From positions 62,001 through 126,000 of the forward strand of contig CP046180.1 of assembly GCA_014075295.1 (NCBI GenBank): DNA of 64,000 nucleotides, given 5' to 3'. The notes under the pieces are model-generated. The model worked only from the letters and a program-made list of their open reading frames with translations, did not search any database and was not told where the DNA came from. The position numbers and the translations under genes were made by a program. The stretch comes from Candidatus Mycalebacterium zealandia. GTDB lineage: Bacteria; Desulfobacterota_D; UBA1144; Nemesobacterales; Mycalebacteriaceae. Shown piece by piece: positions 1-64,000 of this stretch; the stretch's first letter is position 1; every line of letters starts with the position of its first letter.

Positions 1-1116
1 CCTGATTTTTAAAGTCGCGAGTGCCATCAGAGCGAGAACAAAAGAAACTATCCAAAAGCGGATGACTATTTGCGATTCGTGCCAGCCCGTCTTTTCAAAA
101 TGGTGATGCAGAGGCGCCATTTTGAACAACCGCCTCCCTCCTGTGGAACGGAAAAACAGCACTTGAGCCAGCACCGAAACCGTTTCGGCAACAAATATGC
201 CGCCGATGATGACGAGCAGAACCTCCTGTTTGGTAACAAGCGCGGCAAGCCCTATGGACGCTCCGAGCGCGAGTGAACCCGTGTCCCCCATGAAAACGCG
301 CGCGGGATAGGCGTTGTGCCACAAAAACCCCAGACACGCGCCGCCCACCGCGGCGAGAAAAACGGCAAACTCCCCCGCGTTTCTGACATAGGGAATGTGA
401 AGATAGTTCGCCAGATTCGCGTTTCCCGCCACAAAAGCCAGAATGTAGTAGGTGCCAACCGTAACGATTATTGAACTGATGGCGAGCCCGTCGAGCCCGT
501 CGGTGAGATTGACCGCATTTGAAGTCCCTATCGTAACAAAAAGCGCGAGAATAAAATAAACCCAGCCGAACTCAAAAACCGCTTCCTTGAAAAACGGAAA
601 CGCGACCGAAGTGAAAGAATACTCTATGGCTTCCTCGCCCGCCCGCACATACATCGTGAAGCCGCCTTCCTGAATTCGCAGAAAAATGAAAACCAGAATC
701 ACCGCCGCCGCACACTGAATAAAAAACTTGAGACCCGCGCTCATTCCGCGCGAGCGTGACAGCTTCATGCGATCATCAACAAACCCGATGAAACCGAACA
801 CCGCTGTAAAAACAATTGAAAAAACAACGACAGGCTCATTCAAGTTTCCCCACAGAAGCGTTGAAATGATTATTCCCAAAACTATGAACAGCCCGCCCAT
901 TGTCGGCGTGCCGGATTTAACCGCGTGCCCTTCGGGTCCGTCGGGGCGGATCTTTTCGCGGCTTTTCCAGCGCTCAAGAAGTGAAATAACTCTGCCGCCC
1001 ATAAGAGCGGAAAGGAAAAAGGCAAACACCCCAGCGCCGAAAGAGCGGAAAGTCACATACTGAAAAATATTAAGTACCGGCAAGTCTTCTTTGAGTAGGT
1101 GAAGAAGATAAAGCAT
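1..1116 (-). CDS. mraY: Phospho-N-acetylmuramoyl-pentapeptide-transferase MraY (3' end cut by window edge)
   Basis: Integral membrane enzyme that moves phospho-MurNAc-pentapeptide from UDP onto undecaprenyl phosphate, giving lipid I. I translated it from the ATG at 1116; the frame is open to base 1. Visible are many hydrophobic segments, NLTDGLDGLA with the family's catalytic aspartates, a GDTGSLALG motif and PLHHHFEKTGW. The last codons read LATLKIR, matching the usual MraY C-terminus, so probably only the stop codon is missing. It starts 14 bases after the murF stop and is the last window gene of the rsmH-ftsL-ftsI-murE-murF-mraY operon. The ribosome site is weak (GGAA). Confidence 0.95.
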   Translation of the reverse strand, partial: MLYLLHLLKEDLPVLNIFQYVTFRSFGAGVFAFFLSALMGGRVISLLERWKSREKIRPDGPEGHAVKSGTPTMGGLFIVLGIIISTLLWGNLNEPVVVFSIVFTAVFGFIGFVDDRMKLSRSRGMSAGLKFFIQCAAAVILVFIFLRIQEGGFTMYVRAGEEAIEYSFTSVAFPFFKEAVFEFGWVYFILALFVTIGTSNAVNLTDGLDGLAISSIIVTVGTYYILAFVAGNANLANYLHIPYVRNAGEFAVFLAAVGGACLGFLWHNAYPARVFMGDTGSLALGASIGLAALVTKQEVLLVIIGGIFVAETVSVLAQVLFFRSTGGRRLFKMAPLHHHFEKTGWHESQIVIRFWIVSFVLALMALATLKIR

Positions 1117-1130
1117 TTGATTTTCCGGAT

Positions 1131-2495
1131 TTACCGCCCGCCAATCATCCGCGCGATTTTTTCCATCGCCATCGCACGCGACCCTTTGATGAGAATAAAA
1201 TCGCCGCGCCGCACGACGCTCTTGATTATATCAGCCGCCTCTTCGTGAGACACCGTTTTTTCAACACGGACACCATCTCCCGCGCCGGCACGGATATGCC
1301 TCGCCTCTTCGCCAAACGCTATTAGAATGTCCACTCCGCACCGGGCGGCTTTTTCGCCCGCCTCATAATGGTATTGTCCGCTCAAATCACCAAGTTCAAG
1401 CATATCTCCAAGAACGGCTATCGCCCTGCCGCCTGATTTTTTTAGCCGCCCCAACTCCTCAAGCGCGGCGGCAACCGAATCGGGATTGGCGTTGTAGCAG
1501 TCATTTATCAAAACCACCCCGTCGAGAACCTCATAAACCTGCATCCTCATTTCCGCCGGAGTAAAATTGCCTATCCCCCCGGCTATTTCGTCCGGGGAAA
1601 GACCGAGCAGCAACCCCAGAGCGGATGCACACAGAAAATTCATAACATTATGCGCCCCCGCAACAGGAGCTGTCACGGGAAATTCGCGACCGCGTATTTT
1701 CATCTTAAAACTCACCGAACGGGATGAACAGACTATGTCCGCCGCCGCAACCTCCGCCGAAGTATTGCGCGCGGAAAAACCCGCCTTGTCACAGTCAAGC
1801 GCGGACGCGATTTCAACAGTGAGCGGGTCGTCCAGATTGATGGCAAAACCGCACTGTTTTCCAAAAGAGCGGAACAGGCGCGATTTTTCGCGGGCGATTT
1901 TCTCTTTGCTTCCGAACCTTCCTATGTGCGCCGTGCCGATATTTACAACCGCACCGATGTCAGGGCGCGCGATACGCTCAAGTTCGTCCATCTCTCCGGG
2001 GGTGTTTATGCCCACTTCGGCGACGCAAACTTCGTGCTCCGCATCGGTTTCAAGCAAAGTCAGAGGCAACCCCAGATGGTTGTTAAAACTTTTCCTGCTT
2101 GCAACCGCGCTACGCCCCGCCGCGCTCAAAATGCCCGCAAGCGCCTGTTTTGTGGTGGTTTTTCCGCTTGAGCCGGTTATGCAGACGATTTTTGAGTTTT
2201 TGAGTTTTTTTCTCCATTCCGCCGCCATATCCGCCAGGGCGCGAACTGTTGAGGGAACAAAGATTAGAGGCGCTTCGGGTAAAGACCGCGCGCCGTTCTC
2301 AACAACCGCCGCCGCCGCGCCGGCTTCAAAAGCCGCCCTGACATGATCATGCCCGTCACTGTCCCCCTTAATCGCAAAAAAAATATCGCCGCGCCGCAAG
2401 GTTCTTGAATCAATGGAAACTCCGCCATACGAGGCGGGAAAATCCCCCTCCGCACGCGCGTGTGTGGATTGCAAAAGAAAAGTGTGGTTTATCAA
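1131..2495 (-). CDS. murF: UDP-N-acetylmuramoyl-tripeptide--D-alanyl-D-alanine ligase MurF
   Basis: Cytoplasmic ATP-dependent ligase adding D-Ala-D-Ala to UDP-MurNAc-tripeptide, the last soluble step of peptidoglycan precursor synthesis. 454 aa, normal for the family. The N-terminal Mur-ligase domain contains SIDSRT and GDIFFAIKG; the central ATPase domain has the P-loop ITGSSGKTTTK; further on come the conserved DCYNANPDS segment and a C-terminal domain with VLGDMLELG. The start is a TTG at 2495 that forms a TTGA overlap with the murE stop, preceded by GAGG at about 7 bases spacing, so translation is probably coupled to murE. Its product is the substrate of MraY, the next gene. Confidence 0.96.
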   Translation of the reverse strand: MINHTFLLQSTHARAEGDFPASYGGVSIDSRTLRRGDIFFAIKGDSDGHDHVRAAFEAGAAAAVVENGARSLPEAPLIFVPSTVRALADMAAEWRKKLKNSKIVCITGSSGKTTTKQALAGILSAAGRSAVASRKSFNNHLGLPLTLLETDAEHEVCVAEVGINTPGEMDELERIARPDIGAVVNIGTAHIGRFGSKEKIAREKSRLFRSFGKQCGFAINLDDPLTVEIASALDCDKAGFSARNTSAEVAAADIVCSSRSVSFKMKIRGREFPVTAPVAGAHNVMNFLCASALGLLLGLSPDEIAGGIGNFTPAEMRMQVYEVLDGVVLINDCYNANPDSVAAALEELGRLKKSGGRAIAVLGDMLELGDLSGQYHYEAGEKAARCGVDILIAFGEEARHIRAGAGDGVRVEKTVSHEEAADIIKSVVRRGDFILIKGSRAMAMEKIARMIGGR

Positions 2496-3982
2496 AACGC
2501 ATCCTCTTTTTCTTTAAGAAAATCCGCCGCGCACAGCATGTCGTCAAAAGGTTTTTTTTCGCCGCCGATGTGTTGATATTTCTCATGCCCTTTGCCCGCA
2601 ATTAGAACAAAATCACCCGGAACCGCGGATAAAATCGCGTGGCGTATGGCTTCACGCCTGTCAGGGATTTTCACCGTTTCGCATCCACTCGGAACAACTC
2701 CGGACTCAATCTCGTCAATTATCACGGCCGGAGATTCGCTTCGCGGATTGTCGGAAGTCAGAACCGCGACATCGCAATTCAAACTCGCCACACGCCCCAT
2801 CTCGGGGCGTTTGCTTTTGTCTCTGTCACCGCCGCACCCGAACACCACAAACATCTTTCCCCGGCACAGCGGACGAACCGCTCTGATAACTCTTTCAAGC
2901 GCGTCTGCGGTGTGAGCGTAATCCACAAAAACATCAATCGCGCCGCTGTTTTCGACCCTTTCAAGCCTTCCGGGCACGAACACGCCGGACGACAGAGCAT
3001 GGGCGACTTCTTCGGGAGCGGAACCGAGACACAGAGCACAACCCGCGGCGGCAAGCAGGTTTGAAAGGTTGTGAGCGCCGATGAGGTTTGAACTGATTTT
3101 GAGGTTTCCCCACGGGGTGCGGAACTCGGCTGAGATTCCGTCTCCGCCGATGGAAAAGGATTCGGCAAAAACTTCGGCTGACGCGTTTTCAGTGGAAAAA
3201 GATACGGTTTCACCCGAAGTATCACGTGCTATTTCGGCGCCGATTTCATCATCAATATTGATGACCGCGAACTTGTTTTTTTTCGCGCTTTTTTCAAGCA
3301 ATTCGGTAAAAAGCCGTTTCTTGACGGCGGCATAACTGCGCAAGTCGCCGTGGTAGTCCAGATGCTCCGGCGTGAGATTTGTGAAAACCGCCGCGTCAAA
3401 ATCGCAACCTTCAACCCTTTTTTCATTTATGGCGTGAGACGAAACCTCCATGCAAACCTTGTCCGCGCCTCCGGCGGACATAAGGGAAAAAAAATTTTGC
3501 AACTCAACGGAGCCGGGCGTGGTCATCTGTGCTTCTCTGAGTAAATCACCGAACCGTATCTCCACCGTGCCTATCATAGCGGGCTTGTGCCCGAGACGCT
3601 CCCAGACTGAATGGAGAAGGTGGCAGACGGTTGTTTTCCCGTTCGTGCCCGTAACTCCGGCAAGTGTGAACCCGCGAGACGGATAGCCGTGAAAAACGCA
3701 AGCCGCCAGCGCAGAGGCGGCTTTGGAGTCCTCGGCGAGTGCGCCGCAGATTTTCAAACCGCTGAGCCGTTTTTGCGTTATCACCGCCGCCGCTCCCCGA
3801 GAAACCGCTTCGGCAACATACTCATGTCCATCCGAAACGGCTCCCTTGACGGCTATAAAAAGGTCTCCGCGAGAGACCTTGGACGAATGGATGCAAATCC
3901 CGCCCACGCGCACCGCGGGGTCTCCCGTGTAAATCTCACAATCAATCGCGACGGCAATCTCGGAAAAACTCATCGCGCTCAT
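2492..3982 (-). CDS. murE: UDP-MurNAc-L-Ala-D-Glu ligase MurE, meso-diaminopimelate type
   Basis: Adds the third amino acid to the peptidoglycan precursor. The P-loop GVTGTNGKTTV lies near residue 112. DNPRSESP carries the DNPR signature that in known MurE enzymes indicates meso-diaminopimelate rather than lysine, consistent with a diderm wall. The frame is open upstream to 4012, but I chose the ATG at 3982. It makes an ATGA overlap with the ftsI stop and has AGGAG 7 bases upstream; the extra 10 residues of the longer version look unconserved. That gives 496 aa. A further in-frame ATG lies at 3973. It sits between ftsI and murF in the division cluster. Confidence 0.96.
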   Translation of the reverse strand: MSAMSFSEIAVAIDCEIYTGDPAVRVGGICIHSSKVSRGDLFIAVKGAVSDGHEYVAEAVSRGAAAVITQKRLSGLKICGALAEDSKAASALAACVFHGYPSRGFTLAGVTGTNGKTTVCHLLHSVWERLGHKPAMIGTVEIRFGDLLREAQMTTPGSVELQNFFSLMSAGGADKVCMEVSSHAINEKRVEGCDFDAAVFTNLTPEHLDYHGDLRSYAAVKKRLFTELLEKSAKKNKFAVINIDDEIGAEIARDTSGETVSFSTENASAEVFAESFSIGGDGISAEFRTPWGNLKISSNLIGAHNLSNLLAAAGCALCLGSAPEEVAHALSSGVFVPGRLERVENSGAIDVFVDYAHTADALERVIRAVRPLCRGKMFVVFGCGGDRDKSKRPEMGRVASLNCDVAVLTSDNPRSESPAVIIDEIESGVVPSGCETVKIPDRREAIRHAILSAVPGDFVLIAGKGHEKYQHIGGEKKPFDDMLCAADFLKEKEDAF

Positions 3983-5898
3983 ATGAAGTCTCCTGAAAAA
4001 GAAACCGAACATTTGAGCCCTTTTTTAATCAGAGAACCTGCGGACGGAGTCTGTTTGACGGCGAACCCATGGCCGCTGATTCTCAGGTTGACTCCCGCTT
4101 GTCCCGCCCACTGTGCCACTTCCCGCACGCTTTTGCCGTGCAAATCCGGCATTGAAAACGGCTTCTCCGCAAGTGTGGAACCGTTTGAAGCGGCGCGAAC
4201 TTCAAACATTCCAAGCGTTCTTTTCGCTATGGCGCTGAATATGGGCGCGGCGGCTTGAGAGCCGTATTTGAACCTTTTAGGTCTGTTTATGATGATAACA
4301 AGCGTCATCTGCGGATCTTCAACCGGGGCGAAACCGAGAAAAGAGGAAACATACTCGCCTTTCAGATAACCCTTTGCGGCGGAGCGCGCTATCTGCGCGG
4401 TTCCGGTTTTACCGGCAACGGAGTATCCTCGCACCGCCGCCCTTCTGCCGGTTCCCCTCTCAACCACCTGCTCCATTATGCCCGCCATTGTGCGTGCCAC
4501 ATTGTAGGAAATCACCCTGTCTTTCACCTTCGGACTTCTTCTGATAATCAGGTTTCCTCCGGTGTCCGCCACGCTTTCAACTATGTAGGGAGCCATAAGG
4601 TAGCCGCCGTTTGCTATTGCGGAAACCGCCGTAGCCATCTGAAGCGCGTTCACCGTGAGACCCTGTCCGAAGGAGATAGTGGCGAGCTCAATCCTGCCCC
4701 ACTGATTCGGGCGCGGAATTATGCCTCTGTGCTCGCCGGGAAGTTTTGTTCCGCTTTGTGCTCCCAGACCGAAGGCGAGCAGGTATTTATGATAAATTTC
4801 GGGTCCCGCAAGTTCGGCGATTTTTGACGAGCAGATGTTGCTTGAAAAAACTATTGTGTCCGTAACGGTAAGTTTTCCGTGCGGAGAGGAATCCCGTATT
4901 TCGGTGGAGCCGATTTTGCGTTTTCCGTTTTCGCAGTCAAAAACCGTCCGCTCGCTCACAAGCCCCTCTTCAATCGCGGCGGCAACCAGAAACGGCTTGA
5001 TGATTGAGCCCGGCTCAAACGCCTGCCAGACGGGCAGGTTCCTCTGCTCAACCTGCAAATAATCGGTAAAACGGTTCGGGTCAAAAAACGGATAGGACGC
5101 CATCGCGAGTATGCGCCCGGTGCGCGGCTCCATAAGCACCGCGCTACCGCTTTGCGCGCCGGTGCGCTCAACGCCCTTTTTAAGCTCCTCCTCAACCACA
5201 TATTGAATGTCTGAATCCACAGTGAGGCGGACATCCGCGCCGCTTGTCCGTTCAAGCACATTGGGGTTGTGAAAAAGCATTGAGCCGCCTCTGCCGTCGC
5301 GCTTGACCCGAACTTTTATGCCTTTTCCGGTCAGGTGTCTGTTGAGCGAATATTCAAGCCCCTCAATTCCGCGCAGGTCAGTATCGGCAAAGCCCACAAC
5401 CGGACCCAGAAGATTGCCCTGCGGATAAACCCTTTGCTGTTCGCTTATAAAAGCTAGCCCTTTAAGGTCCGCTTTTTTGAGTTTCTTAAAAATTTCTTCG
5501 GGCATCTTCCTTTGAAGCCAGATAAAAGACCTGTTGCTTTTGCCTGCAAGAGGCAGAATCCGCTCGTAGTCAAAACCCGCGATTTTTTCAAGCGCACGCG
5601 AAAACTGTTCCGGGTCTTCAATGTCAGACGGGATTAGATATGCGGAATGAGACCGCTTGCTTGACGCTATAAGCACACCGACCGAGTCAAAAATTCCGCC
5701 CCGTTTTGATTTGAGCGTCAGATATCCGACCTGCTGTTTTTTCGCGTAATTGAACGCCTTTTCGGTGTCAATAAACTGCAAGTCAAGCGCACGGTAGGCA
5801 ATTATGAGAAAAAAAATGCTGAAAAGCGCGACACAGACAAATACACGGCTTTTCGGAATGCCGTTTTTAGCGCTGTTTTTTCCAAAAGACACTCTCAT
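3979..5898 (-). CDS. ftsI: Division-specific class B penicillin-binding protein FtsI (PBP3) with C-terminal PASTA domain
   Basis: Septal peptidoglycan transpeptidase, anchored by one N-terminal membrane segment (about residues 18-38). Catalytic motifs are complete: SIIK (Ser298/Lys301), SSN (352-354) and KTG (497-499). The dimerisation/pedestal domain spans roughly 55-220. The last 65 residues (from PDLHGKSVREVAQWAG) form one PASTA repeat, which Escherichia coli FtsI lacks but several other bacteria have. 639 aa. The ATG at 5898 overlaps the ftsL stop (ATGA) and the stop overlaps the murE start, so this gene is embedded in a translationally coupled chain. Confidence 0.96.
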   Translation of the reverse strand: MRVSFGKNSAKNGIPKSRVFVCVALFSIFFLIIAYRALDLQFIDTEKAFNYAKKQQVGYLTLKSKRGGIFDSVGVLIASSKRSHSAYLIPSDIEDPEQFSRALEKIAGFDYERILPLAGKSNRSFIWLQRKMPEEIFKKLKKADLKGLAFISEQQRVYPQGNLLGPVVGFADTDLRGIEGLEYSLNRHLTGKGIKVRVKRDGRGGSMLFHNPNVLERTSGADVRLTVDSDIQYVVEEELKKGVERTGAQSGSAVLMEPRTGRILAMASYPFFDPNRFTDYLQVEQRNLPVWQAFEPGSIIKPFLVAAAIEEGLVSERTVFDCENGKRKIGSTEIRDSSPHGKLTVTDTIVFSSNICSSKIAELAGPEIYHKYLLAFGLGAQSGTKLPGEHRGIIPRPNQWGRIELATISFGQGLTVNALQMATAVSAIANGGYLMAPYIVESVADTGGNLIIRRSPKVKDRVISYNVARTMAGIMEQVVERGTGRRAAVRGYSVAGKTGTAQIARSAAKGYLKGEYVSSFLGFAPVEDPQMTLVIIINRPKRFKYGSQAAAPIFSAIAKRTLGMFEVRAASNGSTLAEKPFSMPDLHGKSVREVAQWAGQAGVNLRISGHGFAVKQTPSAGSLIKKGLKCSVSFSGDFI

Positions 5899-6233
5899 CG
5901 CGGATGTTCATCCAAACCGGGCTCCGACTCATAGATAAAATCCTGACGTCCCGGTTCCCTGAAACCTTTCTTCGCCGCAAGATCTCTGAGTTTTTCACTT
6001 GAAAAAACTTCGGTGTAAAGCAACTCGGCCGCGGCGGCTTCTTCTATAAGTAATTTTTCCTTGCGCACATTTTCAGAAATCTCATACGCAAGCACCACCT
6101 TCTCAACCCGCAAACGCATGTATCCGGCAACAACTGCCACAACCGCGCAGCAAACCAAAAACGCCTTGAAAAAAAACGACATTCTCCGAAAAAAAAGCCA
6201 TTTCCGCCGCGTTCTTGCCTTTGTTTGTTGCAC
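5895..6233 (-). CDS. ftsL: Cell division protein FtsL-like
   Basis: Small bitopic divisome protein that normally pairs with FtsB and FtsQ through a periplasmic coiled coil. The 112 aa show a basic N-terminus (KARTRRKWLFFRR), one membrane segment (about 20-42) and then a charged helical stretch suited to a coiled coil. FtsL sequences are poorly conserved, so the name rests mainly on topology, length and position between rsmH and ftsI, the standard place for ftsL. The GTG start at 6233 lies 12 bases after the rsmH stop. Confidence 0.8.
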   Translation of the reverse strand: MQQTKARTRRKWLFFRRMSFFFKAFLVCCAVVAVVAGYMRLRVEKVVLAYEISENVRKEKLLIEEAAAAELLYTEVFSSEKLRDLAAKKGFREPGRQDFIYESEPGLDEHPR

Positions 6234-6245
6234 GATTTTTCTCCG

Positions 6246-7205
6246 TTAAATCTTTTCCGCAACCCTCATTTTGGAACTGCGCGCGCGCGGGTTCCTCCGA
6301 ACCTCGGACGCGCCCGGCAAAACTGGCTTTCGCTCTATCACTTTGAGAATTTGGCTCTTTCCGCACCCGCACATCGGAAGCTCCGGAGGACATATGCAAG
6401 CCGCGTTCATTAAATTAAAAGCCCGTTTTACAACCCTGTCTTCAAGCGAATGGAAGGAGATTATCACAATCCTTGAGCCCGCGGATAGCAGGGGAACGGC
6501 CTTTTGCAGAAAAATTTCAAGGCTGGAAATTTCATCGTTAACATGGATTCTGAGCGCTTGAAAAACGCGAGTCGCCGGGTGCGTGCGCGGCGGATGAAAC
6601 TTCACCGGAATGGAGCCCGCGACAATCAGCGCGAGTTCGCGTGCGGTCTCAAGCGGTTTTTCCTCACGGCTTCTTGCAATTGCATTCGCGATTTTGGACG
6701 CAAATTTTTCTTCGCCGTATTTTTTTATAATCCCCGCGAGTTCGCGGGCGGGCAGAGTGTTCACAATATCGGCCGCCGTTTCTCCGCTCGCGGGATTCAT
6801 CCTCATATCAAGCGGCTCGTCCGCGGTGAAACTGAAACCCCTTCCGCTTCCCTCAAGCTGGCGACTTGATATGCCAAGGTCGGCTATTATGCCGTCCACC
6901 GCAAGAGCACCGCAAGAGCGCGCCGCCTCTTCAATACCGGTAAAGTTTGAATTCACAATCTCTATGCGTTCACCGAAGCGTTCCAGTCGCTTTTTTGCCG
7001 CTTCAACCGAGTCTGGGTCAGAGTCAATTCCTATAACTTTCACTCCGTCCACCGATGAAAGAATGGCCTCGGAATGGCCACCCATGCCAAGCGTGGCGTC
7101 AACATAGATTTTGCCGGGACGGGGATTAAGATATGAAACCGTTTCCTCAAGCATTACAGAACTGTGGGAAGTCTCATCTGTAGGAGGGTCCGGGGCGGTT
7201 TTCAT
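6246..7205 (-). CDS. rsmH: 16S rRNA (cytosine(1402)-N(4))-methyltransferase RsmH (MraW)
   Basis: SAM-dependent enzyme that N4-methylates C1402 in the ribosomal P site. 319 aa. HSSVMLEETVSYLNP opens the domain; DATLGMGGHSEAIL is the SAM-binding motif; GIIADLGISSRQLE and FHSLEDRVVKRAF are strongly conserved RsmH blocks. ATG at 7205 with GGAG 7 bases upstream. It is the first gene of the minus-strand division cluster. No mraZ, the usual gene in front of rsmH, is present; the gene upstream is divergent. Confidence 0.97.
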   Translation of the reverse strand: MKTAPDPPTDETSHSSVMLEETVSYLNPRPGKIYVDATLGMGGHSEAILSSVDGVKVIGIDSDPDSVEAAKKRLERFGERIEIVNSNFTGIEEAARSCGALAVDGIIADLGISSRQLEGSGRGFSFTADEPLDMRMNPASGETAADIVNTLPARELAGIIKKYGEEKFASKIANAIARSREEKPLETARELALIVAGSIPVKFHPPRTHPATRVFQALRIHVNDEISSLEIFLQKAVPLLSAGSRIVIISFHSLEDRVVKRAFNLMNAACICPPELPMCGCGKSQILKVIERKPVLPGASEVRRNPRARSSKMRVAEKI

Positions 7206-7249
7206 CTGATTGCTCCGTTAGTATAATGCGTGCTGTCGGCACAAGGCAA
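7199..7249. promoter_or_regulatory. Candidate overlapping divergent promoters (rsmH cluster / DUF4911-murJ)
   Basis: Plus strand: TATAAT at 7222-7227 with TTTTCA 17 bases upstream (7199-7204), leaving a leader of about 60 bases to the TTG at 7295. Minus strand: TATACT (7225-7220) with TTGCCT 18 bases upstream (7249-7244), pointing at rsmH. The two -10 boxes share bases, so simultaneous use would be mutually exclusive. The minus-strand start would leave only about 8 leader bases and cut into the GGAG of rsmH, which weakens that half. Visual matches only. Confidence 0.35.
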
Positions 7250-7294
7250 CATTGTTATTCTTACTCTTTTGTGAACCCATAGCCGGAGATTTTT

Positions 7295-7516
7295 TTGAGC
7301 GTTTTCACATTGAAACTGAAAGACCAGAGCGACAATGTTGTTCTTGCTTCAATTCTGGGAGGATACTCACATGTTATGTGGGTCAGAACGGAGAATCCGG
7401 AAGACCCTGTGGTGAAAATTTTCACCACGCCGGACTTTGAGGAAGAAACGCGACGGATTCTTCTGGAACTCCGAAAAGAGGTTGATTTTGAGTTTGCGGA
7501 CACCGAAGAGAAGTGA
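7295..7516 (+). CDS. DUF4911-like small protein
   Basis: 73 aa cytoplasmic protein without signal or membrane segment. The block MWVRTENPEDPVVKIFTTPD followed by a glutamate-rich helix resembles the small uncharacterised family DUF4911; function unknown. TTG start at 7295 with GGAG at 7285-7288 (6-base spacing). It overlaps the start of murJ, which suggests co-translation with the lipid II flippase gene, though no functional link is known to me. The family call is from memory of the pattern. Confidence 0.7.
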   Translation: MSVFTLKLKDQSDNVVLASILGGYSHVMWVRTENPEDPVVKIFTTPDFEEETRRILLELRKEVDFEFADTEEK

Positions 7517-9072
7517 TGAACTCCGCGCCTGACACCGGAAAAACCGTCCTGCGCAACTGGGGAACGGTCGGCGGGCTGACGTTTGTGAGCAGAATTGCGG
7601 GATACGCGCGGGACCTCGTGGTCGCCTACTTTCTTGGAGCGGGCTTTCAGAGCGATGCGTTCTATGTCGCGTTCCGTATACCGAATCTGTTGCGACGGCT
7701 GTTCGCGGAGGGAATGCTGTCCGCGGCCTTTATTCCGGTTTTCACCGAACACATAAAAAAACACGGCGCGCAAAGCGCTCGAGAGGGTTTCTCGGCAACT
7801 CTGACCGTTCTGCTCGCCGCACTCGGCACGGTAACGGTTTTGGGCGTTGTGTTCGCGCCGCAAATCATACGGCTGTTCGCGTCCGGTTTTGAGACGGAAT
7901 CTTTTGAGCTGGCGGTTTCGCTTCTGCGCCTGATGTTTCCCTACATCCTTCTTGTTTCGTTCGCGGCGATTTCAATGGGCGTGCTTAATTCGGTCGGACA
8001 TTTTTTCGCTCCCGCGTTCTCGCCTCTGCTTTTCAATCTGGCTTTCATAGCAGGGGTGGTTTTTTTTCACGACCAGTGGTCCGAGCCGGCAATCGCGGCC
8101 GGGCTGGGTGTTCTTGCCGGCGGCGCGCTACAGAGCGCGGTAAATATTCCCTTCTTGAAATCGCGCGGGTTCGCCCCCCAGATTGGCGGCGTTTTCAAAC
8201 ACTCGCCTCTGCTTAAAAAAATAGGTGTTCTGATGCTGCCTCAACTGTTCGGGGTCGCAGTCTACAATCTCAACATTATCGTCAACACTCAATACGCCTC
8301 TTACATGGAGAGAGGGACAGTGTCATACCTTTACTTCGCCGAGCGGCTGACGGAGTTTCCCCTAGGCATCGGCGCGGTCGCAATCGCCACCGTTTTCCTG
8401 CCCCGCCTTTCGGCGCGAGCGGCGGACAACGACATGGAGGGTTTTAGAACGGACTACGCCGGTCTGCTAAAAATGACGCTGTTCATAACCCTGCCCGCGC
8501 TCGCGGGACTTGCCGCACTCGCAAATCCAATCTGCTCGGTTCTATTTGAAAGGGGTGAATTCACAAGTTCCGACGCGCTTTTTTCTTCGCAGGCGCTCGT
8601 TGGATACGCCGCCGGAGTCTGGGCGGTCGCGGGAATAAGGATTACGGCTCCAGCTTTTTTCGCGTTGCAGGACACAAAAACCCCCGTTCGCGCGGCGGCG
8701 GCGGCTCTTGTAATCAACCTTGCGCTCGGCTATCTGCTGGGCTTTTCACTTGACTTGAAGCACACGGGGCTTGCGCTCGCGAGTTCGGTGGCGGCGGCGG
8801 TTAATTTTCTGATTCTCCTGCGTCTTCTGGACAAAAGAGTGGGGAAAATCACCGCACGGGGATTTTGGGTCTGGTTTGTAAAAACAGCTGGCGCTTCCGC
8901 TATGTCGGCGGCTGTGGCGAAAGCGGTTTATGAAATTGCGCAAACCGCAACGCCGCAAACAGTTGCTCTTGCGGTTGCGATAGCCGTTGCGTTTACGGTT
9001 TTTATACTGTCCACACGAATACTGAAAATTGAAGAAGCGGGAAAGTTGGTTGGAATGGTGAGAGGAAGGTAG
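7516..9072 (+). CDS. murJ: Lipid II flippase MurJ (MviN)
   Basis: Multi-pass inner membrane protein of the MOP superfamily that flips lipid II to the periplasmic side. 518 aa from the ATG at 7516; a GTG at 7513 is equally possible and would make a GTGA overlap with the preceding stop. The N-terminus contains the MurJ hallmark SRIAGYARD followed by GAGFQSDAFYVAFRIPNLLRRLFAEG. The rest alternates hydrophobic helices as expected for 14 membrane segments. It acts directly after MraY/MurG, and stands back to back with the rsmH-mraY cluster. Confidence 0.96.
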   Translation: MNSAPDTGKTVLRNWGTVGGLTFVSRIAGYARDLVVAYFLGAGFQSDAFYVAFRIPNLLRRLFAEGMLSAAFIPVFTEHIKKHGAQSAREGFSATLTVLLAALGTVTVLGVVFAPQIIRLFASGFETESFELAVSLLRLMFPYILLVSFAAISMGVLNSVGHFFAPAFSPLLFNLAFIAGVVFFHDQWSEPAIAAGLGVLAGGALQSAVNIPFLKSRGFAPQIGGVFKHSPLLKKIGVLMLPQLFGVAVYNLNIIVNTQYASYMERGTVSYLYFAERLTEFPLGIGAVAIATVFLPRLSARAADNDMEGFRTDYAGLLKMTLFITLPALAGLAALANPICSVLFERGEFTSSDALFSSQALVGYAAGVWAVAGIRITAPAFFALQDTKTPVRAAAAALVINLALGYLLGFSLDLKHTGLALASSVAAAVNFLILLRLLDKRVGKITARGFWVWFVKTAGASAMSAAVAKAVYEIAQTATPQTVALAVAIAVAFTVFILSTRILKIEEAGKLVGMVRGR

Positions 9073-9193
9073 TTTTTCAGTCTCCAAACAACATTTTTTA
9101 ATCAACCACCCTTTTCATCTCAAACTCTCCGCCGAATGTGTTGACAAAACACCCTTTAAATGAGGGGTTCGCTTTGCAGTGATAGCGGAAGAA

Positions 9194-9745
9194 CTACTGC
9201 TTTTCCGCTTCGTCATCCGCAGGCGCGGGCGTTTCAGAGGGGGTTTCTTCAGCTTTTTCCGCTTTAGGTTCTTCCTTCACTTCATCGGCGGGAGCGGCTT
9301 CCTCTTTTTTATCTTCGGCGGGCGGTTTGTCTTTTGCTTCCTCAGCCGGAGTTTCCGCCTTTTCTTCCTTTGTCTCAGGCTCCGCCGGTTTTTCAGCCTT
9401 TTCCGCTTCTGCGGCGGGCTCCTCTTTCGCATCAGGTTTTGCTTCGGCTTTCTTTTCCCCTTCGGGCTTTTCTTCTTTAGCGGGTTCCGCCTTCTCTTTC
9501 CCGCCCTTCTCCAGCTCTCCGGTTTCGGCGGAAGCGTTTCCCCCGGCGTCCTCAGCAGGCGGCGCCTCTTTGGGAGACTCCTTCACTTCGGGCGGAATCG
9601 CCACATCAAGCAGTCCTTCTTCAACAAGAACTACGATTTTTTCGCGGCTGTTGACGTACTTTTTGCGCTTTTTTGTCTTTACTGCGTAACGCCCGTCTCC
9701 ACGCTTGTAGATTATGTGCTCTGCGGTTTTCTTTACGATTTTCAT
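9194..9745 (-). CDS. Unknown protein: short conserved-looking head plus long acidic Glu/Ala/Lys/Pro tail
   Basis: 183 aa. The first ~50 residues (KKTAEHIIYKRGDGRYAVKT, then a lysine-rich strand and EKIVVLVEEGLLDVAIP) look like a small folded beta domain. From about residue 53 on it is an irregular repetition of E, K, A and P, predicted disordered. No signal peptide or membrane segment. ATG at 9745 with AGGAG at about 11 bases. Convergent with murJ and divergent from aroQ, so probably monocistronic. I do not know a function. The opposite strand shows a long open frame that is only a shadow of this biased composition. Confidence 0.75.
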   Translation of the reverse strand: MKIVKKTAEHIIYKRGDGRYAVKTKKRKKYVNSREKIVVLVEEGLLDVAIPPEVKESPKEAPPAEDAGGNASAETGELEKGGKEKAEPAKEEKPEGEKKAEAKPDAKEEPAAEAEKAEKPAEPETKEEKAETPAEEAKDKPPAEDKKEEAAPADEVKEEPKAEKAEETPSETPAPADDEAEKQ

Positions 9746-9865
9746 TATTCCCTTTCTCCTTCGCGATACTCGGTTTGATTTGCTCCGCGCCCCAACCTGA
9801 AACCGGAACAGGCGCTTACTGTACAGAACCTGCGGAACTATGCAAGCACAGAGCCGTTAAAGTTC

Positions 9866-9894
9866 TTGAAATCGCCCCCGAAATAAAGCACAAT
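9866..9894 (+). promoter_or_regulatory. Candidate sigma-70-type promoter for aroQ
   Basis: TTGAAA (9866-9871), 17-base spacer, CACAAT (9889-9894). The predicted start near 9901 gives a leader of about 50 bases to the aroQ ATG at 9953. The rest of the 9746-9952 gap shows nothing I can name. Confidence 0.35.
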
Positions 9895-9952
9895 TCAGGC
9901 AAAGGAAATGTCGCCGGTTCGCTTTCCCCCGGAGCCGGTCAGAGTCAAACAA

Positions 9953-10402
9953 ATGAACATACTTGTAATCCACGGGCCCAATCTGGGCCTTCTCGGCAAA
10001 AGAGAGCCGGAGATATACGGAAACCGCACTCTTGACGATGTAAACGCGGATCTTGCCGCTCGTGCGCGGGAAATTAATCCGGCTGCGTCCCTTGAATTTT
10101 TTCAGAACGACTCCGAAGGCGAAATCGTCCGCGCCATCCAGAACGCGCTCGGAAAGGTTGACGGAATCCTTATAAACCCCGCCGCTTACACGCACACAAG
10201 CGTTGCCGTGCGGGACGCCATACTCTCGGTCGGCATACCGACCGTTGAGGTTCACATATCAAACATTCATAAAAGAGAGGAATTCAGGCACATTTCGTTT
10301 GTGTCGCCGGTCGCGGTGGGAGTTGTGTCGGGATTTGGCACGGAGAGCTACGCTCTGGGCTTGCGCGGGCTTATTGAGCACCTTAAAGGCGGCGGAAAAT
10401 AA
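9953..10402 (+). CDS. aroQ: Type II 3-dehydroquinate dehydratase AroQ
   Basis: Dodecameric shikimate-pathway enzyme converting 3-dehydroquinate to 3-dehydroshikimate. The N-terminus [23 protein letters not shown] is the family signature (loop tyrosine and arginine included); [16 protein letters not shown] and [14 protein letters not shown] hold the catalytic histidine region. An in-frame ATG exists at 9908, but the 9953 start gives 149 aa, the normal length, has AGAG at 8-base spacing and starts exactly at the conserved block. aroE, two steps along the pathway, is in the same direction downstream. Confidence 0.96.
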
Positions 10403-10443
10403 TCGCGTTCGCGCGCGCGGAGCCTCTTTGAAGTAAATCTCAA

Positions 10444-12162
10444 ATGAAATCCAACTGGCTTATAAAAGAACAGTTTCCTGAACGCAGCGCGGAACTCGCG
10501 CGCGAGGTGGAAACCTCGCCACTTGTGGCTCAACTGCTCATAAACAGAGGAATAGAGACCGGTGAGACCGCCGAGCGTTTTTTGGGCGACAGTTTCACGG
10601 AGTTGCCGAGTCCTTTTCTGATGGCGGGAATGGAAGACGCCGTTGACAGAATAGAAAAAGCGGTTGGCAGCGGCGAGGTGGTTGCCGTTTACGGCGATTA
10701 TGACGCGGACGGCGTAACCTCAACCTCGCTTCTGTGTGATTTTCTGAAAGCCCTTGACGTTGACACCATATACTTCGCGCCGCACAGAATTAAAGACGGA
10801 TACGGAATAAACTCGCGTGCCGTTGAGGAACTGGGGCGGCGTGGGGCAACCCTGATTATCTCAACCGACTGTGGAATAACCGCGCTTGACGAAGTGGAAA
10901 ATGCCAAGGAACTGGGAATAGATTTTATAGTTACCGACCACCATCTGCCCGGCGATGAGATTCCGGACGCGGTCGCGGTCGTAAACCCGAAACTGCCCGG
11001 CTGCGACTATCCGGAAAAAAACATAGCAGGGGTTGGGGTGGCTTTTAATCTCGCTCTCGCGGTGCGCGCGCGACTGCGCGAGAAAGGTTTTTTTGACAGC
11101 AGAACCGAACCTAACATGGCTCATTATCTGGATTTGGTTGCCATAGGCACAGTAACGGACAGGGTTCCGCTCACGGGCGCAAACAGGATTATGGTCAAAG
11201 AGGGAATCAAGAGAATGAAAACCCCTGACAGACCCGGAATTGAGGCGCTGAAAACGGTCAGCAGGATAAACGGAGGATTCAATTCGGGCGACATCGCTTA
11301 CAGAATGGGGCCGCGCATAAATGCGGCGGGCAGAATAGACGGACCCGAAATCGCGGTTGAGCTTCTGCTGTCCGAAAGCGCGGAACACGCACGGACGATA
11401 GCAAAAAAACTGGATGAACGGAACAGAACCCGACAGGAACTTGAGCGCAAAGCGGTTGCCGAAGCGATTGAATTTATAGAGCAGAATCCGGACAGCGCGC
11501 AGTCCGCCTGCCTTGTGGTTTCTTCGCAGGACTGGCATCCGGGAATCACGGGCCCTCTCGCCTCGCGGCTTGTGGAAAAATACTCCAAACCCGCGTTCGC
11601 CATTGCAATAGACTCAGACGGAATCGGCAAAGGCTCCGGCAGAACGGTTCCGGCGGTCAACCTTTATGAAACCTTGCGAGCCTGTGACAAGTCGCTTGAA
11701 CGCTATGGCGGGCATGCGATGGCCGCAGGGATTACCGTGCGAAGCGAAAGCATAGACCTGTTCCGCTCCGAGATTGACAAGCATATCAAAAGCACCGGCG
11801 CGGGCACGAAACCGGGAGAAAAGACCTTCCGCATAGACGCACGCATCGGCATTGAGAGTTTGACCCTCAAAACCGTCAAGGAGTTTGAAATCCTTGAGCC
11901 GTTCGGAAGCGGCAACCCCACGCCGGTTTTCCTGATTGAAGGCGCGAAAATCATTTCACACAACGTCATCAAAAACGCTCACCTTAAACTTTTTCTGGAC
12001 ACGGGCGAAGGCGGCGCCCCTATTGAGGCAATGTGGTGGAACGCCGCGGACGGAGTTGCTGCGCCCGAAGGGAAAGCGGACATAGTGTTTTCGCCCGAAA
12101 TCTCGGTATGGAAAAACAGAGAGTCCCTCACACTCAGGATTATCGACCTTGAAAGGATATAA
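10444..12162 (+). CDS. recJ: Single-stranded-DNA-specific exonuclease RecJ
   Basis: 5'-3' ssDNA exonuclease of recombination and mismatch repair. 572 aa, full length. The DHH phosphoesterase domain has YGDYDADGVTS near residue 85, DCGI near 140 and TDHHLPG near 165, giving the metal-binding aspartates and histidines. The DHHA1 domain shows the GSGR motif (after IGKG), RYGGHAMAAG and, in the C-terminal OB fold, EPFGSGNPTPVF. Followed 17 bases later by trkA. Core gene, composition like its neighbours. Confidence 0.96.
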   Translation: MKSNWLIKEQFPERSAELAREVETSPLVAQLLINRGIETGETAERFLGDSFTELPSPFLMAGMEDAVDRIEKAVGSGEVVAVYGDYDADGVTSTSLLCDFLKALDVDTIYFAPHRIKDGYGINSRAVEELGRRGATLIISTDCGITALDEVENAKELGIDFIVTDHHLPGDEIPDAVAVVNPKLPGCDYPEKNIAGVGVAFNLALAVRARLREKGFFDSRTEPNMAHYLDLVAIGTVTDRVPLTGANRIMVKEGIKRMKTPDRPGIEALKTVSRINGGFNSGDIAYRMGPRINAAGRIDGPEIAVELLLSESAEHARTIAKKLDERNRTRQELERKAVAEAIEFIEQNPDSAQSACLVVSSQDWHPGITGPLASRLVEKYSKPAFAIAIDSDGIGKGSGRTVPAVNLYETLRACDKSLERYGGHAMAAGITVRSESIDLFRSEIDKHIKSTGAGTKPGEKTFRIDARIGIESLTLKTVKEFEILEPFGSGNPTPVFLIEGAKIISHNVIKNAHLKLFLDTGEGGAPIEAMWWNAADGVAAPEGKADIVFSPEISVWKNRESLTLRIIDLERI

Positions 12163-12179
12163 TTAGTCGGGGCAGTCAA

Positions 12180-13511
12180 ATGAAAAAAATAACCATAATC
12201 GGCGGCGGACAGGTTGGAACGCTGCTCGCCGAGGATCTTTCCCAGCAGAATGACGTTGTGCTTGTTGAGCACGACCGGGAAAGATTGAGGAAAATCAAAG
12301 ACAGGCTGGACATCATGTGCATTGAAGGAGATGCCAGCGAGCCGGCAGTGATTGAGCAGGCGAGAATTAGAGATGCGGACATCGTTCTCGCCGTTTCGGG
12401 AGACGACAAAACAAACATCATGTGCGCGGTTTCGGCAAGCATTCTCGGGGTTCCCGCGACCGTGGCGAAAGTCAGAAGTTCCGAATACACGCAATACTCC
12501 GAACTGCTCAAACAAAACGGCGTTTCCATCATCAACCCCGGCGAAATCATTTCAAAAAACATCGTTGCCGCCGTAACCGAGTCGCATTTCGCGTGGAGCA
12601 ACCAGAAAATAGCAAGCGGCAAAATAGACCTGTTCAAACTCAGGGTGGGAGAAGAGGGCTCAATGCTGGACAAGCCTTTGAGCAAACTTGAAGTGTCTCC
12701 GTGGATATTTGTCGGCGTGGCGAGAAAAGGACAGATGCTTATCCCTTCGGGCGAAACCGTTCTTATGCCCGGCGACAGCGTTTACGCGCTCGGAGACGCC
12801 TCAATGCTTGACAACCTGACCGAGGCGATGGGTCTGAAAGAGGAAAAACACACAACAAACGTAATCATCATCGGCGCGGGGCGGCTTGGAAAACTGACCG
12901 CGTCAATGCTTCATAAAAGCGGAGCGACGGTCAAGGTCATAGAGAGCAATCCGCAAATCGCGGCGGAACTTGCCGAAGAGGTTCCGGGGGTAATGGTGCT
13001 CGGCGGAGACGCCACAGACGTCAAGATACAACAGGAAGCGGGCGTGGAAGCCGCCGACTATCTTATAGCGCTCACGGGCGATGACGGGGAAAACATCCTG
13101 AGTTCGCTTCTCGCGCGGCGGCTCGGAGTGAAACGAAGCATAGTTCTCTACACAAAACCGGACTACGTGGACGTGCTTGAAACCATCGGGATTGACACCG
13201 CCGTGAGTGTGCGCATTTCGGTTGTGAATGAGATTCTGGCTATGCTTGACCTCGGCGGCGGCGTGGCACGGACAACACTTCTTGAAGAGGGACGCGGAGA
13301 GATAATGGAGTTTATGGTGGAGGAAAACAGCGAAATACTCGGCACCCCGCTTAAAAACGCCAATCTGCCCGAAGGATGCATTGTGGGCGCGTGTTTGAGA
13401 AACAACGAAACGATAATACCCCAGGGAAACTTCACTCCGCAGATAAACGACACTATAATAGTGTTCACACTTCCCGAAGCGGTAAAAAAAGTTGAAAAGG
13501 CGATTTTGTAA
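12180..13511 (+). CDS. trkA: Trk system potassium uptake protein TrkA
   Basis: Peripheral regulatory subunit of the K+ importer, with two tandem RCK units. First nucleotide-binding fold: IIGGGQVGTLLAEDL and a VVLVEHD strand end; second: IIGAGRLGKLTA around residue 228 with a VIESNP strand end. Each is followed by a C-terminal TrkA_C-type domain (FVGVARKGQMLIPSG; GACLRNNETIIPQG). 443 aa, normal. It directly abuts trkH, its membrane partner, so the two make a complete uptake system. Confidence 0.95.
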   Translation: MKKITIIGGGQVGTLLAEDLSQQNDVVLVEHDRERLRKIKDRLDIMCIEGDASEPAVIEQARIRDADIVLAVSGDDKTNIMCAVSASILGVPATVAKVRSSEYTQYSELLKQNGVSIINPGEIISKNIVAAVTESHFAWSNQKIASGKIDLFKLRVGEEGSMLDKPLSKLEVSPWIFVGVARKGQMLIPSGETVLMPGDSVYALGDASMLDNLTEAMGLKEEKHTTNVIIIGAGRLGKLTASMLHKSGATVKVIESNPQIAAELAEEVPGVMVLGGDATDVKIQQEAGVEAADYLIALTGDDGENILSSLLARRLGVKRSIVLYTKPDYVDVLETIGIDTAVSVRISVVNEILAMLDLGGGVARTTLLEEGRGEIMEFMVEENSEILGTPLKNANLPEGCIVGACLRNNETIIPQGNFTPQINDTIIVFTLPEAVKKVEKAIL

Positions 13512-14969
13512 GTGAATTTCAGGTTCTGCCTCAACATACTCGGCAGTTTCATAAGAATTCTCGGACTGCTGATGCTAATTCCCGCTGCGTGCTCGCTGAT
13601 TTATGGCGAGGACGACCTTTTAGCGCTCGTGAGTTCGGCGGTAATTGTATTTGTTTCCGGTTTCTCCCTCATTCTCGCCACTCGCGGAACTGAAAAAACA
13701 GATGAAATAGAAAGAAGGGACGGATTTCTCATAGCCGTGCTTTTCTGGGTTTCGGCGAGTTTGCTCGGAAGCATTCCCTATCTGCTTTACGGAGTGTTCC
13801 CCAATCCCGTGGACGCGTTGTTTGAATCAACCGCCGGTTTTACGACAACGGGCGCAAGCGTCATACATGATATTGAAGCGCTTCCGCACGGAATACTTTT
13901 GTGGAGAAACCTGAGCCAGTGGCTCGGCGGAATGGGAATTGTAGTTCTTGCGATAGCCGTTCTGCCGCGCCTCTCAATCGGCGGCGGACGGCTGATGGCT
14001 CTTGAAGCGCCGGGACCCACAACCGAGCGGCTGACCCCGAGAATTGCCGAAACGGCGAAAAATATCTGGCTTGTATATGTTGTGCTTTCAGTGGCGCTCA
14101 TGGTTATCCTCGCGCTCTCGGGAATGCCCGTTTTTGACTCCATTGCGCACTCCTTCAGCACAATGTCAACGGGCGGATTTTCACCCCGCAACATGAGCAT
14201 CGGACACTACGAAAGTCCGCTGATTGAAGCGGTGATTACCATTTTCATGTTCATCGGGGGAATGAACTTCGTTGTTCACTACCTGATTATGAAAGGAAAA
14301 ATCAGAGACGCGTTGAAGGGAGCGGAACTTAAATTTTATTTCGTCTTCATCGTGATTATAATCGCGGTTGTTTCCTTCAACCTAAACGGGACGGGAACCT
14401 TTGACGGCTTGCGGGAATCTTTCAGATATGCCGCTTTTCAGGTGGTTTCAATTGGAACGGGAACCGGATACTCGTCGGCGAATTTCGGCACATGGCCCGT
14501 GCTGTCAACCTTTATGCTGATTATTCTGATGATAGTCGGGGGCTGTTCCGGCTCCACAACCGGCGCGGTCAAGCAGTCAAGAATTCTCGTGATGGCGGCA
14601 AAATGCTACCGCGAACTCAGAAAATTGATCTATCCGAGCATGGTTTCGCCCGTGCGTTTTGACGGCAAGCCGCTTGAAGAATCGGCGGTGTCAAACGTGG
14701 CAAGTTTTCTCCTGCTTTACGCTTTGGGAATTGTTATCGGCACGGGGCTTATTACCTCCCTTGAAAACACATCGCTTCTCACGGCTTTTTCCGCGACCGT
14801 GTCCGCAATTGGAAATGTGGGGCCCGGGCTGGGCTCGGTCGGTCCGTCTGAAAACTACGCCGCGCTCACTGACTCAACAAAAGGCGTTCTGTCATTACTG
14901 ATGATAACCGGCAGGCTTGAGCTTTACACAATACTCGTGCTTTTCATACCCGATTTCTGGAGAAAGTAG
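13512..14969 (+). CDS. trkH: Trk/Ktr potassium channel subunit TrkH
   Basis: Membrane K+-translocating subunit with four pore-like repeats. 485 aa, GTG start immediately after the trkA TAA. Visible filter-type loops are TAGFTTTGASV, SMSTGGFSP, IGTGTGYSS and IGNVGPGLG, separated by hydrophobic helices. LSQWLGGMGIVVLAIAVLPR and GGCSGSTTGAVKQSRI are typical of TrkH. Partner of TrkA upstream; ribF starts 2 bases downstream. Confidence 0.95.
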   Translation: MNFRFCLNILGSFIRILGLLMLIPAACSLIYGEDDLLALVSSAVIVFVSGFSLILATRGTEKTDEIERRDGFLIAVLFWVSASLLGSIPYLLYGVFPNPVDALFESTAGFTTTGASVIHDIEALPHGILLWRNLSQWLGGMGIVVLAIAVLPRLSIGGGRLMALEAPGPTTERLTPRIAETAKNIWLVYVVLSVALMVILALSGMPVFDSIAHSFSTMSTGGFSPRNMSIGHYESPLIEAVITIFMFIGGMNFVVHYLIMKGKIRDALKGAELKFYFVFIVIIIAVVSFNLNGTGTFDGLRESFRYAAFQVVSIGTGTGYSSANFGTWPVLSTFMLIILMIVGGCSGSTTGAVKQSRILVMAAKCYRELRKLIYPSMVSPVRFDGKPLEESAVSNVASFLLLYALGIVIGTGLITSLENTSLLTAFSATVSAIGNVGPGLGSVGPSENYAALTDSTKGVLSLLMITGRLELYTILVLFIPDFWRK

Positions 14970-14971
14970 AC

Positions 14972-15904
14972 GTGGAATTTTTTCAGAATTTTTCTTTTTC
15001 CGGAGATTTGAAAACCGTTTGCGCTCTGGGCAATTTTGACGGCGTTCATCTGGGACACCGCAAAATCATTGCCACGCTCAAAGAAAAAGCCGCGCAACAC
15101 GGCGCAAAATCCTGCGCGATTACTTTCGACCCTCATCCGCAGAAATTCCTGAAAAACAAAACAGTCCACCTGCTTATGCCCTTTGATGAGCGGCTTGCGT
15201 TGCTTGAAAAAAGCGGAATTGAAATGGCGGTGCGGCTTGAGTTTTGCGAGTCCCTGTCTCTTATGCCGCCTGAGCGGTTCATAAAGGAAATTATGGTGGA
15301 AAAAGCCGCGATGACGGCTATTGTTGTGGGCCCGCGCTTCGGTTTCGGCAACAAGAGACGGGGAAATGTTGATTTGCTTAGAGAACTGGGAGACAAGTTC
15401 GGGTTTGAAACAGTTGTTCTTGAACCCGCGATGGTGGGCGGCGAAAGGGTAAGCAGCAGCAGAATCAGGGAGTTGATTCTCACCGGACACACGGACGAGG
15501 CTTCGGAACTTCTCGGATACTGCTACTACATAAAGGGCGTTGTGGAAGAAGGGGAAAAGCGCGGACGGGAAATAGGGTTTCCAACCGTCAACCTCAAAAC
15601 CCGTTGGGAAATACTGCCAAAACCCGGAGTTTACGCGACCGTTACGGAAATTGAGGGACACGGACGCGAGCGTAGCATAACAAACATAGGAAACAGACCC
15701 ACTTTCGGCGGCGGCAAGACGGTTGCCGAGAGCCATTTGCTTGATGCCGAAGGGAATTTTTACGGAAAAAAAGTGACCGTTGAGTTTGTAAAAAGGGTCA
15801 GGAACGAAAAAAAATTCGGCTCGGCGGACGAGTTATCGCGGCAAATAACCAAAGACATTGAGCGGGTCAGAGATGTTCTGGAAAAGAAAACCGGAGATAA
15901 ATAA
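14972..15904 (+). CDS. ribF: Bifunctional riboflavin kinase / FAD synthetase RibF
   Basis: Makes FMN and then FAD. 310 aa, GTG start at 14972. The N-terminal nucleotidyltransferase domain has LGNFDGVHLGHRKII and the SSSRIRELI motif; the C-terminal flavokinase domain has KRGREIGFPTVNL, PGVYAT and NIGNRPTFGG. No FMN riboswitch is visible because the gene lies 2 bases behind trkH and shares its transcript. Confidence 0.95.
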   Translation: MEFFQNFSFSGDLKTVCALGNFDGVHLGHRKIIATLKEKAAQHGAKSCAITFDPHPQKFLKNKTVHLLMPFDERLALLEKSGIEMAVRLEFCESLSLMPPERFIKEIMVEKAAMTAIVVGPRFGFGNKRRGNVDLLRELGDKFGFETVVLEPAMVGGERVSSSRIRELILTGHTDEASELLGYCYYIKGVVEEGEKRGREIGFPTVNLKTRWEILPKPGVYATVTEIEGHGRERSITNIGNRPTFGGGKTVAESHLLDAEGNFYGKKVTVEFVKRVRNEKKFGSADELSRQITKDIERVRDVLEKKTGDK

Positions 15905-15906
15905 TT

Positions 15907-16752
15907 TTGAGCGGAAAAACCACACTTTTCGGAATATTCGGGCATCCGGTTTCGCACAGCCTCTCTCCCGACATGCACAACGCGGCGTTTTCCGCGCTTG
16001 GAATGAACTGCAGATACGATGCGTATGACATTGCCCCGGGCGAAATTAAATCCGCGGTGAAAACCATACGCTCCCTGCCTCTTCGCGGGGTAAACGTAAC
16101 TGTTCCTCACAAACAGGCGATTATGGACGAGATGGATTTTCTTTCCCCCGAAGCCGAACTCGCGGGCGCAGTCAACACGGTGAAAAACGATGACGGACGC
16201 CTGTCGGGATACAACACCGATATAGACGGCGCGCTAAAAGCGCTTAAAGTCGCGACTGGTTTTGAACCTGAAAACGGAACCTCGCTCATCATAGGAGCGG
16301 GAGGAGCCGCGAGAGGGATTATTTCAGGACTTTGCATGAAAAACACAAAACGGATTTTTATCGCTAACAGAACCGCCGGAAAAGCGGAGGCTTTGGGGCG
16401 CGAATTTGCGGAAAAATTCCCGGAAATTGAAATTGAAACCTCGGAATTGCGAAGTGAAAAAACTTCGGAATTGCTCGCCTCCGCGGACATTCTCATAAAC
16501 TGTTCATCGGCGGGAATGGGGGGAAACGAGCCTCTTGATTTGCAGCTTGAAAAATTCATGGGCACGTTTGGGGTTTACGACCTCGTCTATAAGCCGCTTT
16601 TGACCCCGCTTGTGGCGCGTGCGCGCGAACTTGGAATAAAAGCGGAATCAGGGCTTGGGATGTTGCTTTATCAGGGAGCAAAATCTTTTGAAATCTGGAC
16701 GGGCGGAGACGCACCGATTAAAGTGATGAAAAAAGCGCTCGGAGACGAATAG
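15907..16752 (+). CDS. aroE: Shikimate dehydrogenase AroE
   Basis: NADPH-dependent reduction of 3-dehydroshikimate to shikimate. 281 aa, TTG start at 15907 two bases after ribF, with CGGAGA upstream. Substrate site: GHPVSHSLSPDMHNAAF; catalytic lysine in NVTVPHKQAI; aspartate in GYNTDIDG; nucleotide fold GAGGAARGII followed by NRT; DLVYKPLLTPL and the C-terminal GLGMLLYQGAKSF. Together with aroQ it supplies chorismate precursors. Confidence 0.95.
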   Translation: MSGKTTLFGIFGHPVSHSLSPDMHNAAFSALGMNCRYDAYDIAPGEIKSAVKTIRSLPLRGVNVTVPHKQAIMDEMDFLSPEAELAGAVNTVKNDDGRLSGYNTDIDGALKALKVATGFEPENGTSLIIGAGGAARGIISGLCMKNTKRIFIANRTAGKAEALGREFAEKFPEIEIETSELRSEKTSELLASADILINCSSAGMGGNEPLDLQLEKFMGTFGVYDLVYKPLLTPLVARARELGIKAESGLGMLLYQGAKSFEIWTGGDAPIKVMKKALGDE

Positions 16753-16755
16753 AAA

Positions 16756-17505
16756 TTGGCGAAATGCGCATTGATGATTTATGAATTGATTGACTCCATA
16801 CCCGGCGGCGGAGAATACTGGAGCGAATACATAAATTTTTATGAAAAATTCTGGGATCGTCCGGCATCGCCAAGATCAACCTGGTGGGGAAAGGAATACG
16901 ATGAATTCAGAAATCTTCTCGCCTCTAATTTGGGAATTGAAACGGGTGAAATCAAAGACTGTTTTTTCATAAAAGAAAATGAGCGGTATTTTGTGTGCCG
17001 CATAGACGAACCGTCAAGTTTTAACATAATTTCGTGCGAAAATTTTATTCCGTTTGAATGGCTTGCGGCTTTTGACGAGGAAAAGCGCGATTTTTTCTAC
17101 ACTCACGCGGGTTTCGGCGCCGTTCATCATGATTCAATTTTCTATACTGAAAATATAGGAGACGCAATGAAAAGAATTGAAGAGGCGGAAAGTGTCTGCG
17201 GAAAAACCGGAGACAGAATTTCCGAATATCCTGAATTTGAAAAAATTAAAAACCTCGCCGTAAAATTGCGTGAAATGAACAGCTGGCTGCGCGGATTTGA
17301 CGAAAAAGGAAAAATTTTTCTGAACTACGGTGAAATATGCTCTTTTATAACTCAGGATTCAATGAAAAATGAAAACTCCGTCGGTGATTTGAAAAGAATT
17401 ATAAAAGGAATTGAAAAAGGCAATTACGAGAAAGCTGAATCAGATTTAAGATTTCTAAACGCAAAATGGACGGAAATAACCGGAGCGATTGAGAGAAGCG
17501 GGTAG
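16756..17505 (+). CDS. Unknown protein at the edge of the AT-rich island
   Basis: 249 aa, rich in aromatic and acidic residues, with no signal peptide, membrane segment or motif I recognise. TTG start at 16756, 3 bases after aroE; an ATG at 16774 is an alternative. Its composition is clearly poorer in G+C than aroE: line 17221-17280 has 20 G/C of 60. It may be an acquired gene riding on the aroE transcript. Its stop faces the end of the HerA-like gene 34 bases away. It could be an immunity-type or orphan effector protein, but nothing in the sequence proves it. Confidence 0.7.
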   Translation: MAKCALMIYELIDSIPGGGEYWSEYINFYEKFWDRPASPRSTWWGKEYDEFRNLLASNLGIETGEIKDCFFIKENERYFVCRIDEPSSFNIISCENFIPFEWLAAFDEEKRDFFYTHAGFGAVHHDSIFYTENIGDAMKRIEEAESVCGKTGDRISEYPEFEKIKNLAVKLREMNSWLRGFDEKGKIFLNYGEICSFITQDSMKNENSVGDLKRIIKGIEKGNYEKAESDLRFLNAKWTEITGAIERSG

Positions 17506-17539
17506 AAACAACCAAAATCTAAGAGTCAGACTCCTGTCT

Positions 17540-19267
17540 TTATTCCGGAAAATTAGAAATTAGACCTTGCATTTCTAAAAAGAGCGGAGTACCCGTAAAC
17601 GAAAGAGGAGAAACAGGTCCATAAAACATAAAAGGGAATTTGTTGTTGCTTGATGGATCAATAAAAGAACGATAAAACTTTGCTCCAGATTCGTCATTGA
17701 TTATATTCCTAATCTGGCTAAATTCAGAACCACTAGTAAGTCCATATCCAAAAGCGAATATTCTAATCTGCTCTCTTATTTCCCTGTGAAGAGACTCAAT
17801 GGTCTGAGTAATGAACATATAGCCTATGCCGTACTTCCTTGTTGTACGAACAGCATCAATAATGCTTGTTGTTAACTCCTTCATATCTTCATCGTATGTA
17901 TAGGTGCTGATGAATCGATGAGCTTCATCTAAAACTACTAGACAGTTTGATTTACCTCCTTGGCTATATAATTCTGCACCTTTTTCTTTTATAGAATCTT
18001 CAATGATTTTTATAAAAAGAGTTTGAACAGATTCCATTCCGCTGACAGCATTCCTCCCTGAAATGTTAAGGACAATTACATTTTTGGGATTAGATACTAC
18101 TTTATCTACGATGCTGTCTAATTTTTCCTTGTCATCCTCTTTGAACAAACTACACACGTAATCCCATATCTCTTTTGTCTCATTGTCAATCTCCAGAGAT
18201 TCATCTGCGAGATCCCCTATCCTCTTCCTCAATCTTGTTAACTGAGAACCGCCACTAGCGTATACATTCTCTGTATACCTCTCGCTTTCATAAAACCTCT
18301 TAATCATTGAATTAAGTAACCCATCACTATCTTCTCCAATAGAAAAACGCGAATTGTTCATCCTTCCAGACACATATTCTTGAATTGATTCAGCCATTAG
18401 TTCTCTTTTTTCCTGAGTATGAATTCTGAAAGCCTTTCTAATAAAATCGTAGTTCAGCAATAAACTACTAAATAGAGATGCGAGATGAGGCAAAGAAACC
18501 TCATCAGGGACAATATATTTTTCATAATTCATCCCAGCATCTTCAAGACTACCCATAAAACTCACTTGGTCTGGCAGCACATTGTTATCTTCAAAAAACT
18601 GTTCTTGAGGATCAAGAATTAAAATACTCATATGCTCATTATTTCTTGCGTATGCTAAAATCATGTTGGCGGCCGCGGTTGTTTTTCCTGAACCAGTGCG
18701 GCCAAAAACTCCTATATGGTAGGCATCTCCCCCACCTCCTTCTTCAGGTTTCCCAAAATGCTTAAACCAAAAAGGAATTTGAACATCTGTGTCGTATGCA
18801 TTACCTATACAGACTAATTGCCCCTCATACTGCTCCATAAGTTTTTCCATAATTTTATTATTCACTCTCTTAACCGGCACACCAGTTGAAGGTGAATTTG
18901 CTAATTTATGAGCCTCTGATTTTTCTTCTGCAAGAATAAAACTGGATTGAACACTAACCTTGGCTATCCTGTTGTCTGCAACTTCGCTCAGATTAGGAAG
19001 ACTGCCGTGTCTTTTTATAATTCCCTTAAAAGACGGTTCTTGATGCCATTTGTTTTCCGTTGTAATTTCAGTTGTTTGACCTAAGACAAACACATCTTTA
19101 TCCCCCTCTTTCACACAAAAACAAGCTAACTCACCCAGAAGTTTGTCTTTTTCACTAATCTCAAGAACATCAACAACTGCTTCAAAAGTGTCACTTGGAG
19201 AACCTACTGCTCCAAGGGAATTGTCGTCAGAATCTAATAGGTTAATGATAGATTTGTTCTCGGGCAA
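17540..19267 (-). CDS. HerA-like hexameric DNA-translocase ATPase (DUF87)
   Basis: 575 aa. The N-terminal ~150 residues look like the beta-rich HAS-barrel segment, ending in LVCIGNAYDTDVQIPFWF. Then comes the FtsK/HerA-type ATPase core: Walker A GRTGSGKTTAAAN (about 189-201), ILDPQEQF, and Walker B LVVLDEAHRF (about 440), followed by TTRKYGIGYMFITQ. HerA proteins form ring translocases that act with NurA nucleases in DNA end processing and, in bacteria, in several anti-phage systems. TTG start with strong GGAGG at 6-base spacing, 11 bases after the NurA-like stop. AT-rich relative to the core genome. The last gene of the three-gene unit. Confidence 0.88.
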   Translation of the reverse strand: MPENKSIINLLDSDDNSLGAVGSPSDTFEAVVDVLEISEKDKLLGELACFCVKEGDKDVFVLGQTTEITTENKWHQEPSFKGIIKRHGSLPNLSEVADNRIAKVSVQSSFILAEEKSEAHKLANSPSTGVPVKRVNNKIMEKLMEQYEGQLVCIGNAYDTDVQIPFWFKHFGKPEEGGGGDAYHIGVFGRTGSGKTTAAANMILAYARNNEHMSILILDPQEQFFEDNNVLPDQVSFMGSLEDAGMNYEKYIVPDEVSLPHLASLFSSLLLNYDFIRKAFRIHTQEKRELMAESIQEYVSGRMNNSRFSIGEDSDGLLNSMIKRFYESERYTENVYASGGSQLTRLRKRIGDLADESLEIDNETKEIWDYVCSLFKEDDKEKLDSIVDKVVSNPKNVIVLNISGRNAVSGMESVQTLFIKIIEDSIKEKGAELYSQGGKSNCLVVLDEAHRFISTYTYDEDMKELTTSIIDAVRTTRKYGIGYMFITQTIESLHREIREQIRIFAFGYGLTSGSEFSQIRNIINDESGAKFYRSFIDPSSNNKFPFMFYGPVSPLSFTGTPLFLEMQGLISNFPE

Positions 19268-19278
19268 AACTCTCCTCC

Positions 19279-20466
19279 CTAACTTGTCCTATAAGGAAGA
19301 ACAAGATCAAAGTTTTTGTCGCTATGCAATACGCTATCATTAAAAATAGCCTGGTTAACTGCTTCCATTCCAAAATATATATTCTTAGCAATAATATCCG
19401 CCAAAAATTGCGGATAAGGTTCCCGGATTTCTGGAAATACTATTTGTCTTTTTAAACTTCTAAGAAACCGCTCAAGATTGTTGCCATTTTCCGCAAGATT
19501 TTTCTTTATTTCAACTCGATGAGCCATAGTATGCTCCAAAGGTTCGTAATAACAAAAAAACAAATCAGATTCACTATTGTCTGTAACTTTGAATGGAGCA
19601 ATTGCATCTTCAAAACGACCTTGAAGTTCTGAATTGTCCACGCCATCAATCGGCAAATTACATTTTATATGAATCTGTTTCCACATCTCTCTGTCTTTTG
19701 CTGATTGCCCTACAGGAACCGGTTTTGTATATTCATTTTCCTTGAGAAGCGTAGACAGAAAAACTTTGTCATCGGCAACAATTTCAAACTCTTGCAATTG
19801 AGAGTCTATAATCTCCCTTGAAGAAGAGTATTTTGTAAGACTTATTATTGATTCGTTAGAAAAAGCACTTGCCACAATATCCGGTATTTCGGGAATGACT
19901 TTGTCATAGTTTTCAGAAAGAAATCTTGATAGTGCATCTACGTATGGTTTGTCAGCATCTGCTTCATCTTTAGCACTGAGCAAACTATTGAGTTTAAGAA
20001 TGGCGGTTACATGAGAACCGTCCATTATTCTTATTTCTCTATCTGCTTCAGACAAAATGCTCAACTCCATGAGAAACATCACACCTTGCGCCAATCTCGG
20101 ATTAGCTACATGGTGAGGCAATGCGTCTTGCCATTGTTGATATTGTCGCGAACCATCAGGCCAAGTGGTTGAAGGTTCTTTTGAAAGTCCATCTACGCCA
20201 ACTGCAATTGCCAAAACAATGTCTGCGCTTGTTTTGTGCTCAACAACATTGGCTCCATCAGCAGCCATAATTGACTCTGTAAAATCGCCTTCCGAACAAG
20301 ATTGAATAAAATTATTATTTTTCAGTACAGTCCTTGCTTTTTCTACTTGAGATTCATTGATTTCAATCGTTTTGGCCAATTGCTTTGCAGTTCGAGGTGC
20401 TTTTTCAAGCATTTGTAGCAAGAGATCCTCTGGCAAATATGCGTAGCTCTTATCGTCTGTAGCCAA
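19279..20466 (-). CDS. NurA-like nuclease with N-terminal winged-helix-like segment
   Basis: 395 aa, not previously named in this context as far as I know. Residues about 10-55 look like a winged helix (PRTAKQLAKTIEINESQVEK). Then a divergent NurA pattern: AADGAN (Asp70), Glu134 in FLMELSIL, MDGSHV (Asp149), a Y...YRVE-like strand region (YYEPLEHTMAHRVEI) and REPYPQFLADIIAK, matching the YP..L..A motif near the NurA C-terminus. NurA is a Mn2+-dependent nuclease that functions with HerA, and a HerA-like gene follows 11 bases later. TTG start with GUGGGG at 8 bases. The family call is by eye from motif order and the partner gene. Confidence 0.65.
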   Translation of the reverse strand: MATDDKSYAYLPEDLLLQMLEKAPRTAKQLAKTIEINESQVEKARTVLKNNNFIQSCSEGDFTESIMAADGANVVEHKTSADIVLAIAVGVDGLSKEPSTTWPDGSRQYQQWQDALPHHVANPRLAQGVMFLMELSILSEADREIRIMDGSHVTAILKLNSLLSAKDEADADKPYVDALSRFLSENYDKVIPEIPDIVASAFSNESIISLTKYSSSREIIDSQLQEFEIVADDKVFLSTLLKENEYTKPVPVGQSAKDREMWKQIHIKCNLPIDGVDNSELQGRFEDAIAPFKVTDNSESDLFFCYYEPLEHTMAHRVEIKKNLAENGNNLERFLRSLKRQIVFPEIREPYPQFLADIIAKNIYFGMEAVNQAIFNDSVLHSDKNFDLVLPYRTS

Positions 20467-20471
20467 AGAAT

Positions 20472-21620
20472 TTACCCCACAAGATTCTGGCAGTTTTCCA
20501 AGTCTTCTGACAACTCATCTAGATAGTTCTGCTTAGAAAAAAAATTCTTTTCATATTCCCAAACTCTTTTGCAAGCCCATCTTTCCTTCCAATATCCTGT
20601 CAAATCATCAACGCTTCTGCCATACCACGTAGGTCTCTTCTCTTTCTCTATTACATCTTTTAAATTTGAGGCAAAGGGAAAAAGATAAATAGCCCTTTTC
20701 ATTCCGTGCTCACAGCCATTTTTGAATCCCAATAAGTTCATCGCTTTGTTGATATTCTTCATTTTTACAGAAGGACCATTTCCAAACGCCCTTCCAGCCT
20801 TATAACCACACTCGCGGAGATAACTAATAAAACCTTCGTAAAGAGTATTGGGTATGTGAAAAGAACCGCTTCCACTCGTATAACCAATAAAATCGCAGAT
20901 TTTTTCATCGTATAATTTGAGACGGTTATAAACACTGCTTTTGCCATAAGCACCTGTTGTAGTAATGAAAAGTAAGTTTGCAGGCAACTGTCTTTTCAAA
21001 AGCAAGGTTTTGCTTTTGCTGTATTTGTTTTTGAAAGACTTACGAACCAAATCGGATGTCATCAGTGAAGCAACCAATTTTCCACCTAAAAACTTGTTGT
21101 AGGGGGGAAGGGATCCTAATCTTTGTGCCGATAACGACTGATTTACCCAATAATCCCTTCGTTCAGGTTCTATAGAAAGGTGTTTATCTCTAACACTCCA
21201 GGAGAGAATGGGGCTTTGCAATCCTATTAGACCAATTGGAGATTCGTGATAGTCATCCCAGACAACAAACCTCATTTGTCTTCCATAAGATTTTTCATAT
21301 GGAAGACTCCACCAAGTCAAATTCCACCAACGGAATAAATTCCCCTCTCTTGTTCCCGACTGTACTTCTATCAATCTGGGTTTAATCTTTGAAACTTCTA
21401 AACTTGAACTATCAAGAATGTGCTTGCTGGCTTCGGGCAAGAATGATTCAATAAAATCAATGCTTTCTCTGATTCTTTCCGCACGAGAAAGTTGGTGTAA
21501 ATGTCGTTTTTCTTCTCTATCATCCGTGTCAAGATAAAACTGCCCCTTCTTAATTCTATACCCCTGAGCAACAAGGACCCTTCGAACTTCTTTTCTTAAT
21601 GCAGTTTCAACCCTGTTCAT
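20472..21620 (-). CDS. DUF4338 protein similar to Druantia DruA
   Basis: 382 aa, soluble. It shows the run of motifs I associate with DUF4338/DruA: IKPRLIEVQSGT, LFRWWNLTWWSLPYEKSYGR, RFVVWDDYHESPIGLIGL, LPPYNKFLGGKLVASLM, TTGAYGKSSVYNRL and TSGSGSFHIP. DruA is one component of type I Druantia anti-phage systems; its biochemical role is not settled. The large helicase DruE and the other Druantia genes are absent here; a NurA-like gene follows 5 bases later. ATG at 21620. Upstream 21621-21668 is AT-rich without a clear promoter. Confidence 0.82.
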   Translation of the reverse strand: MNRVETALRKEVRRVLVAQGYRIKKGQFYLDTDDREEKRHLHQLSRAERIRESIDFIESFLPEASKHILDSSSLEVSKIKPRLIEVQSGTREGNLFRWWNLTWWSLPYEKSYGRQMRFVVWDDYHESPIGLIGLQSPILSWSVRDKHLSIEPERRDYWVNQSLSAQRLGSLPPYNKFLGGKLVASLMTSDLVRKSFKNKYSKSKTLLLKRQLPANLLFITTTGAYGKSSVYNRLKLYDEKICDFIGYTSGSGSFHIPNTLYEGFISYLRECGYKAGRAFGNGPSVKMKNINKAMNLLGFKNGCEHGMKRAIYLFPFASNLKDVIEKEKRPTWYGRSVDDLTGYWKERWACKRVWEYEKNFFSKQNYLDELSEDLENCQNLVG

Positions 21621-21668
21621 AACTTAGAACATACAATACACATTTTTCCTAAAAAAATTCCACCAACT

Positions 21669-22214
21669 TCACTGCTTAACCACCCTTTCCAAAACCTTCT
21701 CAAACTCTTTCGCCCTTTCCTGCCCTATGTGCGTTTCCCCTATCATTTTGTGAACAATTTTGCCGTCTCTGTCCACGATATAAAAAGTGGGCCAGTAGCG
21801 ATTGTTCATTTTCCGCCAATAGTAAAAATTGTTGTCCATCATAACGGGATGAGAAACCTTGAATTCCCGCATTTTCTCTTCAAGGTTTCTTCTGCTCTTT
21901 TCATGCTCAAACTCCGGCGTGTGCACGCCGATTGCCTGAAAGCCGTTTCCTCCGAAACGTTTTTCAAGCCCGCGCAACCACGGGAAGGAGCGATATGAAT
22001 TCCAGCAGTCAAAAGTCCAGAAATACACGAGCGTTACCCCGCCCTTTAAGTCCTCACGTTTGAGCGGCGCGGAATTAATCCAGTCCTGCCGGCTTGACGA
22101 GGTGAATTCCGGCAGTTGCCTCTGGTAAAACGCCTGAGCTCCCGCATGCGTTATCAGAACCGGCGCAAAAATAAAAAAAGCGCTAAAAAGAAATGCAATT
22201 TTAATCGCTCTCAT
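21669..22214 (-). CDS. Secreted thioredoxin-like protein with CxxS active site
   Basis: 181 aa. Signal peptide about residues 1-27 (hydrophobic core FLFSAFFIFAPVLI, then HAGAQA), so periplasmic. Thioredoxin-like/TlpA-type fold: TLVYFWTFDCWNSYRSFPWL carries the active site as C-W-N-S instead of CxxC; then the cis-proline segment YWPTFYIVDRDGKIV. Loss of the second cysteine argues against ordinary dithiol reductase chemistry and for a monothiol isomerase or peroxidase-like role (inference). Last gene of the oad operon, 6 bases after the DCC protein. Confidence 0.82.
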   Translation of the reverse strand: MRAIKIAFLFSAFFIFAPVLITHAGAQAFYQRQLPEFTSSSRQDWINSAPLKREDLKGGVTLVYFWTFDCWNSYRSFPWLRGLEKRFGGNGFQAIGVHTPEFEHEKSRRNLEEKMREFKVSHPVMMDNNFYYWRKMNNRYWPTFYIVDRDGKIVHKMIGETHIGQERAKEFEKVLERVVKQ

Positions 22215-22220
22215 AACCGT

Positions 22221-22628
22221 TCACGGAAGAAATCTGTCGGAATTTTCCGCATCCGGCAACTTGCACGAGTCAAATTTACCGAACCATTTGTAACGTCCGC
22301 GTGCTATATAACCGTAAATTAAATCCCTGATAAAAGCGGGAATATATGAAAAAACCCGTGCGAAACGCCAGCCGCCGCCCATTCGGGTGAGAATTTTAAT
22401 CACCGCTCCGGAAAAATGGTGAACGCCCTCCTCGTCCATATAAACAATGCTCCATTCGTGAAAATCCGGCGGCGCGGAAAAGGCTTTCGCCGCGGTACGC
22501 CCCCGCAACGTGGAAAAAAAGAAAGTTTTGCGCGTGTCTCTTTTGAGAATAAAACGGATAAAACGGTCACACAATCCGCAAACACCGTCAAAGAAAATTA
22601 CAGGCTTGCCGTAGGGAAGGGATTTCAA
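22221..22628 (-). CDS. DCC-family thiol-disulfide oxidoreductase (DUF393, YuxK-like)
   Basis: 135 aa. N-terminal [16 protein letters not shown] is the DxxCxxC signature of the DCC family (thioredoxin-like fold), followed by a hydrophobic patch around [18 protein letters not shown]. Exact substrates of the family are unknown. It overlaps the oadB stop by 4 bases, which implies translational coupling with the decarboxylase membrane subunit. Confidence 0.9.
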
Positions 22629-23908
22629 GAAAACACCGCGAGCAAAATTCCCGCCGCGACCGCTGAACCCAGAACCCCGGCCACGTTGGGACCCATCGCG
22701 TGCATAAGCAACACATTTTGAGGATCTTCCTTCGCGCCGACATCCTGCGACACGCGCGCCGCCATTGGAACGGCGGACACGCCCGCGGAACCGATAAGCG
22801 GGTTTATCTTGTTCGTGGAAAACAGGTTAAGAAGTTTTGCCTTGAGAACGCCCGAAGCCGTTCCTATGCAGAAAGCCACCACTCCGAGTATTAAAATTCC
22901 GATTGTTTCAACCGTGAGAAACTCCTCGGCCGAAAGTTTTGAGCCAACTCCGAGCCCGAGAAATATCGTGGTTATGTTTATAAGCGAATTCTGCGCCGTG
23001 TCCGAAAGTCGGTCAACAACTCCGCACTCCTTCATCAGATTGCCGAACATGAAAAACCCTATAAGCGGAGCGGCGGACGGGAGAAAAAGCGCGCACAAAA
23101 CAACGGAAATAAGCGGGAACATAATCTTCTCGGTTTTAGCGACCGGTCTGAGCTGTTTCATCCTTATCATCCTTTCCTCTTTTGTCGTCAGAGCTCTCAT
23201 TATGGGCGGCTGAATGAGCGGAACAAGCGCCATATATGAATACGCGGCAACCGAAATCGCTCCCAGAAGACGCGGAGACAACTGAGAGGAAACATAGATT
23301 GCCGTGGGGCCGTCCGCGCCGCCGATGATGCCGATGGACGCCGCGTCCGCAAAGGAAAAATCTATGCCGTCAACATAACGCGTGAGCGCAAGCGCTCCTA
23401 TAAGGGTGGCAAATATGCCGAACTGCGCGGCAACGCCGAGCAGTATGGTTCTGGGATTGGCGAGAAGCGGCCCGAAATCTGTCAGCGCGCCGACTCCCAT
23501 GAAAATAATCAGCGGGAAAATGCCCGTTTTTATGCCCGCATCGTAAACATAGCTCAAAATCCCGCCCGGCTCATTGATGCCCGAAAGAGGGATGTTGGAA
23601 AGCACGCAACCGAAACCAATTGTAACAAGCAGAAGCGGCTCAAACCGTTTGGCAATTCCAAGATAGAGAAGAAGAAAGCCAACCGAAACCATCATGAACC
23701 GTCCCGGTCCGGGTATCCACGACTCCTCGTAGGATAAAAAGCCGCTCACTCCGGTCTCTCGCGCAAGGCTACGGAAAATATCCAGAAGACTCGGAAGTTC
23801 CGAGCCCTCGCCGCCCGCAGCGAACGCCGGAAAAACGAAAAAGGCGAAAATCGCAAGAAAGGCGAAAATCGCAGTGAGTAAAGAAGTTTTTTTCATCTCG
23901 TCAAACAC
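22625..23908 (-). CDS. oadB: Na+-translocating decarboxylase beta subunit (OadB/GcdB family)
   Basis: Membrane subunit that decarboxylates carboxybiotin and pumps Na+ outward. 427 aa, many helices. Diagnostic segments: [35 protein letters not shown] (the Na+/H+ site region with the conserved Asp), and the C-terminal [19 protein letters not shown] then [21 protein letters not shown]. The N-terminus is hydrophobic and signal-like. GTG start at 23908; an ATG at 23896 is an alternative. Sits directly behind oadA. Confidence 0.95.
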
Positions 23909-23919
23909 GGTTGCAATGG

Positions 23920-25734
23920 TCAGTTTGGAGCAATTGTCAGCAGAACCTGACCCGATTCAACAACATCGGTCGTAGAGACCTCTATTGATGCCACAACCCC
24001 CGCGCACGGAGAGGCGACCGGGGTTTCCATCTTCATCGCTTCAAGCACAACAAGCGGTTGATTTTCCTCAACCTTGTCTCCGACAGCAACTGAGATTTTA
24101 CAAACATTTCCGGGAACGGCGGCGACGAGCGGCGTTACTTCTCCCGACGGCTTTGCGGACGGAGCCGCCTGCTGAGCGCCCCCTTCGCTGATGCTCACGG
24201 CGTAGTCAGAGCCATCAACCGTAACCGCGTAGGCGTCGCCGGAGGGCTTAACGCTCACGGCGTAATTCTTTCCGTCAATGGTTGCGGTAAAAGCGTCCGG
24301 CGTGGAGCCGCCTTCGGGCTTTGCCGCCTCTTTGGCTTCGTTTTTTCTCACATTGACCGAGAAGTCTCCTTTGAGAAAATCAAGCCCCTTGTTCCCGCCC
24401 GGAGTCTCAAGAGCGCCGACTATGAATATATTCTCCTCGGTAGTTTCAAGCCCGTTTTTTTCAAGAATGGCTTTCGCCGAGGGAATTCCCGGCTCAATAA
24501 TCTCAAGCGGGTCACCGTTAAAACGGGGTTTGCCCATCTGCTCTTCGGCGATTTTTACAACTTCGGGGTCGGGAGGAACCGGCGTGCGCCCGAAATAGCC
24601 GAGCACCATATTGCCGTATCCGTCCGCGATTTTTTTCCATTTGCCCTGAGTTACGTTTGAAAATGCCTGCTGAAAATAGAACTGCGAAACCGGTGTTACG
24701 GAGGTTCCGAAACCGCCTTTGGCGACACATTCGGACATCTCCTCTATCACCTTCGGGTAAAGTTCAAGCGTGTTGGTGTCGCGCATCATCATTGTGTTTG
24801 CCGTGAGCGCGCCGCCGGGCATCGGAGAGAGCAGAACTTCGGACGAAATTCCCAGCGCTTCGGGCGGAAAATAGTAATCCGCCATGCAGTCCTTGAAAAC
24901 TGCGTTCGCTTCAAGAATTTTCTTCACATCCACATCAAGCGTAAAATCCGTCCCCTTGAGCGCACCGCACATGGAAATGATGTCCGGCTGGGCGGTTCCG
25001 CCTGAAACCGGAGCCCGCGCGACGCATATTCCGTCGCAACCGGCTTCTATCGCAGCGGTGTATTGAGCAACGCCCTGCGCGGCGGTTTCATGCGTGTGCA
25101 CCCACAGTACCGTGTCCTTGCCAACAATCTCTCTGGCGCCTTTAACCGTGTCGTAAACCTTTTTGGGGTTTGAAGTTCCCGAAGCGTCTTTGAAGCAGAT
25201 TGAGTCAAAGGGAAGCCCGGAATCAAGAATTTCGCGCACTTTGTTGATGTAAAATTCCGAATCATGCGCGCCGTCGCAGCCGGGTGGAAGTTCCATCATC
25301 GTAACAACAACCTGATGGTGAATACCCGCGTTTTTTATGCACTGCGCGGAATACTCAAGGTTGCGCACATCGTTGAGGGCATCAAAGTTTCTTATGTGGG
25401 TTATGCCGTGCTTTTTGAACATTCTGGCATGAAGGTCAATCATGTCTTTGGGTTGCGCGGACAGCGCCACCACGTTGATTCCCCTCGCAAGCGTCTGGAG
25501 ATTGGCATCGGGACCCGCGGCGCTTCTGAACCTGTCCATCATGTCAAAAGCGGACTCCCCGCAATACAGGAAAAGGCTCTGAAATCTGGCTCCGCCGCCA
25601 GCCTCAAAATGGGTTATTCCTGCGTGCGACGCCGCTTCAACCGCCGGAAGGAAATCATCGGTGAGTACGCGCGCGCCGAAAAATGACTGAAAACCGTCTC
25701 TGAAAGAAGTGTCTTGAAAAAGTATTTTCTTCAT
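23920..25734 (-). CDS. oadA: Biotin-dependent decarboxylase/carboxyltransferase alpha subunit (OadA-like)
   Basis: 604 aa from the ATG at 25734 (AAGGG at 7 bases; the longer frame to 25800 would run into oadG). N-terminal HMGL-like carboxyltransferase barrel: [19 protein letters not shown] with the lysine that is carboxylated in relatives, and [11 protein letters not shown] with the metal-binding HxH. The C-terminus is a biotinyl domain with EAMKMET (Lys is the attachment site), preceded by an Ala/Pro linker. The barrel is a divergent version of OadA, so oxaloacetate, methylmalonyl-CoA or another acid could be the substrate; the pump partners are OadB and OadG. Confidence 0.9.
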
Positions 25735-25759
25735 AAAGCGCCCTTTTTTGCCTGAATAC

Positions 25760-25981
25760 CTATTTTTTTCCGGTTCCGTATGCCGAAAGAGCCGCCGCAA
25801 TCACCGCCGCAATTCTGCCGCCCTCATCCTTTGGAACTGAAGTCTGCACCGACCCCGAAGCGGACGGAGAAACACTGCCGAAAAAGTATGCGGACACCTT
25901 TATCATAATCAGAAGAGCGGAAAGGAAAATATAGACGACAAACATCCCCGCAAGCATCAGTTTTAAACCTTCAAGTATCAT
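25760..25981 (-). CDS. oadG: Decarboxylase gamma subunit (OadG-like)
   Basis: 73 aa from the ATG at 25981: one N-terminal membrane helix (LMLAGMFVVYIFLSALLIMIKV) followed by a short Ser/Pro linker and a C-terminal helix ending in GRIAAVIAAALSAYGTGKK. OadG anchors and assembles the alpha and beta subunits. The frame is open to 26029, but the predicted promoter at 26018-26046 overlaps that longer start, which favours 25981. First gene of the oadGAB unit. Confidence 0.85.
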   Translation of the reverse strand: MILEGLKLMLAGMFVVYIFLSALLIMIKVSAYFFGSVSPSASGSVQTSVPKDEGGRIAAVIAAALSAYGTGKK

Positions 25982-26017
25982 TGCGCAAGCATTCCGGAAA
26001 GGGAAAATACGGCTATC

Positions 26018-26046
26018 ATTTAACAACAAGGGCGGGAACTTGTCAA
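26018..26046 (-). promoter_or_regulatory. Candidate strong promoter of the oadGAB operon
   Basis: On the minus strand: perfect TTGACA (26046-26041), 17-base spacer, TTAAAT (26023-26018). Predicted start near 26011, about 30 bases before the oadG ATG. It lies in the divergent gap with rpmH. Confidence 0.6.
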
Positions 26047-26089
26047 CTTGACCGGAGCGTCAGTTGTGGTAGTTTTACGCGCGTCTGCC

Positions 26090-26239
26090 ATGAAGAGAAC
26101 TTTTCAGCCGCACAGGAAAAAAGCGATAAAAACCCACGGTTTCCGCTCAAGAATGAGCACTGTGGGCGGACGCCGCGTTCTGAAGAGAAGAACGCAAAAG
26201 GGCAGACACGCTCTGACTGTCCAGTTCCGGGCAAAATGA
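26090..26239 (+). CDS. rpmH: Ribosomal protein L34
   Basis: 49 aa, highly basic: [20 protein letters not shown], then [17 protein letters not shown], the family signature. The frame is open further upstream, but L34 always begins at this methionine (26090). A possible weak promoter (TTGACC 26048-26053, extended TG-TAGTTT box at about 26067-26075) precedes it. First gene of the classic rpmH-rnpA-yidD-yidC-jag string; the usual dnaA neighbour is not here. Confidence 0.97.
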
Positions 26240-26586
26240 GGAAAATCCGCGGCCAGGAGCTTCGGAAAAGAGAAAAACTGATGGAAAAAACCGAGTATGT
26301 GCGGGTTTTGAAAAAAGGGAAACGGCTCTCGTCTCAAAATCTCTCCGTTGTTATCGCCGAAAACGGGCTCGGCTTTGCGCGTATCGGGCGGATTGTGGCT
26401 AAAAAAGCCGTTCCCGGCGCGGTTTCAAGAAACACAATCAAACGTTATTTCCGGGAAATCTTCAGGCTTAACAAACCTCAATTCGCCTCAAGAGACGTTA
26501 TTTTCATAGCGGAAAATGATGTGTCCAAAATGCCTTTCGGTGCGGTTTGCGCGGAAATAATGGGTATGATGGGCGGAGAGAAATGA
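26236..26586 (+). CDS. rnpA: Ribonuclease P protein component
   Basis: Protein cofactor of RNase P, which matures tRNA 5' ends. 116 aa, basic. The ATG at 26236 overlaps the rpmH stop (ATGA). Signature region [14 protein letters not shown] corresponds to the RNR-motif helix, and [15 protein letters not shown] to the N-terminal substrate-binding part. The frame is open to 25981 upstream, but that part overlaps rpmH and is not used. Confidence 0.93.
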
Positions 26587-26587
26587 A

Positions 26588-26815
26588 ATGGCATCCCGCG
26601 TCGCCTCAAGGCTTGCGATTTTCATTATAGAGATATACCGCAAAACAATATCGCCGTTGCTGGGAGCCCGTTGCCGGTTCTATCCCAGTTGCTCCGAATA
26701 TTCCTCGCAAGCCATTAGAACACACGGACTGAGGCGCGGAGCGGTGATGGCTGTGAGCAGGGTGGCAAGGTGCCACCCCTTTAACGCCGGCGGCTACGAC
26801 CCGGTGGAGAAATGA
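26588..26815 (+). CDS. yidD: Membrane protein insertion efficiency factor YidD
   Basis: 75 aa. YRKTISPLLGARCRFYPSCSEY with the conserved cysteine pair, then RGAVMAVSRVARCHPFNAGG and YDPV: complete family signature. An amphipathic N-terminal helix suggests peripheral membrane attachment. Starts 1 base after rnpA and 7 before yidC, whose function it assists. Confidence 0.96.
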   Translation: MASRVASRLAIFIIEIYRKTISPLLGARCRFYPSCSEYSSQAIRTHGLRRGAVMAVSRVARCHPFNAGGYDPVEK

Positions 26816-26822
26816 AACTGAC

Positions 26823-28466
26823 ATGCAGGATGAGAAACTCACTTCCAATTACATAATCTTCGCCGTTCTCGCTCTGGGAATAATCTTCGGATACTCAAAA
26901 CTGTTTCCGCAACCGACCGGAAACCCCAAACCTGTGGTAACCGAAAAAACCGATGCATTGAACACAGGCGGGGAAATGCAAGCCGCGCCAATGGACGCAC
27001 AATGGGAGCCTCCAACCCTGCCGGCCGCCGCACGGAGCGGAAAAACCGTGGAGGTTCAAACCTCTCTCTACACGGCGTATGTGGACACCGCCGGTGGGAC
27101 CATAAAAAAGCTGGTTCTTAAAAACTACTCTGAAAGCCCTGAAGACGGGTCGGAATCTCTCACGCTTGTCGGAGGAAAGTGGTCATCTCCGGAAACGGTC
27201 TTGTCTCTGGAAAACACCAACCTCCCGAACCCGGTTCCGTTTGAATATAAAGGCGAAACCACGGTCAAGGTGGAGGGGCTCGCGAGGGAAATCGCGCTTT
27301 CATACGAGCAAAACGGCTTCAGGATTGTCAAAAAACTGTCGTTCACGCCGGACACTTACATGATTGGCGGCAAATACGAGATAGAAAACCGGTCGGCGAA
27401 AACCGCCGAATACGCCTTGCATTTTCTCCAGCGCGGAAAAATAGAAGAGGCGGATTACGGACCGACCAACGCCCTTGTTGTTTCCGTCAACGGCGAGAAA
27501 AAACAGTTCAATGGCGGAGATGACGTGGGAAAACCTCTCACGGGCGGAGTTGACTGGCTGGGATTTTCAAAAAAATACTTCATAATCGCGGCGCTTCCCG
27601 AATCGGGTGAAACAACACAGGTCAAGACTTCCACAAAAGACGGGCGTGAGATTAAAACGCGTTTTTCATACGGAAGGTTTTCAATTCCTTCGGGCGCGGT
27701 TTCGGAGCGTAAGTGGAAAACGTATATGGGGCCGAAGCAGGAAAATATGCTTTCGGCGGCCGGTTACGGATTTGAAAACGCCATTGATTACGGCTGGTTT
27801 GGAACGCTTTCAAAACTTGCGGTGCGTGTTCTGAAATACTCCAACGGCTTTTTTGACAACTACGGAGTCTCAATAATTGTCATAACGGTCGTATTCCGTC
27901 TGCTGTTTCTGCCTCTTTCCATAAAGGGAATGAGGTCAATGAAGAAAATGCAGAAAAAAATGGAGACCTTAAAACCCAAACTGGACGCACTCAAGGAAAA
28001 GTTCAAGGACGACAAAAAACGTCAGAACGAAGAGATGATGAAGCTTTACTCAAATCACGGAATCAACCCTCTCAGCAGTCTTGGCGGCTGTCTGCCGATG
28101 CTTGCTCAAGTCCCGGTGTTTATCGCGCTTTATTACGGATTGCTGTATTCAATAGAGTTGCGCCACAGTTCGTTTCTGTGGATAAGCGACCTTTCCGCGG
28201 CGGAGATGCTGTTTGATGTGCCGGGAACTTCCGTGCCGTTTAGAATTCTCCCGCTTGCAATGGGGGTTTCGTGGTGGTTCTCAACAAAATTGACCCCCAT
28301 CGCGGCAGCCGGCGACACTGCCGCGATGCAGGCGAAAATAATGCAGTTTATGCCTCTTGTTTTCACCTTTGTTATGTGGGATTTTCCTTCGGGGCTTGTG
28401 CTTTACTGGACGGCAAGCAACGTGTTGAGCGTGGCGCAGCAATTGTACATAAACAGAAGCACATAG
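26823..28466 (+). CDS. yidC: Membrane protein insertase YidC
   Basis: 547 aa, the long Gram-negative form. N-terminal membrane anchor (YIIFAVLALGIIFGYSKLF), a large periplasmic beta domain (about 60-340), then the conserved insertase core: NYGVSIIVITVVFRLLFLPL with the hydrophilic-groove arginine, the cytoplasmic hairpin KKMQKKMETLKPKLDALKE, PLSSLGGCLPMLAQVPVFIALYY and the final helix DFPSGLVLYWTASNVLSVAQQ. Works with SecYEG and alone. Confidence 0.97.
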   Translation: MQDEKLTSNYIIFAVLALGIIFGYSKLFPQPTGNPKPVVTEKTDALNTGGEMQAAPMDAQWEPPTLPAAARSGKTVEVQTSLYTAYVDTAGGTIKKLVLKNYSESPEDGSESLTLVGGKWSSPETVLSLENTNLPNPVPFEYKGETTVKVEGLAREIALSYEQNGFRIVKKLSFTPDTYMIGGKYEIENRSAKTAEYALHFLQRGKIEEADYGPTNALVVSVNGEKKQFNGGDDVGKPLTGGVDWLGFSKKYFIIAALPESGETTQVKTSTKDGREIKTRFSYGRFSIPSGAVSERKWKTYMGPKQENMLSAAGYGFENAIDYGWFGTLSKLAVRVLKYSNGFFDNYGVSIIVITVVFRLLFLPLSIKGMRSMKKMQKKMETLKPKLDALKEKFKDDKKRQNEEMMKLYSNHGINPLSSLGGCLPMLAQVPVFIALYYGLLYSIELRHSSFLWISDLSAAEMLFDVPGTSVPFRILPLAMGVSWWFSTKLTPIAAAGDTAAMQAKIMQFMPLVFTFVMWDFPSGLVLYWTASNVLSVAQQLYINRST

Positions 28467-28486
28467 GATAAAATAAGGAGATGGAT

Positions 28487-29179
28487 ATGAAAGAAGTGGA
28501 AAAAGAAGCGGAAACTACCGAGGAAGCTCTTGAAGAAGCGCTTATTGAACTCGGAGTCCACAGGAATAAAGTTTTTGTTGAGGTTCTTCGCAAGCCATCA
28601 AAAGGCATTTTTGGAATCGGCGGCAGAAAAGCAAAAATCAGGGTTGCTCTGAAAAGCAAAAGCGGCGCGGACGGCTCGCCACAGGAAGATATAAGCTATT
28701 CATCCGAAGAGGTGCGTGAACATGCCGGAGAAGCAACAAAAAAAATTCTGGATATCATGGGCATTAACCACTCCATTAACGTGTCTGAAACCGATTCGGC
28801 AATAGAGTTGGACTTGAACGTTGATGAATATCAGGGGTTGTTGATAGGCAAATACGGGGAAACCCTGAGAAACTTTGAATACATTGTTTCCAGAATAGTT
28901 TCGTCCAAAACCGGCAAGCCTCCCAACAGAGGCAAAAGGATTTCAATAGACGTCAACGACTACAAAAGGAAAAGAGAGAAAGAGATTGAAAGAAAAGCCG
29001 TTGAAGCCGCGAAAAAGGTAATTGAGTCCGGCAGGCCGTTCACTTTTCACAGAATGCAGGCTTACGAAAGAAAAGTCGTTTACACAGCCGTTAAAGAGAT
29101 GAGCGGGGTTAAGTTCGAGACAAAAGAGGACGGCAATGCGAAGAAAATCACCTTTCTGCCCGCCTCGCGTGACAATTAG
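28487..29179 (+). CDS. khpB: RNA-binding protein KhpB (Jag): Jag-N, KH and R3H domains
   Basis: 230 aa. Jag N-terminal domain (EEALEEALIELGVHRNKV, then KPSKGIFGIGGRKAKI), KH domain with the loop LLIGKYGETLRNFEYIV, and a C-terminal R3H domain (GRPFTFHRMQAYERKVVYTA). AAGGAG at 28475-28480 directly abuts an ATG at 28481 but stands 6 bases before the ATG at 28487, so the latter is chosen. KhpB pairs with KhpA in other bacteria, and khpA is present at 60.2 kb. Confidence 0.95.
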   Translation: MKEVEKEAETTEEALEEALIELGVHRNKVFVEVLRKPSKGIFGIGGRKAKIRVALKSKSGADGSPQEDISYSSEEVREHAGEATKKILDIMGINHSINVSETDSAIELDLNVDEYQGLLIGKYGETLRNFEYIVSRIVSSKTGKPPNRGKRISIDVNDYKRKREKEIERKAVEAAKKVIESGRPFTFHRMQAYERKVVYTAVKEMSGVKFETKEDGNAKKITFLPASRDN

Positions 29180-29193
29180 AGATAATTTACTCC

Positions 29194-29961
29194 TTGCACG
29201 ATGAAGCGGAAAAATTTCTTGAAATTCTGTCCGGCACCGGAAAAGGCGCGGTTTTAACCGGAGCCGGAATAAGCACCGAGTCCGGCATACCGGACTACAG
29301 ATCTCCCGATAAGGGATTGTGGGAAAAGATGGACCAGTCGGTCGTGTCTCTTGACGGGTTTATGCAAAACCCGTCCGCCTACTATTCATACGCTCTGGAA
29401 CTTCACCCGGTCCGTAGCGCCGCAAAACCCAACGCCGGACATTTTCTGTTTGCCGAACTTGAAGCGCGGAAAATGACGAACGGCGTCATAACTCAGAATG
29501 TGGACGGCTTGCACGGCGAAGCGGGTTCCAAAACCGTGCATGAGCTGCACGGCTCAATACGCGAAACCGTATGCATCAAATGCGGTGGAAAAACGCCGAT
29601 GGACGAGGTTATGAAAAGAGTGAAAAACGGACAAACCGCACCCGAATGCGAATGCGGCGGAATTTTGAAACCCAACGCCGTTTTCTTTGGAGAGCCCCTT
29701 CCGCGCGAACCTTGGAATGCGGCCATTGAACTTGTGGAGGAGTGCGGGGTTCTTATAGTTGCCGGCTCGTCTTTACTGGTAACACCCGCAAGCACGCTTC
29801 CTCAAATCGCACTGCGAAACGGCGCGAAACTCATAATTCTCAATTTGATGGAAACGCCTTACGATAAAGACTCGGATCTTGTGGTGAGAGAAAAAATCGC
29901 CGTGTTCGCGGCGGAAGCGACGAAAATCCTCTCAGACCTGAAAACCGAGTTTCTTAATTGA
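29194..29961 (+). CDS. cobB: NAD-dependent protein deacylase, sirtuin family
   Basis: 255 aa, cytoplasmic. TGAGISTESGIPDYRS and TQNVDGLH bind NAD and contain the catalytic histidine region (VHELHGS); zinc ligands are CIKCGG and CECGG; KPNAVFFGEPLP and AGSSLLVTPAS complete the Rossmann site. Removes acyl groups from lysines, classically reversing acetyl-CoA synthetase acetylation. TTG start at 29194, 14 bases after khpB, with no clear ribosome site. Its 3' end overlaps the convergent beta-barrel gene by 8 bases. Confidence 0.95.
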   Translation: MHDEAEKFLEILSGTGKGAVLTGAGISTESGIPDYRSPDKGLWEKMDQSVVSLDGFMQNPSAYYSYALELHPVRSAAKPNAGHFLFAELEARKMTNGVITQNVDGLHGEAGSKTVHELHGSIRETVCIKCGGKTPMDEVMKRVKNGQTAPECECGGILKPNAVFFGEPLPREPWNAAIELVEECGVLIVAGSSLLVTPASTLPQIALRNGAKLIILNLMETPYDKDSDLVVREKIAVFAAEATKILSDLKTEFLN

Positions 29962-30598
29962 AAATACGCAGGTTGAGCCCGACACCGAAAGCAAGCGCGT
30001 CCGAATTGTGCTCGTAAGCAAATGAACTGTTCAAAGAGATTCTTTCGGTGAGACTAAAATTAGAGTCAACTCCAATCTCAATACCGTCTCCGAACTCATC
30101 CATCCAGTTGTAATTGACACCCAAAAGCATTGTTAGACGCCCCTGACTTAACTCAGCGCCCGTGTTCAGACCCCATATAAGTTCGGTGTTTTCGTATTCG
30201 GCAACTGAAGGCTGCTGTTTCGACTTTGCCGTGGAAATACCGAGCATGGCTCCCGCAAGCAGTTTGATGTGCGGGGTAATGCTCCTGTGGATGGTCGGAT
30301 TAACCTGCGCATCAAAAACCCATGTCTTATCTTCCGAACCGACCTGCGCATAAGTCAGTTCGGTAATGAAATCCAAATCCTGACCGGGGAAAAGATTTGC
30401 GCCAATCTGAAATCCCTGAAATCTGCTTTTACCTGATTGGCTGGCAATTTCGCCGCCATACTCTTTTGAGATAAATTTGGTGGTTATGGAACGATTGCCC
30501 AGCATGCTTTTAGCACCGGTTTCCGCCGCAGACGGAAAAACGCTGACAGACACCACTGCCAAACCCATAACCAGTAACGATAGTATGAATTTCTTCAT
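29954..30598 (-). CDS. Secreted outer-membrane beta-barrel-like protein
   Basis: 214 aa. Signal peptide about 1-26 (LSLLVMGLAVVSVSVFPSAA). The rest alternates polar and hydrophobic residues in short strands (FQGFQIGANLF, LDFITELTYAQV, HIKLLAGAMLGI, RLTMLLGVNYNWM, ISLNSSFAYEH, LAFGVGLNLRIF), about eight to ten, with a C-terminal strand ending FN. This fits a small outer-membrane barrel. No specific family recognised. AGGAG at 8 bases from the ATG. Own promoter upstream. Confidence 0.78.
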   Translation of the reverse strand: MKKFILSLLVMGLAVVSVSVFPSAAETGAKSMLGNRSITTKFISKEYGGEIASQSGKSRFQGFQIGANLFPGQDLDFITELTYAQVGSEDKTWVFDAQVNPTIHRSITPHIKLLAGAMLGISTAKSKQQPSVAEYENTELIWGLNTGAELSQGRLTMLLGVNYNWMDEFGDGIEIGVDSNFSLTERISLNSSFAYEHNSDALAFGVGLNLRIFN

Positions 30599-30645
30599 TG
30601 TTTAATCTCCTCTCTCCTGTTTCACCCGGCCATATTGGAAGCCAT

Positions 30646-30675
30646 ATTATAGACTAACAAAGGTTTACTTAACAA
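30646..30675 (-). promoter_or_regulatory. Candidate promoter of the beta-barrel gene
   Basis: Minus strand: TTGTTA (30675-30670), 18-base spacer, perfect TATAAT (30651-30646). About 40 leader bases to the ATG at 30598. Confidence 0.55.
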
Positions 30676-30716
30676 GACAAAATTGAATTTGCGGTCTCCG
30701 GACATTTTAAGTTTTT

Positions 30717-31163
30717 TCAGTCCGACTCCCTTCTCTGGACGAGAATAACCCATTTGCCCTTCTGCACAACCTCATTTTCCTGATTAAGAACCTCAAGATC
30801 CCAGATGAAAAAACCCATATTGGGCCTCTTGTGTTCACGTTTTTCAGCAAGTTTGCGTTTAATTTTTATCGTGTCTCCAAACTTGACCGCTCCTGAAAAA
30901 CGCCAGTCTTCAAGACCCATAAACGCTATGGTCGCGAGCCTGGGCATTGTAAACCACAGACCTGAAGATATTGAAAGAACGCACAATCCGTGAGCGACTC
31001 TGGTTTTGAAAACCGTCTTTTTCGCAAACTCCTCGTCTATGTGCATGTTGTTGAAATCCGCCGAAAGCCCGGCGAAGTTCGTAACATCGGCTTCGGTAAC
31101 CGTTCTGCCGGTGCTTTCATGCTCCTCGCCAACCTCAATATCTTCGTAGAAAACCTTTGACAT
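30717..31163 (-). CDS. MaoC-family (R)-specific enoyl-CoA hydratase-like protein
   Basis: 148 aa hot-dog fold. YEDIEVGEEHESTGRTVTEADVTNFAGLSADFNNMHIDEEFAK contains the hydratase-type D-x(4)-H motif (Asp, Asn, His), and FKTRVAHGLCVLSISSGL the conserved glycine-rich helix. Hydrates or dehydrates acyl-CoA thioesters. Third gene of an operon with a thiolase-like protein and a DUF35 protein, an arrangement known from side-chain degradation modules. Confidence 0.93.
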   Translation of the reverse strand: MSKVFYEDIEVGEEHESTGRTVTEADVTNFAGLSADFNNMHIDEEFAKKTVFKTRVAHGLCVLSISSGLWFTMPRLATIAFMGLEDWRFSGAVKFGDTIKIKRKLAEKREHKRPNMGFFIWDLEVLNQENEVVQKGKWVILVQRRESD

Positions 31164-31182
31164 AACAGACTTCCTCCTGCTC

Positions 31183-31602
31183 CTATTTCGCGGGACGGAA
31201 CTTCGGAAGCGTTACCTCTTCGGTAACGTCGTCAAAAACGACCTCAACTTCCATTCCTATCTCCACATCATTCACATCGCACTCAACGATGTTTGACATC
31301 ATCTTCACACCTTCGTCAAGCTCCACAAGCGCGACCACGTAAGAGCCGTCTTCCTTATAGGCCTTTGTGGGGCCCATGTGGTGGATTGAGAAGGTCCAGA
31401 CTTTCCCTTTGCCCGGAGACTTGACCCACTCAATGTCGGCGCTCATGTCGTCTCCCGGGGAGAAAGCCCTGGGGTAAAAGAAAAATTCTCCCGTCTGCTT
31501 TGATCTGGGAAGCATAAGATCATGCTTCTTGCAACCATCCCAGAAAGGTTTTGTTTCCGGACGAAATTCCGGAAGCGGTTTTGCGTATTTGTTTTCAGCC
31601 AT
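31183..31602 (-). CDS. DUF35 OB-fold protein without zinc-ribbon cysteines
   Basis: 139 aa. The N-terminal helix PFWDGCKKHDLMLPRSKQTG corresponds to the rubredoxin-like zinc ribbon of DUF35 proteins, but only one cysteine remains, so the zinc site is lost. The C-terminal OB fold is intact (GKGKVWTFSIHH, SYVVALVELDEGVKMMSNIV, GMEVEVVFDDV). DUF35 proteins are obligate partners of thiolase-like enzymes, here the next gene upstream. Gap of 39 bases to it and 19 to maoC. Confidence 0.9.
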   Translation of the reverse strand: MAENKYAKPLPEFRPETKPFWDGCKKHDLMLPRSKQTGEFFFYPRAFSPGDDMSADIEWVKSPGKGKVWTFSIHHMGPTKAYKEDGSYVVALVELDEGVKMMSNIVECDVNDVEIGMEVEVVFDDVTEEVTLPKFRPAK

Positions 31603-31641
31603 TGTTTAAGATTCCTCCGTTTGAAATGTGAAACACTCCGG

Positions 31642-32850
31642 TCAGTTAAGCGGCTGGTTGCCCAGCAGAACCGTGCTGTGAGCGCTCACGATACCGCCGT
31701 TACCGTGCACAAGGGCGACTTCAGCGTCTTCAATCTGTCTTTTGCCAGCCGTGCCGCGAAGCTGCAAAGTTGCTTCAACAACATGGTGCATGGCTCCGAG
31801 ATGCGCCTGAGACAAAAGCCCGCCGTGCGTGTTGACCGGCAGGTCCTTACCCTTTTCCATTCTGCCTTCAAGAGCAAAAGGACCGCCCTCTCCGGGCTTC
31901 ACAAATCCCAGTCCTTCAAGTTCAAGAAGAACCGTTATCGTGAAACAATCGTAAAGAAACGCGACATCAACATCGTCCTTTGTAATACCGGCGGTGCCGA
32001 ACGCTTTGTCGCCCGAAGTTTTCACCGCGCCGTATATCTGCCCCAAATCGTTCAATGTGGTCAGATACTGGTGGGAATATCCCTGTCCCATTCCCCACAG
32101 GTAGGCAAGGTTGTTGCTTATTCCGAGTTCTTTCGCCTTGTCCTCGGTTGTGATGATGAAAGCGCAACCGCCGTCAGAGATGATTGAGCAGTCGTATTTG
32201 GTGAGCGGCTCCGCAATTATGCGGGACTCAAGCACTTCCTCAACCGAAAGCGGCTCTTTGTTCATCGCGTTTTCCTTGTCCGCCGCGTGTTTTCTCATTG
32301 TTGTGGCAACGGCGGCAAGATGCTCTCTCTTGTTGCCGTATTCGTGAAGGTATCTCTGTGCCGCAAGAGCGTATCCGCCCGGGGTTGTGAGACCGTAAGG
32401 AAACTCAAACTCCGCGTGGCACATCTCCCTTATAAGAGCGACCATTCCGGAGGAAGATATTCCCGAAAGCGTGTTGTCCCCTCTAACGCACAGAACGACT
32501 TCCGACTGCCCGGACGCAATTGCCATAGCCGCTTCGGCAACCATCCACACCGCCGTGGAACCGCCAACCGCTATGGAAGAGAAAAACTTCGGGTTCATTC
32601 CGAAATAGTCCGCAAAAGTGGTGCAGTGCATAAACGTCTGCTCCACAAGCGAAAATGCCGTTACGAGACCGTCAACATCCGTTTTTTTGATTCCGGCGTC
32701 TTCTATCGCGATTTTTGACGCTTCGGAAAGAAAGTGAAAAGAACTTTTGTCAGGGATCTTGCCCTGCTCCGTTTCGCCGACTCCGGCGATGACTATTTTA
32801 TGCTTTTTCAGAAGCTCGCGGGCTTCTTTCATACCGAGTTCTGCACCCAT
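31642..32850 (-). CDS. Thiolase-fold lipid-transfer-type protein (Ltp2-like, no nucleophilic Cys seen)
   Basis: 402 aa. Thiolase fold of the lipid-transfer/SCP-x branch: IVIAGVGETEQGK, AIEDAGIKKTDVDGL, FLYDCFTITVLLELEGLGF, NTHGGLLSQAHLGAMHHVVE and VHGNGGIVSAHSTVLLG. At the place of the usual catalytic cysteine the sequence reads AVGGSTAVW, so condensation/thiolysis chemistry is doubtful. Ltp2-type relatives without the cysteine are retro-aldolases acting with a DUF35 partner, which is what follows here. ATG at 32850 with GGAG at 9 bases. First gene of the operon. Confidence 0.88.
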   Translation of the reverse strand: MGAELGMKEARELLKKHKIVIAGVGETEQGKIPDKSSFHFLSEASKIAIEDAGIKKTDVDGLVTAFSLVEQTFMHCTTFADYFGMNPKFFSSIAVGGSTAVWMVAEAAMAIASGQSEVVLCVRGDNTLSGISSSGMVALIREMCHAEFEFPYGLTTPGGYALAAQRYLHEYGNKREHLAAVATTMRKHAADKENAMNKEPLSVEEVLESRIIAEPLTKYDCSIISDGGCAFIITTEDKAKELGISNNLAYLWGMGQGYSHQYLTTLNDLGQIYGAVKTSGDKAFGTAGITKDDVDVAFLYDCFTITVLLELEGLGFVKPGEGGPFALEGRMEKGKDLPVNTHGGLLSQAHLGAMHHVVEATLQLRGTAGKRQIEDAEVALVHGNGGIVSAHSTVLLGNQPLN

Positions 32851-32911
32851 TGGTAAATACTCCCCCTTGTCTTAGATAAACAGGACTTATAAACTACAAC
32901 GGACGGAAAAA

Positions 32912-33238
32912 ATGTCAAACGGCAGCCGGCTCAAGCGTTCTAAAATGGTGGTTTTAAGCAAAACGGAAGTCCAAAAGAGACTGAAAAAACTTCCCGGCTG
33001 GAAGGCGGGCAAAAGTTCCATCTACACAAATTTCACGCTTTCGAACTTCTCCGAAGCGCTGGCTTTTGTCGTTCGCACGGGCATTGAGGCGGAAAAAGCC
33101 GACCATCATCCCGACATTCTCATGCACGGGTGGAAAAAGGTGAAAATCACGCTTTCCACACACAGCGAGGGCGGCGTTACAAAAAAGGATTTCGCACTCG
33201 CGGACAAAATCTCAAAACTTGCCGGAGACGCAAAATGA
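32912..33238 (+). CDS. phhB: Pterin-4a-carbinolamine dehydratase
   Basis: 108 aa. LPGWKAGKSSIYTNFTLSNF and EAEKADHHPDILMHGWKKVKITLSTHSEGG give the family's paired histidine motif (DHHP) that dehydrates 4a-hydroxytetrahydrobiopterin; some members serve in folate or molybdopterin metabolism instead. No aromatic amino acid hydroxylase is in view, so its role here is open. ATG at 32912; a shorter start at 32945 is possible. Overlaps the DUF1761 gene by 4 bases. Confidence 0.93.
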   Translation: MSNGSRLKRSKMVVLSKTEVQKRLKKLPGWKAGKSSIYTNFTLSNFSEALAFVVRTGIEAEKADHHPDILMHGWKKVKITLSTHSEGGVTKKDFALADKISKLAGDAK

Positions 33239-33636
33239 ACCTTTTAAGAGTGAACTTCATATCCGTGATTGCCGCGACCGTTGTCGCGTTTGTGTTTGGA
33301 GCCGTTTGGCATGACGAGGCGGTTTTCGGCGGAATTTTCATGGAAGCGATGGGAATTGTTGAAGTGGACGCCACGCCGCTGAAAATGGCGGTTGAGTTCG
33401 CGAAGCAGTTTCTTATTTGCCTTGTTGTTGCCGCAATCGCCGCCGGGTTGGGACTCAAAACCACAGAAGACGCCTTCAAGTTGAGCGTTATCGTGGGAAT
33501 CGGAATTGTCGGCGCGGTTATAGTGAGCCAGCACACCTGGGGCGGTCTGCCAATGGTCGTAACCGCGATTGATGTCGGTTATTCGTATGTGAGCGTTCTG
33601 ATTTTCTCTCTCGCGGCGTGTTTGTGGGGGAAATAA
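33235..33636 (+). CDS. DUF1761-type small membrane protein
   Basis: 133 aa from the ATG at 33235 (ATGA overlap with phhB). Four hydrophobic segments: ISVIAATVVAFVFGAVWH, FLICLVVAAIAAGLGL, LSVIVGIGIVGAVIVS and YVSVLIFSLAACLWG. The pattern FGAVWHDEAVFG after the first helix matches DUF1761 inner membrane proteins of unknown function. Convergent with secA, 3 bases apart. Confidence 0.85.
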   Translation: MNLLRVNFISVIAATVVAFVFGAVWHDEAVFGGIFMEAMGIVEVDATPLKMAVEFAKQFLICLVVAAIAAGLGLKTTEDAFKLSVIVGIGIVGAVIVSQHTWGGLPMVVTAIDVGYSYVSVLIFSLAACLWGK

Positions 33637-33639
33637 ACT

Positions 33640-36369
33640 TCACACACCGCAACACTTCTTGTATTTCTTTCCGCTTCCGCAGGGGCACGGGTCATTCCTG
33701 CCGACTTTCTCTTCGGTGCGGCGCACGGGAGCCGAAACCTGCCGGGCTGGTGGCGCTTCGGCTTCTCCGCCGGATGATAAAAACACATCCTGAGTTTCGC
33801 GTTGCGGTTCCAAACTGGGAACATCGTCCTCGCGCGCAAGCCGGATGCTGAAAAACTTCGTGCAAACCTCTTCCTCGTATGTCGCGACCAGATTTGAAAA
33901 CATCTCAAAACCCTCGTTCTTGTATTCGTAAAGCGGGTTTTTCTGAGCGTAACTGCGAAAGCTGATGCCCTCTCTAAGATGATCCATCCCAAGCAGGTGG
34001 TCTTTCCACAAAGCGTCAATTGTTTGAAGCATTATGAACCTCTGAATCTCAAACACATTTTCGGCGTTTCCGATTTCAGACTCTTTTTCGGAGTATCTGT
34101 CCGTAATCAAACGCTCAAGCCCGCCCGCGTCCGCTTCCCTGTCTCCGAGATTGAATATGCTTTGCGCCTCTTTTTTGACGGCGTCGGAGTCTTCACCCGT
34201 GGCGGCGGACATTTCCTCTAAAAGTTCGTGTGAAAGTTTTTTTACTATTCCAAGGAAATTGTCTTTTAGCGCCTCGCCGCCCTCAAGAATTTCGCGGCGC
34301 AGTTTGTAAACAACCTCGCGCTGAGTGTTCAGCACATCATCGTAATCAAGCAGGTGTTTTCTTATGTCAAAATTGCGGCTTTCCACCTTCTTCTGCGCGG
34401 ACTCAATAACCTTCGTCATCATTCCATGCTCCATCGGAACGCCCTCTTCCCAACCGACCATATCCATAACCGAGGCGACCCTGTCAGACGCGAAAATTCT
34501 CATAAGCGGGTCTTCAAGCGATATGTAGAAACGGGACGAACCGGCATCTCCCTGGCGCCCCGACCGTCCGCGCAACTGGTTATCTATGCGGCGGGACTCA
34601 TGCCGTTCCGAACCGATTATGTGAAGCCCACCGAGTTCTACAACCTCTTTTTTATTCGCTTCGGCGGTTGCCTGCGCTTGCTCAAAAGACATGTCTTCCG
34701 AGGCGGTAAATTCGGGATTGCCTCCAAGAACAATGTCCGTTCCCCTGCCCGCCATGTTGGTCGCGATTGTAACCGAGCCCTTTTTGCCGGCTTGAGCGAC
34801 TATCTCCGCCTCTTTGGCGTGATTTTTGGCGTTCAAAACCTGATGCGTGATTCCCTCTTCTTGAAGGTGCGCGGAGATTTTTTCGGACTGCTCTATTGAA
34901 GTTGTGCCGACAAGCACGGGCCTGCCGATTTCGTTTAATTCTTTTATTTCTTCGCAGATTGCGGAGTTTTTTTCATCCTCGGTGCGGTAAATCACATCGT
35001 CAAAATCCCGCCTTACCATATCCATGTGAGTCGGCACAACGGCGACCCCGAGTTTGTATATTTTCTGAAACTCAAACGCCTCGGTGTCCGCCGTTCCGGT
35101 CATGCCCGAAAGTTTTTCATACATTCTGAAATAGTTTTGAAGCGTTACTGTGGCAAGCGTTTGGTTTTCCTGCTCAATTTCGGCTTTTTCCTTCGCCTCA
35201 ACCGCCTGATGAAGCCCGTCGCTCCACCGCCGCCCCTCCATGAGCCGCCCGGTGAACTCGTCCACAATCACAACCTTTCCGTCCCGCACCATGTAGTCCA
35301 CATCGCGGTGATACAGATGCCGCGCCCGCAACGACTGATTTACGCAGTGAAGCGTCTCAAGGTTTGACGGGTCGTAGAGGTTTTGAATTCCAAGCGCGGA
35401 TTCCACTTTTGAAATTCCGGTTTCAAACAACTCGGCGCGGCGGTTTTTTTCATCAATGGAAAAATCTTCGTCCTTGGAGAGATTCACCACCACGCGGTCT
35501 ATTTTGTTGTAAATGTCGGTTGAGCCGCCCGAAGGTCCTGAAATAATCAGCGGCGTGCGCGCCTCGTCTATGAGAATGCTGTCAACCTCGTCAACAATGG
35601 CGAAAAAATGACCGCGCTGGACGTATTCTTCCAGAGAAAAACCCATGTTGTCTCGCAGATAATCAAAACCGAATTCGTTGTTTGTGCCGTATGTAACATC
35701 GCAGGCATACGCCTCATTTTTTGAACATTCGGCGAGTTTTGTCTTAAAAGCCGCGACCGCAGAGGCATTTTTTCCGCCCGGCAGCGGGGGGTTTTCCCCG
35801 CCAACCCAGACCGACATATTTCCGGCGCTCGCAGCTTCGGGGTCTTCCCATTCCACGCGGTATGACTGCCCGGAGTTTATAACGCCGATTTCAAGCCCCA
35901 GAAGTTTGTAGACCGCGCCCATCCACATCGCGTCTCTGGCGGCAAGATAGTCGTTGACGGTAACCAGATGCGCGCCTTTTCCGGCAAGCGCGTTCAAATA
36001 AAGCGCGGGGACGGCGACAAGGGTTTTTCCCTCGCCCGTTTTCATCTCCGCCACCTCTCCGCCGTGCAGAACAATCGCGCCGATAATCTGCACGTCAAAA
36101 TGCCTCATTCCGGTCGCCCGTTTGGACGCCTCGCGCACAAGGGCAAACGCTTCGGGAAGAATTTCGCCAAACGCCTTGTTAAGTTCATCTTTTGAAGCCG
36201 AATCGGGAATACGCCCGCGCAATTCTGCGGTTTTTTCAGCGATCTGCGCGTTCGTAAGAGACGAAACCTCCGCCTCAAGCACGTTCACGCTCTCCACAGC
36301 GGAACGCATACGCCGAATACGCCTGTCATTGCTGGTTCCGACTATCTTTTTGAATACATTTCCGAGCAT
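33640..36369 (-). CDS. secA: Preprotein translocase ATPase SecA
   Basis: 909 aa motor of the Sec export channel. Walker [10 protein letters not shown], the DEAD-type box [42 protein letters not shown], and a C-terminal SecB/zinc-binding tail [16 protein letters not shown]. The presence of that tail suggests contact with SecB or phospholipids. ATG at 36369, no clear ribosome site; the short gap to 36420 is promoter-poor. Confidence 0.98.
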
Positions 36370-36419
36370 GCAGGGGGTAGTTTAACATACGGAGCACGGA
36401 GAAAACGGCGTGAACATAT

Positions 36420-38101
36420 TCACGTCGTGCCGTGCGACTGGGGGTCGTCCGCCGATGGAGAATTAGTTGCTTCCTGTTCGACTCTTTCAAGCAAGAGTTC
36501 TATGAGTTTGACAAATCCTTTTCTTTTTGCCTCATAAACTTCATTTTTTCCGCAAAAATCTTTTATTTCCTTGCTATTCAAATTACCCAACAATTTCCTA
36601 AATTTTGATCTTCTAAAATTGGCAAGAACTTGTTTTTTCTTTTCCTCGCTATAATCACCCCAATTTTCCCGATCCTCTTCGCTAAAATCATCCTCATCAT
36701 AAGTGAGAGGTACATCTCTGTAGCCATCAAAGGTACCTAAGAAACCAAAAATCACATTTATTGTTTCTTCTTTTCTTTTTTCTATATCCTCTAGAAGTTT
36801 TCGTTCACTCTCTCCTTGATTCCCCACCTGTGAAACAAAACTATTAGAAAGGCGAAACATCGGATTTAACTTGATTATCCCTTTGATGTCGTTTTCCGGA
36901 CCACAAGCAAACCTTATCCAAGCAGTGAATAGACCCGAATTAACTCCGGGAAACAGCATATTCACAATGTCGGATAGGGATTGGTTGAACAGTGGTTCGT
37001 CTGACTTCTGAAAAAGATGGCTGCCATAATTTACTATGAAGTGGTCCAAAACAGTTTCCGCTTCCCATTCTTCTGAATTATTACTTGTAATTTTCCAACC
37101 TTTTGGAAAATAGCTTTTCCAAACATCAGGATTTACGCCTGCATTATTCCTATTTTCATAGAATGTGGAAAGCAATACCCTAAGCAAATCGTCAATATAA
37201 TGTTTATATTCTGTGGCCAGTTGTAGATTTCCCTCTTTTCTTTCCCTTTGAATTTTTTTCTCTACATGCTTTATATACTTTTCAAATTCTTCAAAGACAA
37301 AAGAGGAATAAACAGGACTCAACAGCAATCTTTGTACAACTTTCGGAAAAAAGGAATGCTGAAAATGAGTTGTGGGTACATAAACTTTTTCGCTTTGAAT
37401 TTTTGTCTCTGACTTCCAAAAAATTTCCATCCATTCAAAAACCTTTGGAAGCACAGAATTTACAACAAAAAGATCCTCTCTAGCAGCAAAATTATCTTGA
37501 TACCCCTGAGAAAGGCGTGCGGCCAAAGCAAATTCCTCCTCTTGTAGAAATCTATCAATATGCTCTACGAAAACCTTATTTAACTCTCTTTCGTCATATT
37601 CAGATGACTCCGGCCAAAAAGACTCCCATGCTTTTAACATTTTCTCCTGATTTTTTTCATTACGGACTTCCGACAGACAAAGTTTACTCAAAAATTTCAA
37701 CCCAATCTCAGGTTTGTATCCTTCGAGAACATCTTGGAAAAGTTTCCAAAAATAAACAATCAAAATAAATACCGCAAAAATTGCCAGTGTTTTTCCCAAT
37801 ACAAAAAACTGACCGTTATCAGGAGAGTTGGAAAAAAGGGGAAACCCACAAGACCAAGAATAGAAAACCAAAACAGATTTCTAAATTTGAGGAGTTCTTC
37901 TTTGAATGCTTGCGTTTTGAATTCACTTTTGGAAATTTGGGCGAACATACCAAGTGAAACTGGAATCAAAATTGCTAAAAATCCTATAATGACATTTTGG
38001 AACAATGAAGGATTAAGACTTGCTAAAAAAGGTTGCAAAATCTCCTCCAAGACGAAAGAAAATGTTAGGAATTCAAGAGAGAACTCTAGCAGGTTTGTCA
38101 T
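36420..38101 (-). CDS. Unknown multi-pass membrane protein, reading frame broken or recoded at a slippery heptamer
   Basis: Two frames overlap. Frame A runs from the ATG at 38101 to a stop at 37760 (113 aa); frame B covers 36420-37871 (483 aa if started at its own codon). The protein makes sense only if A is read to residue ~99 and then B: helices near 10-30, 36-56 and 74-98 come from A and LAIFAVFILIVYFW from B, followed by a ~430-residue soluble, acidic domain. The joined product is 560 aa. The switch falls on T-TTT-TTG, a classical -1 slip site. It is AT-rich (20 G/C in 37201-37260) between secA and smc. No family recognised. Genuine recoding, pseudogene or sequencing error are all possible. 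Confidence 0.65.
37802..37808 (-). promoter_or_regulatory. Possible -1 ribosomal frameshift site T-TTT-TTG
   Basis: In frame A the codons AGT-TTT-TTG form the X-XXY-YYZ heptamer (minus strand 37808-37802). Slipping back one base continues as TTT-GTA-TTG in frame B, which is open for 460 further codons. Downstream I see only a weak 4-bp hairpin (GCAA/TTGC), so a stimulator is not evident. Confidence 0.4.
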
Positions 38102-38182
38102 TAACCTAAGATCCTAAATCCAGCAAATAGCACTGAGAAGAAAACAAAGTTGTCAGACGCTTTTGATTTCCGACATTAATAA

Positions 38183-41100
38183 TCACACCGCTTTCGCCAA
38201 ATCAACCGAAACGACCGCCGAGTTAGCCGCTTTGCTCGCGGTTACGCCTATAAGCGCGTCAACGCTTGAAATGGTGGTTTTGTTGTGCGTAACAACAAGG
38301 GTTTGCGAATTGCGCGAAATATCCTTCACAAGAGACGCGAATCTTCCCGTGTTTGAATCGTCAAGCGGGGCGTCTATCTCATCAAGAATCATGAACGGAA
38401 GCGGTCGCACGAGGCATGAGGCGATTATAAAAGCGATTGCCGAAAGCGCTTTTTCGCCACCTGAAAGCAAACTCATGCTTTGCGCTTTTTTGCCGCCGGG
38501 TTTTACGGAAATATCTATTCCCGTATCAATGGGATCGTCCGGATTTGTCATAACAAGCCGCCCTTCCCCGCCCTTGAAAAGCGTGGGCAGTAATTCGCGG
38601 AATTTTTTATCAACCTCTTCAAACGCCTCGGTAAATTTCTCCGCGCTCTCGCGGTCAAGTTGCGAAATGGATTTTTTGAGGGAAATCGCGGATTTTTCAA
38701 GGTCTTCTATCTGGCTTTCCAGAAAATCGTATTCCTTTTCCGCTTCCTCGTATTCATCAGGCGCAAGAAGATTCACAAGCCCCAACTTGTCAATTTTCGC
38801 TCTCAATTCCGCGAACTCCGTTTTTGTCTCTTCAACATCCGCGGCGCGGATCTCGTCCTCACCCGGCATTTGCGCGCCTGTTTTTTCCTTAACTTCGGTT
38901 ATTTTCCCGTCCACATACTCAATATTGTTTTCCATCGTTTTAATTCTGACCTCAATATCGCCGCGCCGCGCTCTGACCTGTTCAATACTCTTGTCCAACC
39001 CATCAACCTTTTCGCGCAAAGCCTGAATTTCCGCCATAACCGCCGAACGGTCTTCGCGGATTTTTCCGCCGCCCTGCTGTTTTTGCTCAAGCTCCGCCTC
39101 AAGCGTCTCTATTCTGCTCTTTGCCGAGCCGGAAGATTCAATCAACTCTTTTTTCTCTTCCTGTTTGCGGGCAATTTCGGCGGCATTTTCCGCGGAGCGC
39201 GCCGCGATGTCTTTTTCTCTTAAATCAAGCCCTTCAATGGAGCGCAGGGCTCCGGCTTTGTTCTGTTCAAGCGAAGCGATGCTGACTTTCAGCGAACTGA
39301 GCCGGTCGGAAAGTTCCGTTTCACGGGATTCCAACTCGGAGTTTTTCTCCTCAAAACCGGAAAGCCGCTCTTTGAGAACGTCTCTTTTCCCGCGCAAGTC
39401 CTCAAGCTGCGCGCGGCAATCGCCGAGCCGGGCGTTTTTTTCCTCAAGTTCAGAGTCCGCGGCGGTGATTTCCGTCTCAAGCCCGGTGAGTTTTGTCTCT
39501 TTCCCTTCAAGCGCGAAAGTAAACCCTTCAAGGTCACGCTCAAGAGAGCCGAGCCGAGCTCTGTCGGCGCGAATGTTATCGTCCAGAGAGGTCATTTTCT
39601 CCTTCAAATCGTCTATGCGAATCTCAAAATTGCCCGATTCTTCAAGCGAAGTTTTTATCTGTTTATCAAGGCGCGCGACCTCATCGGTGAGCGACTCAAT
39701 CTCCGAATCGCGCTCAAAAACCCCGCCGGTGGTCCAGCCGCCCGAAACGGCTCCCGAACTGTCAAGAAAATCGCCCTCAAGCGTGGCAAAGGAAAGCTCC
39801 GGCGCACGCGGCGCGCACTCAAAAGCGTCTCCAAGCGTGTCCACAACGCAAATCCCCTCAAGAAGTTTCCTCACCGCCGCGCCGCCCGTGCCCTTTACGC
39901 GCACAATCTCAGTAATCGGTCGCGCTCCCGCCGGAACGGAAAATGTTTTCTCCGGCGCGCCCGCGCCCGCCGGCAGAAAAGTCGCCCGTCCCGCCTCGCT
40001 CATCCGCAGTTTCTCTATCGCCGCCGAAGCGTCATCGCCCGTGCCAACCACAATCCAGCCCAAACGCTCGCCGAGCGCCGCCTCAAACGCTTTCGCGTAT
40101 TCAGGGGGAACGGTAACGTAGTCCGACAAAACGCCGAGCACCCCGCCCGTTTTGTTCCCCATAAGAAAACTGCGGGACGATTCGGGAAGCCATTCAAACG
40201 ATTTGCGTATATTTTCAAGCTCTCCAAGCCGCGACGCCGCACGTGTGCGGCTTTCTTTGAGCGAATCAATTTCATCAAGCAGTTTGCCGTGCTCGCCGCC
40301 GAAAGACGAAAGCCCGTCTTCAAAACCTTTCCTCTCTTTTTCCGACTGTTCCTGCGCGCCGCTTATCTCCTCAATCTGAGACAAAAACTGCTCACGCTGG
40401 CCGGAGATTTTCCGCTTCTCGTCAAGCAACACCTCTTTCTGCTCGGACAGGTATCCGCTCCTGACGGACAGACGCTCAATTTCGGCGGTGAGGTTTCTGT
40501 ATCCCTCCTCAGCGTTGTCGCACTGTTCAACCGCGCTGAAAAAACTTTCCCTGACTTCTTCAAATCCGTTTCTGTCGCCCCGCGTGCCGTCTTTGAGCGC
40601 GGAAAGTTCGGACGAAACGGTCTCAACATCGACTTTTAGCCGCCCTGTTTCCGTGTCCGCGTTTTCGGCTTCGGAGCGCATTTTCGCGGTTTCGTTCTTG
40701 ATGTCGCTCCCCTGTTGTTCAAGGATGAGTTTTTCGCTTTCAAGCCGTGATATAAATGCTTCAATGTCCGCGGTTCTTCGGGCGGAAAGCTCTTTCGCGG
40801 AGTTTTCGGCGTTGATTTTCTCCCGAACGGCCAGTATTTCCGCGTCCGACGACCCGGCTTCGGTTTCAAGAGCGCGGACTTTTTGCTCAAACTCTTTAAG
40901 GCGGCTCACAATGCCGCTTTTTCCGGTCTCAAGTTCGCCGGTGGATTTTTCAATTTCTGTCTTGCCGCGTAACGCTTCTCGCATTTTTTCTTCGCTCTCA
41001 AGTCTCTGCGCTCCGAGCATAAGAAGTTCAAGCCGCGCCGCGCCGCCGGAAAGTTCATTCAGTTTCCGCGCCTGCTCCGCCTGCCGTCGCAAAGTTTCCT

Positions 41101-41695
41101 TGCGCCGGTTCGCGTCTTTGCTGATGCCCCTTATTTTTTCCAGATTTTCCCCGGTCTGTTTCAAGCGGCTCTGGGTTTCCTTTTTTCTCGCCTTGAATTT
41201 CCCAATCCCGGCGACCTCGTCTATGAGGCGGCGTTTCTCTTCGGGCTTTGCCATTATGAGGTTCTCCACTTCGCCCTGACCGATAATTGAGTGCGAACGG
41301 GCGCCCGCGCCGGTGTCCAGAAAGACGTCAACGATGTCTTTGAGACGGCACTGCGCGCCGTTGATTGAGTATTCGCTTTCGCCACCGCGGAAGTATCTGC
41401 GTGTTATGGAAACATCGTTAAAGCCGCGCCCCGGCACTTCGGACAACACAAGCGTAACCTCGGCCATTCCAACCGGCTTGAGTGAAACTGTTCCGTCCGA
41501 GATCAAGTCCTCCATAACTTCGGCGCGCAACATTCTGGGGTTCTGCTCGCCGATAACCCATCGCACGGCATCCACAACATTTGATTTGCCGCAACCGTTC
41601 GGTCCCACAATGCCGTTAGCCCCTTTGTGGAACTCTATTCTCGTTTTCCTGTGAAACGATTTAAAACCGGAAAGTTCAAGTGCGGAAATTCTCAT
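38183..41695 (-). CDS. smc: Chromosome segregation protein SMC
   Basis: 1170 aa. N-terminal Walker A GPNGCGKSNVVDAVRWV with LSGFKSFHRKT before it; two long coiled coils rich in E, K, L and A; a hinge in the middle (GVLGVLSDYVTVPPEY through RATFLPAG); C-terminal signature LLSGGEKALSAIAFI and Walker B MILDEIDAPLDD, then VVTHNK. Condensin ATPase organising sister chromosomes. Its ATG overlaps the stop of the SurA/PpiD-like gene (ATGA). Confidence 0.97.
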   Translation of the reverse strand: MRISALELSGFKSFHRKTRIEFHKGANGIVGPNGCGKSNVVDAVRWVIGEQNPRMLRAEVMEDLISDGTVSLKPVGMAEVTLVLSEVPGRGFNDVSITRRYFRGGESEYSINGAQCRLKDIVDVFLDTGAGARSHSIIGQGEVENLIMAKPEEKRRLIDEVAGIGKFKARKKETQSRLKQTGENLEKIRGISKDANRRKETLRRQAEQARKLNELSGGAARLELLMLGAQRLESEEKMREALRGKTEIEKSTGELETGKSGIVSRLKEFEQKVRALETEAGSSDAEILAVREKINAENSAKELSARRTADIEAFISRLESEKLILEQQGSDIKNETAKMRSEAENADTETGRLKVDVETVSSELSALKDGTRGDRNGFEEVRESFFSAVEQCDNAEEGYRNLTAEIERLSVRSGYLSEQKEVLLDEKRKISGQREQFLSQIEEISGAQEQSEKERKGFEDGLSSFGGEHGKLLDEIDSLKESRTRAASRLGELENIRKSFEWLPESSRSFLMGNKTGGVLGVLSDYVTVPPEYAKAFEAALGERLGWIVVGTGDDASAAIEKLRMSEAGRATFLPAGAGAPEKTFSVPAGARPITEIVRVKGTGGAAVRKLLEGICVVDTLGDAFECAPRAPELSFATLEGDFLDSSGAVSGGWTTGGVFERDSEIESLTDEVARLDKQIKTSLEESGNFEIRIDDLKEKMTSLDDNIRADRARLGSLERDLEGFTFALEGKETKLTGLETEITAADSELEEKNARLGDCRAQLEDLRGKRDVLKERLSGFEEKNSELESRETELSDRLSSLKVSIASLEQNKAGALRSIEGLDLREKDIAARSAENAAEIARKQEEKKELIESSGSAKSRIETLEAELEQKQQGGGKIREDRSAVMAEIQALREKVDGLDKSIEQVRARRGDIEVRIKTMENNIEYVDGKITEVKEKTGAQMPGEDEIRAADVEETKTEFAELRAKIDKLGLVNLLAPDEYEEAEKEYDFLESQIEDLEKSAISLKKSISQLDRESAEKFTEAFEEVDKKFRELLPTLFKGGEGRLVMTNPDDPIDTGIDISVKPGGKKAQSMSLLSGGEKALSAIAFIIASCLVRPLPFMILDEIDAPLDDSNTGRFASLVKDISRNSQTLVVTHNKTTISSVDALIGVTASKAANSAVVSVDLAKAV

Positions 41696-42660
41696 CTGCC
41701 AATCTCCTTGCTGGTTTTAACATGCGCTGTCGCATAAAGCATCTGAATCCAGTTGTTGAGAACTTCAACCCCTTTATCGGGCGCGGCTTCAGAGGCAATA
41801 CGGGTTTTGTCGCGCACAAGGTCGGGTGATGTGCTCTCTCTGTCTTTGAGAACGGCGACCGTGTGAACGCCGTCCGAGGAAAATACCTGCGGCGCGACCG
41901 GACTTGAAGCCGTAAGGGCAAACATCTCCTGCCCGAGCGGAGCGGGAACCTCAAACCGCGTAAAAAATTCGGTGCGCTCGGTCTTCCTGCCGAATTTCTT
42001 CGCCACTGCGAATATGTCTCCCGACAAGGTCAGTTCATCAAGCGCGCTCCGCGCTTCGGTATCTGTGTCAAACGATATGTATTCAACTTTGATTTTTTCG
42101 CCCGTCACCATGAAAAGGTTCTCCATCTCTTCAAGCGTCCGCGCCTCTGAAACACGAGACAGTGAAGCCATTTTCAAAGTGAGGTTTTCATCCCTGATTG
42201 AGTCCTCAAACTGCGAGACGGTCAACCGGAGCCCCTCCGTTACATAAAGTTTGTAGTAATCCGCACCGACAAACCCGTTTTCGTTAACAAAAGCCGGGTC
42301 ACTTGTGACGGTTTGGCGTATCTCCTCATCGGAAACGCGCAACCCCAGCGCGCGCGCTTTGCGGACGAGAAGTTTGCGCTGGGTGAGAAAATCCAGGGCT
42401 ATACGGTCTATCGCGTCCTGAACTTCAACCGGAACCTTGTCCATCCCGGCGGTTTGCGAGTTGTAAATCTGTTTTCTTACGAGTTGATAATACGAAATGG
42501 AAACGGCTTCGCCGTCAACCTCCAGCGCGACTCCGGAGGAAACCCCGCCGCCGGGCAAACCGCCCGTATAGCCCAGCCCCACAATGAAAGCGAGAGCAAG
42601 GATAAAGACAATGATTCTTGCGAACCACGATTTTCTGTTTTCTTTCAGGCTCGTGCCCAT
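41692..42660 (-). CDS. Membrane-anchored SurA/PpiD-like periplasmic folding factor
   Basis: 322 aa. One N-terminal membrane helix (RIIVFILALAFIVGLGYTGG) puts the rest in the periplasm. The SurA N-type domain follows: AISYYQLV-like helix (VSISYYQLVRKQIY), LDFLTQRKLLVRKARALGLRVSDEEIRQ and GADYYKLYVTEGLRLTVSQFE. A full parvulin domain is not recognisable; the remaining ~150 residues may be a degenerate one. Likely outer-membrane protein or secreted protein chaperone. First gene of a unit with smc. Confidence 0.85.
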   Translation of the reverse strand: MGTSLKENRKSWFARIIVFILALAFIVGLGYTGGLPGGGVSSGVALEVDGEAVSISYYQLVRKQIYNSQTAGMDKVPVEVQDAIDRIALDFLTQRKLLVRKARALGLRVSDEEIRQTVTSDPAFVNENGFVGADYYKLYVTEGLRLTVSQFEDSIRDENLTLKMASLSRVSEARTLEEMENLFMVTGEKIKVEYISFDTDTEARSALDELTLSGDIFAVAKKFGRKTERTEFFTRFEVPAPLGQEMFALTASSPVAPQVFSSDGVHTVAVLKDRESTSPDLVRDKTRIASEAAPDKGVEVLNNWIQMLYATAHVKTSKEIGR

Positions 42661-42705
42661 AAATCAGCTCAAGCCCAACCTCAAAACCCTTAAACAAGCC
42701 GTTCT

Positions 42706-42735
42706 ATTTTACACCTAAACGGCGGGAAATGTCCA
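42706..42735 (-). promoter_or_regulatory. Candidate promoter of the SurA/PpiD-like - smc unit
   Basis: Minus strand: TGGACA (42735-42730), 18-base spacer, TAAAAT (42711-42706). About 40 leader bases to the ATG at 42660. Confidence 0.45.
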
Positions 42736-42752
42736 AACAATAAAGGCATTTT

Positions 42753-43715
42753 TTGTATATGCTTTGCCCAATGATAACCAGTCTCGGAGGCGGAGTCGGC
42801 GCGGGCAAATTCCTCAAAGGGTTGTCGTTGGAAGCGGAAAGCGCGGATTCCGGGCTTTCTGTCATTGTCAACAGCGCGGACGACATCAACCTTTCAGGGC
42901 TTCACATCTCGCCGGACGTGGACACAATTATCTACTGGCTTTCGGGCATTGTGGATAAAAAAAAGGGCTGGGGAATTGATGGCGACACCTTCAATTTTAT
43001 TGACGCGGCGGGCGCGCTCGGGAGCGAAAACTGGTTCAGAATCGGCGACCGCGACCTCGCGACCCACATCACCAGAACGGAAATGATGAAAAGCGGTCTC
43101 ACGCTTTCGGAAACCACGCGCGAAATCGCGCGGCGGCTCGGAGCGTCGGACAGGGTGAACATCATGCCCATGACCGACTGCGAAGTCCGCACATGGGTGC
43201 GAACAGACCTCGGGGAGATGCATTTTCAGGAGTATTACGTCCTCAGAAAAATGGAACCTCAGGTGTCGGGCGTGAGTTTCAGGGGAATAGAAGCGGCGAC
43301 CCCGGCTCCGGGCGTTCTTGAAGCGATAAAAGACGCGGACAAAATCGTGCTGTGCCCGAGCAATCCGGTTATAAGCATAGGGCCTATTCTTGAAGTGGCG
43401 GGAGTGAGAAACGCTTTGCGCAAGTCAAAGGCGGTTATTGCCGCGGTTAGCCCGCTTGTGGGCGGAAAGCCGCTTAAAGGTCCGGCGGACCGGCTCATGA
43501 AAGCGCTGGGGCTTGAGGTTTCATCATTTCAAATCGCGCGCATGTATTCAGACTTTCTGAACCTTATGGTTATTGACAACAGCGACCGCCGCGAGGCGGA
43601 AAAAATCAAGTCCGAAGGGATTGAAACTCTTGTTACGGACACCGTAATCTCAAACACGCAAACCGCTCGCTCTCTCGCTCGCGCCGTGCTTGAAAAAATG
43701 GAATCTCTGCGTTAG
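42753..43715 (+). CDS. cofD: 2-phospho-L-lactate transferase CofD-like (coenzyme F420 synthesis)
   Basis: Transfers a phospholactyl or phosphoenolpyruvyl group onto the deazaflavin Fo. ITSLGGGVGAGKFLKGL, VNSADDINLSGLHISPDVDT and LCPSNPVISIGPILEV are CofD signatures and separate it from the related YvcK family. Start uncertain: the TTG at 42753 has AAAGG at 6 bases; ATGs at 42759 and 42771 are alternatives, the last beginning exactly at the conserved block. No other F420 gene is in the window. The next gene is the Rrf2 regulator 37 bases on. Confidence 0.9.
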   Translation: MYMLCPMITSLGGGVGAGKFLKGLSLEAESADSGLSVIVNSADDINLSGLHISPDVDTIIYWLSGIVDKKKGWGIDGDTFNFIDAAGALGSENWFRIGDRDLATHITRTEMMKSGLTLSETTREIARRLGASDRVNIMPMTDCEVRTWVRTDLGEMHFQEYYVLRKMEPQVSGVSFRGIEAATPAPGVLEAIKDADKIVLCPSNPVISIGPILEVAGVRNALRKSKAVIAAVSPLVGGKPLKGPADRLMKALGLEVSSFQIARMYSDFLNLMVIDNSDRREAEKIKSEGIETLVTDTVISNTQTARSLARAVLEKMESLR

Positions 43716-43752
43716 TCTGTCAGTGCGGCGTTGCCGTGAAAGAAGACTGATA

Positions 43753-44163
43753 ATGCAAGTAAGCAAAGCACTTGATTACGCAATACGCTCGTTGACTTAT
43801 ATGGGCAATAATCCGGGCAGGAGGTGCGGAATGAAGGAGATTTCCGAAAACCAGCACATACCGGACAAATATCTGGCAAAGATACTGGGGCGGCTTGTAA
43901 AAAGCGGAATAGTGGTTTCAGTGCGCGGCCCCGCGGGCGGCTACATACTCGCCAAAGAGCCGGAAACACTGAACCTGCGCAATGTGTATGAGGCAATCGA
44001 AGGGGACATTCACATAATTGACTGCATGGATGAGGACGGACCCTGCGCGCTTTTTGAAAACTGTACGCAACTTGCCATCTGGGACAAATTGCAGCTCTCA
44101 ATGATTGAAACGCTTGAAAAAATAACCCTTGCGAGCCTAACGGAACAAAGGACAAAACAATGA
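43753..44163 (+). CDS. Rrf2-family transcriptional regulator with Fe-S-type cysteines
   Basis: 136 aa from the ATG at 43753. Winged helix: [37 protein letters not shown] and [12 protein letters not shown], then [15 protein letters not shown] with three cysteines (spacings 6 and 5), like the cluster loop of IscR/SufR-type sensors. It overlaps sufB by 4 bases, so it most likely controls the suf operon in response to Fe-S status (inference from position). The frame extends upstream to 43690 inside cofD, unlikely to be used. Confidence 0.93.
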
Positions 44164-45611
44164 GTATTGATTTCGAAGATCTGGCCAAGCAGGAATACAA
44201 ATACGGCTTTACAACCGATGTTGAGCAGGATGTCGCCCCGAAGGGGCTCAGTGAAGATGTAATCCGCTTTATCTCGGCGAAAAAAGAGGAGCCGAAGTGG
44301 ATGCTTGACTGGCGGCTCAAAGCCTACAAACACTGGCTCACAATGAAAGAGCCTAAATGGGCGAACATCAGCTATCCGTCCATAGACTACAACGCCATAA
44401 GCTACTACGCCGCGCCCAAAAGCGGCGACCGCCCCGAAAGCCTGGAGGACATAGACCCGGAAATCAGGGAAACATACGAAAAACTGGGAATACCGCTTGA
44501 AGAACAGAAAATGCTCGCGGGTGTGAAAACCGAAACGGTTGCGGTTGACGCGGTTTTTGACAGCGTTTCGCTCGTAACCACTTTTAAGGAAAAACTGGCC
44601 GAAGCGGGCGTGATTTTCTGCTCAATGTCAGAAGCCGTCAGGGAGCACCCCAAACTTGTGAAAAAATATCTCGGCTCGGTCGTGCCCTCGTCCGACAACT
44701 TTTTCGCGACTCTCAATTCCGCCGTTTTCAGCGACGGCTCATTCGTTTATGTGCCCAAAGGCGTGCGCTGCCCGATGGAACTTTCAACCTATTTCAGAAT
44801 AAACGCCGAAAACACGGGGCAGTTTGAGAGAACTCTCATAATTGCCGAAAAGGGAAGTTACGTCAGTTATCTGGAGGGTTGCACGGCCCCGATGAGGGAC
44901 GAAAACCAGCTTCACGCGGCGGTGGTGGAACTCGTTGCGCTCGAAGACGCGACTATAAAATACTCCACAATTCAAAACTGGTATCCCGGAAACAACGAAG
45001 GCAAAGGCGGAATCTACAACTTTGTAACAAAACGCGGCAGATGCATCGGAGACAACTCCCACATATCGTGGACTCAAGTTGAGACAGGCTCGGCAATTAC
45101 GTGGAAATATCCCAGTTGCGTGCTTGAGGGAGACAACTCGGTCGGCGAATTTTACTCGGTCGCGCTGACCAACAGAATGCAGCAGGCGGACACGGGAACA
45201 AAGATGGTGCATATAGGCAAAAACACAAGCAGCACAATCATTTCAAAGGGCATAAGCGCGGGCAAGGGGCAGAACACTTACAGAGGGCTTGTCGAAATCG
45301 CCAAATCGGCGGCGGATTCGCGTAACTACACGCAGTGCGACTCAATGCTCATAGGCGACCTGTGCGGCGCGCACACCTTTCCGTACATTGAAGTGAAAAA
45401 CTCAACCGCTCACATGGAGCACGAGGCGTCAACCTCAAAAATCGGTAAAGACCAGATTTTTTACTGTCAGCAAAGAGGGTTGTCCGCCGAAGACGCCGTT
45501 TCTCTGATTGTGAACGGATTTTGCAAGGAAGTTTTCAAGGAACTGCCTTTTGAATTCGCCGTTGAGGCGGAAAAACTTCTGAGTGTAAGTCTTGAGGGCA
45601 GCGTGGGATAA
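44160..45611 (+). CDS. sufB: Fe-S cluster assembly scaffold SufB
   Basis: 483 aa. Right-handed beta-helix core with [59 protein letters not shown] and [20 protein letters not shown]; the C-terminus has [17 protein letters not shown]. SufB builds the nascent [4Fe-4S] cluster in the SufBC2D complex. Starts inside the Rrf2 stop (ATGA). No sufS, sufU or sufE follows in the window, so sulfur would come from a desulfurase encoded elsewhere. Confidence 0.98.
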
Positions 45612-45649
45612 ACCCACGCCCCTATCCGGAAAATCCAAGGGGTTAACAA

Positions 45650-46399
45650 ATGCTTGAAATAAAAAATCTGCACGCCGCAGTTGACGGCAAGAAAATTCTG
45701 AAAGGTCTGAGGCTTAAAGTGGGCAAAGGGGAAATCCATTCCATAATGGGCCCCAACGGCTCGGGCAAAAGCACTCTTTCGCAAGTTCTGGCCGGAAAAG
45801 ACGCCTACGAAGTAACAAAGGGCTCCGTGGGATTTGAAGGCGAAGACCTCCTTGACATGGAACCCGAAGAGCGTTCCGCGGCCGGCGTTTTTATGGCGTT
45901 TCAGTATCCCATTGAAATCCCGGGCGTTTCAAACTCCTACCTGTTGCGCGAGGGGCTGAATTCCATTAGAAAACATCGCGGCGAAAAACCCGTAAAGCAT
46001 GTGGATTTTTCAAAACTCGCAAAGCAAAAAATGAAAAATCTGGACATGGACGACACTTTTCTTTCACGTCCAGTCAATGAGGGTTTTTCGGGTGGCGAGA
46101 AAAAAAGGAACGAAATTTTTCAGATGCAGATTTTAGAGCCGAAACTCGCCATACTTGACGAAACCGATTCCGGGCTTGACATTGACGCGCTCAAAATCGT
46201 GGCAAAAGGCGTTAACTCAATGAGGTCAAAAGATCGCTCTTTCATCATTATCACACACTACCAGCGGCTTCTTGAATACATTGTTCCGGATTTTGTCCAC
46301 GTGATGTCGGACGGAAAAATCGTCAAATCCGGCGGCAAAGAGCTCGCCCTTGAACTGGAAAGCAAGGGCTACGGCTGGATTGAAAAAAAATCCGCGTGA
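45650..46399 (+). CDS. sufC: Fe-S assembly ATPase SufC
   Basis: 249 aa ABC-type ATPase. Walker A GPNGSGKSTLSQVL, the SufC-typical FMAFQYPIEIPGVSN, signature GFSGGEKKRNEIFQM, Walker B LAILDETDSGLDIDALK, and ITHYQRLL with the switch histidine. Preceded by AAGGGG. Powers conformational change of SufB-SufD. Confidence 0.98.
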   Translation: MLEIKNLHAAVDGKKILKGLRLKVGKGEIHSIMGPNGSGKSTLSQVLAGKDAYEVTKGSVGFEGEDLLDMEPEERSAAGVFMAFQYPIEIPGVSNSYLLREGLNSIRKHRGEKPVKHVDFSKLAKQKMKNLDMDDTFLSRPVNEGFSGGEKKRNEIFQMQILEPKLAILDETDSGLDIDALKIVAKGVNSMRSKDRSFIIITHYQRLLEYIVPDFVHVMSDGKIVKSGGKELALELESKGYGWIEKKSA

Positions 46400-46405
46400 G
46401 AAAAA

Positions 46406-47713
46406 ATGTCCGCCAAAAAAAATAAAAACGGCGCGTTGGCAAGCCTGTGTGAAGACGCGCGCAAAACCGGAATCGCGGTTCTTGACAGCGTAAAAGCGGA
46501 TGCCGCGAAAGCGGTGGCGGGAATTGAGTTTCCGACCGTGCGCCATGAGGACTGGAGATTTACAAACCTTGCCCCGGTCGCGGCGATGTCGTATTCGGCG
46601 GCAAACGGCAAAGCGAAGGTAACGGGGAAAAACATCGCCGCGCAAGCGGTTGAAGGACTCGGCGCTCCCGCCCTTGTGTTTATAAACGGCGTTTACGCGC
46701 CCGCGCTTTCAAAACCCCCTAAAACGAAAAAAACCACCGTTCTCCCTCTTTCCAAGGCGGCGAAGTCCCATGCGGAAATGGTCTCGGCCAACCTGGGGGA
46801 AATGTCCGACATAAAAAATGAGTTCTTCACCGCTCTCAACACCGCGCTTTTTGAAGACGGCGCGTTTATTCACATTCCGGAGGGCGCGGAAATTAAAAAG
46901 CCCGTTTACATCATCTACGCATCCACCGGCGGCGAGCGGGTTTCCAGCCCGCGAAACCTGATTGTTGCCGAGAAAAACTGCGGCGTGAAAATAGTTGAGC
47001 ACTACATCTCAACGGCGGAGGAAAACTGCCTTTCAAATCCGCTCACTGAAATCTCGGTCGGCGAGGGCGCGCGGGTCGAGCATTACCGCCTTGAGTTTGA
47101 AAGCAGAAACGGGGTCAACATCTCAACCCTCAATCTGGTTCAGGAAAAAGACGCGAATACCCTTTCCCATTCAGTTCTCACGGGCGGGGCTATTGTAAGA
47201 AACAACATTCATCCCAAACTCGCGGGAACCGGCGGAGACTGCCTCATAAACGGGCTTTTTATGCCAACCGGACGCCAGCACATGGACAATTTTATGAAGG
47301 TTGAGCACGCAGCCCCCCACTGCGACAGCCGCCAGATATACAACGGCGTTCTCAATGAAAAAGGACGCGGGGTTTTTCACGGAAGAATTATAGTTCACGA
47401 AGGCGCGATTAAGACGGACGCCAAACAGACAAACCGGAACCTTTTGCTTTCCGACACGGCTCAAATAGACACAAAACCTCAACTGGAAATCTACAATGAC
47501 GACGTCAAATGCACGCACGGCGCGACAATCGGACAGATGGACGAAGAAGCCGTTTTTTATCTGCGCTCGCGCGGAATCCCCGAAGCCGAGGCTCGCGCGG
47601 TAATTCTCAGAGGTTTCACGCGCGAAAGTATCTCGCTTATGACGGTTGAGCCGGTGCGCGAGTTTCTTGAAAAAGAATCCGAACGCTGGTTTGCCGCCGC
47701 GCTTGGAAACTGA
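46406..47713 (+). CDS. sufD: Fe-S cluster assembly protein SufD
   Basis: 435 aa paralogue of SufB. The N-terminal helix pair ends in RHEDWRFTNLAPV, the family's hallmark; the beta-helix contains VYIIYASTGGERVSSPRN, GGDCLINGLFMPTGRQHMDN and VFHGRIIVHEGAIKTDAKQT; then KCTHGATIGQMDEEAVFYLR and the C-terminal SRGIPEAEARAVILRGF. 6 bases after sufC. Confidence 0.97.
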   Translation: MSAKKNKNGALASLCEDARKTGIAVLDSVKADAAKAVAGIEFPTVRHEDWRFTNLAPVAAMSYSAANGKAKVTGKNIAAQAVEGLGAPALVFINGVYAPALSKPPKTKKTTVLPLSKAAKSHAEMVSANLGEMSDIKNEFFTALNTALFEDGAFIHIPEGAEIKKPVYIIYASTGGERVSSPRNLIVAEKNCGVKIVEHYISTAEENCLSNPLTEISVGEGARVEHYRLEFESRNGVNISTLNLVQEKDANTLSHSVLTGGAIVRNNIHPKLAGTGGDCLINGLFMPTGRQHMDNFMKVEHAAPHCDSRQIYNGVLNEKGRGVFHGRIIVHEGAIKTDAKQTNRNLLLSDTAQIDTKPQLEIYNDDVKCTHGATIGQMDEEAVFYLRSRGIPEAEARAVILRGFTRESISLMTVEPVREFLEKESERWFAAALGN

Positions 47714-47715
47714 AA

Positions 47716-48030
47716 ATGGCAAAAATGAAAAAAATCGCGGACGCGGACGAAATCGCCCCCGGAGAGATTAAATCATTCACAGTCGGCTTTGACACTATCG
47801 CGGTCTGCAACACGGACGGAACTTTCTGCGCGTTCAGAGACCAATGCAGTCATCAGGAACTTCCGCTCTCGGACGGCGAAATTGAAGGCGAAGTTATCAC
47901 TTGCGCGTATCACGGAGCGCAATTCAACATGAAAACCGGAGAGGCTCTTTGCATGCCCGCAAGCGAGCCGATAGAGGTTTTTGAGATTAAGGTTGAAGAC
48001 GGCGAAATTTTGATTGGAAATGAAAAATGA
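47716..48030 (+). CDS. Small Rieske [2Fe-2S] ferredoxin-like protein
   Basis: 104 aa. Cluster ligands C-x-H in RDQCSHQELPL and C-x2-H in VITCAYHGAQFNM, with FDTIAVCNTDGTFCAF before and GEALCMPASEPIEVFEIKVEDG after. It resembles the ferredoxin subunits of ring-hydroxylating oxygenases and the Rieske proteins found behind suf genes in other bacteria. ATG 2 bases after sufD. Possibly an electron donor or a cluster client of Suf. Confidence 0.93.
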   Translation: MAKMKKIADADEIAPGEIKSFTVGFDTIAVCNTDGTFCAFRDQCSHQELPLSDGEIEGEVITCAYHGAQFNMKTGEALCMPASEPIEVFEIKVEDGEILIGNEK

Positions 48031-48800
48031 GAAAATGGCTCATTACTGCCGGAAAAGAGATGCCCGAGCGGGAACGCGAGGAATACTGAACCGGCGAGCA
48101 TGGAGACGATGAGTTTCACGACAATGTCTGGGGCATAACCGATGACAAGCGGTTTTTGTCAAAAATAACCGCCGAACTTGGCGTTCTTCCCCGAAAAAAA
48201 TCCATTCTCATTCCCGGTTGCGGTTCAAAGGATGAACTTCAAAAACACCTCGCCGGAAACGCACCCCGCATTGAAAAAATTGTTTGTTGCGATTTTGAAA
48301 AAATTGTGGAAATTCCCCACGCGAAAAACCGCAATGAAAAAATCTCATACGAAAAAAACTCAACCCACCTCGGATACGAGGGCGAGTTTGACATTGTTCT
48401 CGTCATAAATTCCCTGATATCTGAAAGTGATGAGGAAAACCGCGACATCGTCCGCTCATGTTCGGCGGCTCTCGCCCCGGACGGGACTTTTATTGCGATT
48501 GTGCCGACAATAGGCGTGGCGGTTGAAATCTCAACACTTGATAAAACCAAAAAAAAGTGGGCGGAATTGATTGATATGGAAAAATTCTCGCTCTACGAGC
48601 CGAACCAGAAACTCTGGCAGATTTTCTACCCGCCGATGATGTTGCGGTGGATTTTGAAAGAATCGGGGCTTCGGACTGTGAAAATGGAAATTGTGTTTTT
48701 TGACTTGCCTGAAATGCTTGAAAAATCAAAACAGCACTACGGCATTGAGGAAGAGGACGCCGTAATCTACGAACTGCTTGTTGTCGCGGAAAAGATTTAG
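48027..48800 (+). pseudogene. Class I SAM methyltransferase-like gene interrupted by an in-frame TGA
   Basis: From the ATG at 48027 (ATGA overlap with the Rieske stop) the frame reads 20 codons to EREREEY, then TGA at 48087-48089, then continues as TGEHGDDEFHDNVWG into a methyltransferase-like core: SILIPGCGSKDEL (motif I), VVCCDF-type strand end, EFDIVLVINSLI and ALAPDGTFIAIVPT. A tryptophan (TGG) is expected at the stop, since YW is common there in relatives. Restart could occur at the TTG 48156 (214 aa) without the N-terminal cap. Nonsense mutation or sequence error; not a code change, because TGA ends many genes here. Confidence 0.6.
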
Positions 48801-48806
48801 GGATTT

Positions 48807-49265
48807 TCAGCCCGTTCCAAATCCTTCGGGAGCTTTTGACAAATCAACCCCGCCCGTGTTTGTGGCGAAAGTCCACCGGTAGCCGTCAGGGTCGGCAAAA
48901 TCCGCCTTACGGTCTCCCCAGAACATATCGGCCGGCTCGGCAAGAACGGTTGCTTCTGCGACGCGCGCGGCTTCTGTGAAAGTGTCAATATCGGCACAGT
49001 AGATATAAAATATGACCGGCGGGGTTGTTTTTGTGGTCGCCGGAGATTTCATTTCGGGCATAAAATCGTTTTCAGGGCTTATCATCACAACAGGTCTGTC
49101 TTCAAAAGACATTCCCGCATGAACGGTTTTGCCGCCCGTCTTCAAAATCTCGTCCGCAATGACTTTGAAACCAAACGCCTTTTCGTAAAATTTTATTGAT
49201 TTGTCTGCGTCAAGCACGGTCAGGCAGGGAACCGCGGTTCCTGTTTCTCTTCCGGGAAGGGTCAC
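48807..49265 (-). CDS. VOC-superfamily (glyoxalase/bleomycin-resistance-like) protein
   Basis: 152 aa. Paired beta-alpha-beta-beta-beta modules: [22 protein letters not shown] opens the first, [20 protein letters not shown] the second, with a C-terminal [10 protein letters not shown]. PhnB/glyoxalase-like; substrate unknown. A GTG start at 49265 overlaps the rho stop (GTGA), so it is translated behind rho, an unusual companion. Confidence 0.9.
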
Positions 49266-50590
49266 TGGTTCATTCCGCTCAAGAATTCTTTGTTGTTCTT
49301 TGTGCCGCGCATTTTGTCCAACAGGAACTCCATCGCCTCAACCGTGTTCATCGGGTTCAGAACCTTGCGCAGGAGCCAAACTCTGTTCAACTCTTCCTCG
49401 GTCAGAAGCAGTTCCTCTTTTCGCGTGCCGGAACGCTGAAGTTCAAACGCGGGAAAGATGCGCCGGTCGGCGAGTTTTCTGTCAAGATGACATTCCATAT
49501 TGCCTGTGCCTTTGAACTCTTCAAAAATCACTTCGTCCATTCTGCTGCCCGTGTCTATGAGCGCGGTGGCGATGATGGTCAAACTGCCGCCCTCTTCGGT
49601 GTTTCGTGCCGCGCCGAAAAATCTTTTCGGCTTTTGAAGCGCGTTCGCCTCAATTCCGCCCGAAAGAACCCTGCCACTGGCGGGAGTTACGGTGTTGCTC
49701 GCTCGCGCCAGACGCGTGAGGCTGTCAAGAAGAACAACCACGTCCTTGCCGTGCTCCACGGAGCGTTTTGCTTTTTCCAGAACCATGTCGGCAACCTGAA
49801 TGTGCCGTTTGGGCGGCTCGTCAAAGGTTGAACTCACAACCTCACCGACAACCGACCTCTGCATATCGGTAACCTCTTCGGGACGCTCGTCTATAAGTAG
49901 AACTATTAACTTCACATCGGGATGGTTATCCGTAATTCCGTTGGCTATTCTCTGCAAAAGAATTGTTTTTCCCGTTCTGGGAGGCGCTACAATCATCGCG
50001 CGCTGACCCATCCCGACGGGAACAAAAAGGTTCAAAATCCTTGTGCTGAAATCCTTCGCATCGTATTCAATCTCCAACCGGTTTTCCGGATGAAGCGGAA
50101 CAAAATTCTCAAAAGGTATTCTTTCATTGCATTTCGCGGGGTCTTCGCCGTTTACGGTTTCAATTTTGAGAAGCGCGAGATTTTTCTCGCCATCTCTGGG
50201 AAGCCGCACCCTTCCCCTTACCGTGTCTCCGGTTTTGAGGCTGACTGAGCGAATCTGAGACTTGGATACATAGATGTCATCGGGACCGAAAAGGTAGGAG
50301 TTCGCGGGCGACCGCAAAAAGCCGTATCCCTCGGACAGAATTTCAAGCACGCCCTCCGCTTCAATGGAACCGTCCTCACGCGTGCTGTTGGCGCGCATTA
50401 TGGCGTAAACCATATCCTGACGCGACATAACGGTTGTGTCTTTAATGCCGGAATCCATGGCGAGTGCGGCCAACTCGCTGTTGGCTTTTTTGCGAAGGAT
50501 TTCCAGAGTCAGTTCTTCACCGCCCGCGCTACTTTTTTTACGCTTGCGTGGACTCGTAGTTTCCTCTACCTGTTCTTCGTTTTTTGACAT
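49262..50590 (-). CDS. rho: Transcription termination factor Rho
   Basis: 442 aa hexameric RNA translocase. N-terminal Rho domain ([20 protein letters not shown]) after a short basic/acidic leader, RNA-binding cold-shock-like domain ([29 protein letters not shown]), Walker [17 protein letters not shown], Walker [15 protein letters not shown] and the Q/R loops ([19 protein letters not shown]). ATG at 50590. A ~120-base leader separates it from the candidate promoter. Confidence 0.98.
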
Positions 50591-50720
50591 TCGGTTTTAA
50601 AAATCCGCAATGATGAGAGAACTCCGCAACTAAATAATCCTGAAACCACTCTGTAAACGGTAACCACCCCACTGAAGGAGTGAAATGGAAATCGGATCTG
50701 GAACTCTCCGAACTGCTGAC

Positions 50721-50748
50721 AGTTTATAGAAAAGGCGTGAGATGTCAA
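50721..50748 (-). promoter_or_regulatory. Candidate rho promoter
   Basis: Minus strand: perfect TTGACA (50748-50743), 16-base spacer, TAAACT (50726-50721). The leader to the rho ATG would be about 125 bases, room for leader autoregulation as known for rho elsewhere; I see no strong hairpin in it. Confidence 0.45.
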
Positions 50749-50777
50749 GAAGTAAGTAAAACCCTGAAAATCTTAAA

Positions 50778-50814
50778 AACGGGGTTGCGATTCCAAAGGC
50801 GGGTCAATCCCGTT
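50778..50814 (-). terminator. 10-bp inverted repeat with T-rich tail on the minus strand
   Basis: AACGGGGTTG (50778-50787) pairs with CAATCCCGTT (50805-50814) with one G-U position, loop 17. Read on the minus strand it is followed by TTTAAGATTTT, as in an intrinsic terminator. It lies between the divergent yebC and rho promoters, where it could stop antisense transcripts. Confidence 0.35.
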
Positions 50815-50819
50815 GTCCC

Positions 50820-50848
50820 TTGCCAAACCCCCTGCCCTGTCTTACAAT
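50820..50848 (+). promoter_or_regulatory. Candidate promoter of the yebC-ruvCAB operon
   Basis: TTGCCA (50820-50825), 17-base spacer, TACAAT (50843-50848). Predicted start near 50855, 20 bases before the yebC ATG. Confidence 0.6.
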
Positions 50849-50874
50849 AATTTGTCCGTGCGGGGCAACAAATA

Positions 50875-51627
50875 ATGGCGGGACATTCAAAATGGGCGAA
50901 CATCAAACACCGCAAGGCGGCGGTTGACGCAAAGCGCGGCAAAGTCTTTACAAAAGTGATACGCGAACTCACTGTCGCGACCCGGCAGGGAGGCCCGGAC
51001 ACGGACTCAAATCCGCGTCTGAGAACTGCCATTGCGTTCGCGAAAAGTAACAACATGCCCGGCGACACAATTGAAAGAGCGATAAAACGCGGCACCGGCG
51101 GCGTTGAAGGCGCGGACTTTCAGGAAGTCTTTTATGAGGGTTACGGACCCGGCGGAAGCGCGGTTTATGTTCAGGTCCTTACGGACAACAGAAATCGCAC
51201 CGTTTCCGACATACGGCACATTTTCAGCAAATACGGCGGAAATCTCGGCGAGAACGGATGCGTGGCGTGGATGTTTGAGATGAAGGGCAGGATTGATTTC
51301 TCCAAAAAAACTGAAACGGAAAAACTTTTTGACGCCGCCATAGAAGCGGGCGCCGAAGATGTGCTGAGCGAAGACGGTGAAGCGGCGGTTATAACGGCGG
51401 TTGAAAAATTTGAGGAAGTGAAAAACGTTCTTGAACAGGCGGGGTTCAGGCACGAAGCCGCGAATGTTACGATGATTCCGCAAAGCAACGTCAAAATTGA
51501 GGGCAGAGAGGCAAACAAAATGATTCAACTTGTGGAAAATCTTGAAGACAGCGATGACGTGCAGAATGTTTACGCGAACTTTGACATAGATGAAGAGATT
51601 CTTGAAGAATTGAGCAGACAGACTTGA
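50875..51627 (+). CDS. yebC: YebC/PmpR-family protein (TACO1-like)
   Basis: 250 aa. The N-terminus [23 protein letters not shown]-type block is diagnostic, followed by [38 protein letters not shown] and MIPQSNVKI. Family members were called transcription regulators and more recently are linked to translation of proline-rich stretches. Operon leader for ruvC (1 base gap), a common arrangement. Confidence 0.96.
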
Positions 51628-51628
51628 A

Positions 51629-52162
51629 ATGAGGGTCATAGGAATTGACCCGGGTTCAAAAGCCTGCGGATACGGGATTGTGGAGCAGGATGGAACAAAA
51701 CTTCTTTTCATAGACAGCGGCGAAATACGTCCGAAGCAGTCTCTCCCGATTGAGCGGCGGTTGCACATGATAAGCGAGGAAATCGCCGGAAAAATTGAGA
51801 ATTTTTCCCCCGCCTGCATGTCAATAGAAAAGGTTTTTGTGGCAAAAAACTCAAAATCCGCCCTTCACCTCGGTCAGGCGCGCGGAGCTGTTCTCGCAAC
51901 TGCGGCGGCGTGTGATGTTGAGGTTTTTGAATACTCATCCACAACTGTAAAAAAGTCCGTCGCAAGCAACGGGCGAGCCTCAAAAGAAGAAGTTCAGAAA
52001 ATGGTTTCTCTGCTGACCGGCAGAAAAAGTTTTGAAAGTTCAGATGAGTCCGACGCGATTGCAATAGCCGTGTGCCACATCAACAACGCGAAAGCCGCCG
52101 ATAAAATTCCGGGGTTTTCAGTGCGCAAATCCTCGCGAAGGAGGCGTTTCACGCTCAGGTGA
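51629..52162 (+). CDS. ruvC: Holliday junction endonuclease RuvC
   Basis: 177 aa. RNase H-like fold with catalytic acidic residues in VIGIDPGSKACGYG, SIEKVFVAKN and SSDESDAIAIAVCH. LHLGQARGAVLATAA is the dimer/DNA-binding helix. Resolves four-way junctions moved by RuvAB, encoded directly downstream. Confidence 0.96.
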   Translation: MRVIGIDPGSKACGYGIVEQDGTKLLFIDSGEIRPKQSLPIERRLHMISEEIAGKIENFSPACMSIEKVFVAKNSKSALHLGQARGAVLATAAACDVEVFEYSSTTVKKSVASNGRASKEEVQKMVSLLTGRKSFESSDESDAIAIAVCHINNAKAADKIPGFSVRKSSRRRRFTLR

Positions 52163-52758
52163 TTTCCCTGCTGAAAGGAAAGGTTGTTAAAAAATCACCT
52201 GAATTGACCGTGATTGAGACTGCGGGCGTGGGCTATGGTGTTGTCGTGAGCGCGCGCACACTCGGCGATTTGCCCTCCGGCGGCAACGGCGAAGCAACCC
52301 TCATCATACACACCCACCTTTCGGTCAATTCACGGGAGGGCGCGCTTGAACTGTTCGGATTTTCCGAGCCTTACGAGGCGGAGATGTTCAAAAAATTGCT
52401 CGGAATATCGGGCATCGGTCCGCGTGCGGCGCTTAAAATCCTTGCATCCATATCCGCAGAAGAAATAGCAGAAGCCGTTGTGAAGGGGAATTTGGATAAA
52501 AAGAAAATTCCCGGGCTCGGCACGAAAAGAGCGGCAACCATTATGAACGAACTCAAAGACAAAGTTTCCTCTCCCGCGACCTCTCCAACCGCAAGCGCGG
52601 ACAGAGAAGCGGTTGAGAACATAGTGTCCGCTCTGAAAAACTACGGATTCAGATCTTCCGAAATTGACGCCGCAATGAAAGAGATTGAAAAAATCGCGAA
52701 ATCCACGGAGCGTATAGAAGACGCGGTTAAACTCGCGCTCGGCGTTATGAAAAAATAG
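52159..52758 (+). CDS. ruvA: Holliday junction branch migration protein RuvA
   Basis: 199 aa. OB fold at the N-terminus (SLLKGKVVKKSPELTVIET, GVGYGVVVSA), two helix-hairpin-helix motifs (LLGISGIGPRAALKIL and KIPGLGTKRAATIM), and a C-terminal RuvB-binding domain. A GTG start overlaps the ruvC stop (GTGA). Confidence 0.95.
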   Translation: MISLLKGKVVKKSPELTVIETAGVGYGVVVSARTLGDLPSGGNGEATLIIHTHLSVNSREGALELFGFSEPYEAEMFKKLLGISGIGPRAALKILASISAEEIAEAVVKGNLDKKKIPGLGTKRAATIMNELKDKVSSPATSPTASADREAVENIVSALKNYGFRSSEIDAAMKEIEKIAKSTERIEDAVKLALGVMKK

Positions 52759-52769
52759 GGAACCGGAAA

Positions 52770-53807
52770 ATGAGCGAAGAACAGACCGAACGAATTACAA
52801 ACCCGCAACCCACATCTGGTGACATCACAGGTATGGTGAGCGATGAAAAACTCCGTCCCGAACGCTTGAGAGATTTTCTGGGACAGGAAAAAACCAAAGA
52901 AAAAGTGGACATTTTCATCACGGCGGCGAAAAAAAGAAACGCCGCCGCCGACCATGTTCTGTTTTGCGGGCCTCCGGGGCTCGGCAAAACGACCCTTGCC
53001 CGCATAGTCGCCGGTGAGTTGGGCGCAAAACTGCATCAGACTTCCGGGCCCGTGCTTGAAAGAACGGGCGACCTCGCCGCGATTTTGACAGGGCTTGAAG
53101 AAAAGGATGTTCTGTTCATAGACGAAATACACAGAACAAACAGAGTTGTTGAGGAGTATCTGTATTCGGCGATGGAGGATTTCAGCATAGACCTGCTGGT
53201 TGGAGAGGGGCCTTCGGCGCGGTCAATGAAAATCAATCTGGAAAAATTCACCCTTATCGGCGCGACCACGCGCACAGGACTTATAACTTCGCCTCTTTAT
53301 TCGCGCTTCGGAATGGAATTGCGCCTTGAACACTACGAACAAAGCGAAATTGAGTTGATAGTCAAACGCTCGGCAAAAATAATGGAAGTGGAAATAACAG
53401 ACGGTGCCGCCTCGCACATCTCACAAAGGTCGCGCGGAACCCCGCGCGTGGCAAACCGCCTTCTGCGCAGAGTCAGAGACTATGTGGAGGTTAAAGCGGA
53501 CGGAAAAATTGATGAAACCCTCGCGCTTGAATGCCTTGATATGCTTGAAATTGACAACTTCGGACTTGAGGGAATGGACAGGGCAATCCTTGAAACCATT
53601 ATACTGAGATTCGGCGGAGGACCCGTCGGGATTGAAACCATCGCCGCATCCGTAAGTGAAGACAAAGAAACAATTGAACAGGTCTATGAGCCGTTTTTAA
53701 TCCGCAAAGGACTTATTGAGAAAACCCCCAAGGGCAGAAAAGCCGCCCTGCTCGCGTATTCACATCTGGGGCTGGAGAATCCGGACAAAAACCGAACCCT
53801 GCTCTAA
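52770..53807 (+). CDS. ruvB: Holliday junction branch migration helicase RuvB
   Basis: 345 aa AAA+ motor. LRPERLRDFLGQEKTKEKVD, Walker A GPPGLGKTTLARIVAGE, Walker B VLFIDEIHRTN, sensor GATTRTGLITSPLYSRFG and the arginine-rich SRGTPRVANRLLRRVRDY; winged helix at the C-terminus (GGGPVGIETIAASVSED). Completes the RuvABC set. Confidence 0.98.
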   Translation: MSEEQTERITNPQPTSGDITGMVSDEKLRPERLRDFLGQEKTKEKVDIFITAAKKRNAAADHVLFCGPPGLGKTTLARIVAGELGAKLHQTSGPVLERTGDLAAILTGLEEKDVLFIDEIHRTNRVVEEYLYSAMEDFSIDLLVGEGPSARSMKINLEKFTLIGATTRTGLITSPLYSRFGMELRLEHYEQSEIELIVKRSAKIMEVEITDGAASHISQRSRGTPRVANRLLRRVRDYVEVKADGKIDETLALECLDMLEIDNFGLEGMDRAILETIILRFGGGPVGIETIAASVSEDKETIEQVYEPFLIRKGLIEKTPKGRKAALLAYSHLGLENPDKNRTLL

Positions 53808-53810
53808 TCG

Positions 53811-54254
53811 CTACTGTTTGAGCGGAATCTCACGTATGAACTCGTCCCAGTGCTTGTGCCCGACGTGCAGGGCGTCCACTTTTTTGCGCGCTCCCCTGTA
53901 TCCGCCCTCTCCGGGAAAAAGACGCTCATAGACGCCATCACGGATTTTCAACCACTTATCGACGGATTCATAGTTTGAAAAATAGACCACCGTTTTGTAA
54001 GTCCAAACAGGGCTCGCGGTGTGAAGACGCTGAGAAAACATTCTGTATCTGCCTTTTATAATTCCCATCTTGCGCATCTCTTCCCAGAACGGAAACAGCC
54101 GCATTCTGTAGATTTTCACAAACTCGTCCCCCTTGTCGTGCGGAACAACGTAAAAACTTTCTTCAATAACCGAGCGCGGGCTGTAATCAAACGCGTCCGC
54201 CCGAGCGTCTGAGCACAAAAGCAAAACAAGCAGCATCGCGGCAATTTTCTTCAT
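53811..54254 (-). CDS. Secreted small protein with NIPSNAP/dimeric alpha-beta-barrel-like pattern
   Basis: 147 aa from the ATG at 54254, chosen because GGAGG stands 8 bases upstream and the signal peptide (IAAMLLVLLLCSDARA) then starts properly. The mature part has FYVVPHDKGDEFVKIYRMRLFPFWEEMRKMG and WTYKTVVYFSNYESVDKW, which resemble the strand-helix rhythm of NIPSNAP/Dabb proteins; no confident family. Periplasmic. Convergent with ruvB, 3 bases apart. Confidence 0.75.
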   Translation of the reverse strand: MKKIAAMLLVLLLCSDARADAFDYSPRSVIEESFYVVPHDKGDEFVKIYRMRLFPFWEEMRKMGIIKGRYRMFSQRLHTASPVWTYKTVVYFSNYESVDKWLKIRDGVYERLFPGEGGYRGARKKVDALHVGHKHWDEFIREIPLKQ

Positions 54255-54291
54255 AATAGTTACCTCCGGGATTTTCATAGTCCCAGCCTAT

Positions 54292-54320
54292 AGTGTAGAT
54301 TGCTCGGCGCGGGGCTTCAA
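54292..54320 (-). promoter_or_regulatory. Candidate promoter of the secreted small protein gene
   Basis: Minus strand: TTGAAG (54320-54315), 17-base spacer, TACACT (54297-54292). Start predicted about 30 bases before the ATG at 54254. Confidence 0.4.
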
Positions 54321-54338
54321 ACCCGATTCACTGATAAA

Positions 54339-54953
54339 ATGCTTCTGACACTGGTAAGACACGGCGAGACAGAATGGAACAGGCTGCAAAAGTGTCAGGG
54401 CATCAGCGATATTCCGCTTAACGAAACCGGAATTTTTCAGTCAAAAAAACTCGGTAAAAACCTGAAGAGTGAAAAGATTGACGCGATTTTTTCAAGCAAA
54501 CTCCGCCGAGCCTCCGACACGGCGAAGGAAATCGCGAAACATCACAACATTGAAGTGGACGTGCGCGCGGATTTACACGAGATGGATCAGGGGGATTTTG
54601 AAGGCGTTGAGTTCTCGGAGATAAGGGAAAAACACTCGGACAAACTCAAAGAGTGGACGGAAAACCCCGAACAGTTTCGCATTCCGGGCGGGGAAACCTT
54701 CACGAAAGTTCAGTCAAGGGCGATGAACGCCATAGCGCTAATTCAGGAAAAATGGGCGGACGGGAACGTTGTGGTCGTGAGCCACAATTTGACGATAGTG
54801 GCGATGCTTTGCAAATTCTGCGAGATTCCAATTTCACGCTTTCGGGAGTTCAAAATCAGCGAATCGTCAAAAACAGTTGTCATGTGCGAGGGCGGAAAAT
54901 ACACGGTCCGCAAACTCAATGACACCTCCCATCTTGACGCGGCGGCACCATGA
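54339..54953 (+). CDS. Histidine phosphatase (phosphoglycerate-mutase-like) family protein
   Basis: 204 aa from the ATG at 54339 (the frame is open to 54300, but the fold begins here). LLTLVRHGETEWN carries the catalytic RHG, FSSKLRRASDTA the second arginine, LHEMDQGDFEG the acid, and VVVVSHN the second histidine. Members act on phosphosugars, cobalamin or small phosphates; no substrate can be assigned. Overlaps argS by 4 bases. Confidence 0.92.
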   Translation: MLLTLVRHGETEWNRLQKCQGISDIPLNETGIFQSKKLGKNLKSEKIDAIFSSKLRRASDTAKEIAKHHNIEVDVRADLHEMDQGDFEGVEFSEIREKHSDKLKEWTENPEQFRIPGGETFTKVQSRAMNAIALIQEKWADGNVVVVSHNLTIVAMLCKFCEIPISRFREFKISESSKTVVMCEGGKYTVRKLNDTSHLDAAAP

Positions 54954-56596
54954 AGGAAGATATAAAAGAGCGGGTTTTGGACGCGACTAAAGCCGTCTGC
55001 CCGGATGTGTCTTCGGGCGTGGAGTTTGAGATTGAAACCCCTAAACAAAAGGAGTTCGGTGATTTTTCAACAAACGCCGCGATGGCGCTCGCAAAAATCG
55101 CCGGAGAGCCCCCGCGCGACCTTGCGGCAAAGTTGGCGTCATTTCTCGCGGTGAACAATGCAGACATTTTTGAAAAGGTTGAAGTCGCGGGACCGGGATT
55201 TGTCAATTTTTTTATAAAGCCCGTAGCGATTGTGTCCAAACTGCCCGGAATACTGAAAGCGGCGGAGCGTTTTGGCACGGGGGAACGGAACGGAAAAAGC
55301 GTGCTGATTGAGTTTGTGAGCGCTAACCCGACCGGACCTCTTCATTTCGGGCACGCACGCAACGCGGTTGTGGGAGACGTGCTGGCAAATCTGCTTGAAT
55401 TCGCGGGCTGGAAGGTCTTCAGAGAGTTTTACATTAATGACGCGGGCAGACAGATGGAGATGCTCGGCGAATCCGTCAGGGCGAATTTGCTGGGGTTATT
55501 AGGAAAAGAAGCGGAAATTCCCGAAGACGGCTACAAAGGGGAATACATAGCCGAAATCGCCCGCGAAATCTTTGATGGCTCCGATGCCGGAAAAGTGAAA
55601 ACGGATGCTGATTTTTGCGCGGAGCGTGCTTATGAAAAACTGCTCGATGCGATAAAAAAGGATCTTCAATTCATAGGTGTGGAGTTTGACAACTGGGTTA
55701 GCGAAAAGGAGTTGCTTCACTCAAAAACCGGCGGCAAGAACATGCTTGACGGCGCGATGGAGAAACTGCGCGCGGTGAACGCGGTTAAAGACGAGGACGG
55801 GGCGCAGTGGTTCAAAGCAACCGAATACGGCGATTCTCAGGACTGGGTTCTGATAAAAAAAGACGGCTTGCCAACTTATTTTCTTGCGGACATTGCATAC
55901 CACTCTGAAAAGTTTTCGCGCGGTTGCGACAAACTCATAAACATCTGGGGGGCTGACCACCACAGCCATGTGGCGAGAATAAAATCCGCAATCGGGGCAT
56001 CGGGGCTGGACAATTCCGCTCTTGAGGTTCTGCTCATCCAGTTTGTTCGTCTTGTGCGTGACGGCAAAGAGGAATCAATGGGCAAACGCACGGGCAGTTA
56101 CGTTACTTTGCGCGAAGTGTCCGAAAGGGTGGGAGCCGATGTAACGAGGTTTTTTCTTTTAATGAGAGCGGTGGAAAGCCATCTGGATTTTGACCTTGAA
56201 CTCGCCTGTAAAAACTCAAACGAAAATCCGGTTTATTACGTCCAATACGCCCACGCGCGGATAGAAAGCATCAGACGCAACGCCGCTGAAGCGAAGGTGA
56301 GCGCGAACGGTGGGCAAGCTGCCCTGCTTGTTCTTGAGCCGGAAATTGAAATTGCCAAACTGTTGCTGGCTTTTCCCGATGTCGTGCGCGACAGCGCCCG
56401 CACCCTTGCGCCGCATAAAATCGCTTTTTATCTTCAAGGTATCGCCGCATCTTTTCACTCCTATTACAACGCCAACAGGGTTATCACGGACGATGAAGAA
56501 TTGTCTTCCGCCCGACTTTTTCTGTGCGAATGTGTAAGAATAGTTATCAGAAATGGATTGGGTATTCTTGGCGTGTCGGCGCCGGAGAGAATGTAA
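54950..56596 (+). CDS. argS: Arginyl-tRNA synthetase
   Basis: 548 aa class I synthetase. N-terminal Add-1 domain (EFGDFSTNAAMALAK), catalytic core with SANPTGPLHFGHARNAVVGD (the HIGH motif reads FGHA) and INDAGRQ, GADHHSHVARI, a KMSK equivalent in SMGKRTGSYV, and the anticodon-binding helical domain starting at NPVYYVQYAHARI. Starts with an ATGA overlap. Confidence 0.97.
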   Translation: MKEDIKERVLDATKAVCPDVSSGVEFEIETPKQKEFGDFSTNAAMALAKIAGEPPRDLAAKLASFLAVNNADIFEKVEVAGPGFVNFFIKPVAIVSKLPGILKAAERFGTGERNGKSVLIEFVSANPTGPLHFGHARNAVVGDVLANLLEFAGWKVFREFYINDAGRQMEMLGESVRANLLGLLGKEAEIPEDGYKGEYIAEIAREIFDGSDAGKVKTDADFCAERAYEKLLDAIKKDLQFIGVEFDNWVSEKELLHSKTGGKNMLDGAMEKLRAVNAVKDEDGAQWFKATEYGDSQDWVLIKKDGLPTYFLADIAYHSEKFSRGCDKLINIWGADHHSHVARIKSAIGASGLDNSALEVLLIQFVRLVRDGKEESMGKRTGSYVTLREVSERVGADVTRFFLLMRAVESHLDFDLELACKNSNENPVYYVQYAHARIESIRRNAAEAKVSANGGQAALLVLEPEIEIAKLLLAFPDVVRDSARTLAPHKIAFYLQGIAASFHSYYNANRVITDDEELSSARLFLCECVRIVIRNGLGILGVSAPERM

Positions 56597-56598
56597 CA

Positions 56599-56688
56599 AT
56601 GTTTCGGCTTCTTTTAAGCATTCATACGGCTGACGAAGCGGAGTCTGTAGATGCCGAAGTTGTGAGTGTGAAGAAGGGGGCGGATTGA
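56599..56688 (+). CDS. Tiny ORF, 29 aa, doubtful
   Basis: ATG 2 bases after the argS stop, reading MFRLLLSIHTADEAESVDAE and ending in KKGAD. Hydrophobic start then acidic. It may be a spurious reading of the argS trailer; no ribosome site other than the argS end. Listed because it is directly followed by another small frame. Confidence 0.25.
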   Translation: MFRLLLSIHTADEAESVDAEVVSVKKGAD

Positions 56689-56689
56689 C

Positions 56690-56797
56690 ATGACTGCATT
56701 CACCGGTTTCGTGTCCGACGTGATTGCTGTTGCTACGATTGGCGCGCTGTTTTTAGCCTTTTTTAGGATTCCTTGCAGACGTTTCAGGCAAAAGTAA
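56690..56797 (+). CDS. Possible small single-pass membrane protein, 35 aa
   Basis: ATG at 56690 with GGGGG 9 bases upstream; stop TAA at 56795. One clear hydrophobic helix (DVIAVATIGALFLAFF) followed by a basic tail (RIPCRRFRQK), the topology of an inside-positive small membrane protein. It sits 15 bases before the phosphatidyltransferase gene and could be co-expressed with it. No homology can be judged. Confidence 0.4.
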   Translation: MTAFTGFVSDVIAVATIGALFLAFFRIPCRRFRQK

Positions 56798-56812
56798 AGA
56801 CGACAAAAGAGA

Positions 56813-57550
56813 ATGAACGAAGAAATAAACAACGAGATTTTCGACAGAAGCAAGGACAAAAAGGGTCCCGAAGGAACGAAGATTCTGGGGCGCGATGTCA
56901 AACTGCTGTGGCTTATGCTCATCAAACCCATTGAGGACTACCTCATCGGGAAAAAATGCCACCCGGACGCGCTGACCTACACCACGCTTATCGTTTCGGC
57001 TTTCACGGGACTGCTGTTTTCATTCGGATGGGTTTTTCTCGCGGGCGTTTTTCTGCTCGCCGGCTCAACGGCGGACATATTTGACGGACGGCTTGCGCGC
57101 GCGCTGGGCGTGTCATCGGCAAGGGGCGCGTTTCTTGACTCCTCAGTGGACAGGGTGGCGGAACTGTTTATCTACATCGGAATTATGAGCCACCTGCGCG
57201 ATTCGGTTTTTATCTATGTAATTCTTCTCGTGGTCGGATCATCGGTTTTCGTAAGTTATATGAGGGCGCGCGCCGAAGCGCTTGGAATAGACTGCGCGGT
57301 CGGCGTTATGCAGAGAACCGAACGGGTTGTCTATCTGGGAGTCGCGTCTCTTTTGAACTTCTTTGTGGACGCGCTGGCACGGATGGCGGGATTTTACGGC
57401 GGGGACTACGGGCTCAAAATTGCGCTTGTCGCCCTGCTTGTGTTCTCCTCATACACGGCGTTTGAACGCTTGCGCCACACACTTAAAGAGATTGAAACTA
57501 TGGAAGAAAAAACGCCGAAAGACAGCCCGTGGAAAACTCCCAGCTCTTAA
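56813..57550 (+). CDS. CDP-alcohol phosphatidyltransferase (phospholipid synthase)
   Basis: 245 aa. Diagnostic motif in [31 protein letters not shown]-x2-D-G-x2-A-R-x8-G-x3-D-x3-D, all present. About six membrane helices follow or flank it. [11 protein letters not shown]-like entry ([20 protein letters not shown]) is typical. Could be phosphatidylglycerophosphate or phosphatidylinositol-phosphate synthase; the alcohol acceptor is not decided by sequence. Overlaps the convergent rplS by 4 bases. Confidence 0.92.
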
Positions 57551-57897
57551 CCTTTCGACCTTTCCTTTATTCTGCTCGCTTTCTTGGAAAGTCCGCGCAT
57601 ATAGTAGAGTTTGGCTCTTCTGACCTTGCCCGGACGTTTGACTTCAACTTTGTTTATAAGGGGCGAATTGACAGGAAAAATCCTCTCAACCCCAACTCCG
57701 TAGGAAACCTTTCTGACCGTGAATGTGCGCCGTACGCCGCTGCCTTTGAGGCTGATGACCCTCCCCTCAAAAACCTGATTCCTTCTTTTGTCGCCCTCAA
57801 GAATGTTGTAATGAACGGCGATAAGGTCCCCGGAACGGAACGCGGGGACATCGTCCCTGATTGAATCTTTTTCAAACTGACTGGTTACTTCGCTCAT
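57547..57897 (-). CDS. rplS: Ribosomal protein L19
   Basis: 116 aa. [56 protein letters not shown] and the basic C-terminus [20 protein letters not shown] match L19. Last gene of the ffh-rpsP-khpA-rimM-trmD-rplS ribosomal string, 34 bases after trmD. Confidence 0.97.
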
Positions 57898-57931
57898 TTG
57901 CGCGCTATCCTACCATTGTTTTTTTCAACTA

Positions 57932-59230
57932 TCAAAACTCGCACGAGAAAAGCCTGTCCATTATCGCCGCCGCCGCGCACCGCACCGAAAGATGGTTGTA
58001 ATTACCGTAGCTTCTGACGGGCTTGAGCGTGTGGTCCGCAGAGTCAAGAACTTCGCGCGCAATTCCCCATCCGGTTCCCAGAAGAAGAAGCCACGGGCGG
58101 TCTGCCTCCATAATCTTTTCCCTCATTTCCCCGTATCCGGTCATTTTTTCCACAATTCTCGCGTCTGTCGCAATAATTTCCGGTTTCTTCCCTTCCAGTT
58201 TTTCTATCTCCGCCGTAACATCCTCAAGCGAGTTTTTTATCTCCACAAGTCTCATCGCTTCGGAACGGGTTTCGTTGAAGCCCGCTCCGGCTCCAACCGT
58301 CCAGTGTTTAATGACCCTCTGCGCGAGCTCTCGTTGCCCTTTAACGGGACTGACCGGAAAAAACTTCCTCACTCCGTAGGTCCTGCACGCCCGCGCTATA
58401 TCGTGGATATCAAGATTGGTAAAGGCGGAAGAAACTTTTTCAAGCCGGCTGTTGTAAACGGGATAATGAAGCAACGCGACATACGCCCTGTAATCGGGCG
58501 CGGCGGTTTCCCGCCACTCGCAAAGCGCGGCGGTTTCGTCTTTCGTGAGCGCCGCCCGGTCAAGAATGTCGGGGCGTTTTTTCAGGGTGTTCTTTATTCT
58601 CGCCTCCCTTCTCCACCGCGCTATCTCTCCATGATTGCCTGAAAGTAGCGCTTCGGGCACCGAAACGCCTTCGTATGTTTCCGGACGCGTGTATTGCGGA
58701 TGACTCAAAAGACTGTCCGAAAGAGACTCATCTTCGGTGGACGCGCTGTTTCCCACAACGCCGGGAACAAGACGCGATACCGAGTCCGTTATGACCGCGG
58801 CGGCGTATTCCCCGCCCGAAACTATGTAGTCACCGATTGAAACCTCCATGTCTATATGCATGTCGCACACCCGCTCGTCAACGCCTTCGTATCTTCCGCA
58901 GACAATCACAATTTTCTCGTAATCCCGTAACTCGCGCACGAGTTTGCCGTCAAGGGGACGCCCCTGGGCAGAGGTGAGCAGAACAACGGTTTTTTCGTCA
59001 CCCTCCTTCGCCGCCCCAATCGCTTTTCCAAGCGGTTTGGGAAGAAAAAGCATTCCCTCTCCGCCACCGTAAGGCTTGTCGTCCACAACTTTGTGTTTGC
59101 CTTCGGCAAAATTTCTGAGGTCGCGGATTTTGATATCCACAAGCCCCTTTTCACGCGCTTTGGACAAAATCCCGCACGAAAAAACCGAATCAAAAAACTC
59201 CGGAAAAATTGTGATGATTTCGTATTTCAT
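57932..59230 (-). CDS. trmD: tRNA (guanine37-N1)-methyltransferase TrmD fused to a second SPOUT-like RNA methyltransferase domain
   Basis: 432 aa, against about 240 for ordinary TrmD. Residues 1-~240 are TrmD: ITIFPEFFDSVFSCGI, DDKPYGGGEGMLFLPKPL, VCGRYEGVDERV, SIGDYIVSGGE and SHPQYTRPETYEGVSVPEALLSG. From about residue 245 a second domain starts: YVALLHYPVYNSRLEKVSSA, FTNLDIHDIARACRTYGVRKFF and LLLGTGWGIAREV, resembling the stand-alone SAM-dependent RNA methyltransferase often found beside trmD (COG4752-like). No stop lies between them. Second-domain target unknown. Confidence 0.94.
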   Translation of the reverse strand: MKYEIITIFPEFFDSVFSCGILSKAREKGLVDIKIRDLRNFAEGKHKVVDDKPYGGGEGMLFLPKPLGKAIGAAKEGDEKTVVLLTSAQGRPLDGKLVRELRDYEKIVIVCGRYEGVDERVCDMHIDMEVSIGDYIVSGGEYAAAVITDSVSRLVPGVVGNSASTEDESLSDSLLSHPQYTRPETYEGVSVPEALLSGNHGEIARWRREARIKNTLKKRPDILDRAALTKDETAALCEWRETAAPDYRAYVALLHYPVYNSRLEKVSSAFTNLDIHDIARACRTYGVRKFFPVSPVKGQRELAQRVIKHWTVGAGAGFNETRSEAMRLVEIKNSLEDVTAEIEKLEGKKPEIIATDARIVEKMTGYGEMREKIMEADRPWLLLLGTGWGIAREVLDSADHTLKPVRSYGNYNHLSVRCAAAAIMDRLFSCEF

Positions 59231-59261
59231 AAGAGGAAATGAGTTTACTACAAGGAACTGT

Positions 59262-59644
59262 TTAGCCGAAATGTTGGCGAACTTGCTTCTCTATTTTCTT
59301 ATAGTCGCTTTCAAAGGTTGAGGGGATCATCCTTTGAAGTTTTTCCCTGCCAGAAGAAGCCCTGTTTTTAACATCATTCAGAATTTTCGTCCTGTCTGAA
59401 CTCGCTAGAAAACTCTTCCAAAGAAACGCAAAAATTCGTTAACAATCTTCGGTTTGTGTTTTTCATCAAACCTATACTTCGGTATAAAATCGCCATTCAT
59501 GATTTCCTTAACCGGGAATTTTTCCGGCAAGTAAAACCACTGTTGAAAATTCTCCTTTTCTTTAATCCGTTCAAGTCCCGCTTTATAGTTTGCCTCGCGT
59601 CTTAACCAGAAGCCAACGGTTGAGCCGAGAACCCTAGCAAGCAT
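59262..59644 (-). pseudogene. Frameshifted unknown ORF inserted between rimM and trmD
   Basis: Starting at the ATG 59644 (11-base overlap with the rimM end) the frame reads MLARVLGSTVGFWLRREANY on to FDEKHKPKIVNEFLRFFGRVF and stops at 59405. In the -1 frame the sequence continues from about 59415 as KSFLASSDRTKILNDVKNRA to KKIEKQVRQHFG, stop at 59262. Joined, this is a ~127-residue basic protein. No family recognised. It fills most of the otherwise empty 400-base gap; rimM and trmD are normally adjacent. Confidence 0.5.
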
Positions 59645-60158
59645 CCTTCTCTTTAAGCGCTTCGGTATTCTGAACCGCCACCGTCCCTTTTTCAATGTCA
59701 ACGCCCGCGATAAATTTTTCCACCATCGGAACAAGAATTTCTCCACCGTCCGGCAGGGAAATCACAAGCACGGACTGCATTCCGCTTTGCACAAGAGATA
59801 AAACACGGCCGATTTTTTCGCCGTCTTCGCCCACGGCTTCAAGACCTATGAGTTGAAAATTGTAGTATTCTCCCTCACCGGTTCCGGGCAGGTCTGATAA
59901 GGCAACCATCACCGTTGAACCCGCAAACTTTTGCGCGTCATCGCGGGTGTTCACACCGGAAAGTTTCAAGACCACGTCTTTTTCGCGCACAATTTTTCCG
60001 GTTATCTCAAAACTGTGTGGCTCGGAAGAGTCAGAGGATTTTATAAAAACGCGCCGGAGTTTTTTCAGCGAAGAGGTTTCGCCGCTGAACGGAATCACCT
60101 CCAAGCCGCCCTCAAGCCCGTGGCTTTTAGCAATTTTCCCGTAATCAATGAGCCTCAT
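59634..60158 (-). CDS. rimM: 16S rRNA processing factor RimM
   Basis: 174 aa from the ATG at 60158, where the conserved part begins (RLIDYGKIAKSHGLEGGLEV). A TTG at 60188 would add ten residues and overlap khpA by 8 bases; neither start has a good ribosome site. N-terminal RimM domain and C-terminal PRC-barrel (EYYNFQLIGLEAVGEDGEKIG, LVPMVEKFIAGVDIEKGTV). Assists 30S head assembly around S19. Confidence 0.93.
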   Translation of the reverse strand: MRLIDYGKIAKSHGLEGGLEVIPFSGETSSLKKLRRVFIKSSDSSEPHSFEITGKIVREKDVVLKLSGVNTRDDAQKFAGSTVMVALSDLPGTGEGEYYNFQLIGLEAVGEDGEKIGRVLSLVQSGMQSVLVISLPDGGEILVPMVEKFIAGVDIEKGTVAVQNTEALKEKDAC

Positions 60159-60180
60159 CGCATTTGCGGGAGGAGAAAAA

Positions 60181-60420
60181 TTAATCAACTATGTCCAACG
60201 AGAACCAGATTCCCCGCTTTGCGGCGGCGGCGGAAAGCAAACCTCTAAGCGCTTTGGCAGTCTTGCCCTGTCTGCCGATGACCTTTCCCATGTCGGGTTG
60301 CGCAACCTTGAGGCGCAGAACGGTTTTTTCTTCATTCACAACCTCTTCTATTTCAATCTTGTCGGGATCGTCAACGATTGAAGAAACGAGGAACTCCAAC
60401 AGGTCCTTCAAGCTTCCCAT
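60181..60420 (-). CDS. khpA: KH-domain RNA-binding protein KhpA
   Basis: 79 aa: single KH domain with GKVIGRQGKTAKALRGLL as the GxxG loop, preceded by LKDLLEFLVSSIVDDPDKIEI. Partner of KhpB in several bacteria. Its start overlaps the end of rpsP by 13 bases, so translation is probably coupled. Confidence 0.96.
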   Translation of the reverse strand: MGSLKDLLEFLVSSIVDDPDKIEIEEVVNEEKTVLRLKVAQPDMGKVIGRQGKTAKALRGLLSAAAAKRGIWFSLDIVD

Positions 60421-60650
60421 TTTTCAAGCCCAATCAGTTTCTTGACCGTGTTTGACGGCTTGGCGCCCTTTGAAAGCCATTCTTTGATTTTTGCCTCGTC
60501 GAATTTCAGTTCGTGCGGACGCTTGACCGGATCGTAGTAACCCAGAACTTCAAGAAATTTACCGTCCCGCGCACGCCGTTTTTCGGCGGCGACAATCCTG
60601 TAAAACGGCTTCTTCTTTGCGCCCAGTCTTGTGAGTCTTATTCTTACCAA
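60408..60650 (-). CDS. rpsP: Ribosomal protein S16
   Basis: 80 aa. VRIRLTRLGAKKKPFYRIVA, RRARDGKFLEVLGYYDP and the C-terminal WLSKGAKPSNTVKKLI are the family signature. Follows ffh by 83 bases; that gap holds no RNA gene I recognise. Confidence 0.97.
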   Translation of the reverse strand: MVRIRLTRLGAKKKPFYRIVAAEKRRARDGKFLEVLGYYDPVKRPHELKFDEAKIKEWLSKGAKPSNTVKKLIGLEKWEA

Positions 60651-60733
60651 AACACCTCTCCTCCCAGTCCGGCGAGCTTGCCCGCACGGCTACAAATCAA
60701 GTCTATATGACTCCGTCCGCAGTTCCAACCTCT

Positions 60734-62092
60734 CTAAGCAAGTCCGCGCGGAAGACCGGCGAGTTTTCCCATTTTGCCCTTGCCACCCTTTTTCATCATC
60801 GACTGCATCTTGATAAAATTTTTAATCGCCCGGTTCACTTCGGCGACCGTTGTTCCGCTTCCCGTTGCTATGCGTTTTCTTCTGCTTCCGTTGAGAATTC
60901 TGTGATTGCGCCTTTCTTTAGGCGTCATTGAGTCCACAATGGCGACCGTTGTTTTCATCGCCACGCGCGCCTTGTCCGTGGCTTCGGGATTTTTCAATAG
61001 CGAGCCCGAGCCCGGAATCATCGCCCCGATGCTTTCAAGCGGGCCCATTTTGCCGACCGCAAGCATCGCCTGCTTGAAGTCTTCAAGCGTGAAACGGTTT
61101 TTCATCAAGTTGCGGGTCATCTTCTCGGCTTCGGAATCCGTTACGGCAGTTTGCGCCTTTTCAATAAGGGTTAGCACGTCTCCCATGCCGAGAATGCGAG
61201 ACGTTATCCTTTCGGGATGAAAAATCTCAATGTCCGAGGGTTTTTCGCCGGTTCCTAAAAACTTGACCGGCTTGCCGGTTACGGCGCGCATTGAAAGAGC
61301 CGCGCCGCCGCGCGCGTCTCCGTCCATTTTTGTAAGAACGACCCCGCTTATGTCAAGCGCGTCATTAAAGCCCTCCGCCGCTTTCACGGCGTCCTGTCCG
61401 GTCATCGCGTCCGCAACAAGCAAAATCTCTCCGGGGGCGGACGTGGTTTTTATCCGTTTCAACTCCTCCATGAGTTCTTCATCAATGTGAAGGCGTCCGG
61501 CGGTGTCAAAAATCACCGTGTCAAAACCTCCCTTGCGGGCGAAATCCACGGAGCCGGAGCAAATTTCCTCCGGACGCGCCCCTGCGGGCGGCTCATAAAA
61601 ACCTGTGCCCGTCTGCGAAGCAAGTGTTTTTAACTGCTCGGCGGCGGCGGGTCTGTAAACATCAGCGGGAACAAGAAGGATTTTTTCTGTTTTCCCCGCG
61701 AGATTTTCTCCTGCGAACCAAACCGCGAGTTTCGCGCAAAAAGTGGTTTTTCCCGCGCCCTGAAGCCCCACCGCCATTATTGTAAAAGGCGGAGAACCCC
61801 TGCGAACAAGCCCCTCGTTTTGTCCGCCGAGAAAAGCGGTCAGTTCATCCTTGACCGCTTTTATGAAATGCTGTCCGGCCGTTATGTTCTTTTCCCGCTC
61901 CGCGCCGACGGTTTTCTGTTTTACAGACTCAATAAAATCCTTTGCGACCCGGAAATTCACATCGGCTTCAAGAAGGCTCATGCGCACTTCCCGAAGCGCG
62001 GAATCTATGTTTTCCTCCGTCAGGCGCGGCGTGCCTTTGACCTTGCCGAGTATGCCCGCGAATTTTTCGGAAATTCCCTCAAACATTTCCAT
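60734..62092 (-). CDS. ffh: Signal recognition particle GTPase Ffh
   Basis: 452 aa. N domain, then the G domain with GLQGAGKTTFCAKLAVWF, LVPADVYRPAAAEQL, VIFDTAGRLHIDEELM and TKMDGDARGGAALSM; the M domain is methionine-rich (NRAIKNFIKMQSMMKKGGKG). It binds 4.5S RNA and signal peptides and hands nascent chains to the membrane. ATG at 62092. Heads the minus-strand string to rplS. Confidence 0.97.
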   Translation of the reverse strand: MEMFEGISEKFAGILGKVKGTPRLTEENIDSALREVRMSLLEADVNFRVAKDFIESVKQKTVGAEREKNITAGQHFIKAVKDELTAFLGGQNEGLVRRGSPPFTIMAVGLQGAGKTTFCAKLAVWFAGENLAGKTEKILLVPADVYRPAAAEQLKTLASQTGTGFYEPPAGARPEEICSGSVDFARKGGFDTVIFDTAGRLHIDEELMEELKRIKTTSAPGEILLVADAMTGQDAVKAAEGFNDALDISGVVLTKMDGDARGGAALSMRAVTGKPVKFLGTGEKPSDIEIFHPERITSRILGMGDVLTLIEKAQTAVTDSEAEKMTRNLMKNRFTLEDFKQAMLAVGKMGPLESIGAMIPGSGSLLKNPEATDKARVAMKTTVAIVDSMTPKERRNHRILNGSRRKRIATGSGTTVAEVNRAIKNFIKMQSMMKKGGKGKMGKLAGLPRGLA

Positions 62093-62111
62093 GATTCTAA
62101 CAGAAGAGAAT

Positions 62112-62139
62112 TGGACAATGCAGACTTTGGGCTTAAAAT
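62112..62139 (+). promoter_or_regulatory. Candidate promoter abutting the methyltransferase start
   Basis: TGGACA (62112-62117), 16-base spacer, TAAAAT (62134-62139). The ATG at 62146 is 6 bases after the -10 box, so the transcript would begin at or next to the start codon. Confidence 0.45.
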
Positions 62140-62145
62140 AAGAAA

Positions 62146-62730
62146 ATGTCCGAAACAGTGCTCTATCTGAAAAACGCTCTTTTCCATCCTCTCAAAACCG
62201 GAGCGGTGCTACCGTCTTCGGAGCGGCTGTCCAACAGAATTGTGGATGAGGCGCATGTTAGTAGCGCGGATGTAATCGTTGAGTTCGGGCCCGGAACGGG
62301 AGCGCTCACGCAAACAATTATTGAAAAAATGAGCCCCGAAGCCACGCTTGTGGCGATGGAAATCAATTCCGATTTCGCCAAGCGAATAAGAAAAAGGTTT
62401 CCGACCGCACGGGTGTTCAACGCCTGCGCGGGAGACACTTTGAAGTGCCTCAAAAGTGTTGGAATTACAGAGTGCGACAGCATAGTTTCCGGTCTGCCGT
62501 GGTCTGTTTTCTCTGACGCTTTGCAAAAAAAATTGCTCGGTTCGGTTTATGAAGTGCTCAACCCCGGAGGAATTTTCACCTCTTTTGCCTACACGCCCAT
62601 GCACATGCTTCCGGGCGGAAGAAAATTCAAAAAAAACCTTGAAGCGGTTTTCGGCAAAATTAAAAAAACCGAAACTGAATGGCGCAATGTGCCGCCCGCG
62701 TTTATTTACCGCGCCGTCAAAAAAGACTGA
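62146..62730 (+). CDS. Class I SAM methyltransferase, PmtA/KsgA-like
   Basis: 194 aa. Motif I in DVIVEFGPGTGALTQTIIEK, an acidic strand end AMEINSDFA, and SIVSGLPWSVF in place of the catalytic NPPY-type motif. This combination resembles bacterial phospholipid N-methyltransferase-type proteins related to KsgA. LKNALFHPLKTGAVLPSS at the N-terminus fits membrane-surface binding in that group. Substrate (phosphatidylethanolamine or other) is inferred only. Divergent from ffh, followed by polA. Confidence 0.82.
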   Translation: MSETVLYLKNALFHPLKTGAVLPSSERLSNRIVDEAHVSSADVIVEFGPGTGALTQTIIEKMSPEATLVAMEINSDFAKRIRKRFPTARVFNACAGDTLKCLKSVGITECDSIVSGLPWSVFSDALQKKLLGSVYEVLNPGGIFTSFAYTPMHMLPGGRKFKKNLEAVFGKIKKTETEWRNVPPAFIYRAVKKD

Positions 62731-62740
62731 AAACTCCCCT

Positions 62741-62769
62741 TTGACACCCCGCGCACAAAATCCTACAAT
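62741..62769 (+). promoter_or_regulatory. Strong candidate promoter of polA, leaderless geometry
   Basis: Perfect TTGACA (62741-62746), 17-base spacer, TACAAT (62764-62769). The polA ATG lies at 62778, only 8 bases after the -10 box, and has no ribosome site, so initiation is predicted within 1-3 bases of the start codon. Confidence 0.65.
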
Positions 62770-62777
62770 TTCAGAGT

Positions 62778-64000
62778 ATGCCCCCTCTCTATCTTATAGA
62801 CGGCAGTTCCTACGTTTTCAGAGCCTACTACGCAGTTGACCGTAGTTTCTCAACCTCTTCGGGTTTTCCTACAAACGCAGTTTTCGGTTTTTCCAACATT
62901 CTGCGCAAGTTTATTAAAGACTTTGAGCCGCAGTTTATGGGGGTGGTTTTTGACTCAAAGGGAGAAACTTTCAGAAAGAAAATCTATTCCGAATACAAAG
63001 CCAACAGGGACGCGCCGCCGGAGGATTTGAGCCCGCAGATTGAAAAAATCATGGAACTCACCGAAGCGATGGGCGCACGCATGGTTCAAAAGGAGGGCTT
63101 TGAGGCGGATGACCTTATGGCCACAATCGCGGTGGCGGCGGAAAAACGGGGCGAGGAAGTGGTTCTGGTTACCGGAGACAAGGATTTCTGCCAGTTGGTT
63201 TCTGAAAAAATCACGATTTACGACCCGATGAAGGAGTCTAAAACCGGTGTTGCAGGCGTGGAGGAAAAATACGGTCTGCCTCCCGGAAAATTCGTTGATT
63301 TTCTCGCCCTTGTGGGCGACTCTTCGGACAACATCCCCGGAGTTGAGGGCGTGGGTCCAAAGGGCGCGGAAAAACTGCTCGCCGAATACGGTTCATTGGA
63401 AAACCTTTATGAAAACACCTCCGCGCTTAAGGGAAAGCAGAAAGAGAGAATTGAGCGCGACAAGGAAAAGGCGTTCCTGAGCCAAAAACTCGCGACCCTG
63501 AAAATTGATGTGGAAACGGAAATAAAACGTGAGAAATTCGCGTATAACGGCGCAAACACTGAAAGGTTGAATCTTCTCTACAAGGAACTTGAATTCGGTG
63601 GAAACGCGACCGAAGAGAAAAACGCCAACACCGCGCAATACGAACTTTTAACGGAAAGTGAAAAAATTGACTCGCTGTTTGCCGAAATCAAAAAAACCGG
63701 CGTTGTGTCTATCGATCTTGAAACCACTTCAAAAAATCCGACCGAAGCGGAAATTGTCGGCATCGCGCTGTCAACCACTCAGGGCTCGCACGGTTATATT
63801 CCGGTCGCCCATTCGTCGGGAAACGCCGATGCCGATACGGTTTTTGAAAAAATAAAACAAATCGCCGAAAATCCGGAAATTAAAAAAATAGGACAAAACC
63901 TGAAATACGAACACATCGTTCTGGCGGGGCGCGGAATTGAGTTGAAAGGCATTTTCTTTGACACAATGACCGCCGCGCATTTTCTGGACTCGTCGGGCTT
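62778..64000 (+). CDS. polA: DNA polymerase I, 5' part (runs off the right edge)
   Basis: 407 codons visible. The N-terminal 5'-3' exonuclease/flap domain: LYLIDGSSYVFRAYYAV, GVVFDSKGETFRKKIYSEYK, EGFEADDLMATIA, TGDKDFCQLV and VGDSSDNIPGVEGVGPKGA with the metal-binding aspartates and the helix-hairpin-helix. From about residue 300 the 3'-5' proofreading domain begins: GVVSIDLETTSKNP keeps the catalytic D-x-E, then IGQNLKYEHIVLAGRG, so proofreading is probably active. The polymerase domain lies beyond the window. Confidence 0.97.
   Translation, partial: MPPLYLIDGSSYVFRAYYAVDRSFSTSSGFPTNAVFGFSNILRKFIKDFEPQFMGVVFDSKGETFRKKIYSEYKANRDAPPEDLSPQIEKIMELTEAMGARMVQKEGFEADDLMATIAVAAEKRGEEVVLVTGDKDFCQLVSEKITIYDPMKESKTGVAGVEEKYGLPPGKFVDFLALVGDSSDNIPGVEGVGPKGAEKLLAEYGSLENLYENTSALKGKQKERIERDKEKAFLSQKLATLKIDVETEIKREKFAYNGANTERLNLLYKELEFGGNATEEKNANTAQYELLTESEKIDSLFAEIKKTGVVSIDLETTSKNPTEAEIVGIALSTTQGSHGYIPVAHSSGNADADTVFEKIKQIAENPEIKKIGQNLKYEHIVLAGRGIELKGIFFDTMTAAHFLDSSG

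Follow-up and report, generated by a model that had tools for sequence, protein, structure and literature searches.

A DruA–NurA–HerA gene trio as a candidate mobile anti-invader system in Candidatus Mycalebacterium zealandia

Introduction

In the phosphorothioate-linked defence system TdpABC, a HerA-type ring ATPase and a NurA-like nuclease are combined with one further gene; self DNA receives a mark from TdpC, and DNA without this mark is degraded by TdpAB. Anti-phage defence by a HerA ring coupled to an effector is also known from SIR2-HerA and HerA-DUF4297 (PMC11291478). For the HerA-NurA of T. kodakarensis, degradation of both dsDNA strands in the presence of ATP was described, with antiviral defence being suggested by the authors (PMC12977600), and end-resection activity is known for bacterial NurA-HerA (PMC9960219). 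The anti-phage system Druantia type I, which has been tested as such, has a DUF4338-family protein, DruA, among its components. Druantia has been reviewed as discriminating by DNA modification (PMC12904381). In Druantia III, sensing is probably the task of DruH, with DruE acting as effector (PMC13192584).

Here, we describe a locus of Candidatus Mycalebacterium zealandia where genes for DruA, a NurA-family nuclease and a HerA-type ATPase form a compact trio. The locus lies in a window of 64,000 nucleotides, by which the whole stretch of DNA that was analysed is meant.

Comparison with described systems

The trio has the gene complement of TdpABC in that a ring ATPase, a nuclease and a third gene occur together; its HerA profile matches TdpA (E = 1.5e-10) and its NurA model matches TdpB in fold (Foldseek, TdpAB entry 8wet_G, E = 3.5e-4), conforming with distant relatives. 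It differs in that DruA, a GNAT-like DUF4338 protein, occupies the position of TdpC and in that a phosphorothioation enzyme is absent from the operon, the accessory segment being without a fourth gene.

The DruA homologues have approximately 30% identity along most of their length; those of Druantia type I lie among the trio DruAs, next to the DruAs of cyanobacteria. Unlike DruABCDE, however, the trio segment contains no DruB, C, D or E, and the putative effector is NurA-HerA. The DruE-type MZB/DUF1998 domain, which is common to all Druantia types, had no match in the own genome; it was absent from 16 of the 23 genomes searched and, in the other seven, was never located on the trio contig. Because there is no DruE, the trio is not Druantia. 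In the literature searched, no paper relevantly linking NurA with Druantia was found.

With archaeal and bacterial NurA-HerA pairs acting in end resection, the trio shares the nuclease fold, the catalytic acids, the HerA Walker motifs and the neighbouring position of the two genes, but it is distant in sequence (PfuNurA, E = 0.0019; SsoHerA, E = 9e-7), accessory, horizontally transferred and tied to DruA. Like SIR2-HerA and HerA-DUF4297, it would couple a HerA ring to an effector; it has NurA in place of SIR2 or DUF4297, neither of which was found in the three trio proteins by Pfam search, and a third conserved gene in addition. MADS is related through mad8, the best PADLOC match of the trio HerA (E = 8.9e-18), but comprises eight genes instead of three, and the trio is without methyltransferase, kinase and other mad genes. 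No PADLOC 2.0 model recognised the NurA of the window or those of loci L016, L017, L020 and L037, and no description of the trio was found in the literature and PADLOC models searched. To this extent, the preliminary description, to which no system of exactly these three parts was known, is supported.

Gene content and insertion site

All three genes (window positions 17540-21620) are intact, lie on the minus strand and are separated by intergenic gaps of 5 and 11 bases (Table 1). The GC content was 37.9% in the trio versus 50.8% in the remaining window. The preliminary description had reported the same arrangement, and the G/C counts quoted there (23 in 18001-18060, 35 in 10801-10860) proved to be exact.

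Table 1. Features of the trio locus, in window coordinates
Feature	Position	Strand	Description
DruA (DUF4338)	20472..21620	-	382 aa, ATG start; GNAT-like predicted fold; proposed DNA-marking or licensing enzyme
NurA-family nuclease	19279..20466	-	395 aa, TTG start; RNase H-like fold; candidate acidic site D70, E134, D149 (and D357)
HerA/FtsK-type ring ATPase	17540..19267	-	575 aa, TTG start; Walker A K195, Walker B D447-E448, R477, Q488
Accessory segment	17506..21692	none	trio genes only, set between two blocks conserved in sister species G011
Core gene P0004	16756..17505	+	left edge of insertion, outside system; G011 orthologue 65% and paralogue; own-genome paralogue
Core thioredoxin-like gene	21669..22214	-	right edge, outside system; Pfam AhpC-TSA; G011 orthologue 59% identical, same place

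The sister species G011 was alignable to the window at 15335-17501 (70%) and 21693-24637 (73%), and carries, between the same flanking core genes, approximately 1.4 kb of unrelated DNA where the window has the cassette. Because unrelated DNA takes its place between the same core genes, the trio is regarded as one mobile unit; the three-gene operon proposed earlier and a horizontal origin are supported. A weak PADLOC match (E = 0.0018) of the gene at 16756-17505 to KwaB was rejected, the gene being core with an orthologue and a paralogue. Scans of 16700-22300 for promoters and terminators yielded, as regards promoters, no signal beyond chance.

The three proteins

DruA matched PF14236 in Pfam (E = 2.6e-61) and the DruA model of PADLOC (E = 2.5e-88). 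In a fold search with its AF2 model (pLDDT 84.6, pTM 0.83), GNAT-fold enzymes predominated among the best 50 matches in the PDB, and nearly all of the top ones were GNAT acyltransferases; the matches were consistent in kind but weak in score (best E = 0.014). The predicted fold is possibly that of GNAT acyltransferases, in agreement with the published assignment of a GNAT-like fold to DUF4338 (PMC10853773). Residues R144, D145, Y174, K181, Y200, S228, Y231, R233 and R309 were invariant among relatives wherever aligned. A modifying enzyme, acting perhaps on DNA, would fit the GNAT-like fold and the invariant polar residues no less well than a recruiter would. We consider it an even question whether DruA is a modifying enzyme; that it modifies self DNA specifically, for which TdpC offers an analogy, is conceivable at somewhat below even probability.

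The window NurA on its own had no Pfam match, and its homologues L003, L005 and L016 passed the PF09376 cut-off. Foldseek analysis of its AF2 model (pLDDT 86.8, pTM 0.85) retrieved Sulfolobus NurA with E = 5.5e-12 (2ygk) and a HerA-NurA complex from Thermococcus with E = 2.1e-11 (9x1m) in addition to TdpAB, and profile comparison with PfuNurA (3tai, E = 0.0019) placed D70 on the VDGS motif. D70, E134 and D149 as well as K212 were invariant in every aligned row. HerA matched PF01935 with 40.9 bits (cut-off 23.2), the HerA models of PADLOC besides mad8 and, as a profile, the structures 9c1m, TdpA 8wet, HerA 8xau and SsoHerA 4d2i; its Walker A K195, Walker B D447-E448, arginine finger R477 and sensor glutamine Q488 were likewise invariant in every aligned row. 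The names given to the three genes in the preliminary description are borne out by these Pfam, PADLOC and fold matches, and the residues singled out there for mutation (Asp70 and Asp149 of NurA, the Walker A lysine of HerA) are among the invariant ones.

Co-occurrence and distribution

A genome scan queried with the window HerA yielded 25 species. DruA adjoined NurA in 22 of these and on three viral contigs, and each of the 22 genomes had a single DruA, always adjacent to NurA. The same trio spans bacteria and archaea and at least nine phyla, with the gene order varying between DruA-NurA-HerA, NurA-HerA-DruA (cyanobacteria) and an arrangement with DruA on the opposite strand (Streptomyces, a micrarchaeon). 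Two apparent exceptions (L032, L039) were dismissed as contig breaks, since DruA adjoins NurA in their genomes. In the own phylum, the trio was present in only one and DruA in only four of 58 genomes; none of 14 control genomes had DruA.

In an independent sample of 400 Chloroflexota, which contained 19 strong NurA-HerA loci and 14 solitary NurA genes, DruA was found at 14 of the former versus none of the latter (Fisher P = 1.4e-5). Pairwise identities of DruA, NurA and HerA were correlated (r = 0.80-0.97); upon removal of near relatives (n = 8), DruA tracked NurA and HerA less closely (r = 0.37-0.46).

NurA-HerA relatives without DruA occur in Bathyarchaeota (L027), Bacillota (L031) and on plasmids (L003-L008), and the pair can, therefore, work without DruA. 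Two of the plasmid pairs are located near replication genes, namely Rep3 in Rhizobium (L005) and RepA in Corynebacterium (L006). On comparison, what Rhizobium L005 and Bathyarchaeota L027 encode in the slot of DruA proved to be unrelated to it, as was the protein of L104-L106, whose sequence reads as glycosyltransferase-like; L099/L100 have a divergent DUF4338-like protein in this slot.

On viral contigs, single-sequence queries gave no match, and alignment queries were needed to detect the trios, one of which (L016) adjoins a serine recombinase gene. The GenBank phage collection contained no match to NurA or DruA. DNA methylases were found at a distance of up to 5 kb from four loci, with 0.41 expected (P = 0.0009), and at L015 a type IIG restriction enzyme gene overlaps the last gene of the trio.

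Proposed function and alternatives

A defence function of the trio is likely, and HerA-NurA is very probably its DNA-degrading effector. On the basis of a trio that is conserved and inserted as one unit, of its predicted folds and of the catalytic residues that do not vary, the best reading is a candidate modification-gated restriction machine, analogous to TdpABC. As known from HerA-NurA biochemistry, six HerA subunits would form a ring pumping dsDNA into a NurA dimer, which would cut both strands so that linear foreign DNA is degraded. By analogy with TdpABC and restriction-modification, DruA, with its putative GNAT fold, would most likely mark own DNA, or alter a DNA-bound partner; the mark would stop HerA-NurA from acting on own DNA, leaving unmarked phage or plasmid DNA to be destroyed. 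We put forward this mobile anti-invader system, with DruA marking self DNA or a bound partner, tentatively, at little less than even probability. The identifications and the operon of the preliminary description stand, as do a horizontal origin and the conserved co-occurrence, the lack of which in other genomes had been named there as a refutation and which was seen in 22 of the 25 HerA-bearing genomes. The recruiting or licensing DruA proposed there is matched at least equally well by a modifying enzyme.

A narrower version, rather unlikely as such, would have DruA as a GNAT writing a hitherto unknown host-DNA mark, with NurA-HerA as a processive nuclease sensing the absence of that mark. If true, it would imply a new chemistry of self/non-self marking that would also explain what DruA does in Druantia type I. 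Irrespective of this version, a minimal unit of three genes now links the widespread, unexplained DUF4338/DruA family to a motor and a nuclease whose biochemistry is understood. The unit is transferable to a laboratory strain, which makes the role of DruA directly testable, and the HerA-driven immune complexes of bacteria and archaea, a growing group, would gain a NurA branch.

Alternatively, DruA might sense a feature of the invader or late infection and recruit or switch on HerA-NurA without any DNA modification, self being spared for lack of the trigger. DruA could take the part of DruH in Druantia III, and its shuffled position and divergent lineages would fit a fast-evolving sensor; the many invariant polar residues, however, resemble an enzyme site and not a variable sensor surface, and we regard this explanation as unlikely on balance. 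It is improbable that DruA acylates the DNA of the invader or a protein of phage or host, with the modification being the signal for HerA-NurA attack or for cell poisoning: GNAT enzymes acylate substrates of many kinds, and the DndF paper placed the GNAT of DUF4338 among domains with self molecules as possible targets, but toxin-antitoxin features are absent and the effector is clearly a pair of DNA-end nuclease and motor.

A module for DNA-end processing, recombination or plasmid maintenance, carried by mobile elements and unconnected with defence, would accord with the DruA-less plasmid pairs near Rep3 and RepA, the serine recombinase beside the viral trio and the end-resection activity of bacterial NurA-HerA (PMC9960219). 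Yet the trio is sporadic and accessory (one of 58 phylum genomes, replaced in G011), most of its loci are flanked by ordinary genes, restriction genes are enriched nearby and DruA is otherwise part of an anti-phage system, which makes such a module quite improbable. That DruA merely neighbours a housekeeping NurA-HerA pair by chance, for which only the three DruA-less genomes of 25 speak, is refuted by the survey, given a DruA as rare as in four of 58 phylum genomes and none of 14 controls and its invariable adjacency in the other 22 genomes and across nine phyla.

Identity of the three genes

ORF calling returned the minus-strand three-gene run, with its two short gaps, that the preliminary description had reported, all genes being intact in a single-contig genome of 1.16 Mb whose small phylum was sampled with 58 genomes. 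The reported AT-richness was reproduced, with 37.9% GC in the trio versus 50.8% in the remaining window, and the GC counts quoted for two 60-base stretches were both exact on recount. The proposed identities held as well. The first gene was recognised as DruA by PF14236 (E 2.6e-61) as well as by PADLOC's model of this protein (E 2.5e-88), and the third gene scored above the family cut-off of PF01935 (HerA). The middle gene's own sequence gave no match in a Pfam profile search; its homologues exceeded the NurA cut-off, and its predicted structure (pLDDT 86.8, pTM 0.85) matched Sulfolobus NurA (E 5.5e-12), the Thermococcus HerA-NurA complex (E 2.1e-11) and TdpAB of a phosphorothioate-linked defence system (E 3.5e-4).

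Features of the window and of related loci (L-numbers)
Feature	Location	Strand	Description
Trio	17540-21620	-	three intact ORFs, successive gaps of 5 and 11 bases
DruA	20472-21620	-	382 aa
NurA	19279-20466	-	395 aa
HerA	17540-19267	-	575 aa
Core gene	16756-17505	+	borders insertion site
Left flank	15335-17501		70% identical in sister species
Right flank	21693-24637		73% identical in sister species
Second AT-rich patch	36420-37871	-	483-aa ORF, 37% GC
Sister-species site	L048:2274-3412	-	ORFs of 280 aa and 104 aa
DUF4338-like gene	L099:7291-8235	-	DruA slot
DUF4338-like gene	L100:7199-8215	-	DruA slot
Glycosyltransferase-like gene	L104:4793-6094	+	~433 aa
Glycosyltransferase-like gene	L105:4722-6020	+	~433 aa
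Glycosyltransferase-like gene	L106:7126-8424	-	~433 aa
Type IIG gene	L015:7746-11012	+	overlaps HerA end by 4 bases
Plasmid locus	L005:5563-12880		Rhizobium, five co-directional genes
GNAT gene	L031:3447-4454	-	PF00583, E 4.7e-15

Co-occurrence and distribution

Searching 84,980 species genomes with the HerA alignment as query revealed 25 loci, with DruA, NurA and HerA adjacent in 20. Two of the five exceptions were contig breaks, and whole-genome searches placed DruA beside NurA in both genomes (G073 and G080). The trio was present in 22 of the 25 genomes, each with a single DruA and with NurA adjoining in every case; in G074 this DruA appeared as two pieces on two contigs. The real exceptions were a lone HerA (G064), a Bathyarchaeota genome (G068) and a Bacillota genome (G072). 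Besides the window's phylum, hosts included Pseudomonadota, Cyanobacteriota, Chloroflexota, Actinomycetota, Verrucomicrobiota, Planctomycetota, Nitrospirota and a micrarchaeon. The majority gene order, DruA-NurA-HerA, was also found on three viral contigs (L015, L016, L050); in cyanobacteria the order was NurA-HerA-DruA, and in Streptomyces and the micrarchaeon DruA lay behind HerA on the opposite strand. As all three arrangements keep the genes together, the link withstands rearrangement.

Since HerA had been the starting point of this survey, a NurA profile was run against 400 Chloroflexota genomes and the surroundings of the matches were inspected. DruA adjoined NurA at 14 of 19 strong NurA-HerA loci and at none of the 14 weaker, solitary NurA genes in this sample (Fisher P 1.4e-5), so that the conserved co-occurrence expected from the preliminary description was evident in both surveys. 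At two further Chloroflexota loci (L099, L100), the DruA slot held a divergent DUF4338-like protein with a differing N-terminal region (hhalign E 2.5e-4), which is no more than suggestive of a relationship to DruA. Elsewhere, the NurA family was rare (4/386 cyanobacteria, 1/392 Planctomycetota), so that the system is widespread but uncommon. Within the window's phylum, 4 of 58 genomes carried DruA, against 0 of 14 control genomes.

Insertion and transfer

The sister species (G011), a member of the same genus, retains both flanking blocks, with an unrelated stretch of ~1.4 kb in place of the trio, which is why we regard the trio as a complete accessory unit. The gene bordering the insertion site belongs to the core, with an orthologue and paralogues known, at only 39% GC; it showed a weak KwaB (DUF4868) profile match (E 0.0018). 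The two ORFs at the sister-species site, without an above-threshold match in Pfam or PADLOC, are possibly other cargo of the same site. The nearest trio relatives, gammaproteobacterial MAGs with 68-71% HerA identity, point to cross-phylum transfer. The window has one further AT-rich patch, an ORF without Pfam match that is flanked by an SMC-family gene and by what looks like secA.

Conserved residues and the fold of DruA

All trio-type relatives were aligned (~45 rows for NurA and HerA, 37 for DruA). Wherever aligned, NurA D70, E134, D149 and K212, HerA K195, D447, E448, R477 and Q488, and DruA R144, D145, Y174, K181, Y200, S228, Y231, R233 and R309 were invariant, making it likely from the alignments that all three are working enzymes. 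NurA D70 aligns with the VDGS motif of Pyrococcus NurA; in Thermococcus NurA, the predicted active-site Asp49 is required for cleavage (PMC12977600).

The 50 best PDB matches of the DruA model (pLDDT 84.6, pTM 0.83) were mostly GNAT-fold enzymes; with a best E of only 0.014, the GNAT reading is suggestive rather than strong. On our tentative reading of the alignment, LGGKLVA, after one strand, resembles the acyl-CoA loop of GNATs, and SSxYNRL...GYT, after the following strand, their Tyr motif. DUF4338 was independently assigned as a GNAT domain by Rakesh and colleagues (PMC10853773). DruA-like predicted folds also occur among uncharacterised giant-virus proteins in BFVD (Faunusvirus, E 2.8e-17; Yasminevirus, 4.9e-15; Dasosvirus, 1.9e-8).

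A candidate defence system

For a defence role speak DruA as a component of an anti-phage system and the accessory, mobile and sporadic nature of the cassette. At almost every locus for which GC was determined, the trio was poorer in GC than the DNA around it. At 4 loci, versus 0.41 expected from genome-wide density, N6/N4 DNA methylases lay within 5 kb of the trio (P 0.0009, in a test picked after seeing the data); most of them belong to type III restriction systems. On L015, a phage-like contig also coding for a siphovirus Gp37-like tail protein, HerA is overlapped by a type IIG restriction-methyltransferase gene. Against defence count the ordinary genes making up most trio neighbours and the DruA-less NurA-HerA relatives on plasmids, close to replication genes.

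The trio is not Druantia, because DruE is missing and DruB-D likewise; Pfam and PADLOC results ruled out SIR2-HerA, HerA-DUF4297, MADS and TdpABC. No PADLOC 2.0 model matched the NurA, and NurA joined with Druantia or DruA was not found in the open-access papers searched. As far as PADLOC 2.0 and these papers go, the trio is uncatalogued, in line with the novelty first proposed. We file it among the HerA-driven immune complexes as a candidate defence system.

A precedent for a motor-nuclease pair joined by a marking enzyme exists in TdpABC, whose HerA/NurA-like proteins are kin to the motor and nuclease of the trio by fold and profile. Thermococcus HerA-NurA degrades both strands of duplex DNA, the HerA ATPase feeding NurA, and an antiviral role is favoured by its authors (PMC12977600). 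Such a motor-nuclease would have to be held off the host chromosome. As DruA is the sole further component and enzyme-like, the simplest model is that it would provide discrimination by marking self DNA, possibly with a new marking chemistry. The main rival is a sensor role, in which DruA would license the nuclease. A review counts Druantia among systems discriminating by DNA modification and describes evasion of Druantia type I through a phage factor promoting methylation (PMC12904381); this is compatible with a link between DruA and modification without establishing one.

NurA-HerA relatives without DruA

In three related Chloroflexota (L104-L106), a glycosyltransferase-like protein, rejected as DruA because unrelated to it, stands just before NurA-HerA; it may substitute for DruA as the third component, or its position may be mere local synteny. 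An ordinary GNAT domain is encoded by a divergent gene upstream of another DruA-less pair (L031). Plasmids of Corynebacterium, Rhodococcus and Dietzia (L006-L008) share a conserved locus of same-family NurA and HerA without DruA, separated by two opposite-strand genes, and the Rhizobium plasmid locus comprises a Rep3 initiator, a 387-aa protein, NurA, HerA and a 678-aa HATPase-type protein.

Follow-up and report, generated by a model that had tools for sequence, protein, structure and literature searches.

Characterized NurA-HerA complexes combine a HerA hexamer that pumps double-stranded DNA with a NurA dimer that cuts it (PMC9960219, PMC12977600). Their role is disputed between resection and defense (PMC12977600). 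Like the Sir2-HerA systems, DUF4297-HerA associates a HerA hexamer with a separate effector, and it demonstrates that pairs of this kind can protect against phage (PMC11291478). In Druantia, a YprA helicase is central (PMC12458937). Mom proteins are GNATs acting on adenine N6, and those of jumbo phages fused to restriction endonuclease (REase) domains are predicted to constitute a modification-restriction pair (PMC7824862).

We analyzed a window, the whole stretch of 64,000 nucleotides, in which one operon encodes DruA (P0002), a NurA-like protein (P0001), and a HerA-type ATPase (P0003). Other loci and genomes are designated by L- and G-numbers. As in the NurA-HerA pairs of archaea, Deinococcus, Thermotoga, and others, the acidic motifs of P0001 follow the order DG, E, and DGS, and the gene adjoins one for a HerA-type translocase. 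The branch differs from these pairs by the replacement of a His by Ile, the invariant K212 and K361, the upstream DruA gene, and a patchy horizontal distribution. Compared with the DUF4297-HerA and Sir2-HerA defense systems, the predicted effector is instead of the NurA type and the module has DruA as a fixed third gene; profile searches found no DUF4297 or Sir2 domain in P0001. The triad has the DruA protein in common with Druantia types I–III, but the YprA-type helicase DruE is absent from the locus, so the triad is not a Druantia by the usual definition. Like the Mom-REase fusions, it couples a protein with a predicted GNAT fold to a putative nuclease. However, DruA of the triad has no direct match to Mom, the nuclease is of the NurA-HerA type and not an REase, and DNA modification by the triad is hypothetical. 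PADLOC-DB 2.0 contains no model for P0001, and no description of the DruA-NurA-HerA module was found in this database or in the open literature searched, where the single paper containing all three names deals, judging from its title and abstract, with gut bacteria in human disease. The individual parts are known; their three-gene combination appears to be new, as does the divergent NurA branch.

A Three-Gene Operon

The features of the locus are listed in table 1. The preliminary description had placed the NurA-like gene in the middle of the operon, and it is indeed the second of three same-strand genes, with DruA upstream and HerA downstream. It had also given the correct boundaries of the gene, leaving out the strand: the plus strand contains many stop codons over this region and the open frame lies on the minus strand. 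The genes are tightly packed. Five bases separate DruA from NurA, and 11 bases, including a GGAGGAG sequence, separate NurA from HerA. P0003 displays a Walker A motif (GRTGSGKT, residues 189–196) and a Walker B motif (LVVLDEAH, 443–450), and is matched by the HerA and mad8 models of PADLOC. The three proteins differ in charge: DruA is basic (18 excess basic residues), and both NurA (22 excess acidic residues) and HerA are acidic.

Table 1. Features of the DruA-NurA-HerA Locus in Window Coordinates
Feature	Position	Strand	Basis
Variable-site interval holding the triad	17506..21668	.	GC content, sister-genome comparison
HerA-type hexameric DNA-translocase ATPase (predicted), P0003	17540..19267	-	PF01935, 40.9 bits (cut-off 23.2); Walker motifs
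Divergent NurA-domain nuclease (predicted), P0001, 395 aa, TTG start	19279..20466	-	Homology, motifs
Codon of Asp149 (motif III, MDGSH)	20020..20022	-	Invariant in 14/14 homologs; 26/26 with canonical NurAs
Codon of Glu134	20065..20067	-	Invariant in 14/14 homologs
Codon of Asp70 (motif I, AADGAN)	20257..20259	-	Invariant in 14/14 homologs; 26/26 with the 12 canonical NurAs
DruA (DUF4338, PF14236), GNAT fold (model), basic, first gene of the operon, P0002	20472..21620	-	PF14236, E 2.6e-61; model

A Divergent Branch of the NurA Family

P0001 does not match the Pfam NurA domain (PF09376), even at an E value of 10. Among ten homologs scanned, seven score above the curated cut-off of 21 bits: L002 (34.4), L016 (32.8), L018 (29.3), L008 (32.1), L019 (35.9), L005 (26.9), and L003 (34.4), the L002 protein being 65% identical to P0001. 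L007 (17.3 bits) and L010 (18.2 bits) fall below the cut-off and L004 has no match. The triad homologs of L026 and L061 also pass the cut-off, and that of L062 has no match. Searched against the PDB, a profile of 14 homologs gives a single match, Sulfolobus NurA 2ygk (E 0.11), with alignment of the first DG, of the Glu, and of the DGS that follows; a five-member profile returned only ribosomal proteins.

As a canonical set, we used 12 NurAs from the phylum of the window, identified with PF09376 in 12 of 57 genomes. Profile-profile comparison (hhalign), a check suggested in the preliminary description, aligned the 14 members with this set at P 0.0011 and placed both DG motifs in register. The controls gave P 0.15 (DruA), 0.28 (HerA), and 0.45 (reversed family). 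All these values are rough, as the set comes from one phylum and has a Neff of 2.0. With the eight triad members P was 0.0032; as with all 14, the alignment covered the motifs or extended over most of the length. The other subsets were unconvincing: the nine other members gave a weak alignment (P 0.012) leaving motifs I–III unaligned, and P was 0.19 for the clade of the five nearest sequences and 0.4 for P0001 alone. In a joint alignment of the family and the canonical NurAs, the DG, DG(S/T), GE, RVE, and YP motifs are colinear, and both DG motifs match in all 12 canonical proteins. The column opposite Glu134 contains E in five canonical rows and R in seven; we read these Arg residues as a local misalignment of the canonical LME motif, a reading that falls short of proof.

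The motifs of P0001 are located as previously numbered: AADGAN at residues 68–73, Glu134, MDGSH at 148–152, and REPYPQFLAD at 348–357. The 14 homologs originate from Gammaproteobacteria, Alphaproteobacteria, Actinomycetota, one haloarchaeon, and IMG/VR contigs. They are identical at 12 positions (D70, G71, E134, D149, G150, K212, P309, A315, E349, P350, D357, and K361), so the motifs do not result from chance. The gammaproteobacterial copies are 65–66% identical to P0001 over its length. The proposed absence of a Ser after the first DG holds for P0001, which has Ala72, but is not a trait of the family, in which this position is Ala in eight, Gly in three, and Ser in three members. In the NurA-like protein of L026 (963–2099), the second motif reads LLDMTL, the Asp being retained and the Gly not.

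From these comparisons, we assign P0001 to the NurA domain, within which it represents a divergent branch. The idea of a divergent NurA with three acidic residues in an operon with DruA and HerA is thus supported by the PF09376 matches of its relatives and by the order of its motifs. Against this reading stand the absence of a PF09376 match for P0001 itself, a low-confidence structural model, the weak comparisons obtained with subset profiles, and the loss of a canonical His.

This His, the last residue of the motif YPxxLxEAH, is present in 12 of 12 canonical NurAs, replaced by Ile359 in P0001, and found in one of the 14 family members. Conversely, the new branch has an invariant K212, D357, and K361 at positions where canonical NurAs have Ser, Glu, and Gln, respectively. 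Work by Chae et al. in 2012 is said to have identified Asp51, Glu114, Asp131, Tyr291, and His299 as the catalytic residues of Pyrococcus NurA, and we take the canonical His to be an active-site residue. Its loss, together with the divergence from other NurAs, would fit a catalytically dead protein that serves HerA as a structural cap. We consider this highly improbable, given that Asp70, Glu134, and Asp149 are retained in all 14 members, even at ~17% identity.

The extra N-terminal winged helix, proposed to read DNA sequence or bind DruA, was not borne out. The segment preceding Asp70 has 69 residues, compared with 84 before the corresponding Asp in 11 of the 12 canonical NurAs, which come from the same phylum; in the twelfth (L069) it has 113, probably from an over-long start. 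The HTH and HRDC matches are all under the cut-off, HTH_20 and TrmB each occurring in two of the 14 members, and the model predicts one helix in this region. We therefore rejected a winged-helix head. The N-terminal stretch of P0001 aligns with the N-terminal helical region of ordinary NurA; in archaeal NurA, the helix preceding beta1 serves dimerization (PMC9960219). The AlphaFold2 model, built from a shallow five-row alignment, is of low confidence (mean pLDDT 41.3, pTM 0.36): residues ~20–50 and a few short stretches reach 60–81, and one long helix spans residues 13–50. Foldseek searches with this model (pLDDT 41) gave no match at E < 1. An RNase H-like fold with the three acidic residues clustered, as envisaged in the preliminary description, is thus hypothetical for P0001.

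A second, very divergent PF09376 match (8.4e-9) occurs in the same phylum, at L078 (366–1748), adjoining a gene that by eye resembles a DNA methyltransferase.

Conservation of the Triad across Genomes

We scanned 22 selected loci with profiles and identified a NurA-like gene in 17; the loci are not a random sample, as they were found by searching for these genes. A HerA gene adjoins the NurA-like gene in all 17, and a DruA gene in 11. The 11 triads (the window, L020, which is the same locus as L002, L007, L008, L016, L017, L018, L019, L026, L061, and L062) are contiguous and all have the order DruA-NurA-HerA. The six NurA-HerA pairs devoid of DruA (L003, L004, L005, L009, L010, and L011) are all plasmid-borne, in Natribaculum, Euzebya, Rhizobium, Corynebacterium, Rhodococcus, and Dietzia. 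L024, L025, and L063 contain DruA without NurA, L064 a weak DruA match only, and L065 none of the three genes.

Less biased are the figures for 369 genomes of one class: five carry the NurA-like gene and 17 carry DruA (16 over the cut-off). All five NurA-like genes adjoin DruA, a co-occurrence with a p value of 2.4e-6 after exclusion of the seed genome. In a separate draw of 398 genomes from one phylum, the NurA-like gene was found in three, the seed and two others, both of which are triads. The distance matrices of the 11 triads are correlated for NurA and HerA (r 0.981), DruA and HerA (0.847), and DruA and NurA (0.835), with p 0.0001 in each case, as for genes inherited together. The DruA of L007 belongs to a different branch from its NurA and HerA, indicating some swapping.

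In viral contigs, single-sequence queries with P0001 and P0002 found nothing, and alignment queries identified L007, L008, and L024–L026. No match to P0001 was found in phage records. DNA methyltransferase genes lie near four of the 11 triads (L007 and L016, and by eye L017 and L019), and none is found in the window. We treated them as part of the neighborhood and not as a component of the triad. In L007, a large N6-adenine methyltransferase gene of the Eco57I/MmeI type (8822–12088) overlaps the end of the HerA gene.

On the Corynebacterium, Rhodococcus, and Dietzia plasmids (L009, L010, and L011), the NurA-like and HerA-like genes are located near an annotated SMC/Rad50-like ATPase gene, whose L009 product matches AAA_23 in Pfam. 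A second nearby gene resembles a phosphoesterase by eye, and in L009 it has no Pfam match. These plasmids possibly carry an archaeal-style NurA-HerA-Mre11-Rad50 set in bacteria.

The DruA-free pairs bear on the function that DruA might have. NurA-HerA could be a suicide nuclease degrading all DNA, which DruA or its product would restrain until a phage blocks DruA. The abortive response of DUF4297-HerA, which degrades both host and phage DNA (PMC11291478), provides a precedent, DruA is the first gene of the operon, and its basic charge would be compatible with a charge-based contact with the acidic NurA and HerA. However, the six pairs lacking DruA imply that it is not always needed to keep NurA-HerA harmless, and we regard a guarded nuclease of this kind as decidedly unlikely.

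A Compositionally Foreign Module at a Variable Site

The triad has a GC content of 37–39%, compared with 50.7% for the remaining window. At 0.379, its interval lies outside the range of 101 further segments, equal to it in length (0.449–0.541). Between the flanking features, at 16756–17505 and 21669–22214, only the DruA, NurA, and HerA genes are present. In G011, a genome of the same genus, the same ordered neighbors enclose an unrelated gene encoding 280 amino acids without Pfam match (L080, 8773–9615). The site of the triad is a variable accessory site. Across the phylum, one of 57 genomes carries a gene of the P0001 type.

This pattern bears on a possible function in repair or replicon maintenance, in which NurA-HerA would resect the ends of broken DNA, the role suggested for the pair in archaea and Deinococcus, with DruA as an accessory. 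Resection of ends by Deinococcus NurA-HerA (PMC9960219), the existence of six DruA-free pairs on plasmids, and the SMC/AAA_23 ATPase gene that follows the pair on the Corynebacterium plasmid agree with such a function. Conversely, the gene is far rarer in the phylum than canonical-type PF09376 matches (1 against 12 of 57 genomes), its GC content is foreign, its site is variable, and its linkage to DruA is strict on the chromosomes sampled. Archaeal HerA-NurA itself has been argued to be unlikely to act in resection and may serve defense (PMC12977600). We consider a repair function of the triad unlikely.

Several triads are associated with mobile elements. Next to L007 are phage head and tail genes; the neighbors of L008 include genes for an integrase, SSB, and RusA. 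In L062 (5622–13742), the triad directly adjoins TniQ, TniB, and Mu-type transposase genes, which suggests that it is the cargo of a Tn7/Tn5053-like element. The triad might accordingly serve the phages and transposons that carry it, for example in DNA processing, and not the host; the multi-copy element described below, in which a DruA domain is joined to a transposase domain, would be consistent with this. However, for the triads of the window, L002, L016, L017, L018, and L061, no phage or transposition genes were recognized among the neighbors inspected, so that the triad persists without a vehicle. We find such housekeeping for mobile elements quite improbable.

DruA as a Putative DNA-Directed GNAT

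P0002 is a DruA protein (207.8 bits against PF14236, for a cut-off of 27; 2.5e-88 with the DruA1 model of PADLOC). Its structural model (pLDDT 69.7, pTM 0.69) is predicted to have the fold of GNATs (acyl-CoA N-acyltransferases): in a VIA-align search, the best match was 5jph_B (Z 10.2, rmsd 3.0, 133 aligned residues, over residues 77–335) and the rows were dominated by GNATs. The best E value obtained with Foldseek was only 0.026. The model agrees with the published designation of DUF4338 as a GNAT domain (PMC10853773). No activity of DruA is described in the literature searched.

A further clue comes from IS-DruA, a fusion of a DruA domain with DDE_Tnp_1_assoc (L041, 1465–2550; also L049 and L054). 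In G306, a genome of the gammaproteobacterial class, this element is present in three copies that are 98–99.7% identical over ~1.93 kb. Apart from the DruA and transposase domains, Mom is the single Pfam family that it matches at E 0.01 (E 0.0013, below the cut-off), and it matches PHROG 1384, "Mom-like DNA modification protein" (E 3.2e-5). By hhalign, IS-DruA aligns with 11 phage Moms (P 4.2e-10) and with the triad DruA (P 4.8e-10). The latter alignment spans 119 columns and ends before the stretch GKSSVYNRL, which by eye alone resembles the GxxYQAxNF of Mom. Direct comparison of triad DruA with Mom was negative: hhalign gave P 0.6 and none of ten DruAs matches the Mom domain PF25680, leaving the link through IS-DruA only. 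As a transposase-fused relative matches the Mom family of phage Mu, these data suggest that DruA acts on DNA and is by descent a DNA-directed GNAT, through the IS-DruA intermediate; DNA modification by the triad DruA is putative.

DruA might therefore be a Mom-related GNAT that places, or reads, an acyl-type mark on DNA, NurA-HerA shredding wrongly marked DNA. Such a system would amount to modification-restriction in which an enzyme acylating bases takes the place of the methyltransferase, and NurA-HerA, as a motor nuclease, that of the REase. We view this as rather unlikely.

A standalone full-length DruA is encoded in L063 (4952–9052), where it is followed by a 952-amino-acid protein of unknown kind and no NurA is present; this is perhaps another DruA-based system.

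Proposed Mechanism and Significance

We favor, as a reasonably probable interpretation, a mobile three-gene system directed against invaders, in which the divergent NurA nuclease acts with HerA and DruA chooses the target DNA. By analogy with characterized NurA-HerA complexes, a NurA dimer would sit on top of a HerA-type hexamer. HerA, driven by ATP, would pump double-stranded DNA into NurA, whose metal-dependent Asp70-Glu134-Asp149 site would cut the strands. DruA, translated first in the operon, would most likely supply the DNA-directed step by which DNA is selected for degradation. The absence of DruA from six of the 17 NurA-HerA loci counts against this interpretation, as does the lack of a direct match between triad DruA and Mom. 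No defense gene adjoining the triad was recognized within the window, which also counts against it.

The triad unites three proteins that are usually discussed separately. The fixed association of a mobile NurA-HerA with DruA argues for a role of this pair in defense, and the triad offers a clean three-gene system in which the function of NurA-HerA can be tested. The link from IS-DruA to Mom, in turn, predicts a DruA chemistry on DNA.
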